The translations under genes and the position numbers were made by a program. Positions 1 through 43,779 of a stretch of DNA of 43,779 nt are shown piece by piece. The notes under the pieces were generated by a model. The model was not told where the DNA came from and did no database searches. It saw only the letters and a program-made list of their open reading frames with translations. This DNA is from Streptomyces sp. E2N166. Lineage in GTDB: Bacteria > Actinomycetota > Actinomycetes > Streptomycetales > Streptomycetaceae. Every line of letters begins with the position of its first letter. Positions within the stretch are counted from its first letter, which is position 1. The stretch spans positions 1 to 43,779 of the forward strand of contig NZ_RAIF01000025.1 of NCBI RefSeq assembly GCF_003671715.1. The letters are read 5' to 3'.

Positions 1-1685
1 GCGACCCCGCGCCGCCCGCCCCGCAGGCGCAGCCCGCCCGCCCCCAGCCCCGCTACGAGGAGCCCGAGCTACCTGCCCCCGGCCACCAGGGGCAGGGCGG
101 CGGCCGCGAGGAGTACGAGGGATACGGCCGACACCGCGCCGATCAGCTCCCCACCGCCCGCCCCGCCTACCCGCAGGAGTACCAGCGCCCCGAGCCCGGC
201 TCCTGGCCTCGCCCGGCGCAGCAGGACGACTACGGCTGGCAGCAGCAGCGCCTCGGTTTCCCCGAGCGCGACCCCTACGCGACACCGCCGCAGGAGTCCT
301 ACGGCCAGGAGCCCTATCCCAAGGACTCGTACCAGCAGGACTACCGTCAGCAGCCGCCGGACCGCCCGCCGTACGACTCCCAGCGCGGCAAATACGAACG
401 CGGTGAGTACGAGCGCGGCGACTACGAGCGCGGCGACCGCGAGCAGTCCCGCAACGACTACGAACAGCCGCGCAACGACTACGACCAGCCACGCGGCGAC
501 TACGACCAGCGCAGCCCCCGGCGGGACCTGCCCGAGCCGCCGTCCGGCTCCGGCCACGTCCACCGCGGCGGCCCCGTCGGCCCCGGTCCCGCCACCGGCG
601 CCCCCGGACCGCTTGCCGCACAGCCCGCACCGGCGACGGGGCCCGGCGAGCCGACGGCCCGGCTGAACCCGAAGTACCTCTTCGACACCTTCGTCATCGG
701 TGCCTCCAACCGGTTCGCCCACGCGGCCGCCGTCGCCGTCGCCGAGGCACCCGCGAAGGCCTACAACCCCCTCTTCATCTACGGGGAGTCGGGCCTGGGC
801 AAGACCCACCTCCTGCACGCCATCGGGCACTACGCCCGCAGCCTCTACCCCGGCACGCGCGTGCGGTACGTGAGCTCCGAGGAGTTCACCAACGAGTTCA
901 TCAACTCCATCCGCGACGGCAAGGGCGACAGCTTCCGCAAGCGCTACCGCGAGATGGACATCCTGCTCGTCGACGACATCCAGTTCCTGGCGGACAAGGA
1001 GTCGACGCAGGAGGAGTTCTTCCACACCTTCAACACGCTCCACAACGCCAACAAGCAGATCGTTCTCTCCTCCGACCGGCCGCCCAAACAGCTGGTCACG
1101 CTGGAGGACCGGCTGCGGAACCGTTTCGAGTGGGGCCTGATCACCGACGTCCAGCCGCCCGAGCTGGAGACCCGCATCGCGATCCTGCGCAAGAAGGCGG
1201 TGCAGGAGCAGCTCAACGCCCCGCCCGAGGTACTGGAGTTCATCGCCTCCCGGATCTCGCGCAACATCCGCGAACTGGAGGGCGCGCTGATCCGGGTGAC
1301 GGCGTTCGCGTCGCTCAACCGGCAGCCGGTCGACCTGGGCCTCACCGAGATCGTCCTCAAGGACCTGATCCCCGGCGGCGAGGACTCGGCTCCCGAGATC
1401 ACGTCCACGGCCATCATGGGCGCCACCGCCGACTACTTCGGCCTCACCGTCGAGGACCTCTGCGGCACCTCGCGCGGGCGCGCGCTCGTGACGGCCCGGC
1501 AGATCGCCATGTACCTGTGCCGAGAGCTGACGGACCTCTCGCTGCCGAAGATCGGCGCGCTGTTCGGCGGCCGGGACCACACCACGGTGATGCACGCCGA
1601 CCGCAAGATCCGCAATCTGATGGCCGAGCGGCGCTCCATCTACAACCAGGTGACCGAGCTGACCAACCGCATCAAGAACGGCTGA
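1..1685 (+). CDS. dnaA: Chromosomal replication initiator DnaA (5' end outside the window)
   Basis: DnaA binds the origin boxes that follow it, unwinds DNA and recruits the replicative helicase. The start lies before the window; the frame is open from base 3 to TGA at 1683, giving 560 visible residues. The first ~220 are a hydrophilic Pro/Gln/Tyr/Asp-rich linker (domain II), unusually long as in Streptomyces DnaA, with two tandem repeat blocks. The AAA+ core follows from [10 protein letters not shown] (near 664), with Walker [10 protein letters not shown] (near 783-809), Walker B LLVDDIQF (near 964-987) and sensor I SSDRPP. The C-terminal domain carries the DnaA signature [15 protein letters not shown] (near 1566-1610), which reads box DNA. 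A 15-bp hairpin terminator follows. Identity is seen directly; the missing N-terminus should hold domain I. Confidence 0.98.
393..509 (+). repeat. Tandem repeats inside the DnaA linker domain
   Basis: Two in-frame repeat blocks sit in domain II of dnaA. Positions 393-437 are three 15-nt units coding for YERG(E/D). Positions 450-509 are nearly three 21-nt units coding for R(N/G)DY(E/D)QP. Unit lengths are multiples of three, so gain or loss of a unit changes linker length without breaking the frame. Confidence 0.85.
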
Positions 1686-1702
1686 CGGCCGCCTGCACCG
1701 GC

Positions 1703-1742
1703 CGCGAAGGGCGCCCCGGGATGTCCTGGGGCGCCCTTCGCG
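1703..1742 (+). terminator. Hairpin terminator after dnaA
   Basis: A perfect 15-bp GC-rich stem (1703-1717 with 1728-1742) and a 10-nt loop begin 18 bases after the dnaA stop. There is no strong T-tract, as is common in Streptomyces. It would also separate dnaA transcription from oriC. Confidence 0.8.
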
Positions 1743-1801
1743 TGCCCGGGGATCGCACTGCCGTCCTGCCCGCTGTTCGAATACCTGGCGGGTTACGGGC
1801 G

Positions 1802-2374
1802 TCCTCCACAGATTCGGCTACTTTTTTCCGTCCACACCTTGGGGACTGGGAAGTTGTCCCGATCCTGTCCACAGGCCAGGGTGTTCAGGGATCATCAGGG
1901 CAGGTCAGCTCCCTGTGGATTCGTGGACGAACGATCTCCACAGCCTGTGGACAAAGAAATGGTCCACAGGCTGTGCATCGAGTTGTCCACGGGCAACCCA
2001 CAGGCTGAGGCCCCTTGTCCCCAGCGATCCCCAGCTTCTCCACATGCCTGTCCACTGTTCGGCAACGCGACGCGCCCTGTCACCGCGTCGAGTGAAAGGC
2101 GTCACATCAAGGTGCCTGGTTGGGCTGTGGGAAACGTGGGTAAACCTGGGGACGGCTCTGGGGAGAAGTCGCCTCTGCCTGTGCACGGAGTGTGCAGAAC
2201 TTTCTGTTCTCCACAGATACGCCCGGTTGTCCACCGGCTCCGCCCACAGGCCCGGTGGACAAAATTCCTGCTCTGAACTGGGCAAACGAGGTTATCCACG
2301 GTATCCACAGGCCCTACTACTACTAGCGACTAGAGAGAGTGCGGAATCCGTTTCGAAGCGGGCCCTGTGCACAA
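1802..2374. other. oriC: Origin of chromosomal replication, oriC (DnaA box array)
   Basis: The dnaA-dnaN spacer holds a dense array of 9-mers close to the Streptomyces DnaA box TTGTCCACA. Plus-strand boxes start at 1802, 1828, 1865, 1934, 1960, 1983, 2036, 2048, 2207, 2227, 2292 and 2301. Boxes read on the minus strand lie at 1914-1922, 1922-1930, 1946-1954 (perfect), 2126-2134, 2135-2143, 2254-2262 and 2366-2374. Weaker matches are at 1854 and 2015. Position, density and mixed orientation match known Streptomyces origins, which carry about 19 boxes between dnaA and dnaN. A T-run (1822-1827), an A-rich stretch (1951-1959) and a TACTACTACTA run (2315-2325) are the only AT-rich patches. No coding frame is supported. 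Unwinding sites cannot be fixed by eye. Confidence 0.95.
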
Positions 2375-2554
2375 CTCGCTCTCTCGAGCCCGACCGCCCC
2401 TCGTCGCGACTTGACCCCGAACGGCACCTACTGTCAGTGGGGTGCGTCAGACTGGTCCCCGGTGTTCTGCCCCTCACAGGGACCGACGACACCGACCCAG
2501 ACGACGAAGGCCAGGCAGGGCGAGCAGCGCCGGCAACAGCAGGAGGCGGCAACA
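2375..2554 (+). other. oriC-dnaN spacer and dnaN leader
   Basis: These 180 bases separate the last DnaA box from dnaN. No coding frame is convincing. A TTGACC at 2411 and a TACTGT at 2429 resemble promoter hexamers but are only 12 bases apart, too close to be one promoter. A strong Shine-Dalgarno AGGAGG (2541-2546) sits eight bases before the dnaN GTG. Confidence 0.5.
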
Positions 2555-3685
2555 GTGAAGATCCGGGTGGAACGCGACGTACTCGCGGAGGCGGTGGCCT
2601 GGGCGGCTCGCAGCCTCCCGGCCCGTCCGCCGGCGCCGGTCCTCGCGGGCCTGCTGCTGAAGGCCGAGGAGGGGCAGCTGAGCCTGTCCAGCTTCGACTA
2701 CGAGGTCTCCGCGAGGGTCTCGGTGGAGGCGGAGATCGAGGAGGAGGGCACGGTGCTCGTCTCGGGCCGCCTCCTCGCCGACATCTCCCGCGCCCTCCCC
2801 AACCGGCCGGTGGAGATTTCCACAGACGGTGTACGGGCGACGGTGGTCTGCGGCTCCTCGCGGTTCACCCTCCACACCCTGCCTGTGGAGGAGTACCCGG
2901 CCCTGCCGCAGATGCCGGAGGCGACCGGCACGGTCCCCGGCGAGGTCTTCGCCTCGGCCGTGCAGCAGGTCGCCATCGCCGCCGGCCGCGACGACACGCT
3001 GCCCGTCCTCACCGGTGTGCGCATCGAGATCGAGGGCGACTCCGTGACGCTGGCCTCCACCGACCGCTACCGCTTCGCGGTCCGCGAGTTCCTGTGGAAG
3101 CCGGAGAACCCCGAGGTCTCCGCGGTCGCCCTGGTGCCCGCCAAGACGCTCCAGGACACCGCCAAGGCGCTGACCAGCGGCGACCAGGTCATCCTGGCGC
3201 TGTCCGGCTCGGGCGCGGGCGAGGGCCTGATCGGTTTCGAGGGTGCGGGCCGCCGGACGACGACCCGTCTGCTGGAGGGCGACCTCCCGAAGTACAAGAC
3301 GCTGTTCCCGACGGAGTTCAACAGTGTCGCCGTGATCGAGACCGCCCCCTTCGTGGAGGCCGTCAAGCGCGTGGCCCTGGTCGCCGAGCGCAACACCCCG
3401 GTGCGGCTCAGCTTCGAGCAGGGTGTGCTCATCCTGGAGGCCGGCTCCAGCGACGACGCACAGGCTGTGGAAAGGGTCGACGCGCAACTGGAGGGCGACG
3501 ACATCTCGATCGCCTTCAACCCGACGTTCCTGCTGGACGGCCTGAGCGCGATCGACTCGCCGGTGGCGCAGCTGTCCTTCACGACGTCCACGAAGCCCGC
3601 GCTGCTCAGCGGCAAGCCCGCGGTGGACGCCGAGGCCGACGAGGCCTACAAGTACCTGATCATGCCGGTGCGGCTGAGCGGCTGA
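2555..3685 (+). CDS. dnaN: DNA polymerase III beta subunit (sliding clamp)
   Basis: The beta clamp is a ring-shaped dimer that tethers DNA polymerase III to DNA and serves as a docking platform for many replication and repair proteins. The 376-residue product starts MKIRVERDVLAEAVAWAAR and has the normal length for three clamp domains. Conserved features include LLADISRALP, the GRDDTLPVLTGV stretch at the start of domain II, and the C-terminal Y-IMPVRL end that forms the ligand-binding pocket. GTG at 2555 is chosen for AGGAGG eight bases upstream; an upstream in-frame extension into oriC lacks coding character. The gene lies directly after the origin on the same strand. Its stop codon lies inside a three-copy 8-bp tandem repeat. 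Confidence 0.97.
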   Translation: MKIRVERDVLAEAVAWAARSLPARPPAPVLAGLLLKAEEGQLSLSSFDYEVSARVSVEAEIEEEGTVLVSGRLLADISRALPNRPVEISTDGVRATVVCGSSRFTLHTLPVEEYPALPQMPEATGTVPGEVFASAVQQVAIAAGRDDTLPVLTGVRIEIEGDSVTLASTDRYRFAVREFLWKPENPEVSAVALVPAKTLQDTAKALTSGDQVILALSGSGAGEGLIGFEGAGRRTTTRLLEGDLPKYKTLFPTEFNSVAVIETAPFVEAVKRVALVAERNTPVRLSFEQGVLILEAGSSDDAQAVERVDAQLEGDDISIAFNPTFLLDGLSAIDSPVAQLSFTTSTKPALLSGKPAVDAEADEAYKYLIMPVRLSG

Positions 3686-3694
3686 GCGGCTGAG
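3671..3694 (+). repeat. Octanucleotide tandem repeat over the dnaN stop codon
   Basis: CGGCTGAG occurs three times in tandem (3671-3678, 3679-3686, 3687-3694). The dnaN TGA (3683-3685) is in the middle unit. A change of one 8-bp unit would alter the last residues of the clamp. Confidence 0.85.
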
Positions 3695-3738
3695 CGTTCG
3701 GCCCCGGGGCCGACCGCAGTGGTCCACAAGGTGGGGAA

Positions 3739-3804
3739 AAACCCGCAGGTGAGGGCGTACGTCTGAGCGCGTACGCCCACAGCTGTGCACGGGCCTGCGG
3801 GTTT
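3739..3804. repeat. Nested inverted repeat in the dnaN-gnd spacer
   Basis: An outer 11-bp perfect stem (3739-3749 with 3794-3804) encloses an inner 9-bp perfect stem (3753-3761 with 3770-3778, loop 3762-3769). The remaining interior, 3779-3793, contains the small palindrome ACAGCTGT. A single DnaA-box-like TGGTCCACA (3719-3727) lies just upstream. It could end dnaN transcription or act in the gnd leader; the sequence does not decide. Confidence 0.6.
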
Positions 3805-3897
3805 AGGCTCGGACGTGGGTACGAAAGTGCCGCGGCACGCATCCGGCGGTTCAGGACGTGCCGTCCCGCCACCTCGCACACTTAAGGAACGCAACTG

Positions 3898-4773
3898 ATG
3901 GAGCTCGGTCTCGTCGGCCTCGGCAAGATGGGCGGCAACATGCGCGAGCGGATCCGCCGCGCGGGCCACACCGTCGTCGGATACGACCGCAATCCGGACC
4001 TCGCCGATGTCCACAGCCTGGAAGAGCTTGTGGGCAAGCTCAGCGCCCCGCGCGTGGTCTGGGTCATGGTCCCGGCCGGCGAGGCCACCCAGGCCACCGT
4101 GGACCGGCTCGGCGAGTTGCTGGAGCCCGGTGACGTGGTCGTGGACGGCGGCAACTCCCGCTGGACGGACGACGAGAAGCACGCCGAGGAGCTGGCCGCC
4201 AAGGGCATAGGCTTCGTCGACTGCGGCGTCTCCGGCGGTGTGTGGGGCCTGGAGAACGGCTACGCGCTGATGTACGGCGGCGACGCGGACAACGTCGCCC
4301 GGGTGCAGCCGGTCTTCGACGCCCTCAAGCCGGAGGGCGACTTCGGCGCCGTGCACGCCGGCAAGGTGGGCGCGGGTCACTTCGCGAAGATGGTCCACAA
4401 CGGCATCGAGTACGCGATGATGCAGGCCTACGCCGAGGGCTGGGAGCTGCTGGAGAAGGTCGACTCCGTGGAGAACGTCCGCGAGGTCTTCCGGTCCTGG
4501 CAGGAGGGCACGGTGATCCGTTCCTGGCTGCTGGACCTGGCGGTCAACGCGCTCGACGAGGACGAGCACCTGGGCGACCTGCGAGGTTACGCACAGGACT
4601 CCGGTGAGGGACGCTGGACTGTGGAGGCCGCGATCGACAACGCGGTGCCGCTGCCGGCGATCACGGCGTCGCTGTTCGCGCGGTTCGCGTCCCGGCAGGA
4701 CGACTCGCCGCAGATGAAGATGATCGCCGCGCTGCGCAATCAGTTCGGCGGCCACGCGGTCGAGAAGAAGTAA
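3898..4773 (+). CDS. gnd: 6-phosphogluconate dehydrogenase, decarboxylating, short form
   Basis: The enzyme oxidises 6-phosphogluconate to ribulose 5-phosphate and CO2 in the pentose phosphate pathway, yielding reduced nicotinamide cofactor. The 291-residue product opens with a Rossmann fold ([12 protein letters not shown]) and has the 6PGDH substrate motif near [12 protein letters not shown] and the catalytic-lysine region [17 protein letters not shown]. At 291 residues it belongs to the short GndA/YqeC-like group rather than the ~470-residue enterobacterial form. ATG at 3898 begins the nucleotide-binding motif exactly. Its place between dnaN and recF is the usual Streptomyces arrangement. 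Cofactor preference (NAD or NADP) cannot be judged safely by eye. Confidence 0.93.
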
Positions 4774-4838
4774 GCAACGCCCGAAGGTCAACACCGGAGG
4801 GTCAGCACCCGAAGGTTTGGGAGGTCGGCGAAACGACC

Positions 4839-5960
4839 ATGCACGTCACGCATCTGTCGCTGGCCGACTTCCGTTCGTACGCCCGGGTCGAGGTCCCGCT
4901 GGACCCGGGCGTCACCGCCTTCGTCGGTCCCAACGGGCAGGGCAAGACGAACCTCGTCGAGGCGGTCGGCTATCTCGCCACGCTCGGCAGCCACCGGGTC
5001 TCCTCCGACGCGCCCCTGGTCCGCATGGGCGCCGAGCGCGCCGTGATCCGCGCCCAGGTCAGGCAGGGCGAGCGGCAGCAGCTGATCGAGCTGGAGCTGA
5101 ACCCGGGCCGCGCCAACCGTGCCCGTATCAACAGATCCACGCAGGTCAAGCCGCGTGACGTGCTCGGCATCGTGCGCACCGTGCTGTTCGCGCCCGAGGA
5201 CCTCGCGCTGGTGAAGGGCGACCCCGGTGAGCGGCGCCGCTTCCTGGACGAGCTGATCACCGCACGCTCCCCGCGGATGGCCGGAGTGCGCTCCGACTAC
5301 GACCGGGTCCTCAAGCAGCGCAACACCCTGCTGAAGTCGGCGGCGCTCGCGCGTCGGCACGGCGGCCGCACGATGGACCTGTCCACGCTGGACGTCTGGG
5401 ACCAGCACCTCGCGCGCGCGGGTGCCGAACTGCTGGCTCAGCGCCTCGACCTGATCGCCGCCGTGCAGCCGTTGGCGGACAAGGCGTACGAGCAGCTGGC
5501 GCCGGGGGGCGGCCCCGTCGCCCTGGAGTACAAGCCGTCGGCGCCCAGTGAGGCGCACACGCGCGAGGACCTGTTCGAGCAGCTGATGGCCGCGCTCGCC
5601 GAGGCCCGCAAGCAGGAGATCGAGCGGGGCGTGACCCTGGTGGGCCCGCACCGGGACGATCTGCTTCTCAAACTCGGCTCGCTGCCCGCCAAGGGGTACG
5701 CGTCCCACGGCGAGTCGTGGTCCTACGCCCTGGCGCTGCGGCTGGCGTCGTTCGATCTTCTCAGGGCGGAGGGCAATGAGCCGGTCCTGGTCCTGGACGA
5801 CGTTTTCGCCGAGCTGGACGCGCGGCGCCGGGAGCGGCTGGCCGAGCTGGTGGCGCCCGGTGAGCAGGTGCTGGTGACGGCCGCGGTCGATGACGATGTT
5901 CCGGGTGTGCTGGCGGGTGCGCGGTTCACGGTGGCCGAGGGTGCGGTGGAGCGCGTATGA
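4839..5960 (+). CDS. recF: DNA replication and repair protein RecF
   Basis: RecF is an SMC-like ATPase that helps RecO and RecR load RecA at single-strand gaps and arrested forks. The 373-residue protein has the N-terminal opening [14 protein letters not shown], Walker [10 protein letters not shown] (about residues 30-38), the RecF pattern LGSHR, a coiled middle region, and a C-terminal signature/Walker B region ending [14 protein letters not shown]. Length and domain order are typical. GGGAGG at 4819-4824 is somewhat far (14 bases) from the ATG, but the start matches the conserved N-terminus. The last four bases overlap the next gene (ATGA), which implies translational coupling. The 65-bp gap after gnd has imperfect direct repeats of CCCGAAGGT. 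Confidence 0.96.
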
Positions 5961-6529
5961 GCGCGGACGGGCCGCTCCCCCGGAAAACCCCGGACGAGGG
6001 CACCGACGGCAAGGGTGGCCCGGAACCGTCGGGTGTCGATCTCGCGCGGGTGGCGCTCAGGGCGGCGCGGGAGGCGGCACGCGCGCGTGGGGACGCCGCG
6101 CAGCAGAAGAAGCAGGCGCGGCGCGGGGGCCTGCGCTCCGGGGCGCGTGCCGACGGACGCGACCCGATGGCGTTGGGTTCGGCGATCAACCGGCTGATCA
6201 CCGAGCGCGGCTGGGAGACGCCGGCCGCGGTGGGCGGGGTGATGGGCCGCTGGCCGGAGATCGTCGGTGCGGACGTGGCGAAGCACTGTGTGCCGGAGCG
6301 GTACGACGAGGACGAGCGGGTGCTGGTCGTCCGCTGTGACTCGACGGCGTGGGCGACGAATCTGCGGTTGCTCGCCCCGACGCTGGTGGCCCGGTTGAAC
6401 GAGGATCTCGGGCACGGGTCGGTGCGGTTGATCAAGGTGCTGGGACCCGGCGGTGCCGGTGGCCCCGGCCGTCGGTACGGGCCGCTGCGTGCGCCCGGCA
6501 GCCGGGGCCCGGGCGACACCTACGGGTGA
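5957..6529 (+). CDS. dciA: DciA-type helicase-loader family protein (DUF721)
   Basis: The 190-residue product has a basic, Ala/Arg-rich N-terminal tail (to about residue 60), then a DUF721 domain with [23 protein letters not shown] and [13 protein letters not shown] motifs, and a Gly/Arg-rich C-terminus. DUF721 proteins were renamed DciA after being shown to interact with and help load the replicative helicase DnaB in bacteria lacking DnaC or DnaI. That role is taken from the family and is not visible here. Its start overlaps the recF stop by four bases, so recF and dciA form one translationally coupled unit between oriC and gyrB. Such proteins are seen next to recF across Actinobacteria. Confidence 0.88.
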
Positions 6530-6536
6530 GCCGCGG

Positions 6537-6592
6537 GCGATCAGGAGTCGCTCCGCGGGCTGTCTGCGGCGATCAGGAGTCGCTCCGCGGGC
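6537..6592. repeat. Pair of 24-bp direct repeats downstream of dciA
   Basis: Identical 24-mers lie at 6537-6560 and 6569-6592 (core ATCAGGAGTCGCTCCGCGGG), separated by eight bases, so the period is 32. The first copy starts eight bases after the dciA stop. Confidence 0.9.
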
Positions 6593-6659
6593 GCTCTGAG
6601 GGTGGTATGCGGGTGACCTGACGCCTCGTCAGAGCTGGGTGATGTACCTCACATAATTG

Positions 6660-6694
6660 GGTCGCGACGGCGGGTGTGACCCGTCGTCGCGACC
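6660..6694. terminator. Strong hairpin in the gyrB leader (possible dciA terminator)
   Basis: A 16-bp stem with one G-T pair (6660-6675 with 6679-6694) closes a 3-nt loop. A second hairpin (6702-6710 with 6713-6721) follows immediately. No T-tract follows, so termination is possible but a leader function is equally likely. Confidence 0.45.
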
Positions 6695-6891
6695 TCCGTC
6701 GCGCAACCGCACGCGGTTGCGAATCCCGATCTGACTCCCAAGTAGCCAAGGGTTGACGCCTCGAAGCGCTGAGTGCCGTTGTGAGCCTCTTGGGGCCCCC
6801 ATCCCCATATCGGGAGTCGGACGAGCCTCGTTCAGGGCGGCACATGCGGACTCAGGTACCGGCAAACCCCCATCAGTGTCAGTGCTACCGG

Positions 6892-6897
6892 TAGAAT
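6892..6897 (+). promoter_or_regulatory. Candidate -10 element for gyrB
   Basis: TAGAAT is a good match to the Streptomyces housekeeping -10 consensus and stands out in GC-rich DNA, 142 bases before the gyrB start. No convincing -35 hexamer lies 16-19 bases upstream, so the call rests on one element. Confidence 0.35.
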
Positions 6898-6940
6898 GGA
6901 AGACAATCCCGCCCCGAACGTGGGGACCGTCCGGGACTAG

Positions 6941-9100
<2,160 letters not shown>

Positions 9101-9142
9101 GTCGGTCTCAGCTGACCGCACCAGGAAGGACCTTCACCAGCA

Positions 9143-11737
9143 ATGACCGACGAGAACACTCCTGTGACGACGCCCGAGGGTGACGCCCTGGCGATGCGTG
9201 TCGAGCCCGTCGGGCTCGAGACGGAGATGCAGCGCTCGTATCTCGACTACGCGATGTCCGTCATCGTCTCGCGCGCGCTGCCCGACGTCCGCGACGGCCT
9301 CAAGCCCGTGCACCGCCGCGTGCTGTACGCCATGTACGACGGCGGGTACCGCCCCGAGCGCGGCTTCTACAAGTGCGCCCGTGTCGTCGGCGACGTCATG
9401 GGCAACTACCACCCGCACGGCGACAGCTCCATCTACGACGCGCTGGTCCGCCTCGCCCAGCCGTGGTCGATGCGCATGCCGCTCGTCGACTCCAACGGCA
9501 ACTTCGGTTCGCCGGGCAACGACCCGGCGGCGGCGATGCGGTACACCGAGTGCAAGATGGCACCGCTGGCCATGGAGATGGTCCGTGACATCGACGAGGA
9601 GACCGTCGACTTCACGGACAACTACGACGGCCGCTCCCAGGAGCCGACCGTCCTGCCCGCCCGCTTCCCGAACCTGCTGATCAACGGCTCGGCCGGGATC
9701 GCGGTCGGTATGGCGACCAACATCCCGCCGCACAACCTGCGCGAGGTCGCGGCCGGTGCCCAGTGGTACCTGGAGAACTACGAGGCCTCGCACGAGGAGC
9801 TGCTGGACGCGCTCATCGAGCGCATCAAGGGCCCCGACTTCCCGACCGGCGCGCTGGTGGTGGGCCGCAACGGCATCGAGGAGGCCTACCGCACCGGGCG
9901 CGGCTCGATCACCATGCGCGCGGTCGTCGAGGTCGAGGAGATCCAGAACCGCCAGTGCCTGGTGGTCACGGAGCTGCCGTACCAGACCAACCCCGACAAC
10001 CTCGCGCAGAAGATCGCCGACCTGGTGAAGGACGGCAAGATCGGCGGCATCGCGGACGTCCGTGACGAGACGTCGTCCCGCACCGGCCAGCGCCTGGTCA
10101 TCGTGCTCAAGCGGGACGCGGTCGCCAAGGTCGTGCTGAACAACCTGTACAAGCACACCGACCTGCAGTCGAACTTCAGCGCCAACATGCTGGCCCTGGT
10201 CGACGGCGTCCCGCGCACCCTCTCCCTGGACGCGTTCATCCGCCACTGGGTGAACCACCAGATCGAGGTCATCGTCCGGCGTACGAAGTTCCGGCTGCGC
10301 AAGGCCGAGGAGCGGGCGCACATCCTGCGCGGCCTGCTCAAGGCCCTGGATGCCATCGACGAGGTCATCGCGCTGATCCGGCGCAGCGACACCGTCGAGA
10401 TCGCGCGCGGCGGTCTGATGGACCTTCTCGCCATCGACGAGATCCAGGCCAACGCGATCCTGGAGATGCAGCTGCGCCGCCTGGCGGCGCTGGAGCGCCA
10501 GAAGATCGTCCGGGAGCACGACGAGCTCCAGGCGAAGATCACCGAGTACAACGAGATCCTCTCCTCCCCGGTCCGCCAGCGCGGAATCGTCGGCGAGGAG
10601 CTGACCGCGCTGGTCGAGAAGTACGGCGACGACCGCAAGACCAAGCTGATCCCGTACGAGGGCGACATGTCCATCGAGGACCTGATCGCCGAAGAGGACA
10701 TCGTCGTCACGGTCACGCGGGGCGGCTACATCAAGCGCACCAAGACCGACGACTACCGGGCGCAGAAGCGCGGCGGCAAGGGCGTACGCGGCACGAAGCT
10801 CAAGGAAGACGACATCGTCAACCACTTCTTCGTGTCCACCACGCACCACTGGCTGCTGTTCTTCACCAACAAGGGCCGGGTCTACCGGGCGAAGGCGTAC
10901 GAGCTGCCCGACGCCGGACGGGACGCGCGCGGCCAGCACGTGGCGAACCTGCTGGCCTTCCAGCCGGACGAGTCGATCGCCCAGATCCGCGCGATCCGCG
11001 ACTACGAGGCGGTGCCCTACCTGGTCCTGGCGACCAAGGCGGGCCTGGTGAAGAAGACGCCGCTGAAGGACTACGACTCGCCGCGCTCGGGCGGCGTGAT
11101 CGCCATCAACCTGCGCGAGCAGGCGGACGGTTCCGACGACGAGCTGATCGGAGCCGAACTCGTCTCGGCCGACGACGATCTGCTGCTGATCAGCAAGAAG
11201 GCGCAGTCGATCAGGTTCACCGCCTCGGACGACACGCTGCGGCCCATGGGGCGTGCCACCTCGGGCGTGAAGGGCATGAGTTTCCGCGAAGGGGACCAGC
11301 TGCTCTCGATGAATGTTGTTCGAGCCGGTACGTTCGTGTTCACTGCCACCGACGGCGGGTACGCGAAGCGGACCTCTGTCGACGAGTACCGCGTCCAGGG
11401 CCGCGGCGGCCTCGGCATCAAGGCTGCCAAGATCGTCGAGGACCGTGGATCGCTCGTGGGCGCGCTGGTGGTCGAGGAGCACGACGAGATCCTCGCCATC
11501 ACACTCTCGGGCGGTGTGATTCGTACGCGAGTCAGCGGGGTCAGGGAGACGGGCCGTGACACCATGGGCGTTCAACTGATCAATCTGGGCAAGCGCGATG
11601 CCGTCGTCGGCATCGCACGCAACGCCGAGGCGGGACGCGAGGCGGAGGAGGTCGACGGCGATGTGGTCGTCGACGAGACCGCCGAAGGTGCCGCGACCAC
11701 CGGCACGGACGAGGGCGAGGCGCCCTCGGCCGAGTAG
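9143..11737 (+). CDS. gyrA: DNA gyrase subunit A
   Basis: GyrA cuts and rejoins the DNA gate segment and wraps DNA through its C-terminal propeller. The 864-residue protein has the breakage-reunion domain with catalytic Tyr134 (RYTE). In the quinolone-resistance region, Ser95 and Asp99 correspond to E. coli Ser83 and Asp87, so no resistance substitution is visible there. The GyrA box KRGGKG (near residue 542) marks the start of the wrapping domain, followed by repeated propeller blades such as GYAKRT and GGVIRTRV. The C-terminal tail is acidic and Thr/Glu-rich. AGGAAGGA precedes the ATG by 12 bases. The next gene starts 18 bases after the stop. Confidence 0.97.
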
Positions 11738-11755
11738 CACGAGGAGAGAGTCATC

Positions 11756-12484
11756 GTGAGCGGAGCCACGGGCGCCGGGTCGGCCGGTACCTCCAGGGGT
11801 ACGGAAACGGACGGCGGCGGCCGTGGCTCCGCCGCGCGTGCGACGGATTCGCACACGACTCAACTGCGCAAGATCGACGACGACGCGGCCGACTCCCGCT
11901 CGGCGAGCTCGTCCAAGACGCATGGATCCCAGGGGGGAACTGTGACGGACACCCGAGGCCAGCAGACACAGCAGGCGGCCTCGCCGCTGCCGGGAGAACG
12001 GCAGCCCCAGCAGCCCGGCGGGCCGTACCACCCGCCGCAGGCCTACCAGACCCAGGGCGGCAACGCGGCCGCCGCCGTGCGCCGCCCGCGCACCGGCGCC
12101 CGCACCACGCCCCGCGTCCGCAAGGCACGCCTGCGCGTGTCGAAGGCCGACCCGTGGTCGGTGATGAAGGTCAGCTTCCTGCTCTCCATCGCGCTCGGCA
12201 TCTGCACGATCGTCGCGTCCGCCGTGCTGTGGATGGTCATGGACGCCATGGGCGTCTTCTCGACCGTCGGCGGCACGATCTCCGAGGCGACCGGCTCGAA
12301 CGAGTCCAACGGCTTTGACCTGCAGTCGTTCCTGTCGCTGCCCAACGTCCTGCTGTTCGCGACGGTCATCGCGGTCGTCGACGTCGTCCTCGCGACGGCG
12401 CTCGCCACGCTCGGCGCGTTCATCTACAACCTGTCCGCCGGCTTCGTCGGCGGCGTGGAGCTGACGCTCGCCGAGGACGAGTGA
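11756..12484 (+). CDS. DUF3566 membrane protein downstream of gyrA
   Basis: The 242-residue product has a long Ser/Thr/Gly/Gln-rich cytoplasmic N-terminus (1-135), a basic stretch (RRPRTGARTTPRVRKARLRV), and a DUF3566 domain with two membrane segments (about 141-163 and 199-226) joined by a ~35-residue loop. Proteins of this family follow gyrA in many Actinobacteria, including Rv0007 in M. tuberculosis. A link to the cell-division or envelope apparatus has been suggested, but the function is not established. GTG at 11756 is preceded by GGAGAG. An in-frame GTG at 11942 with GGGGGG just upstream would give a 180-residue protein that still contains the whole domain. The gene is probably the last of the gyrBA operon. 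Confidence 0.85.
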   Translation: MSGATGAGSAGTSRGTETDGGGRGSAARATDSHTTQLRKIDDDAADSRSASSSKTHGSQGGTVTDTRGQQTQQAASPLPGERQPQQPGGPYHPPQAYQTQGGNAAAAVRRPRTGARTTPRVRKARLRVSKADPWSVMKVSFLLSIALGICTIVASAVLWMVMDAMGVFSTVGGTISEATGSNESNGFDLQSFLSLPNVLLFATVIAVVDVVLATALATLGAFIYNLSAGFVGGVELTLAEDE

Positions 12485-12515
12485 TCGTCGCTCGCCGGTC
12501 TCGCGACAACCGATT

Positions 12516-12544
12516 TTGGGACTGCCCGCCTCGTGCGCTAATCT
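12516..12544 (+). promoter_or_regulatory. Promoter of tRNA-Ile
   Basis: TTGGGA (12516-12521) and TAATCT (12539-12544) are separated by 17 bases and lie 40 bases before the tRNA, a good housekeeping-type promoter arrangement. Confidence 0.6.
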
Positions 12545-12584
12545 TCAGGAGTCAGCGCGCGGGACATACACCGCAGAGCGCGGC

Positions 12585-12661
12585 GGGGCTATAGCTCAGT
12601 TGGTTAGAGCGCATCCCTGATAAGGATGAGGCCACAGGTTCAAATCCTGTTAGCCCCACCA
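12585..12661 (+). tRNA. tRNA-Ile (anticodon GAT)
   Basis: A full cloverleaf is visible. Acceptor stem GGGGCTA pairs with TAGCCCC. The D arm AGCTCAGTTGGTTAGAGC is present. The anticodon stem CATCC/GGATG holds loop CTGATAA with GAT, and the T arm contains GGTTCAAATCC. The discriminator is A and CCA is encoded (12659-12661). It decodes ATC and ATT. In many bacteria this tRNA is in rRNA spacers; here it stands alone. Confidence 0.97.
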
Positions 12662-12666
12662 GCGAA

Positions 12667-12698
12667 AAGACCCCCAGTCGGTAGCGGCTGGGGGTCTT
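12667..12698 (+). terminator. Terminator after tRNA-Ile
   Basis: A perfect 11-bp stem (12667-12677 with 12688-12698) with a 10-nt loop follows the tRNA by six bases and runs into CTTCT. It is a typical short rho-independent terminator. Confidence 0.8.
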
Positions 12699-12742
12699 CT
12701 GCGTCTGCGGGGGTGTCTTCGGTGTCTCCGGTAACAGCGACG

Positions 12743-12780
12743 CCCGACCGCTGGCGACGGGGGATGCGCCAGCGGTCGGG
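12743..12780 (-). terminator. Terminator of the WD40/ATPase gene
   Basis: A perfect 14-bp stem (12743-12756 with 12767-12780) with a 10-nt loop lies 43 bases past the stop of the minus-strand WD40 gene. It separates this gene from the tRNA-Ile transcript coming the other way. Confidence 0.7.
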
Positions 12781-12823
12781 CTGTGGCCAAGGCTAACAAG
12801 GCCAGGTGCCTGGCGGGAGACAT

Positions 12824-15800
12824 TCACTCATCGCACGGGCGCTCGTACGAGAGGCGCGGCAGGTACTCGTGCCACTTCTCCTCGGTCAGCACGCCCCGGG
12901 TGGCCGAGCAGATGCGGTCGATGGCGTCGTCCACATCGAGGTTCCACAGCCGTACGGTGTCCGTGCCGCTGGACACCCCGAGCATGTGGCTGACGGGGCT
13001 GAAGGACAGGAAGCCGCCCGCCTTGGCGTTGGGGCTCATCGACTCCCCGATGGGGGCGGCCCGGGCGGGGGTGTGGACGTCCCAGAGCCGGACCGTGTTG
13101 TCGTTGGCGCCACTGGACAGGGTGTCGCCGTCCCGGCTGAACGTCAGTGACACCACCGAGTCGGTGTGTCCGGCGAGCGTGGAGTCCGGCGGGGCCGCTT
13201 CGCGGGGGCCGGTGACGTTCCAGAGCCGGACCGTGCCGTCGTCGCTGCCGCTGGCGAGCGTACGGCCGTCCGGGCTGTAGACCAGCGCGTTGACGGGGCC
13301 GAGGTGTCCCGTACGGGGTGCGCCGAGCCGGGCGGCGTGACGGGGGTCGCGCACGTCCCAGAGGCGTACGGTGTCGTCCGCGCTGCCACTGGCCAGCGTG
13401 CGGCCGTCCGGGCTGAAGGCGAGGGTGTTGACGTAGCCCGTGTGGCCGGTGAGCGGCTTGCCGAGCGGGCGGGGGCGGGACGGGTCGTCGGCTTTCCACA
13501 GCTGGACGGTGCGGTCGTCGTAGGCCGTGGCCAGCGTGCGGCCGTCCGGGCTGAACGCCAGGGCGTCGGGGCCCGCGTAACGGGTGCGCAGCACAACGGG
13601 TGGCCCGTGGGCGGTGGGCCGGGCCGGGTCCGTGACGTCCCACAGCTGCACCGCGCTGCTTCCCGTCAGCACCGCGAGGGTGTCGCCGTCCGGGGAGAAC
13701 ACGAGGGAGCGTACGTCGCCCTCCGCCGGGCGGAAGGGCTCGCCCAGTGACACGGGCCGGCCGGGGTTCGTCACGTTCCACAGCCGGACCCGGCCGTCGC
13801 GCGCGGCGGTGGCCAGTACGTGACCGTCGGGGCGGAACGCTCCGTCGCGGCCGATCATGTCCGACGTCGGCAGCGACCACAGGCGGACCTTGCTGTCCCC
13901 GCTGCCGGTGGCGAGCGTGCGGCCGTCGGGGCTGAAGCCGAGGGCGTACATCTCTCCGCTGCTTCCCGCGAGGGGCATGCCGATCTGGGACGGGTAGGCC
14001 GGGTCGCTGACGTTCCAGAGGCTCGCCGTGCTGTCCGCGCTGCTCGCGGCGAGCATGTCCCCGTCGGGGCTGAAGGCCACGGACCATATGGGGCCGGTGT
14101 GGCCGGTCAGCGGCGAGCCGATCCGTGCCGCGTCGCGTGGATCGGCCACGTCCCAGAGCCGTACGGTGTCGTCCGCGCTGCCACTGGCCAGCGTGCGTCC
14201 GTCGGGGCTGAAGGCCACGGAGTGCACCAGTGCGGTGTGACCGGCCAGCGGTTCGCCGACCGGTGACGCGGCGTCCGGGTCGGTGACGTTCCACAGCCGG
14301 ACCGTCTCGTCGTCGCCGCCTGCCGCCAGCGTGCGTCCGTCGGGGCTGAAGGCGACCGAGCGCACCGCCGCGCCGGGACCCGTCAGGGTGTCCAGCGCCT
14401 TCGGCCGGCGCGGGTCGGCCACGTCCCACAGCCGCACGGCGTGGTCGTCGTGGGCGGAGGCAAGCGTGCGGCCGTCCGGGCTGAACGCGAGCAGGTAGAC
14501 GGTGCCGCCGTGACCGGTCAGGGGGGCCCCGAGCGGGCGCGGGCGGCTGAGGTCGCCGATGTCCCAGAGCCGGATCGTGCCGTCGTCCGAGGCGCCGGCC
14601 AGGGTACGGCCGTCCGGGCTGAACACCGCGGAGCTGACCCAGCTCGTGTGGCCGGTGAGCGGCTCGCCCAGCGGTTCGGGACGCGCGGGGTCCGAGACGT
14701 CCCACAGCCGCACCGTGCGGTCGTAGCTCGCCGTCGCCAGGGTCCGCCCGTCCGGGCTGAAGGAGGTGAGGTAGACGGCGCCCGTGTGCCCGAGGAGCGG
14801 TGTGGCCAGGGGCGCGTTCACGATCGAGATCAGCCGGTTCCGCACGTCCTCGTCGTCCGGCCGCAGGCGGTGCGCCGCCAGGTCGAGCTGGGCCGACAGC
14901 GACGGGTCCGTGTACTGGACCCGGTCCGCCTCGGCCACCACCTGCTCGAACACCGCGTCGTTGCGCTGCTGCCAGGCGACCACCGCCGAACCGACCGCCA
15001 GGATCGCCAGGACGACCAGTGCCGACACCGCGGCACGACTGATCAGGACGGAGCGCTTGCGCAGCCTGACCGCGGCGGCCAGGAAGTCCACGGCGCTCCG
15101 GGTCAGGAAGGTGCCGTCGGCCGACTCCGCCCAGCCGCGGGCGCGCTCCAGCCGGGAGCCCCGGTAGAGCAGGGAGGCGTCGCGGTCCGACTCCTCCCAG
15201 GCCCGGCCGTCCTCCTCCAGCCGCTGGCGCAGCAGATTGCCGGTGCGGTCCTCGTCGATCCAGTCGCGCAGGCGCGGCCAGGCGTGGAGCAGCGCCTCGT
15301 GGGTGATCTCCACGGTCTCCGCGTCGAGCGTCACCAGCCGGGCGCGCACCAGCGCTTCGAGCGACTCCTCCGTCTTGCCGGGGTCCCTCGACTCCTGCGC
15401 CAGCCGGCGTCGGGTGCCCCGCCTGCGGGTGGCCTGGGTGTCCTCGCTCACCCGCACCAGCCTGAGCAGGAGCAGCCGTGCGGCCGTGCGTGCCGCCGGG
15501 TCGAGGCCCGACCAGGCCCGTTCGGCGGTCGCCGCCACCGCTCCCTGGATCCCGCCGGCCGCGCGGTACCCGGCCAGCGTCAGCCGGCCCGCCTTGCGGC
15601 GCTGCCAGGTGGCGAGCAGGGCGTGGGAGAGGAGCGGCAGCACGCCCGCGTCGTGAGCGCCGCGCGGGCCGCCGGTGCTCACCTCCCGGATGATCAGTTC
15701 CGCGAGTCCCGGTTCGAGTTCCATGCCCACGGCCCGGGCCGGGCCGTTCACCGCCTCGCGCAGTTCCGCGGTGGTCAGCGGCCCCAGCACCATGTGCCGG

Positions 15801-16915
15801 TGCTGCAGCGCGTCGGCCAGCTCGGGATGGTGCAGGCACTGCTCGTAGAAGTCCGCGCGTACGCCGAGGGCCACGAGCACGGGCGCCGGGTCTCCCGGAC
15901 CGCCGGGCGCGCAGGCGGCCTGGAGGAGCTGGACGAACAGGCGCCGGTCCGCATCGTCGGCGCAGAGGGTGAAGACCTCCTCGAACTGGTCCACGATGAC
16001 GACCGGACGGGCTGCCACTGGCGAAGCCGCTTCCGCCGCCGGTTCCGATGCCGACTCGGCTGCCGGTTTCGCTGTCGCTTCCGTCGCCGCTTCCGCTCTG
16101 CCGCGGGCCCACGCCGTGAAGGCGTCCCTGGCCGCCCGCGCGGTTCCCGGGGCGCCCGGAGCGTCCGGTTGCGCCACGACGGGCGCGAGTTCGGGTATCC
16201 GTCGGGTCAGCTCCCCGAGCGGATCGCCTCCCGGTACGAGCTGGAGTACTTCCCTCGGCCGGCCGGGTTCGTCCCCGCCACCCGCGTCGTCCCCGTCGCC
16301 CAGCCCGCCCTTGCGCAGGGCGGGCACCAGGCCGGCGTTCAGCAGGGAGGACTTGCCCGCCCCGGAGGCGCCCACGAGCATGACCAGGCCGCCCGTGCCC
16401 TCCGCCGCGCGGAGCTGGGCGACGAGAGCGTCCGTGCTCCGCTCCCGCCCGAAGAACCAGTCGGCGTCCTGCTGGCGGTACGCGGCCAGACCGCGGTAGG
16501 GACAGACACCGCCGGGGACGGCCGGGGCGGCCTCGGCCGGGGGGTGTTCCTCGTCCGCGGCGGACGGCGCGGGGCGTTCGCCGGTCGGGTCGGCCACCGC
16601 CCGTTCCCACAGGCGCTGCCACTGGGTCAGGTCGTACAGGCCCGCGGACACCGGTGCGGCTCGCGCGCGCCGCGCCAGTGGGATGAGTACATGCAGTACC
16701 GCCGCGAGGGCGGGGAACTGGGCGGGGACGTTCCTGGCCCGCCGCCAGTCGCTGATCCGCTGGGCGGAGACCCGTACGGGCCGCCCTCGTTCGTCGACCC
16801 GCTGGAGCCGGACGACCGCCTCGGACACGCGTTTGAGGGGAGGGTTGCCTGCCTCCCGGTACAGCAGAGCGAGACGTTCCGCGAAGGCCGTGCGTGCCCC
16901 TGAGTCGAAACTCAA
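12824..16915 (-). CDS. HTH / nSTAND1-type ATPase / transmembrane / 14-blade WD40 protein
   Basis: This 1363-residue protein has several parts (residues below use the GTG-start numbering). Residues 1-90 resemble a helix-turn-helix region (VSAQRISDWRRARNVPAQFPAL). The ATPase begins at PYRGLAAYRQQDADWFFGRE (142-161), has Walker A GASGAGKS (185-192) and Walker B VVIVDQFEE (308-316), and ends in a winged-helix-like segment. One membrane helix lies at about 629-650. Fourteen WD40 repeats (about 705-1320; FSPDGRTLA, VRLWDV) probably form two seven-bladed propellers. An Ala/Glu-rich insert lies between Walker A and B (about 275-305). This is the STAND architecture of signalling and some antiviral ATPases; the actual ligand and output are unknown. 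TTG at 16915 is preferred because AAGGAG lies eight bases upstream; the GTG at 16924 would have no spacer at all. Confidence 0.88.
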   Translation of the reverse strand: MSFDSGARTAFAERLALLYREAGNPPLKRVSEAVVRLQRVDERGRPVRVSAQRISDWRRARNVPAQFPALAAVLHVLIPLARRARAAPVSAGLYDLTQWQRLWERAVADPTGERPAPSAADEEHPPAEAAPAVPGGVCPYRGLAAYRQQDADWFFGRERSTDALVAQLRAAEGTGGLVMLVGASGAGKSSLLNAGLVPALRKGGLGDGDDAGGGDEPGRPREVLQLVPGGDPLGELTRRIPELAPVVAQPDAPGAPGTARAARDAFTAWARGRAEAATEATAKPAAESASEPAAEAASPVAARPVVIVDQFEEVFTLCADDADRRLFVQLLQAACAPGGPGDPAPVLVALGVRADFYEQCLHHPELADALQHRHMVLGPLTTAELREAVNGPARAVGMELEPGLAELIIREVSTGGPRGAHDAGVLPLLSHALLATWQRRKAGRLTLAGYRAAGGIQGAVAATAERAWSGLDPAARTAARLLLLRLVRVSEDTQATRRRGTRRRLAQESRDPGKTEESLEALVRARLVTLDAETVEITHEALLHAWPRLRDWIDEDRTGNLLRQRLEEDGRAWEESDRDASLLYRGSRLERARGWAESADGTFLTRSAVDFLAAAVRLRKRSVLISRAAVSALVVLAILAVGSAVVAWQQRNDAVFEQVVAEADRVQYTDPSLSAQLDLAAHRLRPDDEDVRNRLISIVNAPLATPLLGHTGAVYLTSFSPDGRTLATASYDRTVRLWDVSDPARPEPLGEPLTGHTSWVSSAVFSPDGRTLAGASDDGTIRLWDIGDLSRPRPLGAPLTGHGGTVYLLAFSPDGRTLASAHDDHAVRLWDVADPRRPKALDTLTGPGAAVRSVAFSPDGRTLAAGGDDETVRLWNVTDPDAASPVGEPLAGHTALVHSVAFSPDGRTLASGSADDTVRLWDVADPRDAARIGSPLTGHTGPIWSVAFSPDGDMLAASSADSTASLWNVSDPAYPSQIGMPLAGSSGEMYALGFSPDGRTLATGSGDSKVRLWSLPTSDMIGRDGAFRPDGHVLATAARDGRVRLWNVTNPGRPVSLGEPFRPAEGDVRSLVFSPDGDTLAVLTGSSAVQLWDVTDPARPTAHGPPVVLRTRYAGPDALAFSPDGRTLATAYDDRTVQLWKADDPSRPRPLGKPLTGHTGYVNTLAFSPDGRTLASGSADDTVRLWDVRDPRHAARLGAPRTGHLGPVNALVYSPDGRTLASGSDDGTVRLWNVTGPREAAPPDSTLAGHTDSVVSLTFSRDGDTLSSGANDNTVRLWDVHTPARAAPIGESMSPNAKAGGFLSFSPVSHMLGVSSGTDTVRLWNLDVDDAIDRICSATRGVLTEEKWHEYLPRLSYERPCDE

Positions 16916-16923
16916 GGTCTCCA

Positions 16924-16929
16924 CTCCTT
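16924..16929 (-). promoter_or_regulatory. Shine-Dalgarno site that decides the WD40 gene start
   Basis: AAGGAG reads on the minus strand from 16929 to 16924. It overlaps the upstream GTG candidate and is eight bases from the TTG at 16915, which favours the TTG start. Confidence 0.6.
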
Positions 16930-17405
16930 ACTTCCCCCGCACCTGGACGTCCGGACCGGAAAACTCACTCTATACGCCTGACCTGCGGCTACGTCATGAC
17001 CGCTGCACGGGAACCTCCCCGGCGGGGGCCTCAGCTGGCAGGATCACGTCGCAGTGGCGAGTCGCCCGCCCGACACCCGGACAGGTCAGCGGCCCAGCGC
17101 CCGGAGAGCTCCCCCACGCGGCCGAACGTTCTCGGTCAGCTTTTTCGGTGGCCCAGCCCTCCCGACCCGGTCCGGTACCGCGTACCACACGCCGTCGGCA
17201 TGGCTCGGCTCCGGTCCCCACGAGGGGAGGGACCGGTGCCGGACCATGCCGACGGGCGCGGCGACCCTCATCGTCAGCACTCCGGGGACGCCGGGCGAGC
17301 TCGCGAGCGCCGGGCCGACGGGCGAGCGGTCAGGGCGGATTCGGAGCGGCGATCCGCGGGCAGGCACGTCGTGATGGTTCCGATTCGAGTGCCGCTGGAG
17401 TGTGT
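16925..17405. other. Divergent spacer between the WD40 gene and the ferredoxin gene
   Basis: These ~480 bases carry the WD40 promoter candidate at the left end. An open frame on the plus strand (16894-17409) has no ribosome site and an Arg/Pro-rich composition typical of chance GC-rich frames. No tRNA, repeat or terminator was recognised. The ferredoxin promoter could not be located. Confidence 0.5.
16969..16997 (-). promoter_or_regulatory. Candidate promoter of the WD40 gene
   Basis: On the minus strand ATGACG (16997-16992) and TATAGA (16974-16969) are 17 bases apart and lie about 55 bases upstream of the TTG start. Confidence 0.4.
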
Positions 17406-17600
17406 ATGAGGATCTCCGTCGACCCCGAGCAGTGCTACGGCTCCGGCGACTGCGTCCACCGGGCCCCATCCGTATTCACCAAGGTCGACGGCCTGGGTGC
17501 CGTGATACCCGGACGCGAGACCGAGGTCGACGCGCCACGGGTGCGCGAAGCGGCCGAGGGGTGCCCCTCCGCCGCGATCACCATCACGGGGGAGCGCTGA
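17406..17600 (+). CDS. Small 3Fe-4S-type ferredoxin
   Basis: The 64-residue product carries Cys10, Cys16 and Cys53 in the pattern C-x5-C-x36-C, with CYGSGDCVHRAPSVF and EGCPSAAI. Missing the fourth cysteine between Cys10 and Cys16 is typical of Streptomyces 3Fe-4S ferredoxins that pass electrons to cytochrome P450s. No P450 or ferredoxin reductase gene is in the window, so its partner must lie elsewhere. ATG at 17406 follows GGAG by five bases. The methyltransferase gene starts 20 bases downstream, so the two probably share a transcript. The cluster type is inferred from the cysteine spacing only. Confidence 0.87.
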   Translation: MRISVDPEQCYGSGDCVHRAPSVFTKVDGLGAVIPGRETEVDAPRVREAAEGCPSAAITITGER

Positions 17601-17620
17601 GCATCCGAGCCGGACTGAGC

Positions 17621-18538
17621 ATGCCGGTGCCGGAGGTCCTGGTCACGCTCGGCAGCCGGTACGTGCGGACCGCCCCCGGTACGTTCGGGAAGGCGGCGCT
17701 CGCCGCGCGCTGGCTCAACCCGCATCTGCGCGAGCACCCCCGCCGGCGAGTCGTCAGAGTGCCCTCCGGCGACCTGTTCGCCGTGGACACACAGGACCTC
17801 ATCCAGCGGTACCTCTACCTGTTCGGTACCTGGGAGCCGCACATGACGGCCTGGCTGCGGCGCCGGCTGCGACCGGGGGACGGCTTCGTCGACGTCGGGG
17901 CCAACATCGGCGTTTTCAGCGTTCTCGCGTCGCGGCTCGTCGGCGACGAGGGCGGTGTCGTCGCGATCGAGGCATCCCCCGTCTTCCACCACCACCTCGT
18001 GCGGCACGGCCGGCTCAACGCCCGCGGCAACATCCGCGCCCTCAACGCCGCCGTCTCGGACGGCCACAAGACCCTGACCTTCGTCCTCGCCAGCTCGCGC
18101 AACATGGGCGCGAACAGCATCGTCCCGTACGACGGCCCGGCGGAGGCCACCTTCGAGATCGAGGCACGGCCGCTGCCGGAACTCCTCGATCCGGCGGAGA
18201 TCGCGAACGCCCGGGTGATCAAGATCGATGTCGAGGGCGCGGAGGGTGGCGTCGTCCGAGGGCTGGCGCCGATGCTGGGCAGCCTGCGGCCCGACGCGGA
18301 GATCAGTGTCGAGGTGACGCCCGAGCGCATGGCCCGGCTCGGGGACTCCATCGGCGAACTGCTGACGGTGATGCGCACCGCGGGCTTCCACGTCTACCGG
18401 CTGGCCAACGACTACGCGCCCGAGAGCTATCCCCCGGCGCTGGGCGGTGAGCCCGGCGTGCCGGTCCGGTGGCGGGGGCCCGTCGTGGAGGAGAGCGACC
18501 TGATCTTCTCCCGGGTCGATGCGGAGACGCTCCCCTGA
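17621..18538 (+). CDS. FkbM-family SAM-dependent methyltransferase
   Basis: The 305-residue protein has a Rossmann methyltransferase core: motif I VDVGANIGVFSVLA (from residue 90), the acidic VVAIEAS strand, and the FkbM hallmark IKIDVEGAE in the second half. The N-terminal 80 residues contain the aromatic YLYLFGTWEP segment often seen ahead of FkbM domains. Members methylate oxygen atoms on sugars, polyketides and other small molecules; the substrate here cannot be told. It follows the ferredoxin gene by 20 bases and converges with a glycosyltransferase gene, so glycan or small-molecule modification is possible. ATG at 17621 is the first plausible start; longer in-frame extensions overlap the ferredoxin. 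Confidence 0.87.
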   Translation: MPVPEVLVTLGSRYVRTAPGTFGKAALAARWLNPHLREHPRRRVVRVPSGDLFAVDTQDLIQRYLYLFGTWEPHMTAWLRRRLRPGDGFVDVGANIGVFSVLASRLVGDEGGVVAIEASPVFHHHLVRHGRLNARGNIRALNAAVSDGHKTLTFVLASSRNMGANSIVPYDGPAEATFEIEARPLPELLDPAEIANARVIKIDVEGAEGGVVRGLAPMLGSLRPDAEISVEVTPERMARLGDSIGELLTVMRTAGFHVYRLANDYAPESYPPALGGEPGVPVRWRGPVVEESDLIFSRVDAETLP

Positions 18539-18621
18539 CCTGACGGTTCCGGCGCCGCCCCGACAGCCCCCGCGCCGTGGCGGCACCGTCCCGTCCGGTT
18601 CACGTGCGGGGGCCGCGAGTC

Positions 18622-19434
18622 TCAGACACCGGCCGGAAAACGCCACCCGGAGGACGCCAGCGCCCGCGCCCTGGCCTCCACGACCGCCATCCGGGCTTCG
18701 CGCTCGGCGGGGTCCGCATGGGCTGCCTGTCCGGTCACCTGGCCCTCCCACTTGCGGTAGAGAAGGCCCACCTCTTCGGAGAACCACCCCCGGCTCACGC
18801 AGTTGAGCGCCAGCAGCAGGCCGGTGTCCTCGGACGCGGGCAGGGCCATCCAGCCGCCGAGCGCGAGCAGCAGTTCGCGCCGTACCAGGAGCGTCGCCGG
18901 GTGGACCTGGGCGCGGTAGTCGTTCGCCTTCCAGTGGTCGAGCACCGCTCCGCGCTCGATCGGCCCGTGGTCCGGGTCACCCGGGAATCCGGCCGTCGAG
19001 CCGTCGGGCAGCAGGTCCAGGGCGCGCGACGTCGCCCACCCGAGCGCCGGATCGGCCTCCAGGGCGGCCAGGTCGCGGGCCAGGGCTCCCGGCGGGAGCA
19101 GGTCGTCGGCGTCCAGGGTCTTCACGTACTCGCCGTCCGCGTGGGACAGGGCCATCGTGCGGGCCACACCCGGGCCGCCCCGCTGTCCCGGCCGCCCCTG
19201 CCGGAAGACGACGCGCGGGTCGTCGGGCACGTGCGGGCGGACGTCGTCCGTCCGCCCGTCCTCCTGGATCACCCAGCGCCACTCCCAGCCGGCGGGCAAC
19301 TCCTGCGCGCACAGGGACGCGTAGGTCTCCGACAGGAAGGGTGCCGAGGGGCCGTGAACGGCCGTGACGATGACGACGCGCCGGTTCACGGCCGCGTTCA
19401 GGTCGTCCGCGATCACTTCGTACGCCCTCGGCAC
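18622..19434 (-). CDS. Family 2 (GT-A) glycosyltransferase
   Basis: The 270-residue product is a single GT-A domain without membrane segments. It shows the nucleotide-sugar binding fold (VVIVTAVHGPSAPFLSETYASL), a GPGVARTMAL stretch, the metal-binding DAD at 108-110 in KTLDADDLL, and an acceptor-side ASEDTGLLL motif. Such enzymes transfer a sugar from an activated donor to a glycan, lipid or protein; donor and acceptor are not evident. The start is GTG at 19434. It faces the FkbM methyltransferase across 83 bases and no polysaccharide export genes are nearby, so it is not part of a visible cluster. Confidence 0.87.
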   Translation of the reverse strand: MPRAYEVIADDLNAAVNRRVVIVTAVHGPSAPFLSETYASLCAQELPAGWEWRWVIQEDGRTDDVRPHVPDDPRVVFRQGRPGQRGGPGVARTMALSHADGEYVKTLDADDLLPPGALARDLAALEADPALGWATSRALDLLPDGSTAGFPGDPDHGPIERGAVLDHWKANDYRAQVHPATLLVRRELLLALGGWMALPASEDTGLLLALNCVSRGWFSEEVGLLYRKWEGQVTGQAAHADPAEREARMAVVEARARALASSGWRFPAGV

Positions 19435-19532
19435 TGGTACTCACCGGTTCCTGTCCGTTGTGATGCGGCTTCAGCCTAGCCACTCCTGAACAGGCCTTGA
19501 CGAGTCGGGTCGGGTGACCCCGTACACGGCGG

Positions 19533-19564
19533 CGGCCCGGCTGCTCTGTCGAGCGGCCGGGCCG
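19533..19564 (-). terminator. Hairpin between the DUF6344 and glycosyltransferase genes
   Basis: A 14-bp stem with one G-T pair (19533-19546 with 19551-19564) and a 4-nt loop lies 92 bases after the DUF6344 stop. On the plus strand it is followed by TTTCTC, but no plus-strand gene ends nearby. Confidence 0.45.
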
Positions 19565-19656
19565 TTTCTCGCGTGTGGTGCCGTACGCAGATCGCCGTGA
19601 CGTCGGGTTCGGGCGGTGCGGGCGCCGCGGCGGGTGCCGTGCGCGCGCCGGACCCC

Positions 19657-20031
19657 TCAGCGTTGCAGCGGCTCGGTGTGCTGGGCGGTGTCGTGCCGGG
19701 CCGGGGCCTCCGCGGTGTCGTCGCACAGGAGGTCGGTGGACGTCGCGGTGGCGTCGGCGGTCGGACGGTGGCGGCAGGTGGGGGCCTTGCCGTGGGCCTC
19801 GGCGCGGATGCGCTGTTTCATCGTGGGGGGCAGGGAGCCGGTACGTGACCAGGACCAGGGTGCCGCCGCCGCGGGTGCCGCCTCGGGGGAGGCGCTCTCG
19901 GTGTTGCTGTGCGTTCCGGTCTGCGGTACGGCCGCGGAGGCGGTCGTCGTGATGAGTCCGAGCGCCGTGCACAGCGCGAGGAAGGCGGTGACGATGGTGG
20001 TCCACAGCGTCATGACCTTGTTCCGGGCCAT
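19657..20031 (-). CDS. Small secreted protein, DUF6344-like
   Basis: The 124-residue product begins MARNKVMTLWTTIVTAFLAL, a clear signal peptide (hydrophobic 8-28) with an ASA-A cleavage site near residue 34. The mature part is Ala/Thr/Pro/Glu-rich, has two cysteines and no recognisable fold. It resembles a Streptomyces-specific family annotated as DUF6344; that assignment is from memory of the N-terminus and is moderate. The function is unknown. GAGGGG sits only two bases before the ATG, closer than usual; the ATG six codons later is an alternative that keeps the hydrophobic core. Confidence 0.7.
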   Translation of the reverse strand: MARNKVMTLWTTIVTAFLALCTALGLITTTASAAVPQTGTHSNTESASPEAAPAAAAPWSWSRTGSLPPTMKQRIRAEAHGKAPTCRHRPTADATATSTDLLCDDTAEAPARHDTAQHTEPLQR

Positions 20032-20369
20032 AACCCCTCACTTTCGGGTTGGGCGATTTGCGTACTTTCCTCATGATGTGTATGTGGGCCGCGAAGTGGT
20101 GGACCGACGCCCGCGGCGCGTCGATGTTCAGATGAACACCACCCGGATGGCCGCAAAGGCTGGGAAAAGGTGCCCATACGGGAGGGAGACGGGCAAAAGT
20201 CGCGTTCTGTGAGGGTGTGATCACCCTCCGATCGGGACGGCTCCGTCCGCGCCTATCGGGCTCGGACGGCGGGCATTTGGCCGTCGGCACAGGTCACCGA
20301 TCGGTATCGGCCGGTGTGTATAGTCGGGCGCCAGAGGTCCCCTACGTCAAGGAAAGACGAGGTAGCGCG
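20032..20369. other. Divergent spacer between the DUF6344 and DLW-39 genes
   Basis: This ~340-base stretch has no supported gene. It contains a perfect inverted repeat GAGGGTG-N4-CACCCTC (20211-20228) and a TATAGT -10-like hexamer (20319-20324). Local A/T content around 20050-20090 is higher than in the surrounding coding DNA, consistent with promoters for both flanking genes. Confidence 0.5.
20319..20324 (+). promoter_or_regulatory. Candidate -10 element for the DLW-39 gene
   Basis: TATAGT lies 46 bases before the start of the small gene. There is no clear -35 at the normal distance, so only the -10 is supported. Confidence 0.35.
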
Positions 20370-20498
20370 GTGAAGAAGCTTCTCCTGGTCGCACTGGCCG
20401 CCATCGGCGGGCTCCTCGTGTACCGCCAGATCCAGGCGGATCGCGCCGAGCAGGATCTGTGGACGGAGGCGACTGACTCCGTGCCCACGGGTTCGTGA
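20370..20498 (+). CDS. DLW-39 family membrane peptide (42 residues)
   Basis: This tiny gene codes for MKKLLLVALAAIGGLLVYRQ followed by a short hydrophilic tail containing EQDLW, the motif that names the DLW-39 family (Actinobacteria, about 39 residues). It has one N-terminal membrane helix or uncleaved signal anchor. GTG at 20370 follows GAGG by seven bases. It has its own promoter-like -10 and a strong terminator, so it appears to be a single-gene transcription unit. The function of the family is unknown. Confidence 0.85.
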   Translation: MKKLLLVALAAIGGLLVYRQIQADRAEQDLWTEATDSVPTGS

Positions 20499-20525
20499 GT
20501 ACGACCGACATCCGGTCCTGAGCAG

Positions 20526-20553
20526 ACCCCGGCCGTCATACGGTCGGGGTTTT
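20526..20553 (+). terminator. Terminator of the DLW-39 gene
   Basis: A 10-bp stem with one G-T pair (20526-20535 with 20541-20550), a 5-nt loop and a run of four T (20550-20553) form a classical rho-independent terminator 27 bases after the stop. Confidence 0.8.
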
Positions 20554-20555
20554 GT

Positions 20556-20597
20556 GTTGCCCGGACGCCGTTGCCCGGATGTCGTTGCCCGGATCCC
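20556..20597. repeat. Three-copy 14-bp tandem repeat
   Basis: GTTGCCCGGA followed by four variable bases is repeated at 20556, 20570 and 20584. It lies just after the DLW-39 terminator in the leader of the next gene. Confidence 0.75.
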
Positions 20598-20709
20598 GCC
20601 GCCGGGATTCCGTGCGGGGGCGCGGAAGCGCGGGGTCGCGCGGCAGGATGGGCCACGGTCCGGTCCGGGTGGCGGCGACAGCGCCGGTGAGCGCGAGGGG
20701 TGGCGGGTG

Positions 20710-22092
20710 ATGGGGCGGTGGTGTACGGCTCGGCGGGGCGGCGCCGGGGCAGGGCGTGACGGATCAGGACTTGCGGGGTTTGCGGGACTCGCGGGGCGTG
20801 GCGGGTCAGTGCCTGACCGACCGCGTACGCCCGTGCGGCTGGCGGTCGTGACCGTCGTACTGGCCACGACCGCCGCCCTGCCCGCCGGTGCCCCGCTCGC
20901 GGCGGGCGCGCCCCCCGGCTACGCCTTCGCCGAGGACGCCCGGCGGATCGAGGGCGCCAGCGGCACCTCGGACGCCGTACGCCTGGAACCCGGCGCCACG
21001 TACCGCAGTTCCCTGCCGAGAAGCGGCACTCTCCACTACCGCCTCGAACTCGACGCGGCGTCGGACGCCTACGTCGCCGTCACCGCCGCACCCGGCCCCG
21101 ACGGCGAGGTCACCGCCGTCGACGGCATCCGGGTCTCCGTGCAGGACGCCGAGGGCGGTTCCTGCTCGTCCGACAGCGCGACCTTCGGCGCCGCCCGCAG
21201 CCCCCGCCCCGTCACGGCCCGGGGCATGCGCGAGATCGCCCCCGGCGAGACCCGGTGCCAGGACCCCGGCACCTACTACGTCGCGGTCGAGCGGTCCCGG
21301 CCCCAGGACTCACCGCCGGGCGCCTGGGACCTGGAGCTCACCGCCGTCACCGAACCGCGCCCGGAGCGGACCGGCGCGACCACCGCGCCCGACGCCTGGG
21401 ACTCCGCCTCCCCCGCCCCTCTCGCCGGCGAGCCCGAACGGCGCCCGGGCGGCAGCGGCTTCGCCCACGCCACCGCCGTCGGGCAGGGAGTCTGGCGTGA
21501 CGACATCCGGCCCGGACAGACCCTCTTCTACAAGGTGCCGCTCGACTGGGGCCGCCAGTTGCACGCGACCGCCGAACTCGGCAGCTCCGGTGACGGCTCC
21601 GGCTACGCCACCAGCGCCCTTCACCTGGCCCTCCACAACCCCGTGCGCGGCGAGGTCGACGACGCCGCGAGGGGGTACACCGGCCGCCCGACGTCGGTTG
21701 CTCTCGCTCCCCTGCCGCCGGTGGCCTACGCCAACCGGTACGCCACCGACGCACAGGCCGGCGCGCTGCGGTTCGCCGGCTCCTACTACCTCGTGGTGCA
21801 CCTCGCGGCACAGGTGGCCGACGACTTCGGCGACGGGCCCTTCGGGCTGACGCTGCGCGTACGGCTCGGGGGAGCGGCCCGGACCGGCCCGGAGTACGCG
21901 GGGGAGTCCGAACCGAAGGGCGTCTTCGATGTCTCGGCACAGGACCGTGAGGCCGCGCCGGAGGGCGGCGGCGGGGGTGACGACCTCGCCATGAAGGCGG
22001 TCGCCGTGGGCGGTATCGGCACCGGCAGCCTGCTGCTCGTGGCCCTGGGAGTGTGGACGGCGGCGGCGCGGCGCGGGCCGGGCAGGACCTAG
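20710..22092 (+). CDS. Secreted, C-terminally membrane-anchored protein of unknown function
   Basis: From ATG 20710 the product has 460 residues. A basic, Gly-rich start is followed by a hydrophobic export signal (LAVVTVVLATTAALPAG) and an Ala-rich cleavage region. Two beta-rich extracellular modules follow; the second (FAHATAVGQGVWRDDIRPGQTLFYKVPLDWG) resembles the region found after VWA domains in Streptomyces surface proteins. The end is a Gly/Glu linker, one membrane helix (GIGTGSLLLVALGVWTAAA) and a basic tail, giving a type I topology. GAGGGG (20695-20700) supports GTG 20707 or ATG 20710; GTG 20833 would start at the signal itself. It converges on the kinase gene across 16 bases. Function unknown. 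Confidence 0.78.
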   Translation: MGRWCTARRGGAGAGRDGSGLAGFAGLAGRGGSVPDRPRTPVRLAVVTVVLATTAALPAGAPLAAGAPPGYAFAEDARRIEGASGTSDAVRLEPGATYRSSLPRSGTLHYRLELDAASDAYVAVTAAPGPDGEVTAVDGIRVSVQDAEGGSCSSDSATFGAARSPRPVTARGMREIAPGETRCQDPGTYYVAVERSRPQDSPPGAWDLELTAVTEPRPERTGATTAPDAWDSASPAPLAGEPERRPGGSGFAHATAVGQGVWRDDIRPGQTLFYKVPLDWGRQLHATAELGSSGDGSGYATSALHLALHNPVRGEVDDAARGYTGRPTSVALAPLPPVAYANRYATDAQAGALRFAGSYYLVVHLAAQVADDFGDGPFGLTLRVRLGGAARTGPEYAGESEPKGVFDVSAQDREAAPEGGGGGDDLAMKAVAVGGIGTGSLLLVALGVWTAAARRGPGRT

Positions 22093-22108
22093 GCGAGTCC
22101 GCCGGGGC

Positions 22109-23632
22109 TCAGATACGGGTCAGGGCCCAGAAGCCCACGGCGTAGCAGGCCAGCGCGAGGAGCAGCAGCGGGACGGCCACCCTGGCCGGAGGCCCGGGGC
22201 GCCGCCGCCGTGCCGCGCGGTGCTGCGGATACGCCTGGGCCGGAGGGCGCGACCGCGGGCTCCGAGCGGTGTACGAGGCGGTGGGGACGTCGGCTCGCTG
22301 CTCCGGTGACGGTGTCAGCGCCTGGGCGGGGAGCGGAGGAGCGTACGGGGGCCGGTACCGCGGGCTGCCCGGGAAGTCCGGGGTCCGTGCGTGCCCCTGC
22401 GGGGGGCCGGGCGCGGCCGAGGAGGCGACGGTCGGCTGCGGGGGCGGGAGATGGAAACTGCCGGTCTCCGACATGGCGGACGGCCCGGCGGTCCCGGGAG
22501 GCGCCGCCGACGGCGTGCGGTCAGGGGTGGACGACGTACGGTCCGGGGCCCCCAGGCCGTCCGGGGCCCTCATGCCGTCCGGGATCCCCATGCCGCCGTC
22601 CGGGGCCCTCATGCCGTCCGGGACCGACGGCGTACGGCCCGGAGCCGACGGCGTAACGTCCGGCTCCGGCGCCGATCCCGAGCCGAGCGGCCGCCGTGGG
22701 TCCGTCGGGGCGGCGTCCAGGCCCGGGGCGGCGTCCACGCCCGAGGCCCGCCTGAGTGGCCCGTCGGGCCCGAACCCCGTGGGCAGCGGGCCGACTTGGT
22801 CGAATATCTCGATCAGCTCGTCGTCGGGTCCCGGCTCCGGCAGCAGCTCCGCCGCCGCGGCCAGCGCCTTGCGCGCCCCCGTGGCGGTGCGGAACCTCGC
22901 CGGGGGGTCCGGCTGCACCAGAGTCGCCACGACCTGCCACAGCGGCTCGGGAATCCCCTGCGGCGCGGGCGGCGTCCCGTGTTCGGCGAAGTACTGCACC
23001 AGCGCCTTGGCGTCCGGCTTCGCCCCCTCCAGCAGGTACAGGGCGACCAGGCCCACGGCGAACAGGTCGGCCGGGAAGTCCGGCTCCGCGCCCATCATCT
23101 GCTCCGGCGCGAGGTAACCCGGCGTCCCCACCACGAGGTTGGTCTCCGTCAGCCGGGGCTCGCCCAGCCGCATCGCGATGCCGAAGTCGGACAGCCGCAA
23201 CCGGGGCCGTCCCGTTCCCGTCGCTTCGAGCAGCAGGTTGGCGGGCTTGATGTCACGGTGTACGACGTCCTCCGCGTGCACCGCCGCCAGGCCCGCGAGG
23301 AGCTGGTCGAGGAGGGTGCAGACGAAGGCGGGCGGCAGGGGCCCGTAGTCCCCGACCAGGTGGACGAGCGAACCGCCCGTGACCAGATCCATGGTGAACA
23401 GGACCTTGTCGTCGTCGGCGGCCCAGCTCGCGGGCGCGAGCACATGGGGATGATCGATCCGCATCGCCTGTTCGCGCACGAACCGCAGTAGCGAGTGCGC
23501 GTCCCGCTGTTGGAGCACCTTGGCGGCCACGTACCGCCGGCGGCGGTGGTCCCAGGCACGCCAGACGGCACCGACCCCGCCCCGGCCGATCGGATCGACC
23601 AGCTCGTACCGGCCCGCGAAGACCTCACCCAT
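22109..23632 (-). CDS. Membrane-anchored Ser/Thr protein kinase (Hanks type)
   Basis: The 507-residue kinase has a complete catalytic domain: GRGGVGAVW glycine loop, Lys38, HRDIKPAN (catalytic Asp127), DFG-like SDFG (Asp149) and GTPGYLAPEQ. A ~180-residue Pro/Asp/Gly-rich linker follows and contains near-identical PDGMRAPDG repeats. The protein ends in one membrane helix (about 483-505) with almost nothing outside, so it cannot sense through an extracellular domain as PASTA kinases do. ATG 23632 aligns with other kinases; GGAGGAG is 12 bases upstream. A 13-residue longer ATG start is less likely. The HTH regulator gene ends 88 bases upstream on the same strand and is an attractive phosphorylation partner. 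Confidence 0.92.
   Translation of the reverse strand: MGEVFAGRYELVDPIGRGGVGAVWRAWDHRRRRYVAAKVLQQRDAHSLLRFVREQAMRIDHPHVLAPASWAADDDKVLFTMDLVTGGSLVHLVGDYGPLPPAFVCTLLDQLLAGLAAVHAEDVVHRDIKPANLLLEATGTGRPRLRLSDFGIAMRLGEPRLTETNLVVGTPGYLAPEQMMGAEPDFPADLFAVGLVALYLLEGAKPDAKALVQYFAEHGTPPAPQGIPEPLWQVVATLVQPDPPARFRTATGARKALAAAAELLPEPGPDDELIEIFDQVGPLPTGFGPDGPLRRASGVDAAPGLDAAPTDPRRPLGSGSAPEPDVTPSAPGRTPSVPDGMRAPDGGMGIPDGMRAPDGLGAPDRTSSTPDRTPSAAPPGTAGPSAMSETGSFHLPPPQPTVASSAAPGPPQGHARTPDFPGSPRYRPPYAPPLPAQALTPSPEQRADVPTASYTARSPRSRPPAQAYPQHRAARRRRPGPPARVAVPLLLLALACYAVGFWALTRI
22557..22623. repeat. 28-bp direct repeats in the kinase linker
   Basis: Identical 28-mers at 22557-22584 and 22596-22623 give a 39-bp (13-codon) period and code for the APDGMRAPDG-type linker repeats of the kinase. 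Confidence 0.8.
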
Positions 23633-23719
23633 GGCTGTGCGCCGCTCCTCCCCTGGGACCTGCCACGCCACTCCCGCGGCCCGGCCGCCGGACCCCCTTC
23701 CGGCGACCGGGCCCCGGTG

Positions 23720-24268
23720 TCAGTTCTGGTGGGACTGGTAGTGCGCCACGGCGTCCGAGGTGCGGCCGGCGCCGTACACCCGCAGGAACTCCGCCAGCTC
23801 CGGGTGGGAGCCGGACAGGGAGTCCGCCGCGTCGATGATGTCCCCGGCGGCCGCCACCGAGCGCAGCAGCGACTGGATCTCGCGGACCACCCGCTTGACC
23901 GTGGGCGCTCCCGAACTGCTCGTGGTCGTGGTGGTGTTGTTGAGCACCGAGCCCCCCTGCGACTTCTTGATCTCGTCCATGCGCTCAGTCGCCTCGGCCG
24001 CGCTCACGCTGCCGTCCGCCACCTGCCCCGCCAGGTCCTGCAGCAGCTGCACCCGCTGAACCACCGCGGGGTTGCCGATCTTCGCCCGCTGGCCACTCAT
24101 CAGCTGCGACAGCATCGGTGCGGACAGCCCCAGCACCCCCGCGAGACGAGCCTGGTTGAGACCAAGATCGTCGATCAGCCTGCGGAAGAGCGCCCCCAGC
24201 GGCTCCCCATACCAGTTCCGCTGCAGTTCCCGCGCTCTTGCGGTGGCTTCCTGCTGTGCGGCGTCCAT
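23720..24268 (-). CDS. Helix-turn-helix DNA-binding regulator
   Basis: The 182-residue protein has an N-terminal HTH at about 36-58 (LNQARLAGVLGLSAPMLSQLMSGQR) of the Xre/Cro type, a helical segment (VVQRVQLLQDLAGQVADG), a Thr/Ser linker (NNTTTTTSSSG), and a C-terminal helical domain (VKRVVREIQSLLRSV... HPELAEFLRVYG). The Ser/Thr-rich linker is a plausible phosphorylation target for the adjacent kinase; this is inference. ATG 24268 has GGGAG six bases upstream; a 20-residue upstream ATG would run through a palindrome that looks like an operator. The gene lies just before tRNA-Ala on the opposite strand. Confidence 0.87.
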   Translation of the reverse strand: MDAAQQEATARARELQRNWYGEPLGALFRRLIDDLGLNQARLAGVLGLSAPMLSQLMSGQRAKIGNPAVVQRVQLLQDLAGQVADGSVSAAEATERMDEIKKSQGGSVLNNTTTTTSSSGAPTVKRVVREIQSLLRSVAAAGDIIDAADSLSGSHPELAEFLRVYGAGRTSDAVAHYQSHQN

Positions 24269-24300
24269 TGCGTCTCCCCATCGCTTCCCCAAAAACCGCA

Positions 24301-24316
24301 GTTCGCTCCAGCGAAC
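24301..24316. promoter_or_regulatory. Perfect palindrome upstream of the HTH gene (candidate operator)
   Basis: GTTCGCT-CC-AGCGAAC is a perfect 7-2-7 inverted repeat, 33 bases upstream of the HTH start. Size and position suit a dimeric repressor that controls its own gene. Confidence 0.5.
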
Positions 24317-24366
24317 CACGCCGAGCATCTTACGGAGCGTGGTGTTTCACCGGGACCCCCAATCAT

Positions 24367-24397
24367 TTGTGAGATACGGGGGGCGACCCGGTACTCT
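24367..24397 (+). promoter_or_regulatory. Candidate promoter of tRNA-Ala
   Basis: TTGTGA (24367-24372) and TACTCT (24392-24397) lie 19 bases apart and 51 bases before the tRNA. The spacer is longer than ideal. Confidence 0.4.
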
Positions 24398-24447
24398 TGT
24401 CTGCGGCGCCCCGTCGGCACGATGTTTCCCGGCCGGACGCCTCCTTC

Positions 24448-24520
24448 GGGGCCTTAGCTCAGTTGGTAGAGCGCTGTCTTTGCATGGCAGATGTCAGGGG
24501 TTCGACTCCCCTAGGCTCCA
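24448..24520 (+). tRNA. tRNA-Ala (anticodon TGC)
   Basis: The cloverleaf is complete. Acceptor GGGGCCT pairs with AGGCTCC and includes the G3-T70 pair that identifies alanine tRNAs. The D arm AGCTCAGTTGGTAGAGC, anticodon loop TTTGCAT with TGC, and T arm GGTTCGACTCC are all present. The discriminator is A and CCA is not encoded. Confidence 0.97.
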
Positions 24521-24529
24521 CTCGTATAT

Positions 24530-24567
24530 CCCCTCTGAACTGCGGGAACGCGGTTCGGAGGGGCTTT
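24530..24567 (+). terminator. Terminator after tRNA-Ala
   Basis: An 11-bp stem with one G-T pair (24530-24540 with 24553-24563) followed by CTTTT lies nine bases after the tRNA. It could also serve the minus-strand histidine kinase gene that ends at 24596. Confidence 0.75.
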
Positions 24568-24595
24568 TCGCGTTCTGGTGCGTTCCCGTGATCCC

Positions 24596-25690
24596 TCACC
24601 TGCCGGCGTACGGGGACAGCACGGGTAGTTCCACGGTGACGCGCATGCCGCCGGCGGAGCGTGGGGCGAGGGTGAGGGTCCCGTCGTGGGTCCGGGCGAT
24701 GGTACTGACGATCGCCAGGCCGAGCCCGACGCCTGCCTGGTCGGTGTGGACGCGTTCGGTGCCCCGCTGGAAGGGTTCGGTGAGGAACGAGAGCACCCGT
24801 GGATCGATGTGCTCGCCGGTGTTCTCGACTGTGAGCACCACGCTCCTGGGGCGGACGCCGGTGTGCACCCATACGTTGCCGTGCTCCGGCAGGTTGTGGA
24901 CGATCGCGTTCTGCACGAGGTTCATGGTCAGCTGCAGCAGCAGCGTCGGCGATCCGCTCGTCGGGGCGATGTCCCCGCGGGTCTCGAGGGCGACACCGTG
25001 CTTTTCCGCGAGGGGCAGCAGCGTCTCGGTGGCTTCTTCCGCCACGAGGGACAGGTCGACGCGTTCCCGGGCGAAGGACCGCTGCTCGACGCGGCTGAGC
25101 AGGAGCAGTGCCTCGGTGAGGTCGATTGCTCGGGCGTTGACGGCGTGGAGGCGGTCGACGAGTTCGCCGGTGTCCTGGTCCGGATCGGTGCGGGCCACGT
25201 CGAGCAGTGCCTTGGAGATCGCCAGCGGGGTGCGCAACTCATGAGAGGCGTTGGCCGTGAACCGGCGCTGCTCGGCGACGTGTGCTTCGAGCCGCGCGAA
25301 CATCGTGTCGAAGGCGTCGGCGAGTTCGCGGAACTCGTCCGCGCGGCCCGGCAGCCGGATCCGGTGGGAGAGCGATCCGTCGGTGGCCATGCGTGTGGCG
25401 TGTGTGATGTGGGTCAGGGGGGCGAGCATGCGGCCGGCGAGGAACCACCCTCCCAGGAGGCCGAACACCAGGAGGAACACCATTACCGCTGCTGCCGTCG
25501 GGGCGAAGTCGCGCACGAAGATGGTGCCCGGAGTCACTCGCACCGCCCCCGATTCATTGGTCTGCCACCACCCCTGTCGCAGCAGGAACACTCCTACGGC
25601 GACGAGCAGCAAGGCCCCCGCGAGCATGAGGAATCCGGCGTAGCTGAGGGTGAGCTTGAGGCGAACACTCAGCCCGGGCCGCCTATCCAC
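24596..25690 (-). CDS. Sensor histidine kinase with a minimal extracellular loop
   Basis: The 364-residue kinase has two membrane helices (about 16-38 and 63-86) with only ~24 residues between them, a HAMP segment, the phosphorylated His150 in ASHELRTPLA, an N box (NLVQNAIVHN) and the G box GVGLGLAIV. The short loop suggests sensing within or at the membrane, as in VanS-like and intramembrane-sensing kinases. GTG 25690 overlaps the response-regulator stop by eight bases, so the pair is translationally coupled. The regulator gene comes first. Divergently placed is a VanJ-like gene that may be a target of the system (inference). Confidence 0.93.
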   Translation of the reverse strand: MDRRPGLSVRLKLTLSYAGFLMLAGALLLVAVGVFLLRQGWWQTNESGAVRVTPGTIFVRDFAPTAAAVMVFLLVFGLLGGWFLAGRMLAPLTHITHATRMATDGSLSHRIRLPGRADEFRELADAFDTMFARLEAHVAEQRRFTANASHELRTPLAISKALLDVARTDPDQDTGELVDRLHAVNARAIDLTEALLLLSRVEQRSFARERVDLSLVAEEATETLLPLAEKHGVALETRGDIAPTSGSPTLLLQLTMNLVQNAIVHNLPEHGNVWVHTGVRPRSVVLTVENTGEHIDPRVLSFLTEPFQRGTERVHTDQAGVGLGLAIVSTIARTHDGTLTLAPRSAGGMRVTVELPVLSPYAGR

Positions 25691-26381
25691 GGCCCGCGCC
25701 GTCCTCACGTCCGGTACCGGGTCCCGTGTCGATGCGGTAGCCGACGCCCGGCACGGTGGCGATGATCCAGGGCTCGCCGAGGCGTTTGCGCAGGGCGGAG
25801 ACCGTGATGCGCACGGCGTTGGTGAAGGGGTCGGCGTTCTCGTCCCACGCTCGCTCCAGGAGATCCTCGGCGCTGACCACACCGCCTTCGGCGGTGACGA
25901 GGACTTCGAGCACCGCGAACTGTTTGCGGGTGAGCGCGACGTAGCGGTCGTCGCGGTAGACCTCGCGGCGGAACGGATCCAGACGCAGGCCCGCGATCTC
26001 TCGTACGGGAGGCCTGGGGAGCGCCCGCCTGCGGTCGAGCGCTCTGAGCCTGAGTACGAGCTCCCGCAGTTCGAACGGCTTCGTGAGGTAGTCGTCGGCG
26101 CCGAGTCCGAACCCCGAAGCCTTGTCGTCGAGACGGTCGGCGGCGGTGAGCATCAGGATCGGCATGCCGCTGCCGGAGGCCACGATGCGTTTGGCGACCT
26201 CGTCGCCGGAGGGACCGGGGATGTCGCGGTCGAGGACGGCGATGTCGTAGGTGTTGACGCCGAGCAGTTCCAGAGCGGTGCCGCCGTCACCCGCGATGTC
26301 GGCGGCGATCGCTTCCAGACGCAGACCGGCGCGGATGGCTTCCGCCATGTAGGGCTCGTCCTCGACCACCAAGACACGCAT
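25683..26381 (-). CDS. OmpR/PhoB-family response regulator
   Basis: The 232-residue protein has a receiver domain with the acidic pair E7-D8, phosphoacceptor Asp51 (AVLDRDIPG), Thr79 and Lys101 (LTKPF). A C-terminal winged-helix DNA-binding domain follows, with RKQFAVLEVLV, SAEDLLERAWD and the wing VRGVGYRI-like motif TVPGVGYRI. ATG 26381 gives the canonical start MRVLVVEDEP, although GGAGG is only two bases upstream. The gene is the first of a two-gene operon with the sensor kinase and is divergent from the VanJ-like gene, 141 bases away, where its binding site would be expected. Confidence 0.93.
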   Translation of the reverse strand: MRVLVVEDEPYMAEAIRAGLRLEAIAADIAGDGGTALELLGVNTYDIAVLDRDIPGPSGDEVAKRIVASGSGMPILMLTAADRLDDKASGFGLGADDYLTKPFELRELVLRLRALDRRRALPRPPVREIAGLRLDPFRREVYRDDRYVALTRKQFAVLEVLVTAEGGVVSAEDLLERAWDENADPFTNAVRITVSALRKRLGEPWIIATVPGVGYRIDTGPGTGREDGAGRG

Positions 26382-26522
26382 GGCCTCCAGGCTACGAGTC
26401 GGTACATATCGTCGTCGTATCGAATTCCGCATACGTGCCGGCAACACCGTGTCGCTTTCACTCGTCCCCGGGCCCTGGGCCCGGAGAGAACGAACGAACA
26501 CAGCGGTGAGCGAGGGCGGACG

Positions 26523-27635
26523 ATGACGCGAGTGGACACGGCGGAGACCGGACAGGACAGCCCGGCGGACACCCGCGCGCCGGACGACGGAGCCGGTGCA
26601 CCGGCGGCCGGCGCCGACGGGACCTGGCACGCGGGCGCTCGCCGGACCGTCCGCAACGGCTTCCGGCCCGGACCCTGGAAGCGTGGTCCGGTCATCGCGG
26701 CGCTGGCGCTGTTCCTCGGCCTCTTCATGCTGCTGCACCCGAAGATCCCGAACCGGACCGGTGGCCTCGGCAGCCTGGCGGAGACCTTCCTGCCCTGGTT
26801 CGGCGTTTTCGTCCCGGTGCTGCTGGCCGGGGCGCTGTGGCGCCGCTCCGCCTGCGCGGTGGTCGCGCTGCTGCTGCCGGTCACGGTCTGGCTGAACCTC
26901 TACGGCGGGCTGCTCGGCGACAAGTCCCATCCGGGCGGCGACCTCACCGTGGTGAGCCACAACGTCGGCGCCGACAACCCCGACCCGGCGGGCACCGCCC
27001 GAGACCTGGCCGCCGCCGGCGCGGACGTGCTGGCACTGGAGGAGATCACCCCGCAGGCTCGGGGCACGTACGAGAGGGAACTGGCGAAGGCGTACCCGTA
27101 CCACGCGGTGCGGGGCACGGTCGGGCTGTGGAGCAGGCTGCCGCTGTCCGGCACCCGGCCGGTCGACATCGAGCAGGACGTCGGGCCGCTGGGGGACGCC
27201 AAGCCGGTCGAGGCCAGGATGGCCGACCATCGGGCGCTGCGCACCACGGTGGCCACGGACCAGGGGCCGCTGGCGGTGTACGTGGCCCACCTGGGTTCTG
27301 TACGGGTGCACCCCAGGACGGGCTTCTGGACGGACTCGCGGGACCGGAACGCGCGGGCGCTCGGCACGGCCCTCGCCGCCGAGCGAAACGAGCGCGTGGT
27401 GCTGCTCGGCGACCTGAACGGCACCATGGACGACCGTGCGTTCGACGGCATCACCTCGCGGCTGCACTCCGTTCAGGACGTGGCCGGGGACGGCTTCGGG
27501 TTCACCTGGCCGGCCAAGTTCCCGGTGGTGCGGATCGACCACGTCCTGGTCCGCGGCGTGGAGCCGGAGAGCTCTTGGCTGCTGCCGGCCACCGGCAGCG
27601 ACCACCGGCCGGTGGCGGCCGGGATCAGCTGGTGA
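26523..27635 (+). CDS. VanJ-like membrane protein with an endonuclease/exonuclease/phosphatase domain
   Basis: The 370-residue protein has a charged N-terminus, three membrane helices (about 56-72, 88-106, 109-130), and an external EEP-fold catalytic domain. Active-site residues are visible as SHNVG (Asn147), LALEEIT (Glu), GDLNGTMDD, IDHVLV and the final GSDHRPV. The topology is that of S. coelicolor VanJ, which raises teicoplanin resistance and probably acts on a lipid-linked envelope molecule; substrate assignment here is inference. GAGGG lies six bases before ATG 26523. Divergent placement from a short-loop two-component system suggests an antibiotic- or envelope-stress response unit. Confidence 0.85.
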   Translation: MTRVDTAETGQDSPADTRAPDDGAGAPAAGADGTWHAGARRTVRNGFRPGPWKRGPVIAALALFLGLFMLLHPKIPNRTGGLGSLAETFLPWFGVFVPVLLAGALWRRSACAVVALLLPVTVWLNLYGGLLGDKSHPGGDLTVVSHNVGADNPDPAGTARDLAAAGADVLALEEITPQARGTYERELAKAYPYHAVRGTVGLWSRLPLSGTRPVDIEQDVGPLGDAKPVEARMADHRALRTTVATDQGPLAVYVAHLGSVRVHPRTGFWTDSRDRNARALGTALAAERNERVVLLGDLNGTMDDRAFDGITSRLHSVQDVAGDGFGFTWPAKFPVVRIDHVLVRGVEPESSWLLPATGSDHRPVAAGISW

Positions 27636-28032
27636 ACCGACAGCATCGTGACCTCCCACCGCATGACCGGGCACCGGTGAGCTCGCCCCCATGGGCGATG
27701 GCCCGGGCCCGGGTCGGCCCGAGAGTGACAGGAAACACCAGACGGTCCCCTGCGAACCTCCGACGCCGAGGGCTTCCGCAACCGCCCCACCAGGCATGAC
27801 AGTTGGCCGAGCACCCCGCCGGTCCGTCTCGCCGCACCGTCGCACCGGAGCGACCGAGGCCCCTGGGCGTGCGCGGACTCCCCGGGCCCCGGCGAGCACC
27901 ACGGAGGTGCTGTCTGCTCTTGATATCGTCACCCCACAGGGCACCAGCGCCACACCCCTGCGGGGCGGTGCCACGTGGCTCATCGCCGTCGGAAGGCGTC
28001 CGGTCGCTACCGACGAGGTGGAAGGGGTAACC
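27636..28032. other. Spacer between the VanJ-like gene and the prenyltransferase gene
   Basis: About 400 bases without a supported gene. Small GC palindromes occur near 27690-27730 (CCCGGGCCCGGG and flanks), which may help end the upstream transcript. A TATCGT hexamer at 27924-27929 is a weak -10 candidate for the downstream gene. The open frame upstream of the prenyltransferase ATG is Pro/Arg-rich and has no ribosome site. Confidence 0.45.
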
Positions 28033-28809
28033 ATGCGGGCGAAGGTACGGGCCGCTCTCGATGCGCTCTATATGAAGCGGCTGGTCAGGGAGTTGGAGGG
28101 ACGCCCACGCCCCCAGCACATCGGCATCATGCTCGACGGCAACCGCCGGTGGGCCAAGATGTCGGGCATCGACGACCCGCGCGAGGGCTACCGGGCCGGC
28201 GGGGCGAAGGTGCTGGACTTCCTGCGCTGGTGCGACTCCGCACAGATCGAGCACGTCACCCTGTTCATGCTCTCCGACGACAACCTCCACCGGCCCGAAG
28301 ACCAGCTGAACCCGCTCATCGACATCATCGCCGAGGTCGTGGAACGGCTCGCCGCACCGGGCAACCCCTGGCGCGTGGAAGCGGTCGGCGCCCTGGACCT
28401 GCTGCCCGCCGAGTCCGCCACCCGCCTCAAAACCGCCACCGCCGCCACCCAGGACCGCAAGGGCGGCACCAAGGTCGACGTCGCCGTCGGCTACGGAGGC
28501 CGACGAGAGATCGTCGACGCCGTACGCTCCGCCCTCACCGAGCACAGCTCCCAGGGCGGGGACATCGACGAGTTCATCGAGACCTTCACCATGGAGCACA
28601 TCTCCAAGCACCTGTACTCCAAGACACGGTCCGAGTCCGACCTCATCATCCGCACCTCCGGCGAACAGCGCCTCTCCGGATTCCTGCTCTGGCAGTCCGC
28701 CTACGCCGAAGTCCACTTCTGCGAGACCTACTGGCCGGACTTCCGCGAGATCGACTTCCTGCGCGCCCTGCGCTCCTACTCTCTGCGCGAACGCCGCTAC
28801 GGCCGCTGA
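28033..28809 (+). CDS. uppS: Isoprenyl transferase (cis-prenyltransferase)
   Basis: The 258-residue enzyme belongs to the UppS family, which condenses isopentenyl diphosphate onto allylic diphosphates to build Z-type polyprenyl carriers for the cell wall. Motifs are the catalytic Asp35 in GIMLDGNRRWAK, the FMLSDDNLHRP region, and the diphosphate-binding DLIIRTSGEQRLSGFLLWQ near the C-terminus with its two arginines. The sequence could be a short-chain (Z,E-farnesyl) or a long-chain synthase; Streptomyces has more than one paralogue and product length cannot be read from this. GAAGGGG is six bases before ATG 28033. A second in-frame ATG 13 codons later is possible but less well placed. Confidence 0.9.
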   Translation: MRAKVRAALDALYMKRLVRELEGRPRPQHIGIMLDGNRRWAKMSGIDDPREGYRAGGAKVLDFLRWCDSAQIEHVTLFMLSDDNLHRPEDQLNPLIDIIAEVVERLAAPGNPWRVEAVGALDLLPAESATRLKTATAATQDRKGGTKVDVAVGYGGRREIVDAVRSALTEHSSQGGDIDEFIETFTMEHISKHLYSKTRSESDLIIRTSGEQRLSGFLLWQSAYAEVHFCETYWPDFREIDFLRALRSYSLRERRYGR

Positions 28810-28832
28810 GCGGCGGTGTGAAGGCTTCGACG

Positions 28833-28846
28833 GTTTCACGTGAAAC
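28833..28846. promoter_or_regulatory. parS: parS site (ParB box)
   Basis: GTTTCACGTGAAAC is a perfect match to the Streptomyces parS palindrome bound by ParB, which clusters around oriC and organises origin segregation into spores. It lies 24 bases after the prenyltransferase stop, outside coding sequence. Confidence 0.92.
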
Positions 28847-28894
28847 ATCGCCGCGGGGCGGGAGACCCTGAAGCCTCCCGCCCCGCGGCGATGT
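28845..28894. terminator. 20-bp perfect hairpin between uppS and the DUF5324 gene
   Basis: A perfect 20-bp stem (28845-28864 with 28875-28894) and 10-nt loop start within the last two bases of parS. The genes on both sides converge, so it probably works as a two-way terminator. Confidence 0.75.
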
Positions 28895-28912
28895 GAAATT
28901 CCTCAGCGAAAG

Positions 28913-29614
28913 TCAGCGGGGCTCGTCGCCCTCCGCCGCCTCGTCCTGGGCCTGCTTGGCCTGGACCTCGGGATCGAGGATCGCCTCACCGGTGCCGTCC
29001 ACCGACGTCAGCCGCCCCGACTCGGAAACCTCCGTCGCCTCGGGCGGCTCCACCAGCCAGTCCGGGTTGGCCTGCTTGTCCCACCACTTCCAGGCAGCGA
29101 AAGCACCGCCCGCGACGACACCCGCCAGCGCCAGCACCTTGGCGATACGCCCGGCCCTGGCACGACGCTGATGCTTACGCGTCAGCTTCTGGATCTCCTT
29201 GGCCGTGACCTGCCCCCGCAGCGCGGCCAGTGCGGCGGCACCCCGCGCGGCGGCCTCGTCCCTGACGGGGCCGGCCGCGGCCACCGCCTGCTCGATCCTC
29301 GGCCTGGAGTACTCGGCCGCCTGCCGGGCGGCCAGACGGGTACGGACAGCGGCCTCCTGGGCGGCAGCGTCCATCTTCGGCGGCACATGCGTACGGGCCT
29401 GCTCCAGTCGCGGCGCGACATGCGCGCCGTACTGGTGACGGGCCTGGCACGCGGCCTGCGACACCTTGGGCGCCAGTCGTCCGCGCGCCTCCTGTGTGTA
29501 GTGAGCGGCCCTGTCCTTGGCCGTGTCGGCGTAGGGCGCCACCACTTCCGCGGCGTGCAGCACGCTGTCCTTCGCCGAACCGGTCGCGGCGCGCACGCTG
29601 TCGATGCGGGTCAC
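28913..29614 (-). CDS. DUF5324-like amphipathic membrane protein
   Basis: The 233-residue protein opens with about 150 residues of Ala/Arg/Glu-rich amphipathic helix (repeating A-x-x-A and Arg patterns), then a basic stretch (KLTRKHQRRARAGR) and one membrane helix (about 161-178, IAKVLALAGVVAGGAFAAWKWW). An acidic tail ends PR. It matches a Streptomyces family annotated DUF5324 whose role is unknown. GTG 29614 is preceded by a run of GGAGGAGGA, an unusually strong ribosome site. The long helical N-terminus recalls surface-coating or membrane-associated coiled proteins, but no function should be assigned. It converges with uppS across the parS/hairpin spacer. Confidence 0.82.
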   Translation of the reverse strand: MTRIDSVRAATGSAKDSVLHAAEVVAPYADTAKDRAAHYTQEARGRLAPKVSQAACQARHQYGAHVAPRLEQARTHVPPKMDAAAQEAAVRTRLAARQAAEYSRPRIEQAVAAAGPVRDEAAARGAAALAALRGQVTAKEIQKLTRKHQRRARAGRIAKVLALAGVVAGGAFAAWKWWDKQANPDWLVEPPEATEVSESGRLTSVDGTGEAILDPEVQAKQAQDEAAEGDEPR

Positions 29615-29925
29615 GGGTTCCTCCTCCTCGGTGGCGTACGGTAATTCGACTTTCCACCCTTTTACGGATCATGCCTGCGGACGCACTGCCAGGCATGTGA
29701 GGGCGCGCATCCGGGTCACGGACGATGCCTTCGGGCCTTCTGGGGCAAGAGGTGATGAAGTTGCGAACAAGAGTCGATCAACATCAATAACGGATGAATA
29801 CCAGGCAACGGGAGCTTGCCGACGACAATGCCACGGATCGGCGTCCCGCGCTCGTAACCCAGGACTACACGCACCCCCGATCGTGCAAGGATCGACGAGC
29901 ACGACAGGACGACGGAAGGCACGAC
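29615..29925. other. Divergent spacer between the DUF5324 and peptidyl-prolyl isomerase genes
   Basis: About 310 bases without a gene. A perfect 8-bp inverted repeat CATGCCTG-N12-CAGGCATG lies at 29670-29697. An unusually A/T-rich patch at 29748-29800 includes TTGCGA (29761-29766) and CAATAA (29785-29790), 18 bases apart, a weak promoter candidate for the isomerase gene with a ~135-base leader. Confidence 0.5.
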
Positions 29926-30459
29926 GTGGCCGAGCAGCTCTACGCCACCCTGAAGACCAACCAGGGCGACATCGAGATCCGGCTCCTTCCGGACTACGCC
30001 CCCCGGACGGTCAGGAACTTCGTCGAGCTCGCCCAGGGCGCCCGGGAATGGACCCACCCCGCCACCGGCGAGAAGTCCACCGACAAGCTCTACGACGGCA
30101 CGGCCTTCCACCGAGTGATCAGCGGCTTCATGATCCAGGGCGGCGACCCGCTCGGCAACGGCACCGGCGGCCCCGGCTACCAGTTCGAGGACGAGATCCA
30201 CCCCGACCTCGCCTTCGACAAGCCCTACCTGATGGCCATGGCCAACGCCGGTCCCGACACCAACGGCTCGCAGTTCTTCATCACCGTCTCCCCGACGACC
30301 TGGCTGAACCGCAAGCGCACGATCTTCGGCGAGGTGACCGACGCGGCCAGTCAGAAGGTCGTCGACGCCATCGCCGTCACCCAGACCAACCCCCGCACCG
30401 AACGCCCGCTCAACGACGTCGTCATCGAGTCCGTCGTCGTCGAGACCCGCCAGGACTGA
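29926..30459 (+). CDS. Cyclophilin-type peptidyl-prolyl cis-trans isomerase
   Basis: The 177-residue cytoplasmic enzyme speeds proline isomerisation during protein folding. The cyclophilin fold shows FHRVISGFMIQGGDP (catalytic Arg63, Phe68, Gln71) and GSQFFIT (Gln116, Phe118), plus the substrate-pocket region ending in the C-terminal strand DVVIESVVVE. No signal peptide is present. GTG 29926 has GGAAGG six bases upstream; an in-frame ATG at 29794 adds a poor, unconserved 44-residue leader and is rejected. The place near crgA matches mycobacteria, where ppiA is also close to crgA in the origin region. Confidence 0.94.
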   Translation: MAEQLYATLKTNQGDIEIRLLPDYAPRTVRNFVELAQGAREWTHPATGEKSTDKLYDGTAFHRVISGFMIQGGDPLGNGTGGPGYQFEDEIHPDLAFDKPYLMAMANAGPDTNGSQFFITVSPTTWLNRKRTIFGEVTDAASQKVVDAIAVTQTNPRTERPLNDVVIESVVVETRQD

Positions 30460-30512
30460 TCACCGGGACTGGCCACGAGGACTACCTCCCCGCCCGCAGG
30501 GCAGGAACCAAA

Positions 30513-30544
30513 CGCCCCGCTCATCCGTAAAAAAGGGCGGGGCG
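30513..30544 (+). terminator. Possible terminator after the isomerase gene
   Basis: An 8-bp stem (30513-30520 with 30537-30544) encloses a 16-nt loop with a run of six A. The large loop and absence of a T-tract make it uncertain. Confidence 0.35.
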
Positions 30545-30587
30545 GTGCATGTGCCCACACCGCTCACAGGACGACCGAGGGGAAGCC

Positions 30588-31475
30588 ATGGACCACGCGG
30601 CAGCCGGCCCACCGGACGCACAGAGCACACCCGGCTGCTACCGCCACCCCGACCGGGAGACAGGCATCCGCTGCACCCGCTGCGAACGCCCCATCTGCAC
30701 GGACTGCATGGTCAACGCCTCCGTCGGCTTCCACTGCCCCGACTGCGCGAGCGGCCGCACCGGCGGCGGACCGGCCCCGGCCGCGTCCCGGCCGCGCACC
30801 CTGGCCGGAGGCACCGTCGCCGCCGACCCCCACCTCCTCACCAAGATCCTCATCGGGCTCAACGCGGCGGTCTTCATCGCCGTCCAGGCGCTGCCGTCGT
30901 CCTTCCTCAGCGACATGGTGCTCATCGGGCGATGGCCCCCCGCCCCCTTCGTCCCCACCGAAGGCGTCGCCGAGGGCGAGTGGTACCGCCTGGTGACCAC
31001 GATGTTCACCCACGAGGAAATCTGGCACATCGGCTTCAACATGCTCAGCCTCTGGTTCCTCGGAGGCCCTCTGGAAGCGGCCCTCGGCAGAGTTCGCTAC
31101 CTCACCCTCTACCTCGTCTCCGGCCTGGCCGGCAGCGCCCTCACCTACCTGCTGGCCTCGCCCACCACGGCCACCCTCGGTGCCTCCGGCGCGGTCTTCG
31201 GCCTTTTCGGCGCCACCGCCGCGCTCGTCCGCCGCCTCAACGCCGACATGCGGCCGATCGTCATCCTTTTGGTGATCAACCTGGTCTTCACCTTCACCTG
31301 GGCCAACATCGCCTGGCAGGCCCACGTCGGGGGCCTCGTCGCCGGCGCCGCGATCGGCTACGCGATGCTCCACGCCCCGCGCGAACGGCGGACGCTCGTG
31401 CAGTACGGCACCTGCGCGCTGGTCCTCGTGGCCGTCGTCGGCCTGACCCTGTTGAGAACCGCCCAGCTCACCTGA
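30588..31475 (+). CDS. Rhomboid intramembrane serine protease with an N-terminal zinc finger
   Basis: The 295-residue protein starts with a Cys/His-rich motif (CYRHPDRETGIRCTRCERPICTDC ends near residue 40; further C50 and C53 in GFHCPDC) like a B-box zinc finger. A Gly/Pro linker leads to a six-helix rhomboid domain. The catalytic dyad is Ser201 in GASGAVFG and His247 in AWQAHVGG; the HIGFNMLSLWFLGG segment is the typical rhomboid helix. The substrate is unknown. ATG 30588 has GAGGGGA five bases upstream, while an earlier ATG at 30549 has none. It is convergent with crgA, and the 230-base spacer between them holds a DnaA box cluster. Confidence 0.92.
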   Translation: MDHAAAGPPDAQSTPGCYRHPDRETGIRCTRCERPICTDCMVNASVGFHCPDCASGRTGGGPAPAASRPRTLAGGTVAADPHLLTKILIGLNAAVFIAVQALPSSFLSDMVLIGRWPPAPFVPTEGVAEGEWYRLVTTMFTHEEIWHIGFNMLSLWFLGGPLEAALGRVRYLTLYLVSGLAGSALTYLLASPTTATLGASGAVFGLFGATAALVRRLNADMRPIVILLVINLVFTFTWANIAWQAHVGGLVAGAAIGYAMLHAPRERRTLVQYGTCALVLVAVVGLTLLRTAQLT

Positions 31476-31482
31476 GCATGTG

Positions 31483-31694
31483 TTGTCCACAGCGGGTGGC
31501 GGATCTTGTGCACAGTGTGCGGGAACAGGTGTGCCCCCTGTAGCTGACTTGAGTTTCCGCAGGTCAGACAGGGGGCGAACGCGCTTTCGGTTGCCGGTAC
31601 TTCCGTCACACCGGCGTCAATGCCCAAGGGGTTATCCACAGATCGTCTTTCTTTTCCCCATGTGGATAACGCCTGTGGATAACTCCGTGGATAG
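31483..31694. other. DnaA box cluster outside oriC, with central hairpin
   Basis: Six DnaA-box-like 9-mers lie in 212 bases: TTGTCCACA (31483-31491), TTGTGCACA (31506-31514), TTATCCACA (31632-31640), and, on the minus strand, TTATCCACA twice (31661-31669, 31674-31682) and CTATCCACG (31686-31694). Between the two groups is a hairpin of 9 plus 5 bp with a 2-nt bulge (31533-31548 with 31563-31576). A pyrimidine-rich patch (31643-31660) lies between boxes. The site is in a convergent spacer, so it should not act as a promoter element. It may bind DnaA for titration or regulation; this is inference. Confidence 0.75.
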
Positions 31695-31706
31695 CCCTGG
31701 GGAGAG

Positions 31707-31961
31707 CTACTTCCACTGCGTCGAGACACCGAATCCCGCGGCGATGAAACCGAAGCCCACCACGATGTTCCAGTTGCCCAGCGCGTCGATGGGCAGTGAA
31801 CCGTCGGTGACGTAGAAGACGACGATCCAGGCGAGGCCGATGACGAACATGGCCAGCATGACGGGTGCCACCCAGCTGCGGCTGGTCAGCTTGATGCTGG
31901 TCGCCTGCTTCGACGGCGGCGGCGTGTAATCGGCCTTCTTGCGGATACGTGACTTCGGCAC
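31707..31961 (-). CDS. crgA: Cell division protein CrgA
   Basis: CrgA is a small membrane protein that, in Streptomyces, coordinates growth with septation by restraining FtsZ ring formation, and in mycobacteria links division and wall-synthesis proteins. The 84-residue product has a basic N-terminus ([16 protein letters not shown]), two membrane helices (about 31-52 and 64-80) with a short external loop ([15 protein letters not shown]), and ends STQWK. GTG 31961 follows GGAGAG by six bases. It is divergent from the DUF881 gene, and it lies opposite the rhomboid gene across the DnaA box cluster. Confidence 0.95.
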
Positions 31962-32082
31962 GAGGGTCTCTCCTGTCGATGCGCTGCGTGGCCGCGCAGG
32001 GAACGGGGTCGGGGACTCTGAGCGCTCCCCCGGGCGTCCGTTAGCGTAGTGCTTCCGTGGCGCCGAAGGAGATAAGGGTACG

Positions 32083-32862
32083 TTGAGCAATTCTGCCGAC
32101 TCCCCCGGGACGGGATCCAGCCCTGGCCGCAGGCGCCGATTCCGGCCCGTGCGCGTACTCACGGCGGCCGTCTTCGCTCTCGCGGGGCTCATATTCTTCA
32201 CCAGCTTCAATACCGCCAAGGGCACCAATATCCGCACGGACGCCTCTTTGCTCAAGTTGTCCGATCTCATCCATGAGCGCAGCCGGGAGAACGGTGAACT
32301 GGAGGAGTCCAACGCGGCTCTGCGCGGCGAGATCGACGCGCTCGCCGAGCGCGACAACGGGAGTACTAAGGCTGAGGCGGACAAGCTCGCGGCGCTGGAG
32401 AAGAAGGCGGGTACACGGAAGCTGAAGGGCGAGTCGATCTCGGTCACGCTCGACGACGCCCCGCCGGACGCCACCGCCAAACTCCCCGGCTACCCGGAGC
32501 CCGAGCCCGACTACCTGGTGATCCACCAGCAGGATCTGCAGGCCGTGGTGAACGCGCTGTGGCAGGGCGGCGCCGAGGGCATCAAGGTCATGGACCAGCG
32601 GCTGATCTCCACCAGCGCGGTGCGCTGTGTGGGCAACACCCTGATCCTCCAGGGCCGGGTCTACTCACCGCCGTACAAGATCCAGGCGGTGGGGGATCCG
32701 GAGCGGCTGAAGGAAGCGCTGGCCGCGTCCCCGGCGATCCAGAACTACATGGTGTACGTGAACGTCTACGGGCTGGGCTGGAAGGTCGAGGACGAGGGGC
32801 GGGTGACGCTGCCGGGCTACTCCGGCACGGCGGACCTGCACTATGCCCAGCCTGTGGATTGA
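32083..32862 (+). CDS. DUF881 membrane protein
   Basis: The 259-residue protein has a short basic cytoplasmic start, one membrane helix (about 24-42), a coiled-coil segment ([21 protein letters not shown] region, about 58-105), and an external DUF881 domain with [23 protein letters not shown] and [12 protein letters not shown] motifs. DUF881 proteins occur in division and sporulation loci of Gram-positive bacteria, sometimes named YlxW/YlxX, with no firm function. TTG at 32083 with AAGGAG about eleven bases upstream is the best start. It leads a row that continues with a 53-residue membrane peptide, a PabA-like protein and two sortases. Confidence 0.88.
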
Positions 32863-32943
32863 CGCCTTTCCGGAGGGCCCCGCGCCGTTAGTCTGGTGCG
32901 GTGCGGCGTGAGTCTGGCGCCGTGGTGCGACGGAAGGGACGGC

Positions 32944-33105
32944 ATGTACGGCTGGATCTGGCGGCATCTGCCGGGGAACGCGTGGGTGAAGGCGCTGCTC
33001 TCACTCATGCTGGCGGTGACCGTGGTCTACGTCCTCTTCCAGTACGTCTTCCCGTGGGCCGAGCCGCTGCTTCCCTTCAACGATGTGACGGTGGACAACC
33101 AGTGA
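32944..33105 (+). CDS. Small membrane peptide of the crgA-sortase locus (53 residues)
   Basis: The product is MYGWIWRHLPGNAWVKALLS followed by a membrane helix (LMLAVTVVYVLFQYVFPW) and a short acidic tail ending DNQ. GGAAGGG is placed well before ATG 32944. Its stop overlaps the GTG of the PabA-like gene by three bases (GTGA), so translation is coupled. The strong third-position G/C bias and ideal ribosome site make it a real gene. No function is known; position suggests a part in envelope or division machinery. Confidence 0.82.
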   Translation: MYGWIWRHLPGNAWVKALLSLMLAVTVVYVLFQYVFPWAEPLLPFNDVTVDNQ

Positions 33106-33740
33106 GTGCGCGCATCCTCGTCGTCGACAACTACGACAGCTTCGTCTTCAACCTGGTCCAGTACCTGTACCAACTGGGCGCCGAGTGCGAGGTACTGCGC
33201 AACGACGAGGTGTCGACGGCGCACGCCCAGGACGGCTTCGACGGCGTGCTGCTCTCTCCCGGTCCGGGTACGCCCGAGCAGGCGGGGGTCTGCGTCGACA
33301 TGGTCCGGCACTGCGCGGCGACCGGTGTCCCCGTCTTCGGCGTCTGCCTCGGCATGCAGTCGATGCAGGTGGCGTACGGCGGTGTGGTGGACCGGGCGCC
33401 GGAGCTGCTGCACGGCAAGACCTCGCCGGTCGAGCACGCGGGCAGGGGCGTCTTCGCGGGCCTGCCCTCTCCCTTCACGGCGACGCGGTACCACTCGCTG
33501 GCGGCGGAGCCGGCCACGGTCCCGGCGGAGCTCGAGGTGACGGCACGCACGCACGACGGGATCGTGATGGGGCTGCGCCACCGTGAACTGCCCGTCGAGG
33601 GTGTGCAGTTCCATCCGGAGTCGGTGCTGACCGAGCACGGGCACCGGATGCTGGCCAACTGGCTGGCGGAGTGCGGCGACCAGGACGCGGTGGCGAGGTC
33701 GGCGGGGCTCGCCCCGGTGGTGGGCAGGGCCACGGCGTGA
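33102..33740 (+). CDS. Class I glutamine amidotransferase, PabA/TrpG type
   Basis: The 212-residue protein releases ammonia from glutamine for a partner such as aminodeoxychorismate or anthranilate synthase. Catalytic residues are intact: Cys82 in FGVCLGMQ, His171 and Glu173 in FHPESVLTEHG; VVDNYDSFVFNLVQYL opens the fold and LSPGPGTPEQAG forms the oxyanion strand. No synthase subunit (PabB or TrpE) is encoded nearby, so the partner lies elsewhere. It overlaps both neighbours by a GTGA (small peptide before, sortase after), so a folate or chorismate enzyme is translationally coupled to cell-surface genes. PabA and TrpG cannot be told apart by eye. Confidence 0.92.
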   Translation: MSARILVVDNYDSFVFNLVQYLYQLGAECEVLRNDEVSTAHAQDGFDGVLLSPGPGTPEQAGVCVDMVRHCAATGVPVFGVCLGMQSMQVAYGGVVDRAPELLHGKTSPVEHAGRGVFAGLPSPFTATRYHSLAAEPATVPAELEVTARTHDGIVMGLRHRELPVEGVQFHPESVLTEHGHRMLANWLAECGDQDAVARSAGLAPVVGRATA

Positions 33741-34792
33741 CCGCGCTGCGCCCCGAGCGCGAATCCGGCACAGCCGGTGACCAGGGATCCTCGTACGGGC
33801 GGCCGTACGGGGATTCCGGTGCGTTCGGGGGCGGTTGGCACCAGGACTCCGCTGCCGAGGACTTCTCCTCCGGGGAGCCGTACCGGCCGGTCGTCGCCGA
33901 CGACGAGACGGTGGCGCTGCGGGTTCCGGATCCGCCGCCGGAGCGGCAGACCACCGTTCCTCCCGTGACCGGTGGGCGCGCGGCCCGCAGGAAGGCCGCG
34001 AAACGGCGCCACGGGCGCCGTGGGGCCTCCCGGGGTCCGTCGGAGGTACAGGAGCCGGTCGAGGAGCCGAAAGCGCCTCTGTCGCGCGTTGAGGCGCGTC
34101 GGCAGGCCCGGGCGCGCAAGCCGGGCCCCGCGGTGATCGCCAGCCGTGCGATCGGTGAGGTCTTCATCACGACCGGCGTGCTGATGCTGCTGTTCGTCAC
34201 GTACCAGCTGTGGTGGACGAACGTGCGGGCGCAGGCGCAGGCGGACAAGGCGGCGAGCAGCCTCCAGGACGACTGGGCGAGCGGCAAGCGGAACCCGGGG
34301 ACGTTCGAGCCGGGGCAGGGGTTCGCGCTGCTGCACATTCCCAAGCTGGACGTCGTGGTGCCGATCGCGGAGGGCATCGACGACAAGAAGGTCCTGGACC
34401 GGGGCATGGTCGGGCACTACGCCGAGGGTGCGCTGAAGACGGCGATGCCGGAGGCGAAGACGGGCAACTTCGGGCTGGCGGGGCATCGCAACACGCATGG
34501 CGAACCGTTCCGGTACATCAACAAGCTGAGCCCGGGCGATCCGATCGTCGTCGAGACGCAGGACGAGTACTTCGTCTACAAGATGGCGTCGATCCTGCCG
34601 GTGACGTCGCCGAGCAACGTCAGCGTCCTCGACCCGGTGCCGAAGCAGTCCGGTTTCGAGCAACCCGGCCGCTACATCACCCTCACCACGTGCACGCCGG
34701 AGTTCACGAGCAAGTACCGGATGATCGTCTGGGGCAAGATGGTCGAGGAACGGCCGCGCAGCAAGGGCAAGCCGGATGCGCTCGTCAGTTAA
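33737..34792 (+). CDS. srtE1: Class E sortase (first of two)
   Basis: Sortases cut a C-terminal sorting signal and join surface proteins to peptidoglycan; class E enzymes in Streptomyces anchor long chaplins needed for aerial growth. The 351-residue protein has a ~135-residue charged, disordered cytoplasmic region, one membrane helix (AIGEVFITTGVLMLLFVTYQ, about 137-156) and the sortase barrel with His250 (LAGHRNTHG), Cys319 (TLTTCTP) and Arg328. The 5' end overlaps the PabA-like stop by four bases. Class E members recognise LAXTG-type signals. Assignment as SrtE1 rests on gene order as in S. coelicolor. Confidence 0.92.
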   Translation: MTALRPERESGTAGDQGSSYGRPYGDSGAFGGGWHQDSAAEDFSSGEPYRPVVADDETVALRVPDPPPERQTTVPPVTGGRAARRKAAKRRHGRRGASRGPSEVQEPVEEPKAPLSRVEARRQARARKPGPAVIASRAIGEVFITTGVLMLLFVTYQLWWTNVRAQAQADKAASSLQDDWASGKRNPGTFEPGQGFALLHIPKLDVVVPIAEGIDDKKVLDRGMVGHYAEGALKTAMPEAKTGNFGLAGHRNTHGEPFRYINKLSPGDPIVVETQDEYFVYKMASILPVTSPSNVSVLDPVPKQSGFEQPGRYITLTTCTPEFTSKYRMIVWGKMVEERPRSKGKPDALVS

Positions 34793-34805
34793 GGGCGGAT
34801 GACCA

Positions 34806-35579
34806 GTGGCAGCGACCACCGACACGGAGCACGAAGAGCAGACCGGCGCGGACGGCCCACCGGAGCCCGCGGCACGCCGCCGCGGGCGCGGTGCGGGGCG
34901 GATCGTCGCGACGGCCGTCAGCGTCTTCGGCGAGCTCCTGATCACCGCGGGCCTGGTGCTGGGCCTGTTCGTCGTCTACTCCCTGTGGTGGACGAACGTG
35001 GTCGCCGACCGCGCGGCGGACGAGCAGGCCGACAAGGTCCGCGACAACTGGGCCGAGGACCGGGTCGGTCCGGACGGTCCGGGGGAGCTGGACACCAGGG
35101 CGGGCATCGGCTTCCTGCACGTGCCGGCGATGGGGAACGGCGACATCCTGGTGGAGAAGGGCACGTCGATGAAGATCCTCAACGACGGCGTGGCCGGCTA
35201 CTACACCGACCCGGTCAAGTCGGCGCTGCCGACCTCGGGCAAGAAGGGCAACTTCTCGCTTGCGGCGCACCGGGACGGGCACGGGGCGAAGTTCCACAAC
35301 ATCGACAAGATCGAGAAGGGCGACCCGATCGTCTTCGAGACCAAGGACAAGTGGTACGTCTACAAGACCTACGCGGTCCTTCCCGAGACGTCGAAGTTCA
35401 ACGTCAAGGTCCTCGACGCGGTCCCCGAGGAGTCCGGCAGGAAGAAGGCCGGCCACTACATCACGCTGACGACCTGCACGCCGGTGTACACGAGCCGGTA
35501 CCGGTACGTGGTGTGGGGCGAGTTGGTACGCACGGAGAAGGTGGACGGGGAGCGGACTCCGCCGGCGGAGCTGCGGTGA
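34806..35579 (+). CDS. srtE2: Class E sortase (second of two)
   Basis: The 257-residue protein is a paralogue of its upstream neighbour, with a shorter cytoplasmic tail (~40 residues), a membrane helix (VFGELLITAGLVLGLFVVYSLWW, about 42-64) and the catalytic set His155 (LAAHRDGHG), Cys224 (TLTTCTP) and Arg233. Both share VVW-GEL/KMV after the arginine. GTG 34806 lies 13 bases after the first sortase stop, so the two are co-transcribed and presumably overlap in substrates. A 15-bp terminator hairpin follows at 35622. Confidence 0.92.
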   Translation: MAATTDTEHEEQTGADGPPEPAARRRGRGAGRIVATAVSVFGELLITAGLVLGLFVVYSLWWTNVVADRAADEQADKVRDNWAEDRVGPDGPGELDTRAGIGFLHVPAMGNGDILVEKGTSMKILNDGVAGYYTDPVKSALPTSGKKGNFSLAAHRDGHGAKFHNIDKIEKGDPIVFETKDKWYVYKTYAVLPETSKFNVKVLDAVPEESGRKKAGHYITLTTCTPVYTSRYRYVVWGELVRTEKVDGERTPPAELR

Positions 35580-35621
35580 GGTGACTCAGTCTTCGAGGCA
35601 ACTCAGTCCCCTGACATGGCG

Positions 35622-35662
35622 GAGGCCCGAAGCCGCGACTTCTCCTTGCGGCTTCGGGCCTC
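35622..35662 (+). terminator. Terminator after the sortase genes
   Basis: A perfect 15-bp stem (35622-35636 with 35648-35662) with an 11-nt loop lies 42 bases after the sortase stop. It also ends just below the minus-strand gene remnant. Confidence 0.78.
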
Positions 35663-35667
35663 GTCGT

Positions 35668-35920
35668 TCACGTCACTGCAGGACGGTCAGTGGTGCAGAC
35701 GCTGCAGTCGAGCGTGATGCTGTCGGAGCCGGTACTACGGTCCTGCCGAGGATGTGGGTGATGCGCTGGTCGATGCGGGCGTCGAGGGCAGTGGGGTCTG
35801 TCGGGAGCGGGTTGTCCACAGGCTGTGTGCGGGCGCACCTGACGTGCGACTTCGCTGTCGCGGAGGAGCATGGCGACGTTGAGGACGGCGCGGCGGGGGT
35901 ACAGCGCGAGAGAGCGCGAG
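35668..35920 (-). pseudogene. Degenerate small gene with two frame shifts
   Basis: On the minus strand coding character moves between frames. From ~35920 to ~35835 frame A reads LALYPRRAVLNVAMLLRDSE and on to ARQVR with high third-position G/C. From ~35830 to ~35745 frame B takes over, reading PTALDARIDQRITHILGRTV. From ~35740 to the TGA at 35668 frame A returns (SDSITLDCSVCTTD). One extra C near 35830 and a second indel near 35742 explain this. The PRRAVLNVAMLLRDSEVARQVR-type segment resembles part of a larger actinobacterial DNA-binding/antirepressor-like family (from memory). No intact start or Shine-Dalgarno site is visible. It contains one perfect DnaA box (35812-35820). Remnant or programmed double shift are both possible; decay is more likely. 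Confidence 0.55.
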
Positions 35921-35965
35921 CGGGACTGAATCCCACTGGCCCTGTTTCGCGGCGGCGCGTACGAC

Positions 35966-36001
35966 AGAGCCCCGGTCCCTCCGCTGAGGGGCCGGGGCTC
36001 T
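35966..36001 (-). terminator. Terminator of the pknB operon
   Basis: A stem of 15 bp including one G-T pair (35966-35980 with 35987-36001) with a 6-nt loop lies 28 bases after the kinase stop on the minus strand. Confidence 0.72.
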
Positions 36002-36028
36002 TGTCGTGCCGGGAGTTGCCGGGTTGCG

Positions 36029-38044
<2,016 letters not shown>

Positions 38045-38233
38045 GGTTACTACCAGCCCTCTCCGTCGGTCCCGACCGGCATGCTTGTACGGTCGGAGGC
38101 TGCCGTCCGGCCTACCGTACCCGGCTCGCTCCGGGTGACCTGGCCAAGCCCGATACCCGATACAGGACCGGTATCGCAACGTGCGCCTATGTGAAGGGGA
38201 CGTGACCGGAGTCACGTCCTGTTCAGTCCGTGG

Positions 38234-39706
38234 TCACTTCTTGCTCTCCAGAACGGCCTCCATCACGTCCTTCGCGATCGGCGCCGCGAGCCCGCCGCCG
38301 GAGATGTCGTCACGGACGGCGTTCTCGTCCTCGATCACCACGGCCACGGCGACGGGCGAGCCGCCGTCCTCGCCCTTGGCGTACGAGATGAACCAGGCGT
38401 AGGGGTTCTCCTTGTTGTCCACACCGTGCTGCGCCGTACCGGTCTTGCCGCCCACGGTGACGCCGTCGATCTGTGCGTTGGTTCCCGTGCCGTCCTCGAC
38501 GACGGTCTCCATCATGTCCTGGACGATCTGGGCGTGGTCCGCGGAGAGCGGCTCGCTCATCTCCTCGGGGTCCGTCTTCTCGATGGTGTCGAGGTTGGGG
38601 GCCTGGAGTTCGTCGACCATGTACGGCTTCATCAGGGTGCCGTTGTTGGCGATGGCCGAGGTGACCATGGCCATCTGCAGCGGGGTCGCGGCGGTGTTGA
38701 ACTGGCCGATGGAGGACAGTGCGACCTCCGAGGGCGCCATGTCGTCCGAGAAGACGGAGGCGCTGGAGCGCACGGGGACGAACTGCTCCTCGGTGAAGCC
38801 GAACTTCTCGGCCGTCTCGAGCATCTTGTCGTTGCCGAGGTCGGAGCCGACCTTGCCGAAGACGGTGTTGCAGGACACGCGGAGTGCCTCGCGGAGGGTG
38901 GCGTCCTCGCAGGGGAGGTCGCCCTCGTTGGGCAGCTCGGTGTCGGTGCCGGGCATCGTCCAGGGCAGGGGGGAGTCGGTCTTCTCGTCCGCCGAGTCGT
39001 ACAGGCCGTGCTCCAGGGCGGCGGCCGCGGTGAGCACCTTGAAGGTGGAGCCGGGCGGGTACACCGCGCGCAGGGCGCGGTTGAGCATCGGGTCGTCGGG
39101 GTTGTTCTTCTTCTGGAGCCTGTTCCAGGCCTCGCCGGCCGCCTCGTTGCTGCCGGCGATCGAGGTGGGGTCGTACGACGGGTACGAGGCCATCGAGAGG
39201 ATCTTGCCGGTGGACGGTTCGAGCGCCACGACGGCGCCCTTGGCGCCCTGCTTCTTCAGGCCGTCGTAGGCGGCCTTCTGGGCGGCGCTGTTCAGGGTGG
39301 TGACGACGTTGCCGCCCTCGCGCTTCTTGCCGGTGATCATGTCGAGGGCGTTGCGGAAGAAGAGCCGGTCGTCGTTGCCGGTGAGGATGCCGTCGTCGAT
39401 GGCCTCGAGCTGGGTGGCGCCGTAGGCCTGGGAGACGTAGCCGGTGACGGGCGCCCACATGGCGCCGTCCTCGTAGGTGCGCTTGTACTTGAAGTCGCCT
39501 TTGGTGGTGGCGTGGCCGGTGATGGCCTGGCCGTCGACGATGATGTCGCCGCGCGGGCTGGCGTACCGCTCGATGGCGACGCGCCGGTTGTGCTCGTCCT
39601 CCTTGAGCTCGTCCGCCTGGACGTACTGGAGCCAGTTGTCGCGGATGAGCAGGGTGAGGACGAGGAGGCCGCAGAAGATCGCGATTCGGCGCAGTGGCTT
39701 GTTCAC
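38234..39706 (-). CDS. pbpA: Penicillin-binding protein, PbpA-type transpeptidase
   Basis: This class B PBP crosslinks peptidoglycan and pairs with the SEDS polymerase encoded upstream. The 490-residue protein has a single N-terminal membrane helix (about 5-22), a dimerisation region and a transpeptidase domain with Ser220 (STFK), SCN (278-280) and KTGT (421-424). Its length suits mycobacterial/streptomycete PbpA. GTG 39706 overlaps the stop of rodA by four bases (GTGA), so expression is coupled one to one. In mycobacteria PbpA is controlled by the PknB pathway, consistent with its place here. Confidence 0.94.
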   Translation of the reverse strand: MNKPLRRIAIFCGLLVLTLLIRDNWLQYVQADELKEDEHNRRVAIERYASPRGDIIVDGQAITGHATTKGDFKYKRTYEDGAMWAPVTGYVSQAYGATQLEAIDDGILTGNDDRLFFRNALDMITGKKREGGNVVTTLNSAAQKAAYDGLKKQGAKGAVVALEPSTGKILSMASYPSYDPTSIAGSNEAAGEAWNRLQKKNNPDDPMLNRALRAVYPPGSTFKVLTAAAALEHGLYDSADEKTDSPLPWTMPGTDTELPNEGDLPCEDATLREALRVSCNTVFGKVGSDLGNDKMLETAEKFGFTEEQFVPVRSSASVFSDDMAPSEVALSSIGQFNTAATPLQMAMVTSAIANNGTLMKPYMVDELQAPNLDTIEKTDPEEMSEPLSADHAQIVQDMMETVVEDGTGTNAQIDGVTVGGKTGTAQHGVDNKENPYAWFISYAKGEDGGSPVAVAVVIEDENAVRDDISGGGLAAPIAKDVMEAVLESKK

Positions 39707-41139
39707 GGTCGGACCACCTGGGTCATCTCGGCGTCCGGATTGGCGGGAGCGGCGGGCGCCGGCCTGCGGGCGGTGTCGCTGATGCGCAGCAGGATGCCGA
39801 TCAGGGCCCAGTTGGCGATGACGGAGGAGCCTCCGTAGGCGAGGAAGGGCATCGTCATGCCGGTGAGCGGGATGAGGCCCATCACGCCGCCGGCGACGAC
39901 GAAGACCTGGAGGGCGAAGGCGCCGGAGAGGCCGATGGCGAGGAGCTTGCCGAACGGGTCGCGGGCGGCGAGGGCGGTGCGCACGCCGCGTTCCACGATC
40001 AACGCGTAGAGCAGGAGCAGGGCCATGAGGCCGGCCAGGCCGAGTTCCTCGCCGAAGGTGGCGAGGATGAAGTCGGAGTTGGCGGCGAACCGGATGAGCT
40101 CGGAGTGGCCCTGGCCCCAGCCGGTGCCGAGGGTGCCGCCGGAGCCGAAGGCCCACAGGGCCTGCATGGCCTGCTCGGAGTGGCCGACCTGGCCGGCGCG
40201 GGAGAGCGTGTACTCGCGCATCGGGTCGAGCCAGGCGTCGACGCGCTGCTGGATGTGCGGTTCGAAGCTGGCGACGCCGACGGCGCCGACGGCGGACATC
40301 AGCAGGCCGAAGACGATCCAGCTGGTCCGCTCGGTGGCGACGTACAGCATGATCACGAACATGCCGAAGAACAGCAGCGAGGTGCCGAGGTCGGTCTCGA
40401 AGACCAGGATGAGGATCGAGACCATCCAGACGACCAGGATGGGGCCGAGGTCGCGGCCGCGGGGCAGGTAGAGGCCCATGAAGCGGCGGCTGGCGAGTGC
40501 GAGCGCGTCGCGCTTCACCATCAGGTAGCCGGCGAAGAAGATCGCCAGGACGATCTTGGCGAACTCTCCGGGCTGGATGGAGAAGGAGCCGACCTGGATC
40601 CAGATCTTGGCGCCGTAGATGTTCTTGCCGAGGCCCGGCACCAGCGGGAGCAGCAGGAGGAGCAGCGCGGTGACCATGGAGATGTAGGTGTAGCGCTGCA
40701 GGACGCGGTGGTCCTTGAGGAAGATGAGCACGGCGACGAACAGGGCGATGCCCATCGCGGTGTACATCAGCTGGCGGGGCGCGGCGGTGCCGGCCTGCTG
40801 GATGCCCTGGAGGAGTTCGGACTGGTCGAGGCGCCAGATGGCGACGAGTCCCAGTCCGTTGAGCAGGGTGGCCAGCGGCAGCATCAGCGGGTCCGCGTAC
40901 GGCGCGAACTTGCGCACGACGAGGTGGCCGACGCCGGCCAGGAGGCCGAGGCCGAGGCCGTAGCTCAGCAGGCCGGCGGGCACCTCGTCGTTGATGGCCA
41001 GGCCCACGTTGGCGTAGGCGAAGACCGGGATGAGGACGGCGAACACGAGCAGGGCCAGCTCGGTGTTGCGCCGGCTCGGGGCGCCGATGGCGCCGATCGT
41101 GGACGTGTGGTGCGTCGGCGAGTTGGTAGAACTGCTCAT
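39703..41139 (-). CDS. rodA: SEDS-family peptidoglycan polymerase (RodA/FtsW)
   Basis: SEDS proteins polymerise glycan strands from lipid II. The 478-residue protein has about twelve membrane helices and the family signature regions IQPGEFAKI, ETDLGTSLLFFGMF, the catalytic-region Asp, and GMTMPFLAYGGSS near the end. A long cytoplasmic start (SSSTNSPTHHTSTIGAIGAPS) and a Pro/Ala-rich tail flank the core. Located between the phosphatase and pbpA genes it is the RodA/FtsW-like member of the pknB operon. Whether it acts in tip growth, septation or spore wall cannot be told from sequence. ATG 41139 is preceded by GAGAGG. Confidence 0.93.
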   Translation of the reverse strand: MSSSTNSPTHHTSTIGAIGAPSRRNTELALLVFAVLIPVFAYANVGLAINDEVPAGLLSYGLGLGLLAGVGHLVVRKFAPYADPLMLPLATLLNGLGLVAIWRLDQSELLQGIQQAGTAAPRQLMYTAMGIALFVAVLIFLKDHRVLQRYTYISMVTALLLLLLPLVPGLGKNIYGAKIWIQVGSFSIQPGEFAKIVLAIFFAGYLMVKRDALALASRRFMGLYLPRGRDLGPILVVWMVSILILVFETDLGTSLLFFGMFVIMLYVATERTSWIVFGLLMSAVGAVGVASFEPHIQQRVDAWLDPMREYTLSRAGQVGHSEQAMQALWAFGSGGTLGTGWGQGHSELIRFAANSDFILATFGEELGLAGLMALLLLYALIVERGVRTALAARDPFGKLLAIGLSGAFALQVFVVAGGVMGLIPLTGMTMPFLAYGGSSVIANWALIGILLRISDTARRPAPAAPANPDAEMTQVVRP

Positions 41140-41166
41140 CGTGTGACAGGGCCTCTCACGGCTTGC

Positions 41167-42717
41167 CTACTGCTTACCGCACAGCGAGACGACCTTCTGC
41201 TCTTCCTCCGAGAGGGTCGGTCCTGAGCCTGGAGTGGGTGCGGTCGTGGACGGGGACTCGGACGTTTCGGGTGCCTTCGGTGATCCCGAGGGGTTCGGGG
41301 TCGGTGAGGCCTTGGACGTGAAGGAGGCGGGTGTGGTTCCCGTGGTGCCTCCGGCCTCGCCCTCGCCCGTCTTCGCGTTCTTCTCGGTCTCCGCGGTGCG
41401 CCGGTCGGCCTGCTTCTTGCAGGCGGAGGCCTGCACCGCCAGTTCCTCGATCTTCGCCCGGGCGTCGGCCAGGTCGCTCTCGGGGATGGTGGCCTCGACC
41501 AGTTTCTGCTGGTAGGGCGGCAGGTACTTGAGTTCGATCTCGGGGTGATCCTTCTGGATCTTCGAGAGGGAGACCCAGGCGAGGTCCTGGCTGATGCCCC
41601 GGTACAGCGCGAGGTGGTCGTCGTTGGTGCCGACGTAGTACTGGGTCTGCGTCCAGCGCCAGCCGCCGTACGTGCCGCCGCCGATGACGGCGAGGGCGAG
41701 GGCGGTGTAGAGGGATCTCTTCAGCCACTTGCGGCTCTTGCGGGGCTTGGCGAAGTCGTCGGGGCCGTAGTCGTCGAAGCCGCCGGCCGGGATGTAGCCG
41801 GTGGTGTCGCCGCTGCCGGGCGGGCCGAACTCGCCGCCTCCGCCGCGCTGTCCGCCGCCCTGGCGGCCGAGTCCGGCGGCGCGGCCGGCGGGGGTCTGCA
41901 TGATGCCGTTGTCGCCGAACTGGGCCTGGTTCTCGGCGACGGCGCCGACCACGATCGGCGTGTCGGAGAGCTGGCCGGCGAGGGTGTCACCGGTGTCGAG
42001 GTCGAGGACGTCGGCGATGATGACGGTGATGTTGTCGGGGCCGCCGCCGCGCAGGGCGAGCTGGATCAGCTCCTGGACGGTCTCCTGGGGGCCCTGGTAG
42101 CTGGCGAGGGTGTCCTCCATCGTCTGGTGGGAGACGACGCCGGAGAGTCCGTCGGAGCAGATCAGGTAGCGGTCGCCGGCCCTGACCTCGCGGATGGACA
42201 GGTCGGGCTCGACGTGGTCGCCGCTGCCGAGCGCGCGCATCAGCAGGGAGCGCTGCGGGTGGGTGCCGGCCTCCTCCTCGGTGATGCGGCCCTCGTCGAC
42301 CAGGCGCTGCACCCAGGTGTGGTCCTGCGTGATCTGCGTGAGGACGCCGTCGCGCAGGAGGTAGGCGCGCGAGTCGCCGACGTGGACGAGGCCGAGGCGC
42401 TGGCCGGTCCAGAGCAGGGCGGTGAGGGTGGTGCCCATGCCTTCGAGGGCGGGGTCCTCCTCGACCATCTGCCGGAGCTGGTCGTTGGCGCGCTGCACGG
42501 CGGTGCCGAGGGAGGTGAGGATGTCGGAGCCGGGGACGTCGTCGTCGAGGGCGACGATGGTGGAGATCACCTCGGAGGAGGCGACCTCGCCGGCGGCCTG
42601 GCCGCCCATGCCGTCGGCGATGGCGAGCAGGCGGGGTCCGGCGTAGCCGGAGTCCTCGTTGCCCTCCCGGATCATGCCCTTGTGCGATCCGGCGGCGAAG
42701 CGCAGTGACAGACTCAT
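41167..42717 (-). CDS. pstP: PP2C-family protein phosphatase
   Basis: This is the presumed partner phosphatase of the PASTA kinase. The 516-residue protein has a PP2C domain (1-240) with metal-binding residues in REGNEDSGY (Asp22), ADGMGGQAAGE (Asp35), CSDGLSGVV (Asp189) and GGPDNITVI. A Gly-rich linker, one membrane helix (335-353), and an external region (FVG... DDHLALYRGISQDLAWVSLSK) with a Ser/Thr/Pro-rich C-terminus follow. Cysteines sit outside near ASACKK and the end (SLCGKQ). ATG 42717 has GAGG five bases upstream; a longer start at 42777 is not supported. It is preceded by fhaB (144-base gap) and followed by rodA after 27 bases. Confidence 0.94.
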   Translation of the reverse strand: MSLSLRFAAGSHKGMIREGNEDSGYAGPRLLAIADGMGGQAAGEVASSEVISTIVALDDDVPGSDILTSLGTAVQRANDQLRQMVEEDPALEGMGTTLTALLWTGQRLGLVHVGDSRAYLLRDGVLTQITQDHTWVQRLVDEGRITEEEAGTHPQRSLLMRALGSGDHVEPDLSIREVRAGDRYLICSDGLSGVVSHQTMEDTLASYQGPQETVQELIQLALRGGGPDNITVIIADVLDLDTGDTLAGQLSDTPIVVGAVAENQAQFGDNGIMQTPAGRAAGLGRQGGGQRGGGGEFGPPGSGDTTGYIPAGGFDDYGPDDFAKPRKSRKWLKRSLYTALALAVIGGGTYGGWRWTQTQYYVGTNDDHLALYRGISQDLAWVSLSKIQKDHPEIELKYLPPYQQKLVEATIPESDLADARAKIEELAVQASACKKQADRRTAETEKNAKTGEGEAGGTTGTTPASFTSKASPTPNPSGSPKAPETSESPSTTAPTPGSGPTLSEEEQKVVSLCGKQ

Positions 42718-42861
42718 GCGCACCTCGCCCGTCGGCTGCTCCGGGTACAGCCGGTCGTGTCGAGCCACACTGCCCACCCTCCGGTCGGGAGCGCGCCGGG
42801 GCCCGGGGTGCCGGCCGCCGCTGCGTGCTCGCTCCGCTCGCGCTCATTCATTGGTGTAGCA

Positions 42862-43380
42862 CTACTTCCGCAGCTCGATGACGGTCTTGCCGATGCGGAT
42901 CGGCGACCCCGGCCCGATCGGTGTGGGGGTCGTCAGCCGGGACCGGTCCAGGTAGGTGCCGTTGGTGGAGCCCAGGTCCTCGACGATCCACTGGCCGTTC
43001 TGGTCGGGGTAGATCCTGGCATGGCGGCTGGAGGCGTAGTCGTCGTCCAGCACGATCGTCGAGTCGTGTGCCCGGCCGAGCGTGATGGTCTGGCCCTGGA
43101 GGGCAACGGTGGTGCCGGTGAGGGTGCCCTCCGTCACGACCAGCTTGGTGGGAGCGCCGCGGCGTCCCCGGCCGCCGCTCTGTTGTTGGCGCTGCGGTGG
43201 AGGCGCCTGGCCCTGGCGCGCGGCGGCCTGCTGCGGTCGGGCGGCGTCGCGCCGCGCTCCGCGCTGGGTGACCCGCGTGCCGAACAGGTCGCTGCGGATG
43301 ACCTGCACGGCCACGATCACGAACAGCCACAATACGGCGAGAAAACCCAGCCGCATGACCGTGAGGGTCAGCTCTGACAT
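42862..43380 (-). CDS. fhaB: FHA-domain membrane protein, FhaB/FipA-like
   Basis: FHA domains bind phosphothreonine and so read the output of the kinase. The 172-residue protein has an N-terminal membrane helix (about 9-28), a basic/Gln-rich linker, and a C-terminal FHA domain with Arg103 (LGRAHD), Ser118-Arg119-His120 (SSRHARI) and Asn140 (LGSTNGTYLD). In mycobacteria the equivalent FipA/FhaB links phosphorylated division proteins. It begins ten bases before the end of fhaA as transcribed (stop at 43391, start 43380). Confidence 0.94.
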   Translation of the reverse strand: MSELTLTVMRLGFLAVLWLFVIVAVQVIRSDLFGTRVTQRGARRDAARPQQAAARQGQAPPPQRQQQSGGRGRRGAPTKLVVTEGTLTGTTVALQGQTITLGRAHDSTIVLDDDYASSRHARIYPDQNGQWIVEDLGSTNGTYLDRSRLTTPTPIGPGSPIRIGKTVIELRK

Positions 43381-43390
43381 TGCCCCCGGA

Positions 43391-43779
43391 TCACCCTTCG
43401 GCTTGCCTGTAGATAACGGTGGTGCTGCCCACGACGATCCGCGAGCCGTCGCGGAGCGTAGCGCGGGTGGTGTGCTGCCCGTCCACCACGATGCCGTTGG
43501 TGGACCCGAGATCCTGGATCGTCGAGGGCGTTCCGGTCCGGATCTCGCAGTGCCGGCGGGAGACGCCGGGGTCGTCGATCCGCACGTCGGCCTCGGTGCT
43601 GCGTCCGAGCACGAGCGTCGCGCGGGAGATCTGATGGCGGGTGCCGTTGATCTCGATCCAGTGGCGGGTGCGTCCGCCGGCCGCGGGTGCGGGCGGGGGC
43701 TGCTGGCCGCCCGCGGGCTGCGGGTAGCCGTATCCGCCGGGGCGTCCGCCGGGTGGCGGCGCGGCCGGCATGGGTGGGG
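43391..43779 (-). CDS. fhaA: FHA-domain protein FhaA (5' part outside the window)
   Basis: The 128 visible residues are a Pro/Gly-rich linker and a C-terminal FHA domain with LGRSTEADVRI (Arg), GVSRRHCEI (Ser, Arg, His) and LGSTNGIVVDG (Asn). FhaA proteins carry an N-terminal DUF3662 domain, which would lie beyond base 43779. The frame is open to the window end; an internal ATG at 43771 is not the true start. In mycobacteria FhaA binds phosphorylated MviN and the PknB juxtamembrane region. This is the first gene of the FHA-phosphatase-SEDS-PBP-kinase operon within the window. Confidence 0.92.
   Translation of the reverse strand, partial: PPMPAAPPPGGRPGGYGYPQPAGGQQPPPAPAAGGRTRHWIEINGTRHQISRATLVLGRSTEADVRIDDPGVSRRHCEIRTGTPSTIQDLGSTNGIVVDGQHTTRATLRDGSRIVVGSTTVIYRQAEG

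Follow-up and report, generated by a model that had tools for sequence, protein, structure and literature searches.

In the spacer between the convergent rhomboid-family and crgA genes of Streptomyces sp. E2N166, about 29 kb from oriC, we find a cluster of DnaA boxes accompanied by a palindrome-like site. Box clusters at this position are present in nearly all Streptomyces spacers analysed, in every locus investigated from other genera of the family (displaced in one of them) and in most loci of the wider class, where many copies also show a fixed spacing of the boxes. The DNA analysed comprises 43,779 nucleotides and is referred to as "the window" in the following. On balance, and judged from its sequence, we consider this element to be a control site that lies on the chromosome outside oriC and would bind DnaA so as to titrate or inactivate it, working together with a palindrome-binding protein.

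Results

DnaA boxes between the rhomboid gene and crgA

The features of the spacer and of the adjacent genes are compiled in Table 1. Besides the degenerate TTTTCCCCA, the spacer harbours four perfect and two weaker boxes. The six DnaA-box-like sites of the original prediction, three perfect TTATCCACA and one perfect TTGTCCACA among them, are thereby confirmed within 31483–31694, as is the convergence of the spacer, with the rhomboid gene ending at 31475 on the plus strand and crgA lying at 31707–31961 on the minus strand. The boxes match the high-affinity box TTGTCCACA of S. coelicolor and the box TTATCCACA of E. coli and B. subtilis (PMC4285127). With several boxes in non-coding DNA near oriC, the element matches, as far as its sequence goes, the DnaA-box clusters outside oriC of the Streptomyces and Bacillus type.

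Table 1. Features of the rhomboid-crgA spacer and its flanking genes in window coordinates. Conservation is the mean agreement with the window among aligned Streptomyces spacers.
Feature	Position	Strand	Remarks
ORF of the rhomboid family, convergent to crgA; position of the start codon uncertain	30549–31475	+	Pfam Rhomboid, E 1.1e-37
Convergent spacer between rhomboid gene and crgA, containing the whole element	31476–31706		231 bp, delimited by the ORFs; 58% GC vs 70% in the window
DnaA box TTGTCCACA, perfect, distal (rhomboid side)	31483–31491	+	Conservation 0.97
DnaA-box-like TTGTGCACA, one mismatch	31506–31514	+	Conservation 0.85
Bulged inverted repeat (hairpin)	31530–31575		DNA fold -13.7 kcal/mol, z -4.7; conservation 0.76, as for the spacer overall
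Palindrome-like site TCACACCGGCGTCA	31606–31619		Conservation 0.94, among the best-kept parts of the spacer
DnaA box TTATCCACA, perfect	31632–31640	+	Conservation 1.00
Degenerate DnaA box TTTTCCCCA, in pyrimidine-rich patch	31652–31660	+	Two mismatches; conservation 0.67
DnaA box TTATCCACA, perfect	31661–31669	-	Conservation 0.81
DnaA box TTATCCACA, perfect, 13 bp from the 31661 box	31674–31682	-	Conservation 0.99
Weak box CTATCCACG, two mismatches	31686–31694	-	Conservation 0.66 (spacer mean: 0.76)
crgA, septation protein of 84 amino acids	31707–31961	-	Pfam CrgA, E 2.4e-30

As had been anticipated, boxes of this kind are rare by chance. Throughout the 43.8-kb window 32 sites with at most one mismatch are present versus 5.1 expected, a number reached in none of 100 shuffles. 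Twelve of these near-matches fall into oriC (oriC-type boxes at 1865–2374, dnaA match at 648–1673) and five into the rhomboid-crgA spacer. Genome-wide (7.9 Mb), TTATCCACA occurs in 12 copies (reversed control: 1), three of which are found within 51 bp of spacer sequence, while TTGTCCACA occurs in 39 copies (reversed control: 10), one of them in the spacer. Judged by the rate in the remaining genome, a stretch of 231 bp should contain about 0.0014 perfect boxes versus the four present, corresponding to a Poisson P of about 1.5e-13 or, once multiplied by the genome length, of about 1e-6.

Two more perfect copies of TTGTCCACA are located beyond crgA at window positions 35812 and 38415, with no near-match up to 2 kb from either. 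The same genome contains a second cluster between the genes of prephenate dehydratase and seryl-tRNA synthetase (G000:C53:134991-135301; L138:4992-5310), which consists of three perfect and several weak boxes. Its plus- and minus-strand copies of TTATCCACA are 258 bp apart, a distance also observed in a further genome of the genus, G180 (C2:5355545 and 5355803). We assume that this second cluster corresponds to the published S. coelicolor cluster D78.

In most Streptomyces copies listed, GATC(G/T)TC comes after the perfect box at 31632; where this reads GATCTTC, the opposite strand reads AGATCTGTGGATAA. The six-mer AGATCT is a sequence to which E. coli DnaA binds (PMC4285127). A search for plasmid relatives of the spacer yielded no match.

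Conservation within Streptomyces

A match to crgA was obtained in 196 of 199 genomes of the genus, in all 150 genomes of the family and in 141 of 148 genomes of the class. The 156 crgA loci of the genus, 80 of which are those of the closest crgA relatives, yielded 143 distinct spacers after identical ones had been collapsed; a spacer length of 400 bp was used wherever no rhomboid stop codon was present within 700 bp. Of the distinct spacers, 137 contain three or four perfect boxes, five contain two and one contains none, i.e. at least two are found in 142 of 143. Altogether, these spacers contain 454 perfect boxes in 40,716 bp, compared to two in 677,473 bp of flanking DNA. The original prediction had made the conservation of the boxes among relatives one of its touchstones and, at the level of sequence, the conservation observed strongly supports a function.

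The arrangement of the boxes is similarly constant. Each of the 142 spacers with a rhomboid stop codon within 700 bp contains a convergent pair of perfect boxes within 80 bp, and 134 of them possess a perfect plus-strand box no more than 120 bp from this stop codon. In all 40 which have both the distal and the 31506-type box, the latter follows the former by 23 bp. The sole boxless spacer originates from locus L074, where a rhomboid-motif ORF is missing from the 3 kb beyond crgA.

Among 198 evenly drawn whole Streptomyces genomes, the box pair TTATCCACA-N20-50-TGTGGATAA is found in 188 and the reversed pattern in none. Among the places listed, the pair occupies a single place in nearly every genome, and those compared with the crgA matches lie beside crgA. 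As for the ten genomes devoid of this pattern, three (G032, G129 and G174, corresponding to loci L105, L207 and L208) keep the cluster at crgA with other spacing or with TTGTCCACA, and the other seven carry TTATCCACA at different spacings or places. Three of these seven (G102, G168 and G180) gave no match to crgA. G180, an 11-Mb genome 99% complete in two contigs, has neither a crgA match nor a convergent pair of the searched spacing and possibly represents a natural loss of both crgA and the box pair.

Position-wise conservation was calculated as the mean agreement with the window over 140 of the 143 spacers, those of at least 450 bp and that of L074 being excluded from the alignment; averaged over the spacer it amounts to 0.76. 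Since the boxes and the palindrome score high and the hairpin only reaches the spacer mean, the conserved design consists of boxes and palindrome without the hairpin. The hairpin and the pyrimidine-rich patch emphasised in the original prediction are both present, and the former indeed folds, yet neither stands as a conserved part in its own right: the position of TTTTCCCCA within the patch reads TT(A/G)TCCCCA in several relatives, which suggests a degenerate DnaA box. The bulged inverted repeat may perhaps act as terminator of both convergent genes; a simple scan of 31300–31900 revealed neither a terminator-like nor a sigma-70-like or other promoter-like site.

Occurrence in the family and the class

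In other genera of the family the cluster is present in 22 of 22 loci (16 genera), with at least two perfect boxes found directly in 20 and with L154 and L162 confirmed on inspection. In L162 the cluster is displaced to L162:3924-4154, about 670 bp beyond crgA, and the element can hence be separated from this gene.

For the class we used a cluster score by which the 150 bp following the crgA stop codon had to outscore more than 98% of the other 150-bp windows of the same locus, a threshold which is lenient where few other boxes exist: L227, L248 and L251 exceed it with one weak box each. The first set of 40 loci represents 37 families, with one locus per family and three additional ones, and includes up to 9 kb of DNA to either side. 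The cluster follows crgA in 33 of them, the misses belonging to families f3, f14, f25, f26, f32, f34 and f37. A hold-out of 60 previously unread loci from 18 families, all represented in the first set, contains the cluster in 55; it is missed in G472 (f25), G445 (f26), G413 (f29), G392 (f31) and G460 (f17). Fourteen further unread loci, initially omitted and then scored, include 12 from f25 and f26, families which had failed in the first set; here the cluster is present in nine and the fixed-spacing layout described below in six, with none of 910 control tiles showing the layout. All unread class loci taken together, the cluster is found in 64 of 74 and the layout in 40 of 74, compared to two of 4784 control tiles. 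For 15 loci read earlier in passing the respective numbers are 12 and nine. Of the 130 genomes in which crgA was matched in the class but outside the family, 129 were scored (all except G341). In total, 109 of these contain the cluster right after crgA and 75 the fixed-spacing layout.

Families f25 and f26 are mixed, the cluster being present in some members and absent from others. As 20 of the 129 class loci are without the cluster by score, several of them from these two families, it is not needed everywhere. Judged by its sequence conservation across such distances, the element is ancient.

Genomic neighbourhood

In 36 of the 40 first-set class loci at least 1.5 kb of sequence extend beyond crgA. 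A convergent rhomboid-motif ORF is present in 23 of these, all of which carry the cluster, versus six of the 13 in which such an ORF is missing. The cluster is therefore a feature of the rhomboid-crgA interval and has often disappeared where this interval is broken, which argues against a tie to crgA alone. The crgA neighbourhood, from which a coupling of origin firing to septation had been conjectured, is kept far beyond Streptomyces, but in the class it is the rhomboid-crgA pair that the cluster accompanies.

The gene dnaA was located in 41 genomes. With the starts of circular records wrapped, crgA is situated on the same contig at a distance of 12–131 kb in 40 of them; in G229 the two genes are on separate contigs. 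Four genomes of family f18 retain the cluster at a distance of 94–131 kb between crgA and dnaA. The window contains a perfect parS site, GTTTCACGTGAAAC, at 28833–28846, 2.8 kb from the element, which is its sole place with no more than two mismatches to parS.

Fixed spacing of the boxes and the associated palindrome

The commonest spacings in the first 40 class loci are 13 bp from plus to plus box (14 loci), 10 bp from plus to minus (15 loci) and 23 bp from plus to minus (19 loci); among 3067 control tiles, the first of these occurs in none and the second in one. A layout score shaped on these 40 loci (box, 13 bp, box, 10 bp, box or its mirror image, weak boxes allowed) was applied with a threshold of 20 out of 24 points. 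It is reached by 26 of the 40 loci versus none of 5504 control tiles and, in the hold-out, by 34 of 60 loci versus two of 3874 tiles. The hold-out loci of f17 have boxes in seven of eight cases and the fixed spacing in none of eight. When both strands of the window are scanned, this element is the sole place with a layout score of at least 18, its core spacing being 9 bp (10 bp in the class) and resting on the two-mismatch box whose conservation is 0.67. Such fixed spacing suggests a specific nucleoprotein complex beyond the needs of simple titration.

In many first-set class loci a palindrome near TNACACNNGTGTNA precedes the boxes. Counted from the palindrome start, the first box of a typical class locus is found at about 15 bp and the last at about 38 bp, with a middle box at about 28 bp if on the plus strand or about 25 bp if on the minus strand. 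A stricter palindrome consensus is matched at 9 or more of 12 positions in 26 of the 40 loci, compared to 155 of 3067 tiles. Among the 33 hold-out loci which have the layout together with a palindrome score of at least 8, the distance between palindrome and core amounts to 14–16 or 27–28 bp in 29. In the window, where the element is oriented opposite to crgA, the first plus-strand box following the palindrome is 26 bp away, about one helical turn beyond 15 bp, and the same distance is seen in 124 of 142 Streptomyces spacers.

The strict palindrome TNACRCNNGYGTNATT gave ten matches at eight places in 12 genomes, three of these places being at crgA (G393, G462 and G340). In 41 Streptomyces genomes TNACRCCGGYGTNA occurs at 0–7 places per genome (control: 0–3) and, among those listed, a place at crgA is found in many genomes. 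To judge from these matches, the palindrome seems to go with this locus rather than to belong to a large regulon, other places nevertheless existing. We regard TCACACCGGCGTCA as a candidate binding site for a dimeric protein. Three assignments were considered for it. The motif of MtrA is a direct repeat (PMC6265350), which speaks against this protein. The centre of the BldD consensus comprises one base compared to two in TCACACCGGCGTCA, and we regard BldD as a doubtful candidate. A parS site does not apply, as the one perfect parS of the window is located elsewhere.

Discussion

Possible function of the element

From these observations we infer that DnaA binds here, that initiation is affected negatively and that there is a protein which binds the palindrome. 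DnaA would load onto the convergent core (31632–31682) and onto the distal pair (31483–31514), and looping may join both groups of boxes. Owing to its distance of about 29 kb from oriC the element would be copied soon after initiation, whereupon the duplicated site would bind DnaA or aid its inactivation and thus delay re-initiation. A second, dimeric protein on the palindrome could set the timing of DnaA occupancy, taking the role which IHF and Fis have at datA and DARS2. S. coelicolor DnaA binds a single box weakly (PMC4285127), and the DnaA domain I dimer is reported to be conserved across Actinomycetes (PMC13270200). The convergent array might provide a natural seat for a DnaA dimer complex. 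A sink or inactivator is favoured because the clusters of S. coelicolor are cited as restraining and the loss of clusters in B. subtilis leads to early initiation. We count against this interpretation that many class loci contain weak boxes such as TTGTCCCCA alone, that 20 of the 129 class loci are without the cluster, that f17 retains boxes but not the fixed spacing, that the core of the window deviates in its spacing and includes a two-mismatch box, and that the fixed spacing exceeds what titration would require.

In a bolder form, which we put forward tentatively, the element would be an ancestral, class-wide control element and the actinobacterial counterpart of datA and DARS: a rigid nucleoprotein site made up of the palindrome and three or four boxes in a convergent array, served by a dedicated palindrome-binding protein, whose place in the rhomboid-crgA spacer would predate the divergence of the families of the class.

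Of the two roles named in the original prediction, titration or regulation near the origin is still the best reading, while reactivation of DnaA has become a lesser rival. According to the latter, DnaA-ADP molecules would occupy the convergent pair in head-to-head fashion as well as the tandem box and shed their ADP as at a DARS site, and the reactivated protein would promote initiation. The actinobacterial core indeed has the same topology as that of DARS, reading box(+) 10 box(-) 13 box(-) or the mirror image of this order. Its convergent spacing of 10 bp in the class and 9 bp in the window, however, differs from the 14 bp of DARS, a three-box topology of this kind arises easily by chance, and the functional result cited for the Streptomyces clusters is one of negative control (PMC5742627, PMC4585315). 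All in all, reactivation appears rather unlikely to us.

By its position, the element may possibly act locally, on either of the two flanking genes. DnaA bound behind crgA would then limit, for crgA or for the next gene, read-through, antisense transcription or mRNA stability, thereby linking replication to septation, in which CrgA (SCO3854 in S. coelicolor) functions (PMC4255298). The cluster following crgA in 109 of 129 class loci and its co-occurrence with the convergent rhomboid pair in 23 of 23 agree with such a role. We nevertheless judge it unlikely: crgA alone does not hold the cluster, as seen in the loci in which the rhomboid ORF is missing (6/13), the boxes of L162 are remote from crgA, no promoter-like site emerged from the scan of 31300–31900, and the anchoring at crgA is partly imposed by the method, in which this gene was used as bait for the loci.

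Still less probable is a structural site of the origin domain, at which DnaA and the palindrome protein would serve segregation, by organising or tethering the region around oriC, instead of controlling initiation. It could draw on the perfect parS site 2.8 kb away at 28833, on the distance between crgA and dnaA, which does not exceed 131 kb in 40 genomes, and on the three of eight strict-palindrome places (12 genomes) at crgA. Yet the palindrome has no assigned protein and, since parS sites are common near oriC, the nearness of one is a weak argument. A chance or base-composition artefact in a spacer of low constraint, which the reduced GC content of the spacer (58%) might have suggested, is refuted by conservation, by the fixed spacing and by the shuffle, flank, tile and hold-out controls, and we dismiss it.

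The control of initiation against double firing by DnaA seems much less settled in actinobacteria than in E. coli. If the element works as proposed, this control would be common to antibiotic producers and many of their relatives; the palindrome predicts a partner protein, and the neighbourhood of a septation gene bears on links between replication and division.

Comparison with known systems

In the open-licence literature we found no report of a crgA-linked DnaA-box element, of its class-wide layout or of the palindrome, which is weak evidence of absence; nor did the literature searched describe a counterpart of datA or DARS in actinobacteria outside Streptomyces. The S. coelicolor clusters of Smulczyk-Krawczyszyn et al. 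2006 are reportedly named H69, H24 and D78, with D78 being the strongest. Going by the cosmid name alone, we presume that crgA (SCO3854) may lie on cosmid H69 and that cluster H69 may be the present locus; if so, the Streptomyces site was already seen in 2006. A search of the open-licence literature for the cosmid name SCH69 returned unrelated papers alone.

The view that no equivalent had been described in Streptomyces has to be abandoned, as DnaA-box clusters near oriC are on record for S. coelicolor, and a repression of untimely initiation is ascribed to them (PMC5742627 and PMC4585315, citing Smulczyk-Krawczyszyn et al. 2006, J Bacteriol 188:6184). Like the present element, they are boxes clustered outside oriC in a Streptomyces chromosome. 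In B. subtilis, the loss of six clusters causes early initiation, the effect being strong only when all six are gone (PMC5295017). These clusters (Okumura et al. 2012) share the position outside oriC with our element, B. subtilis being, however, a member of another phylum.

E. coli datA is, as proposed for the present element, a non-coding box cluster which restrains re-initiation (PMC5742627). It requires IHF and acts via hydrolysis of DnaA-bound ATP. The cores of the E. coli DARS sites are composed of three boxes, of which box I is inverted relative to the other two (II and III), and their spacing is the same in DARS1 and DARS2 (PMC5742627). In K-12 DNA the interval from bioD to uvrB reads box(+) 14 box(-) 12 box(-), and a targeted search found the same spacing upstream of mutH. 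The present element shares with DARS1 and DARS2 a three-box core with one opposed box, for which the window makes use of a two-mismatch box, but its spacing differs from their 14 and 12 bp, being 10 and 13 bp in the class and 9 and 13 bp in the window.
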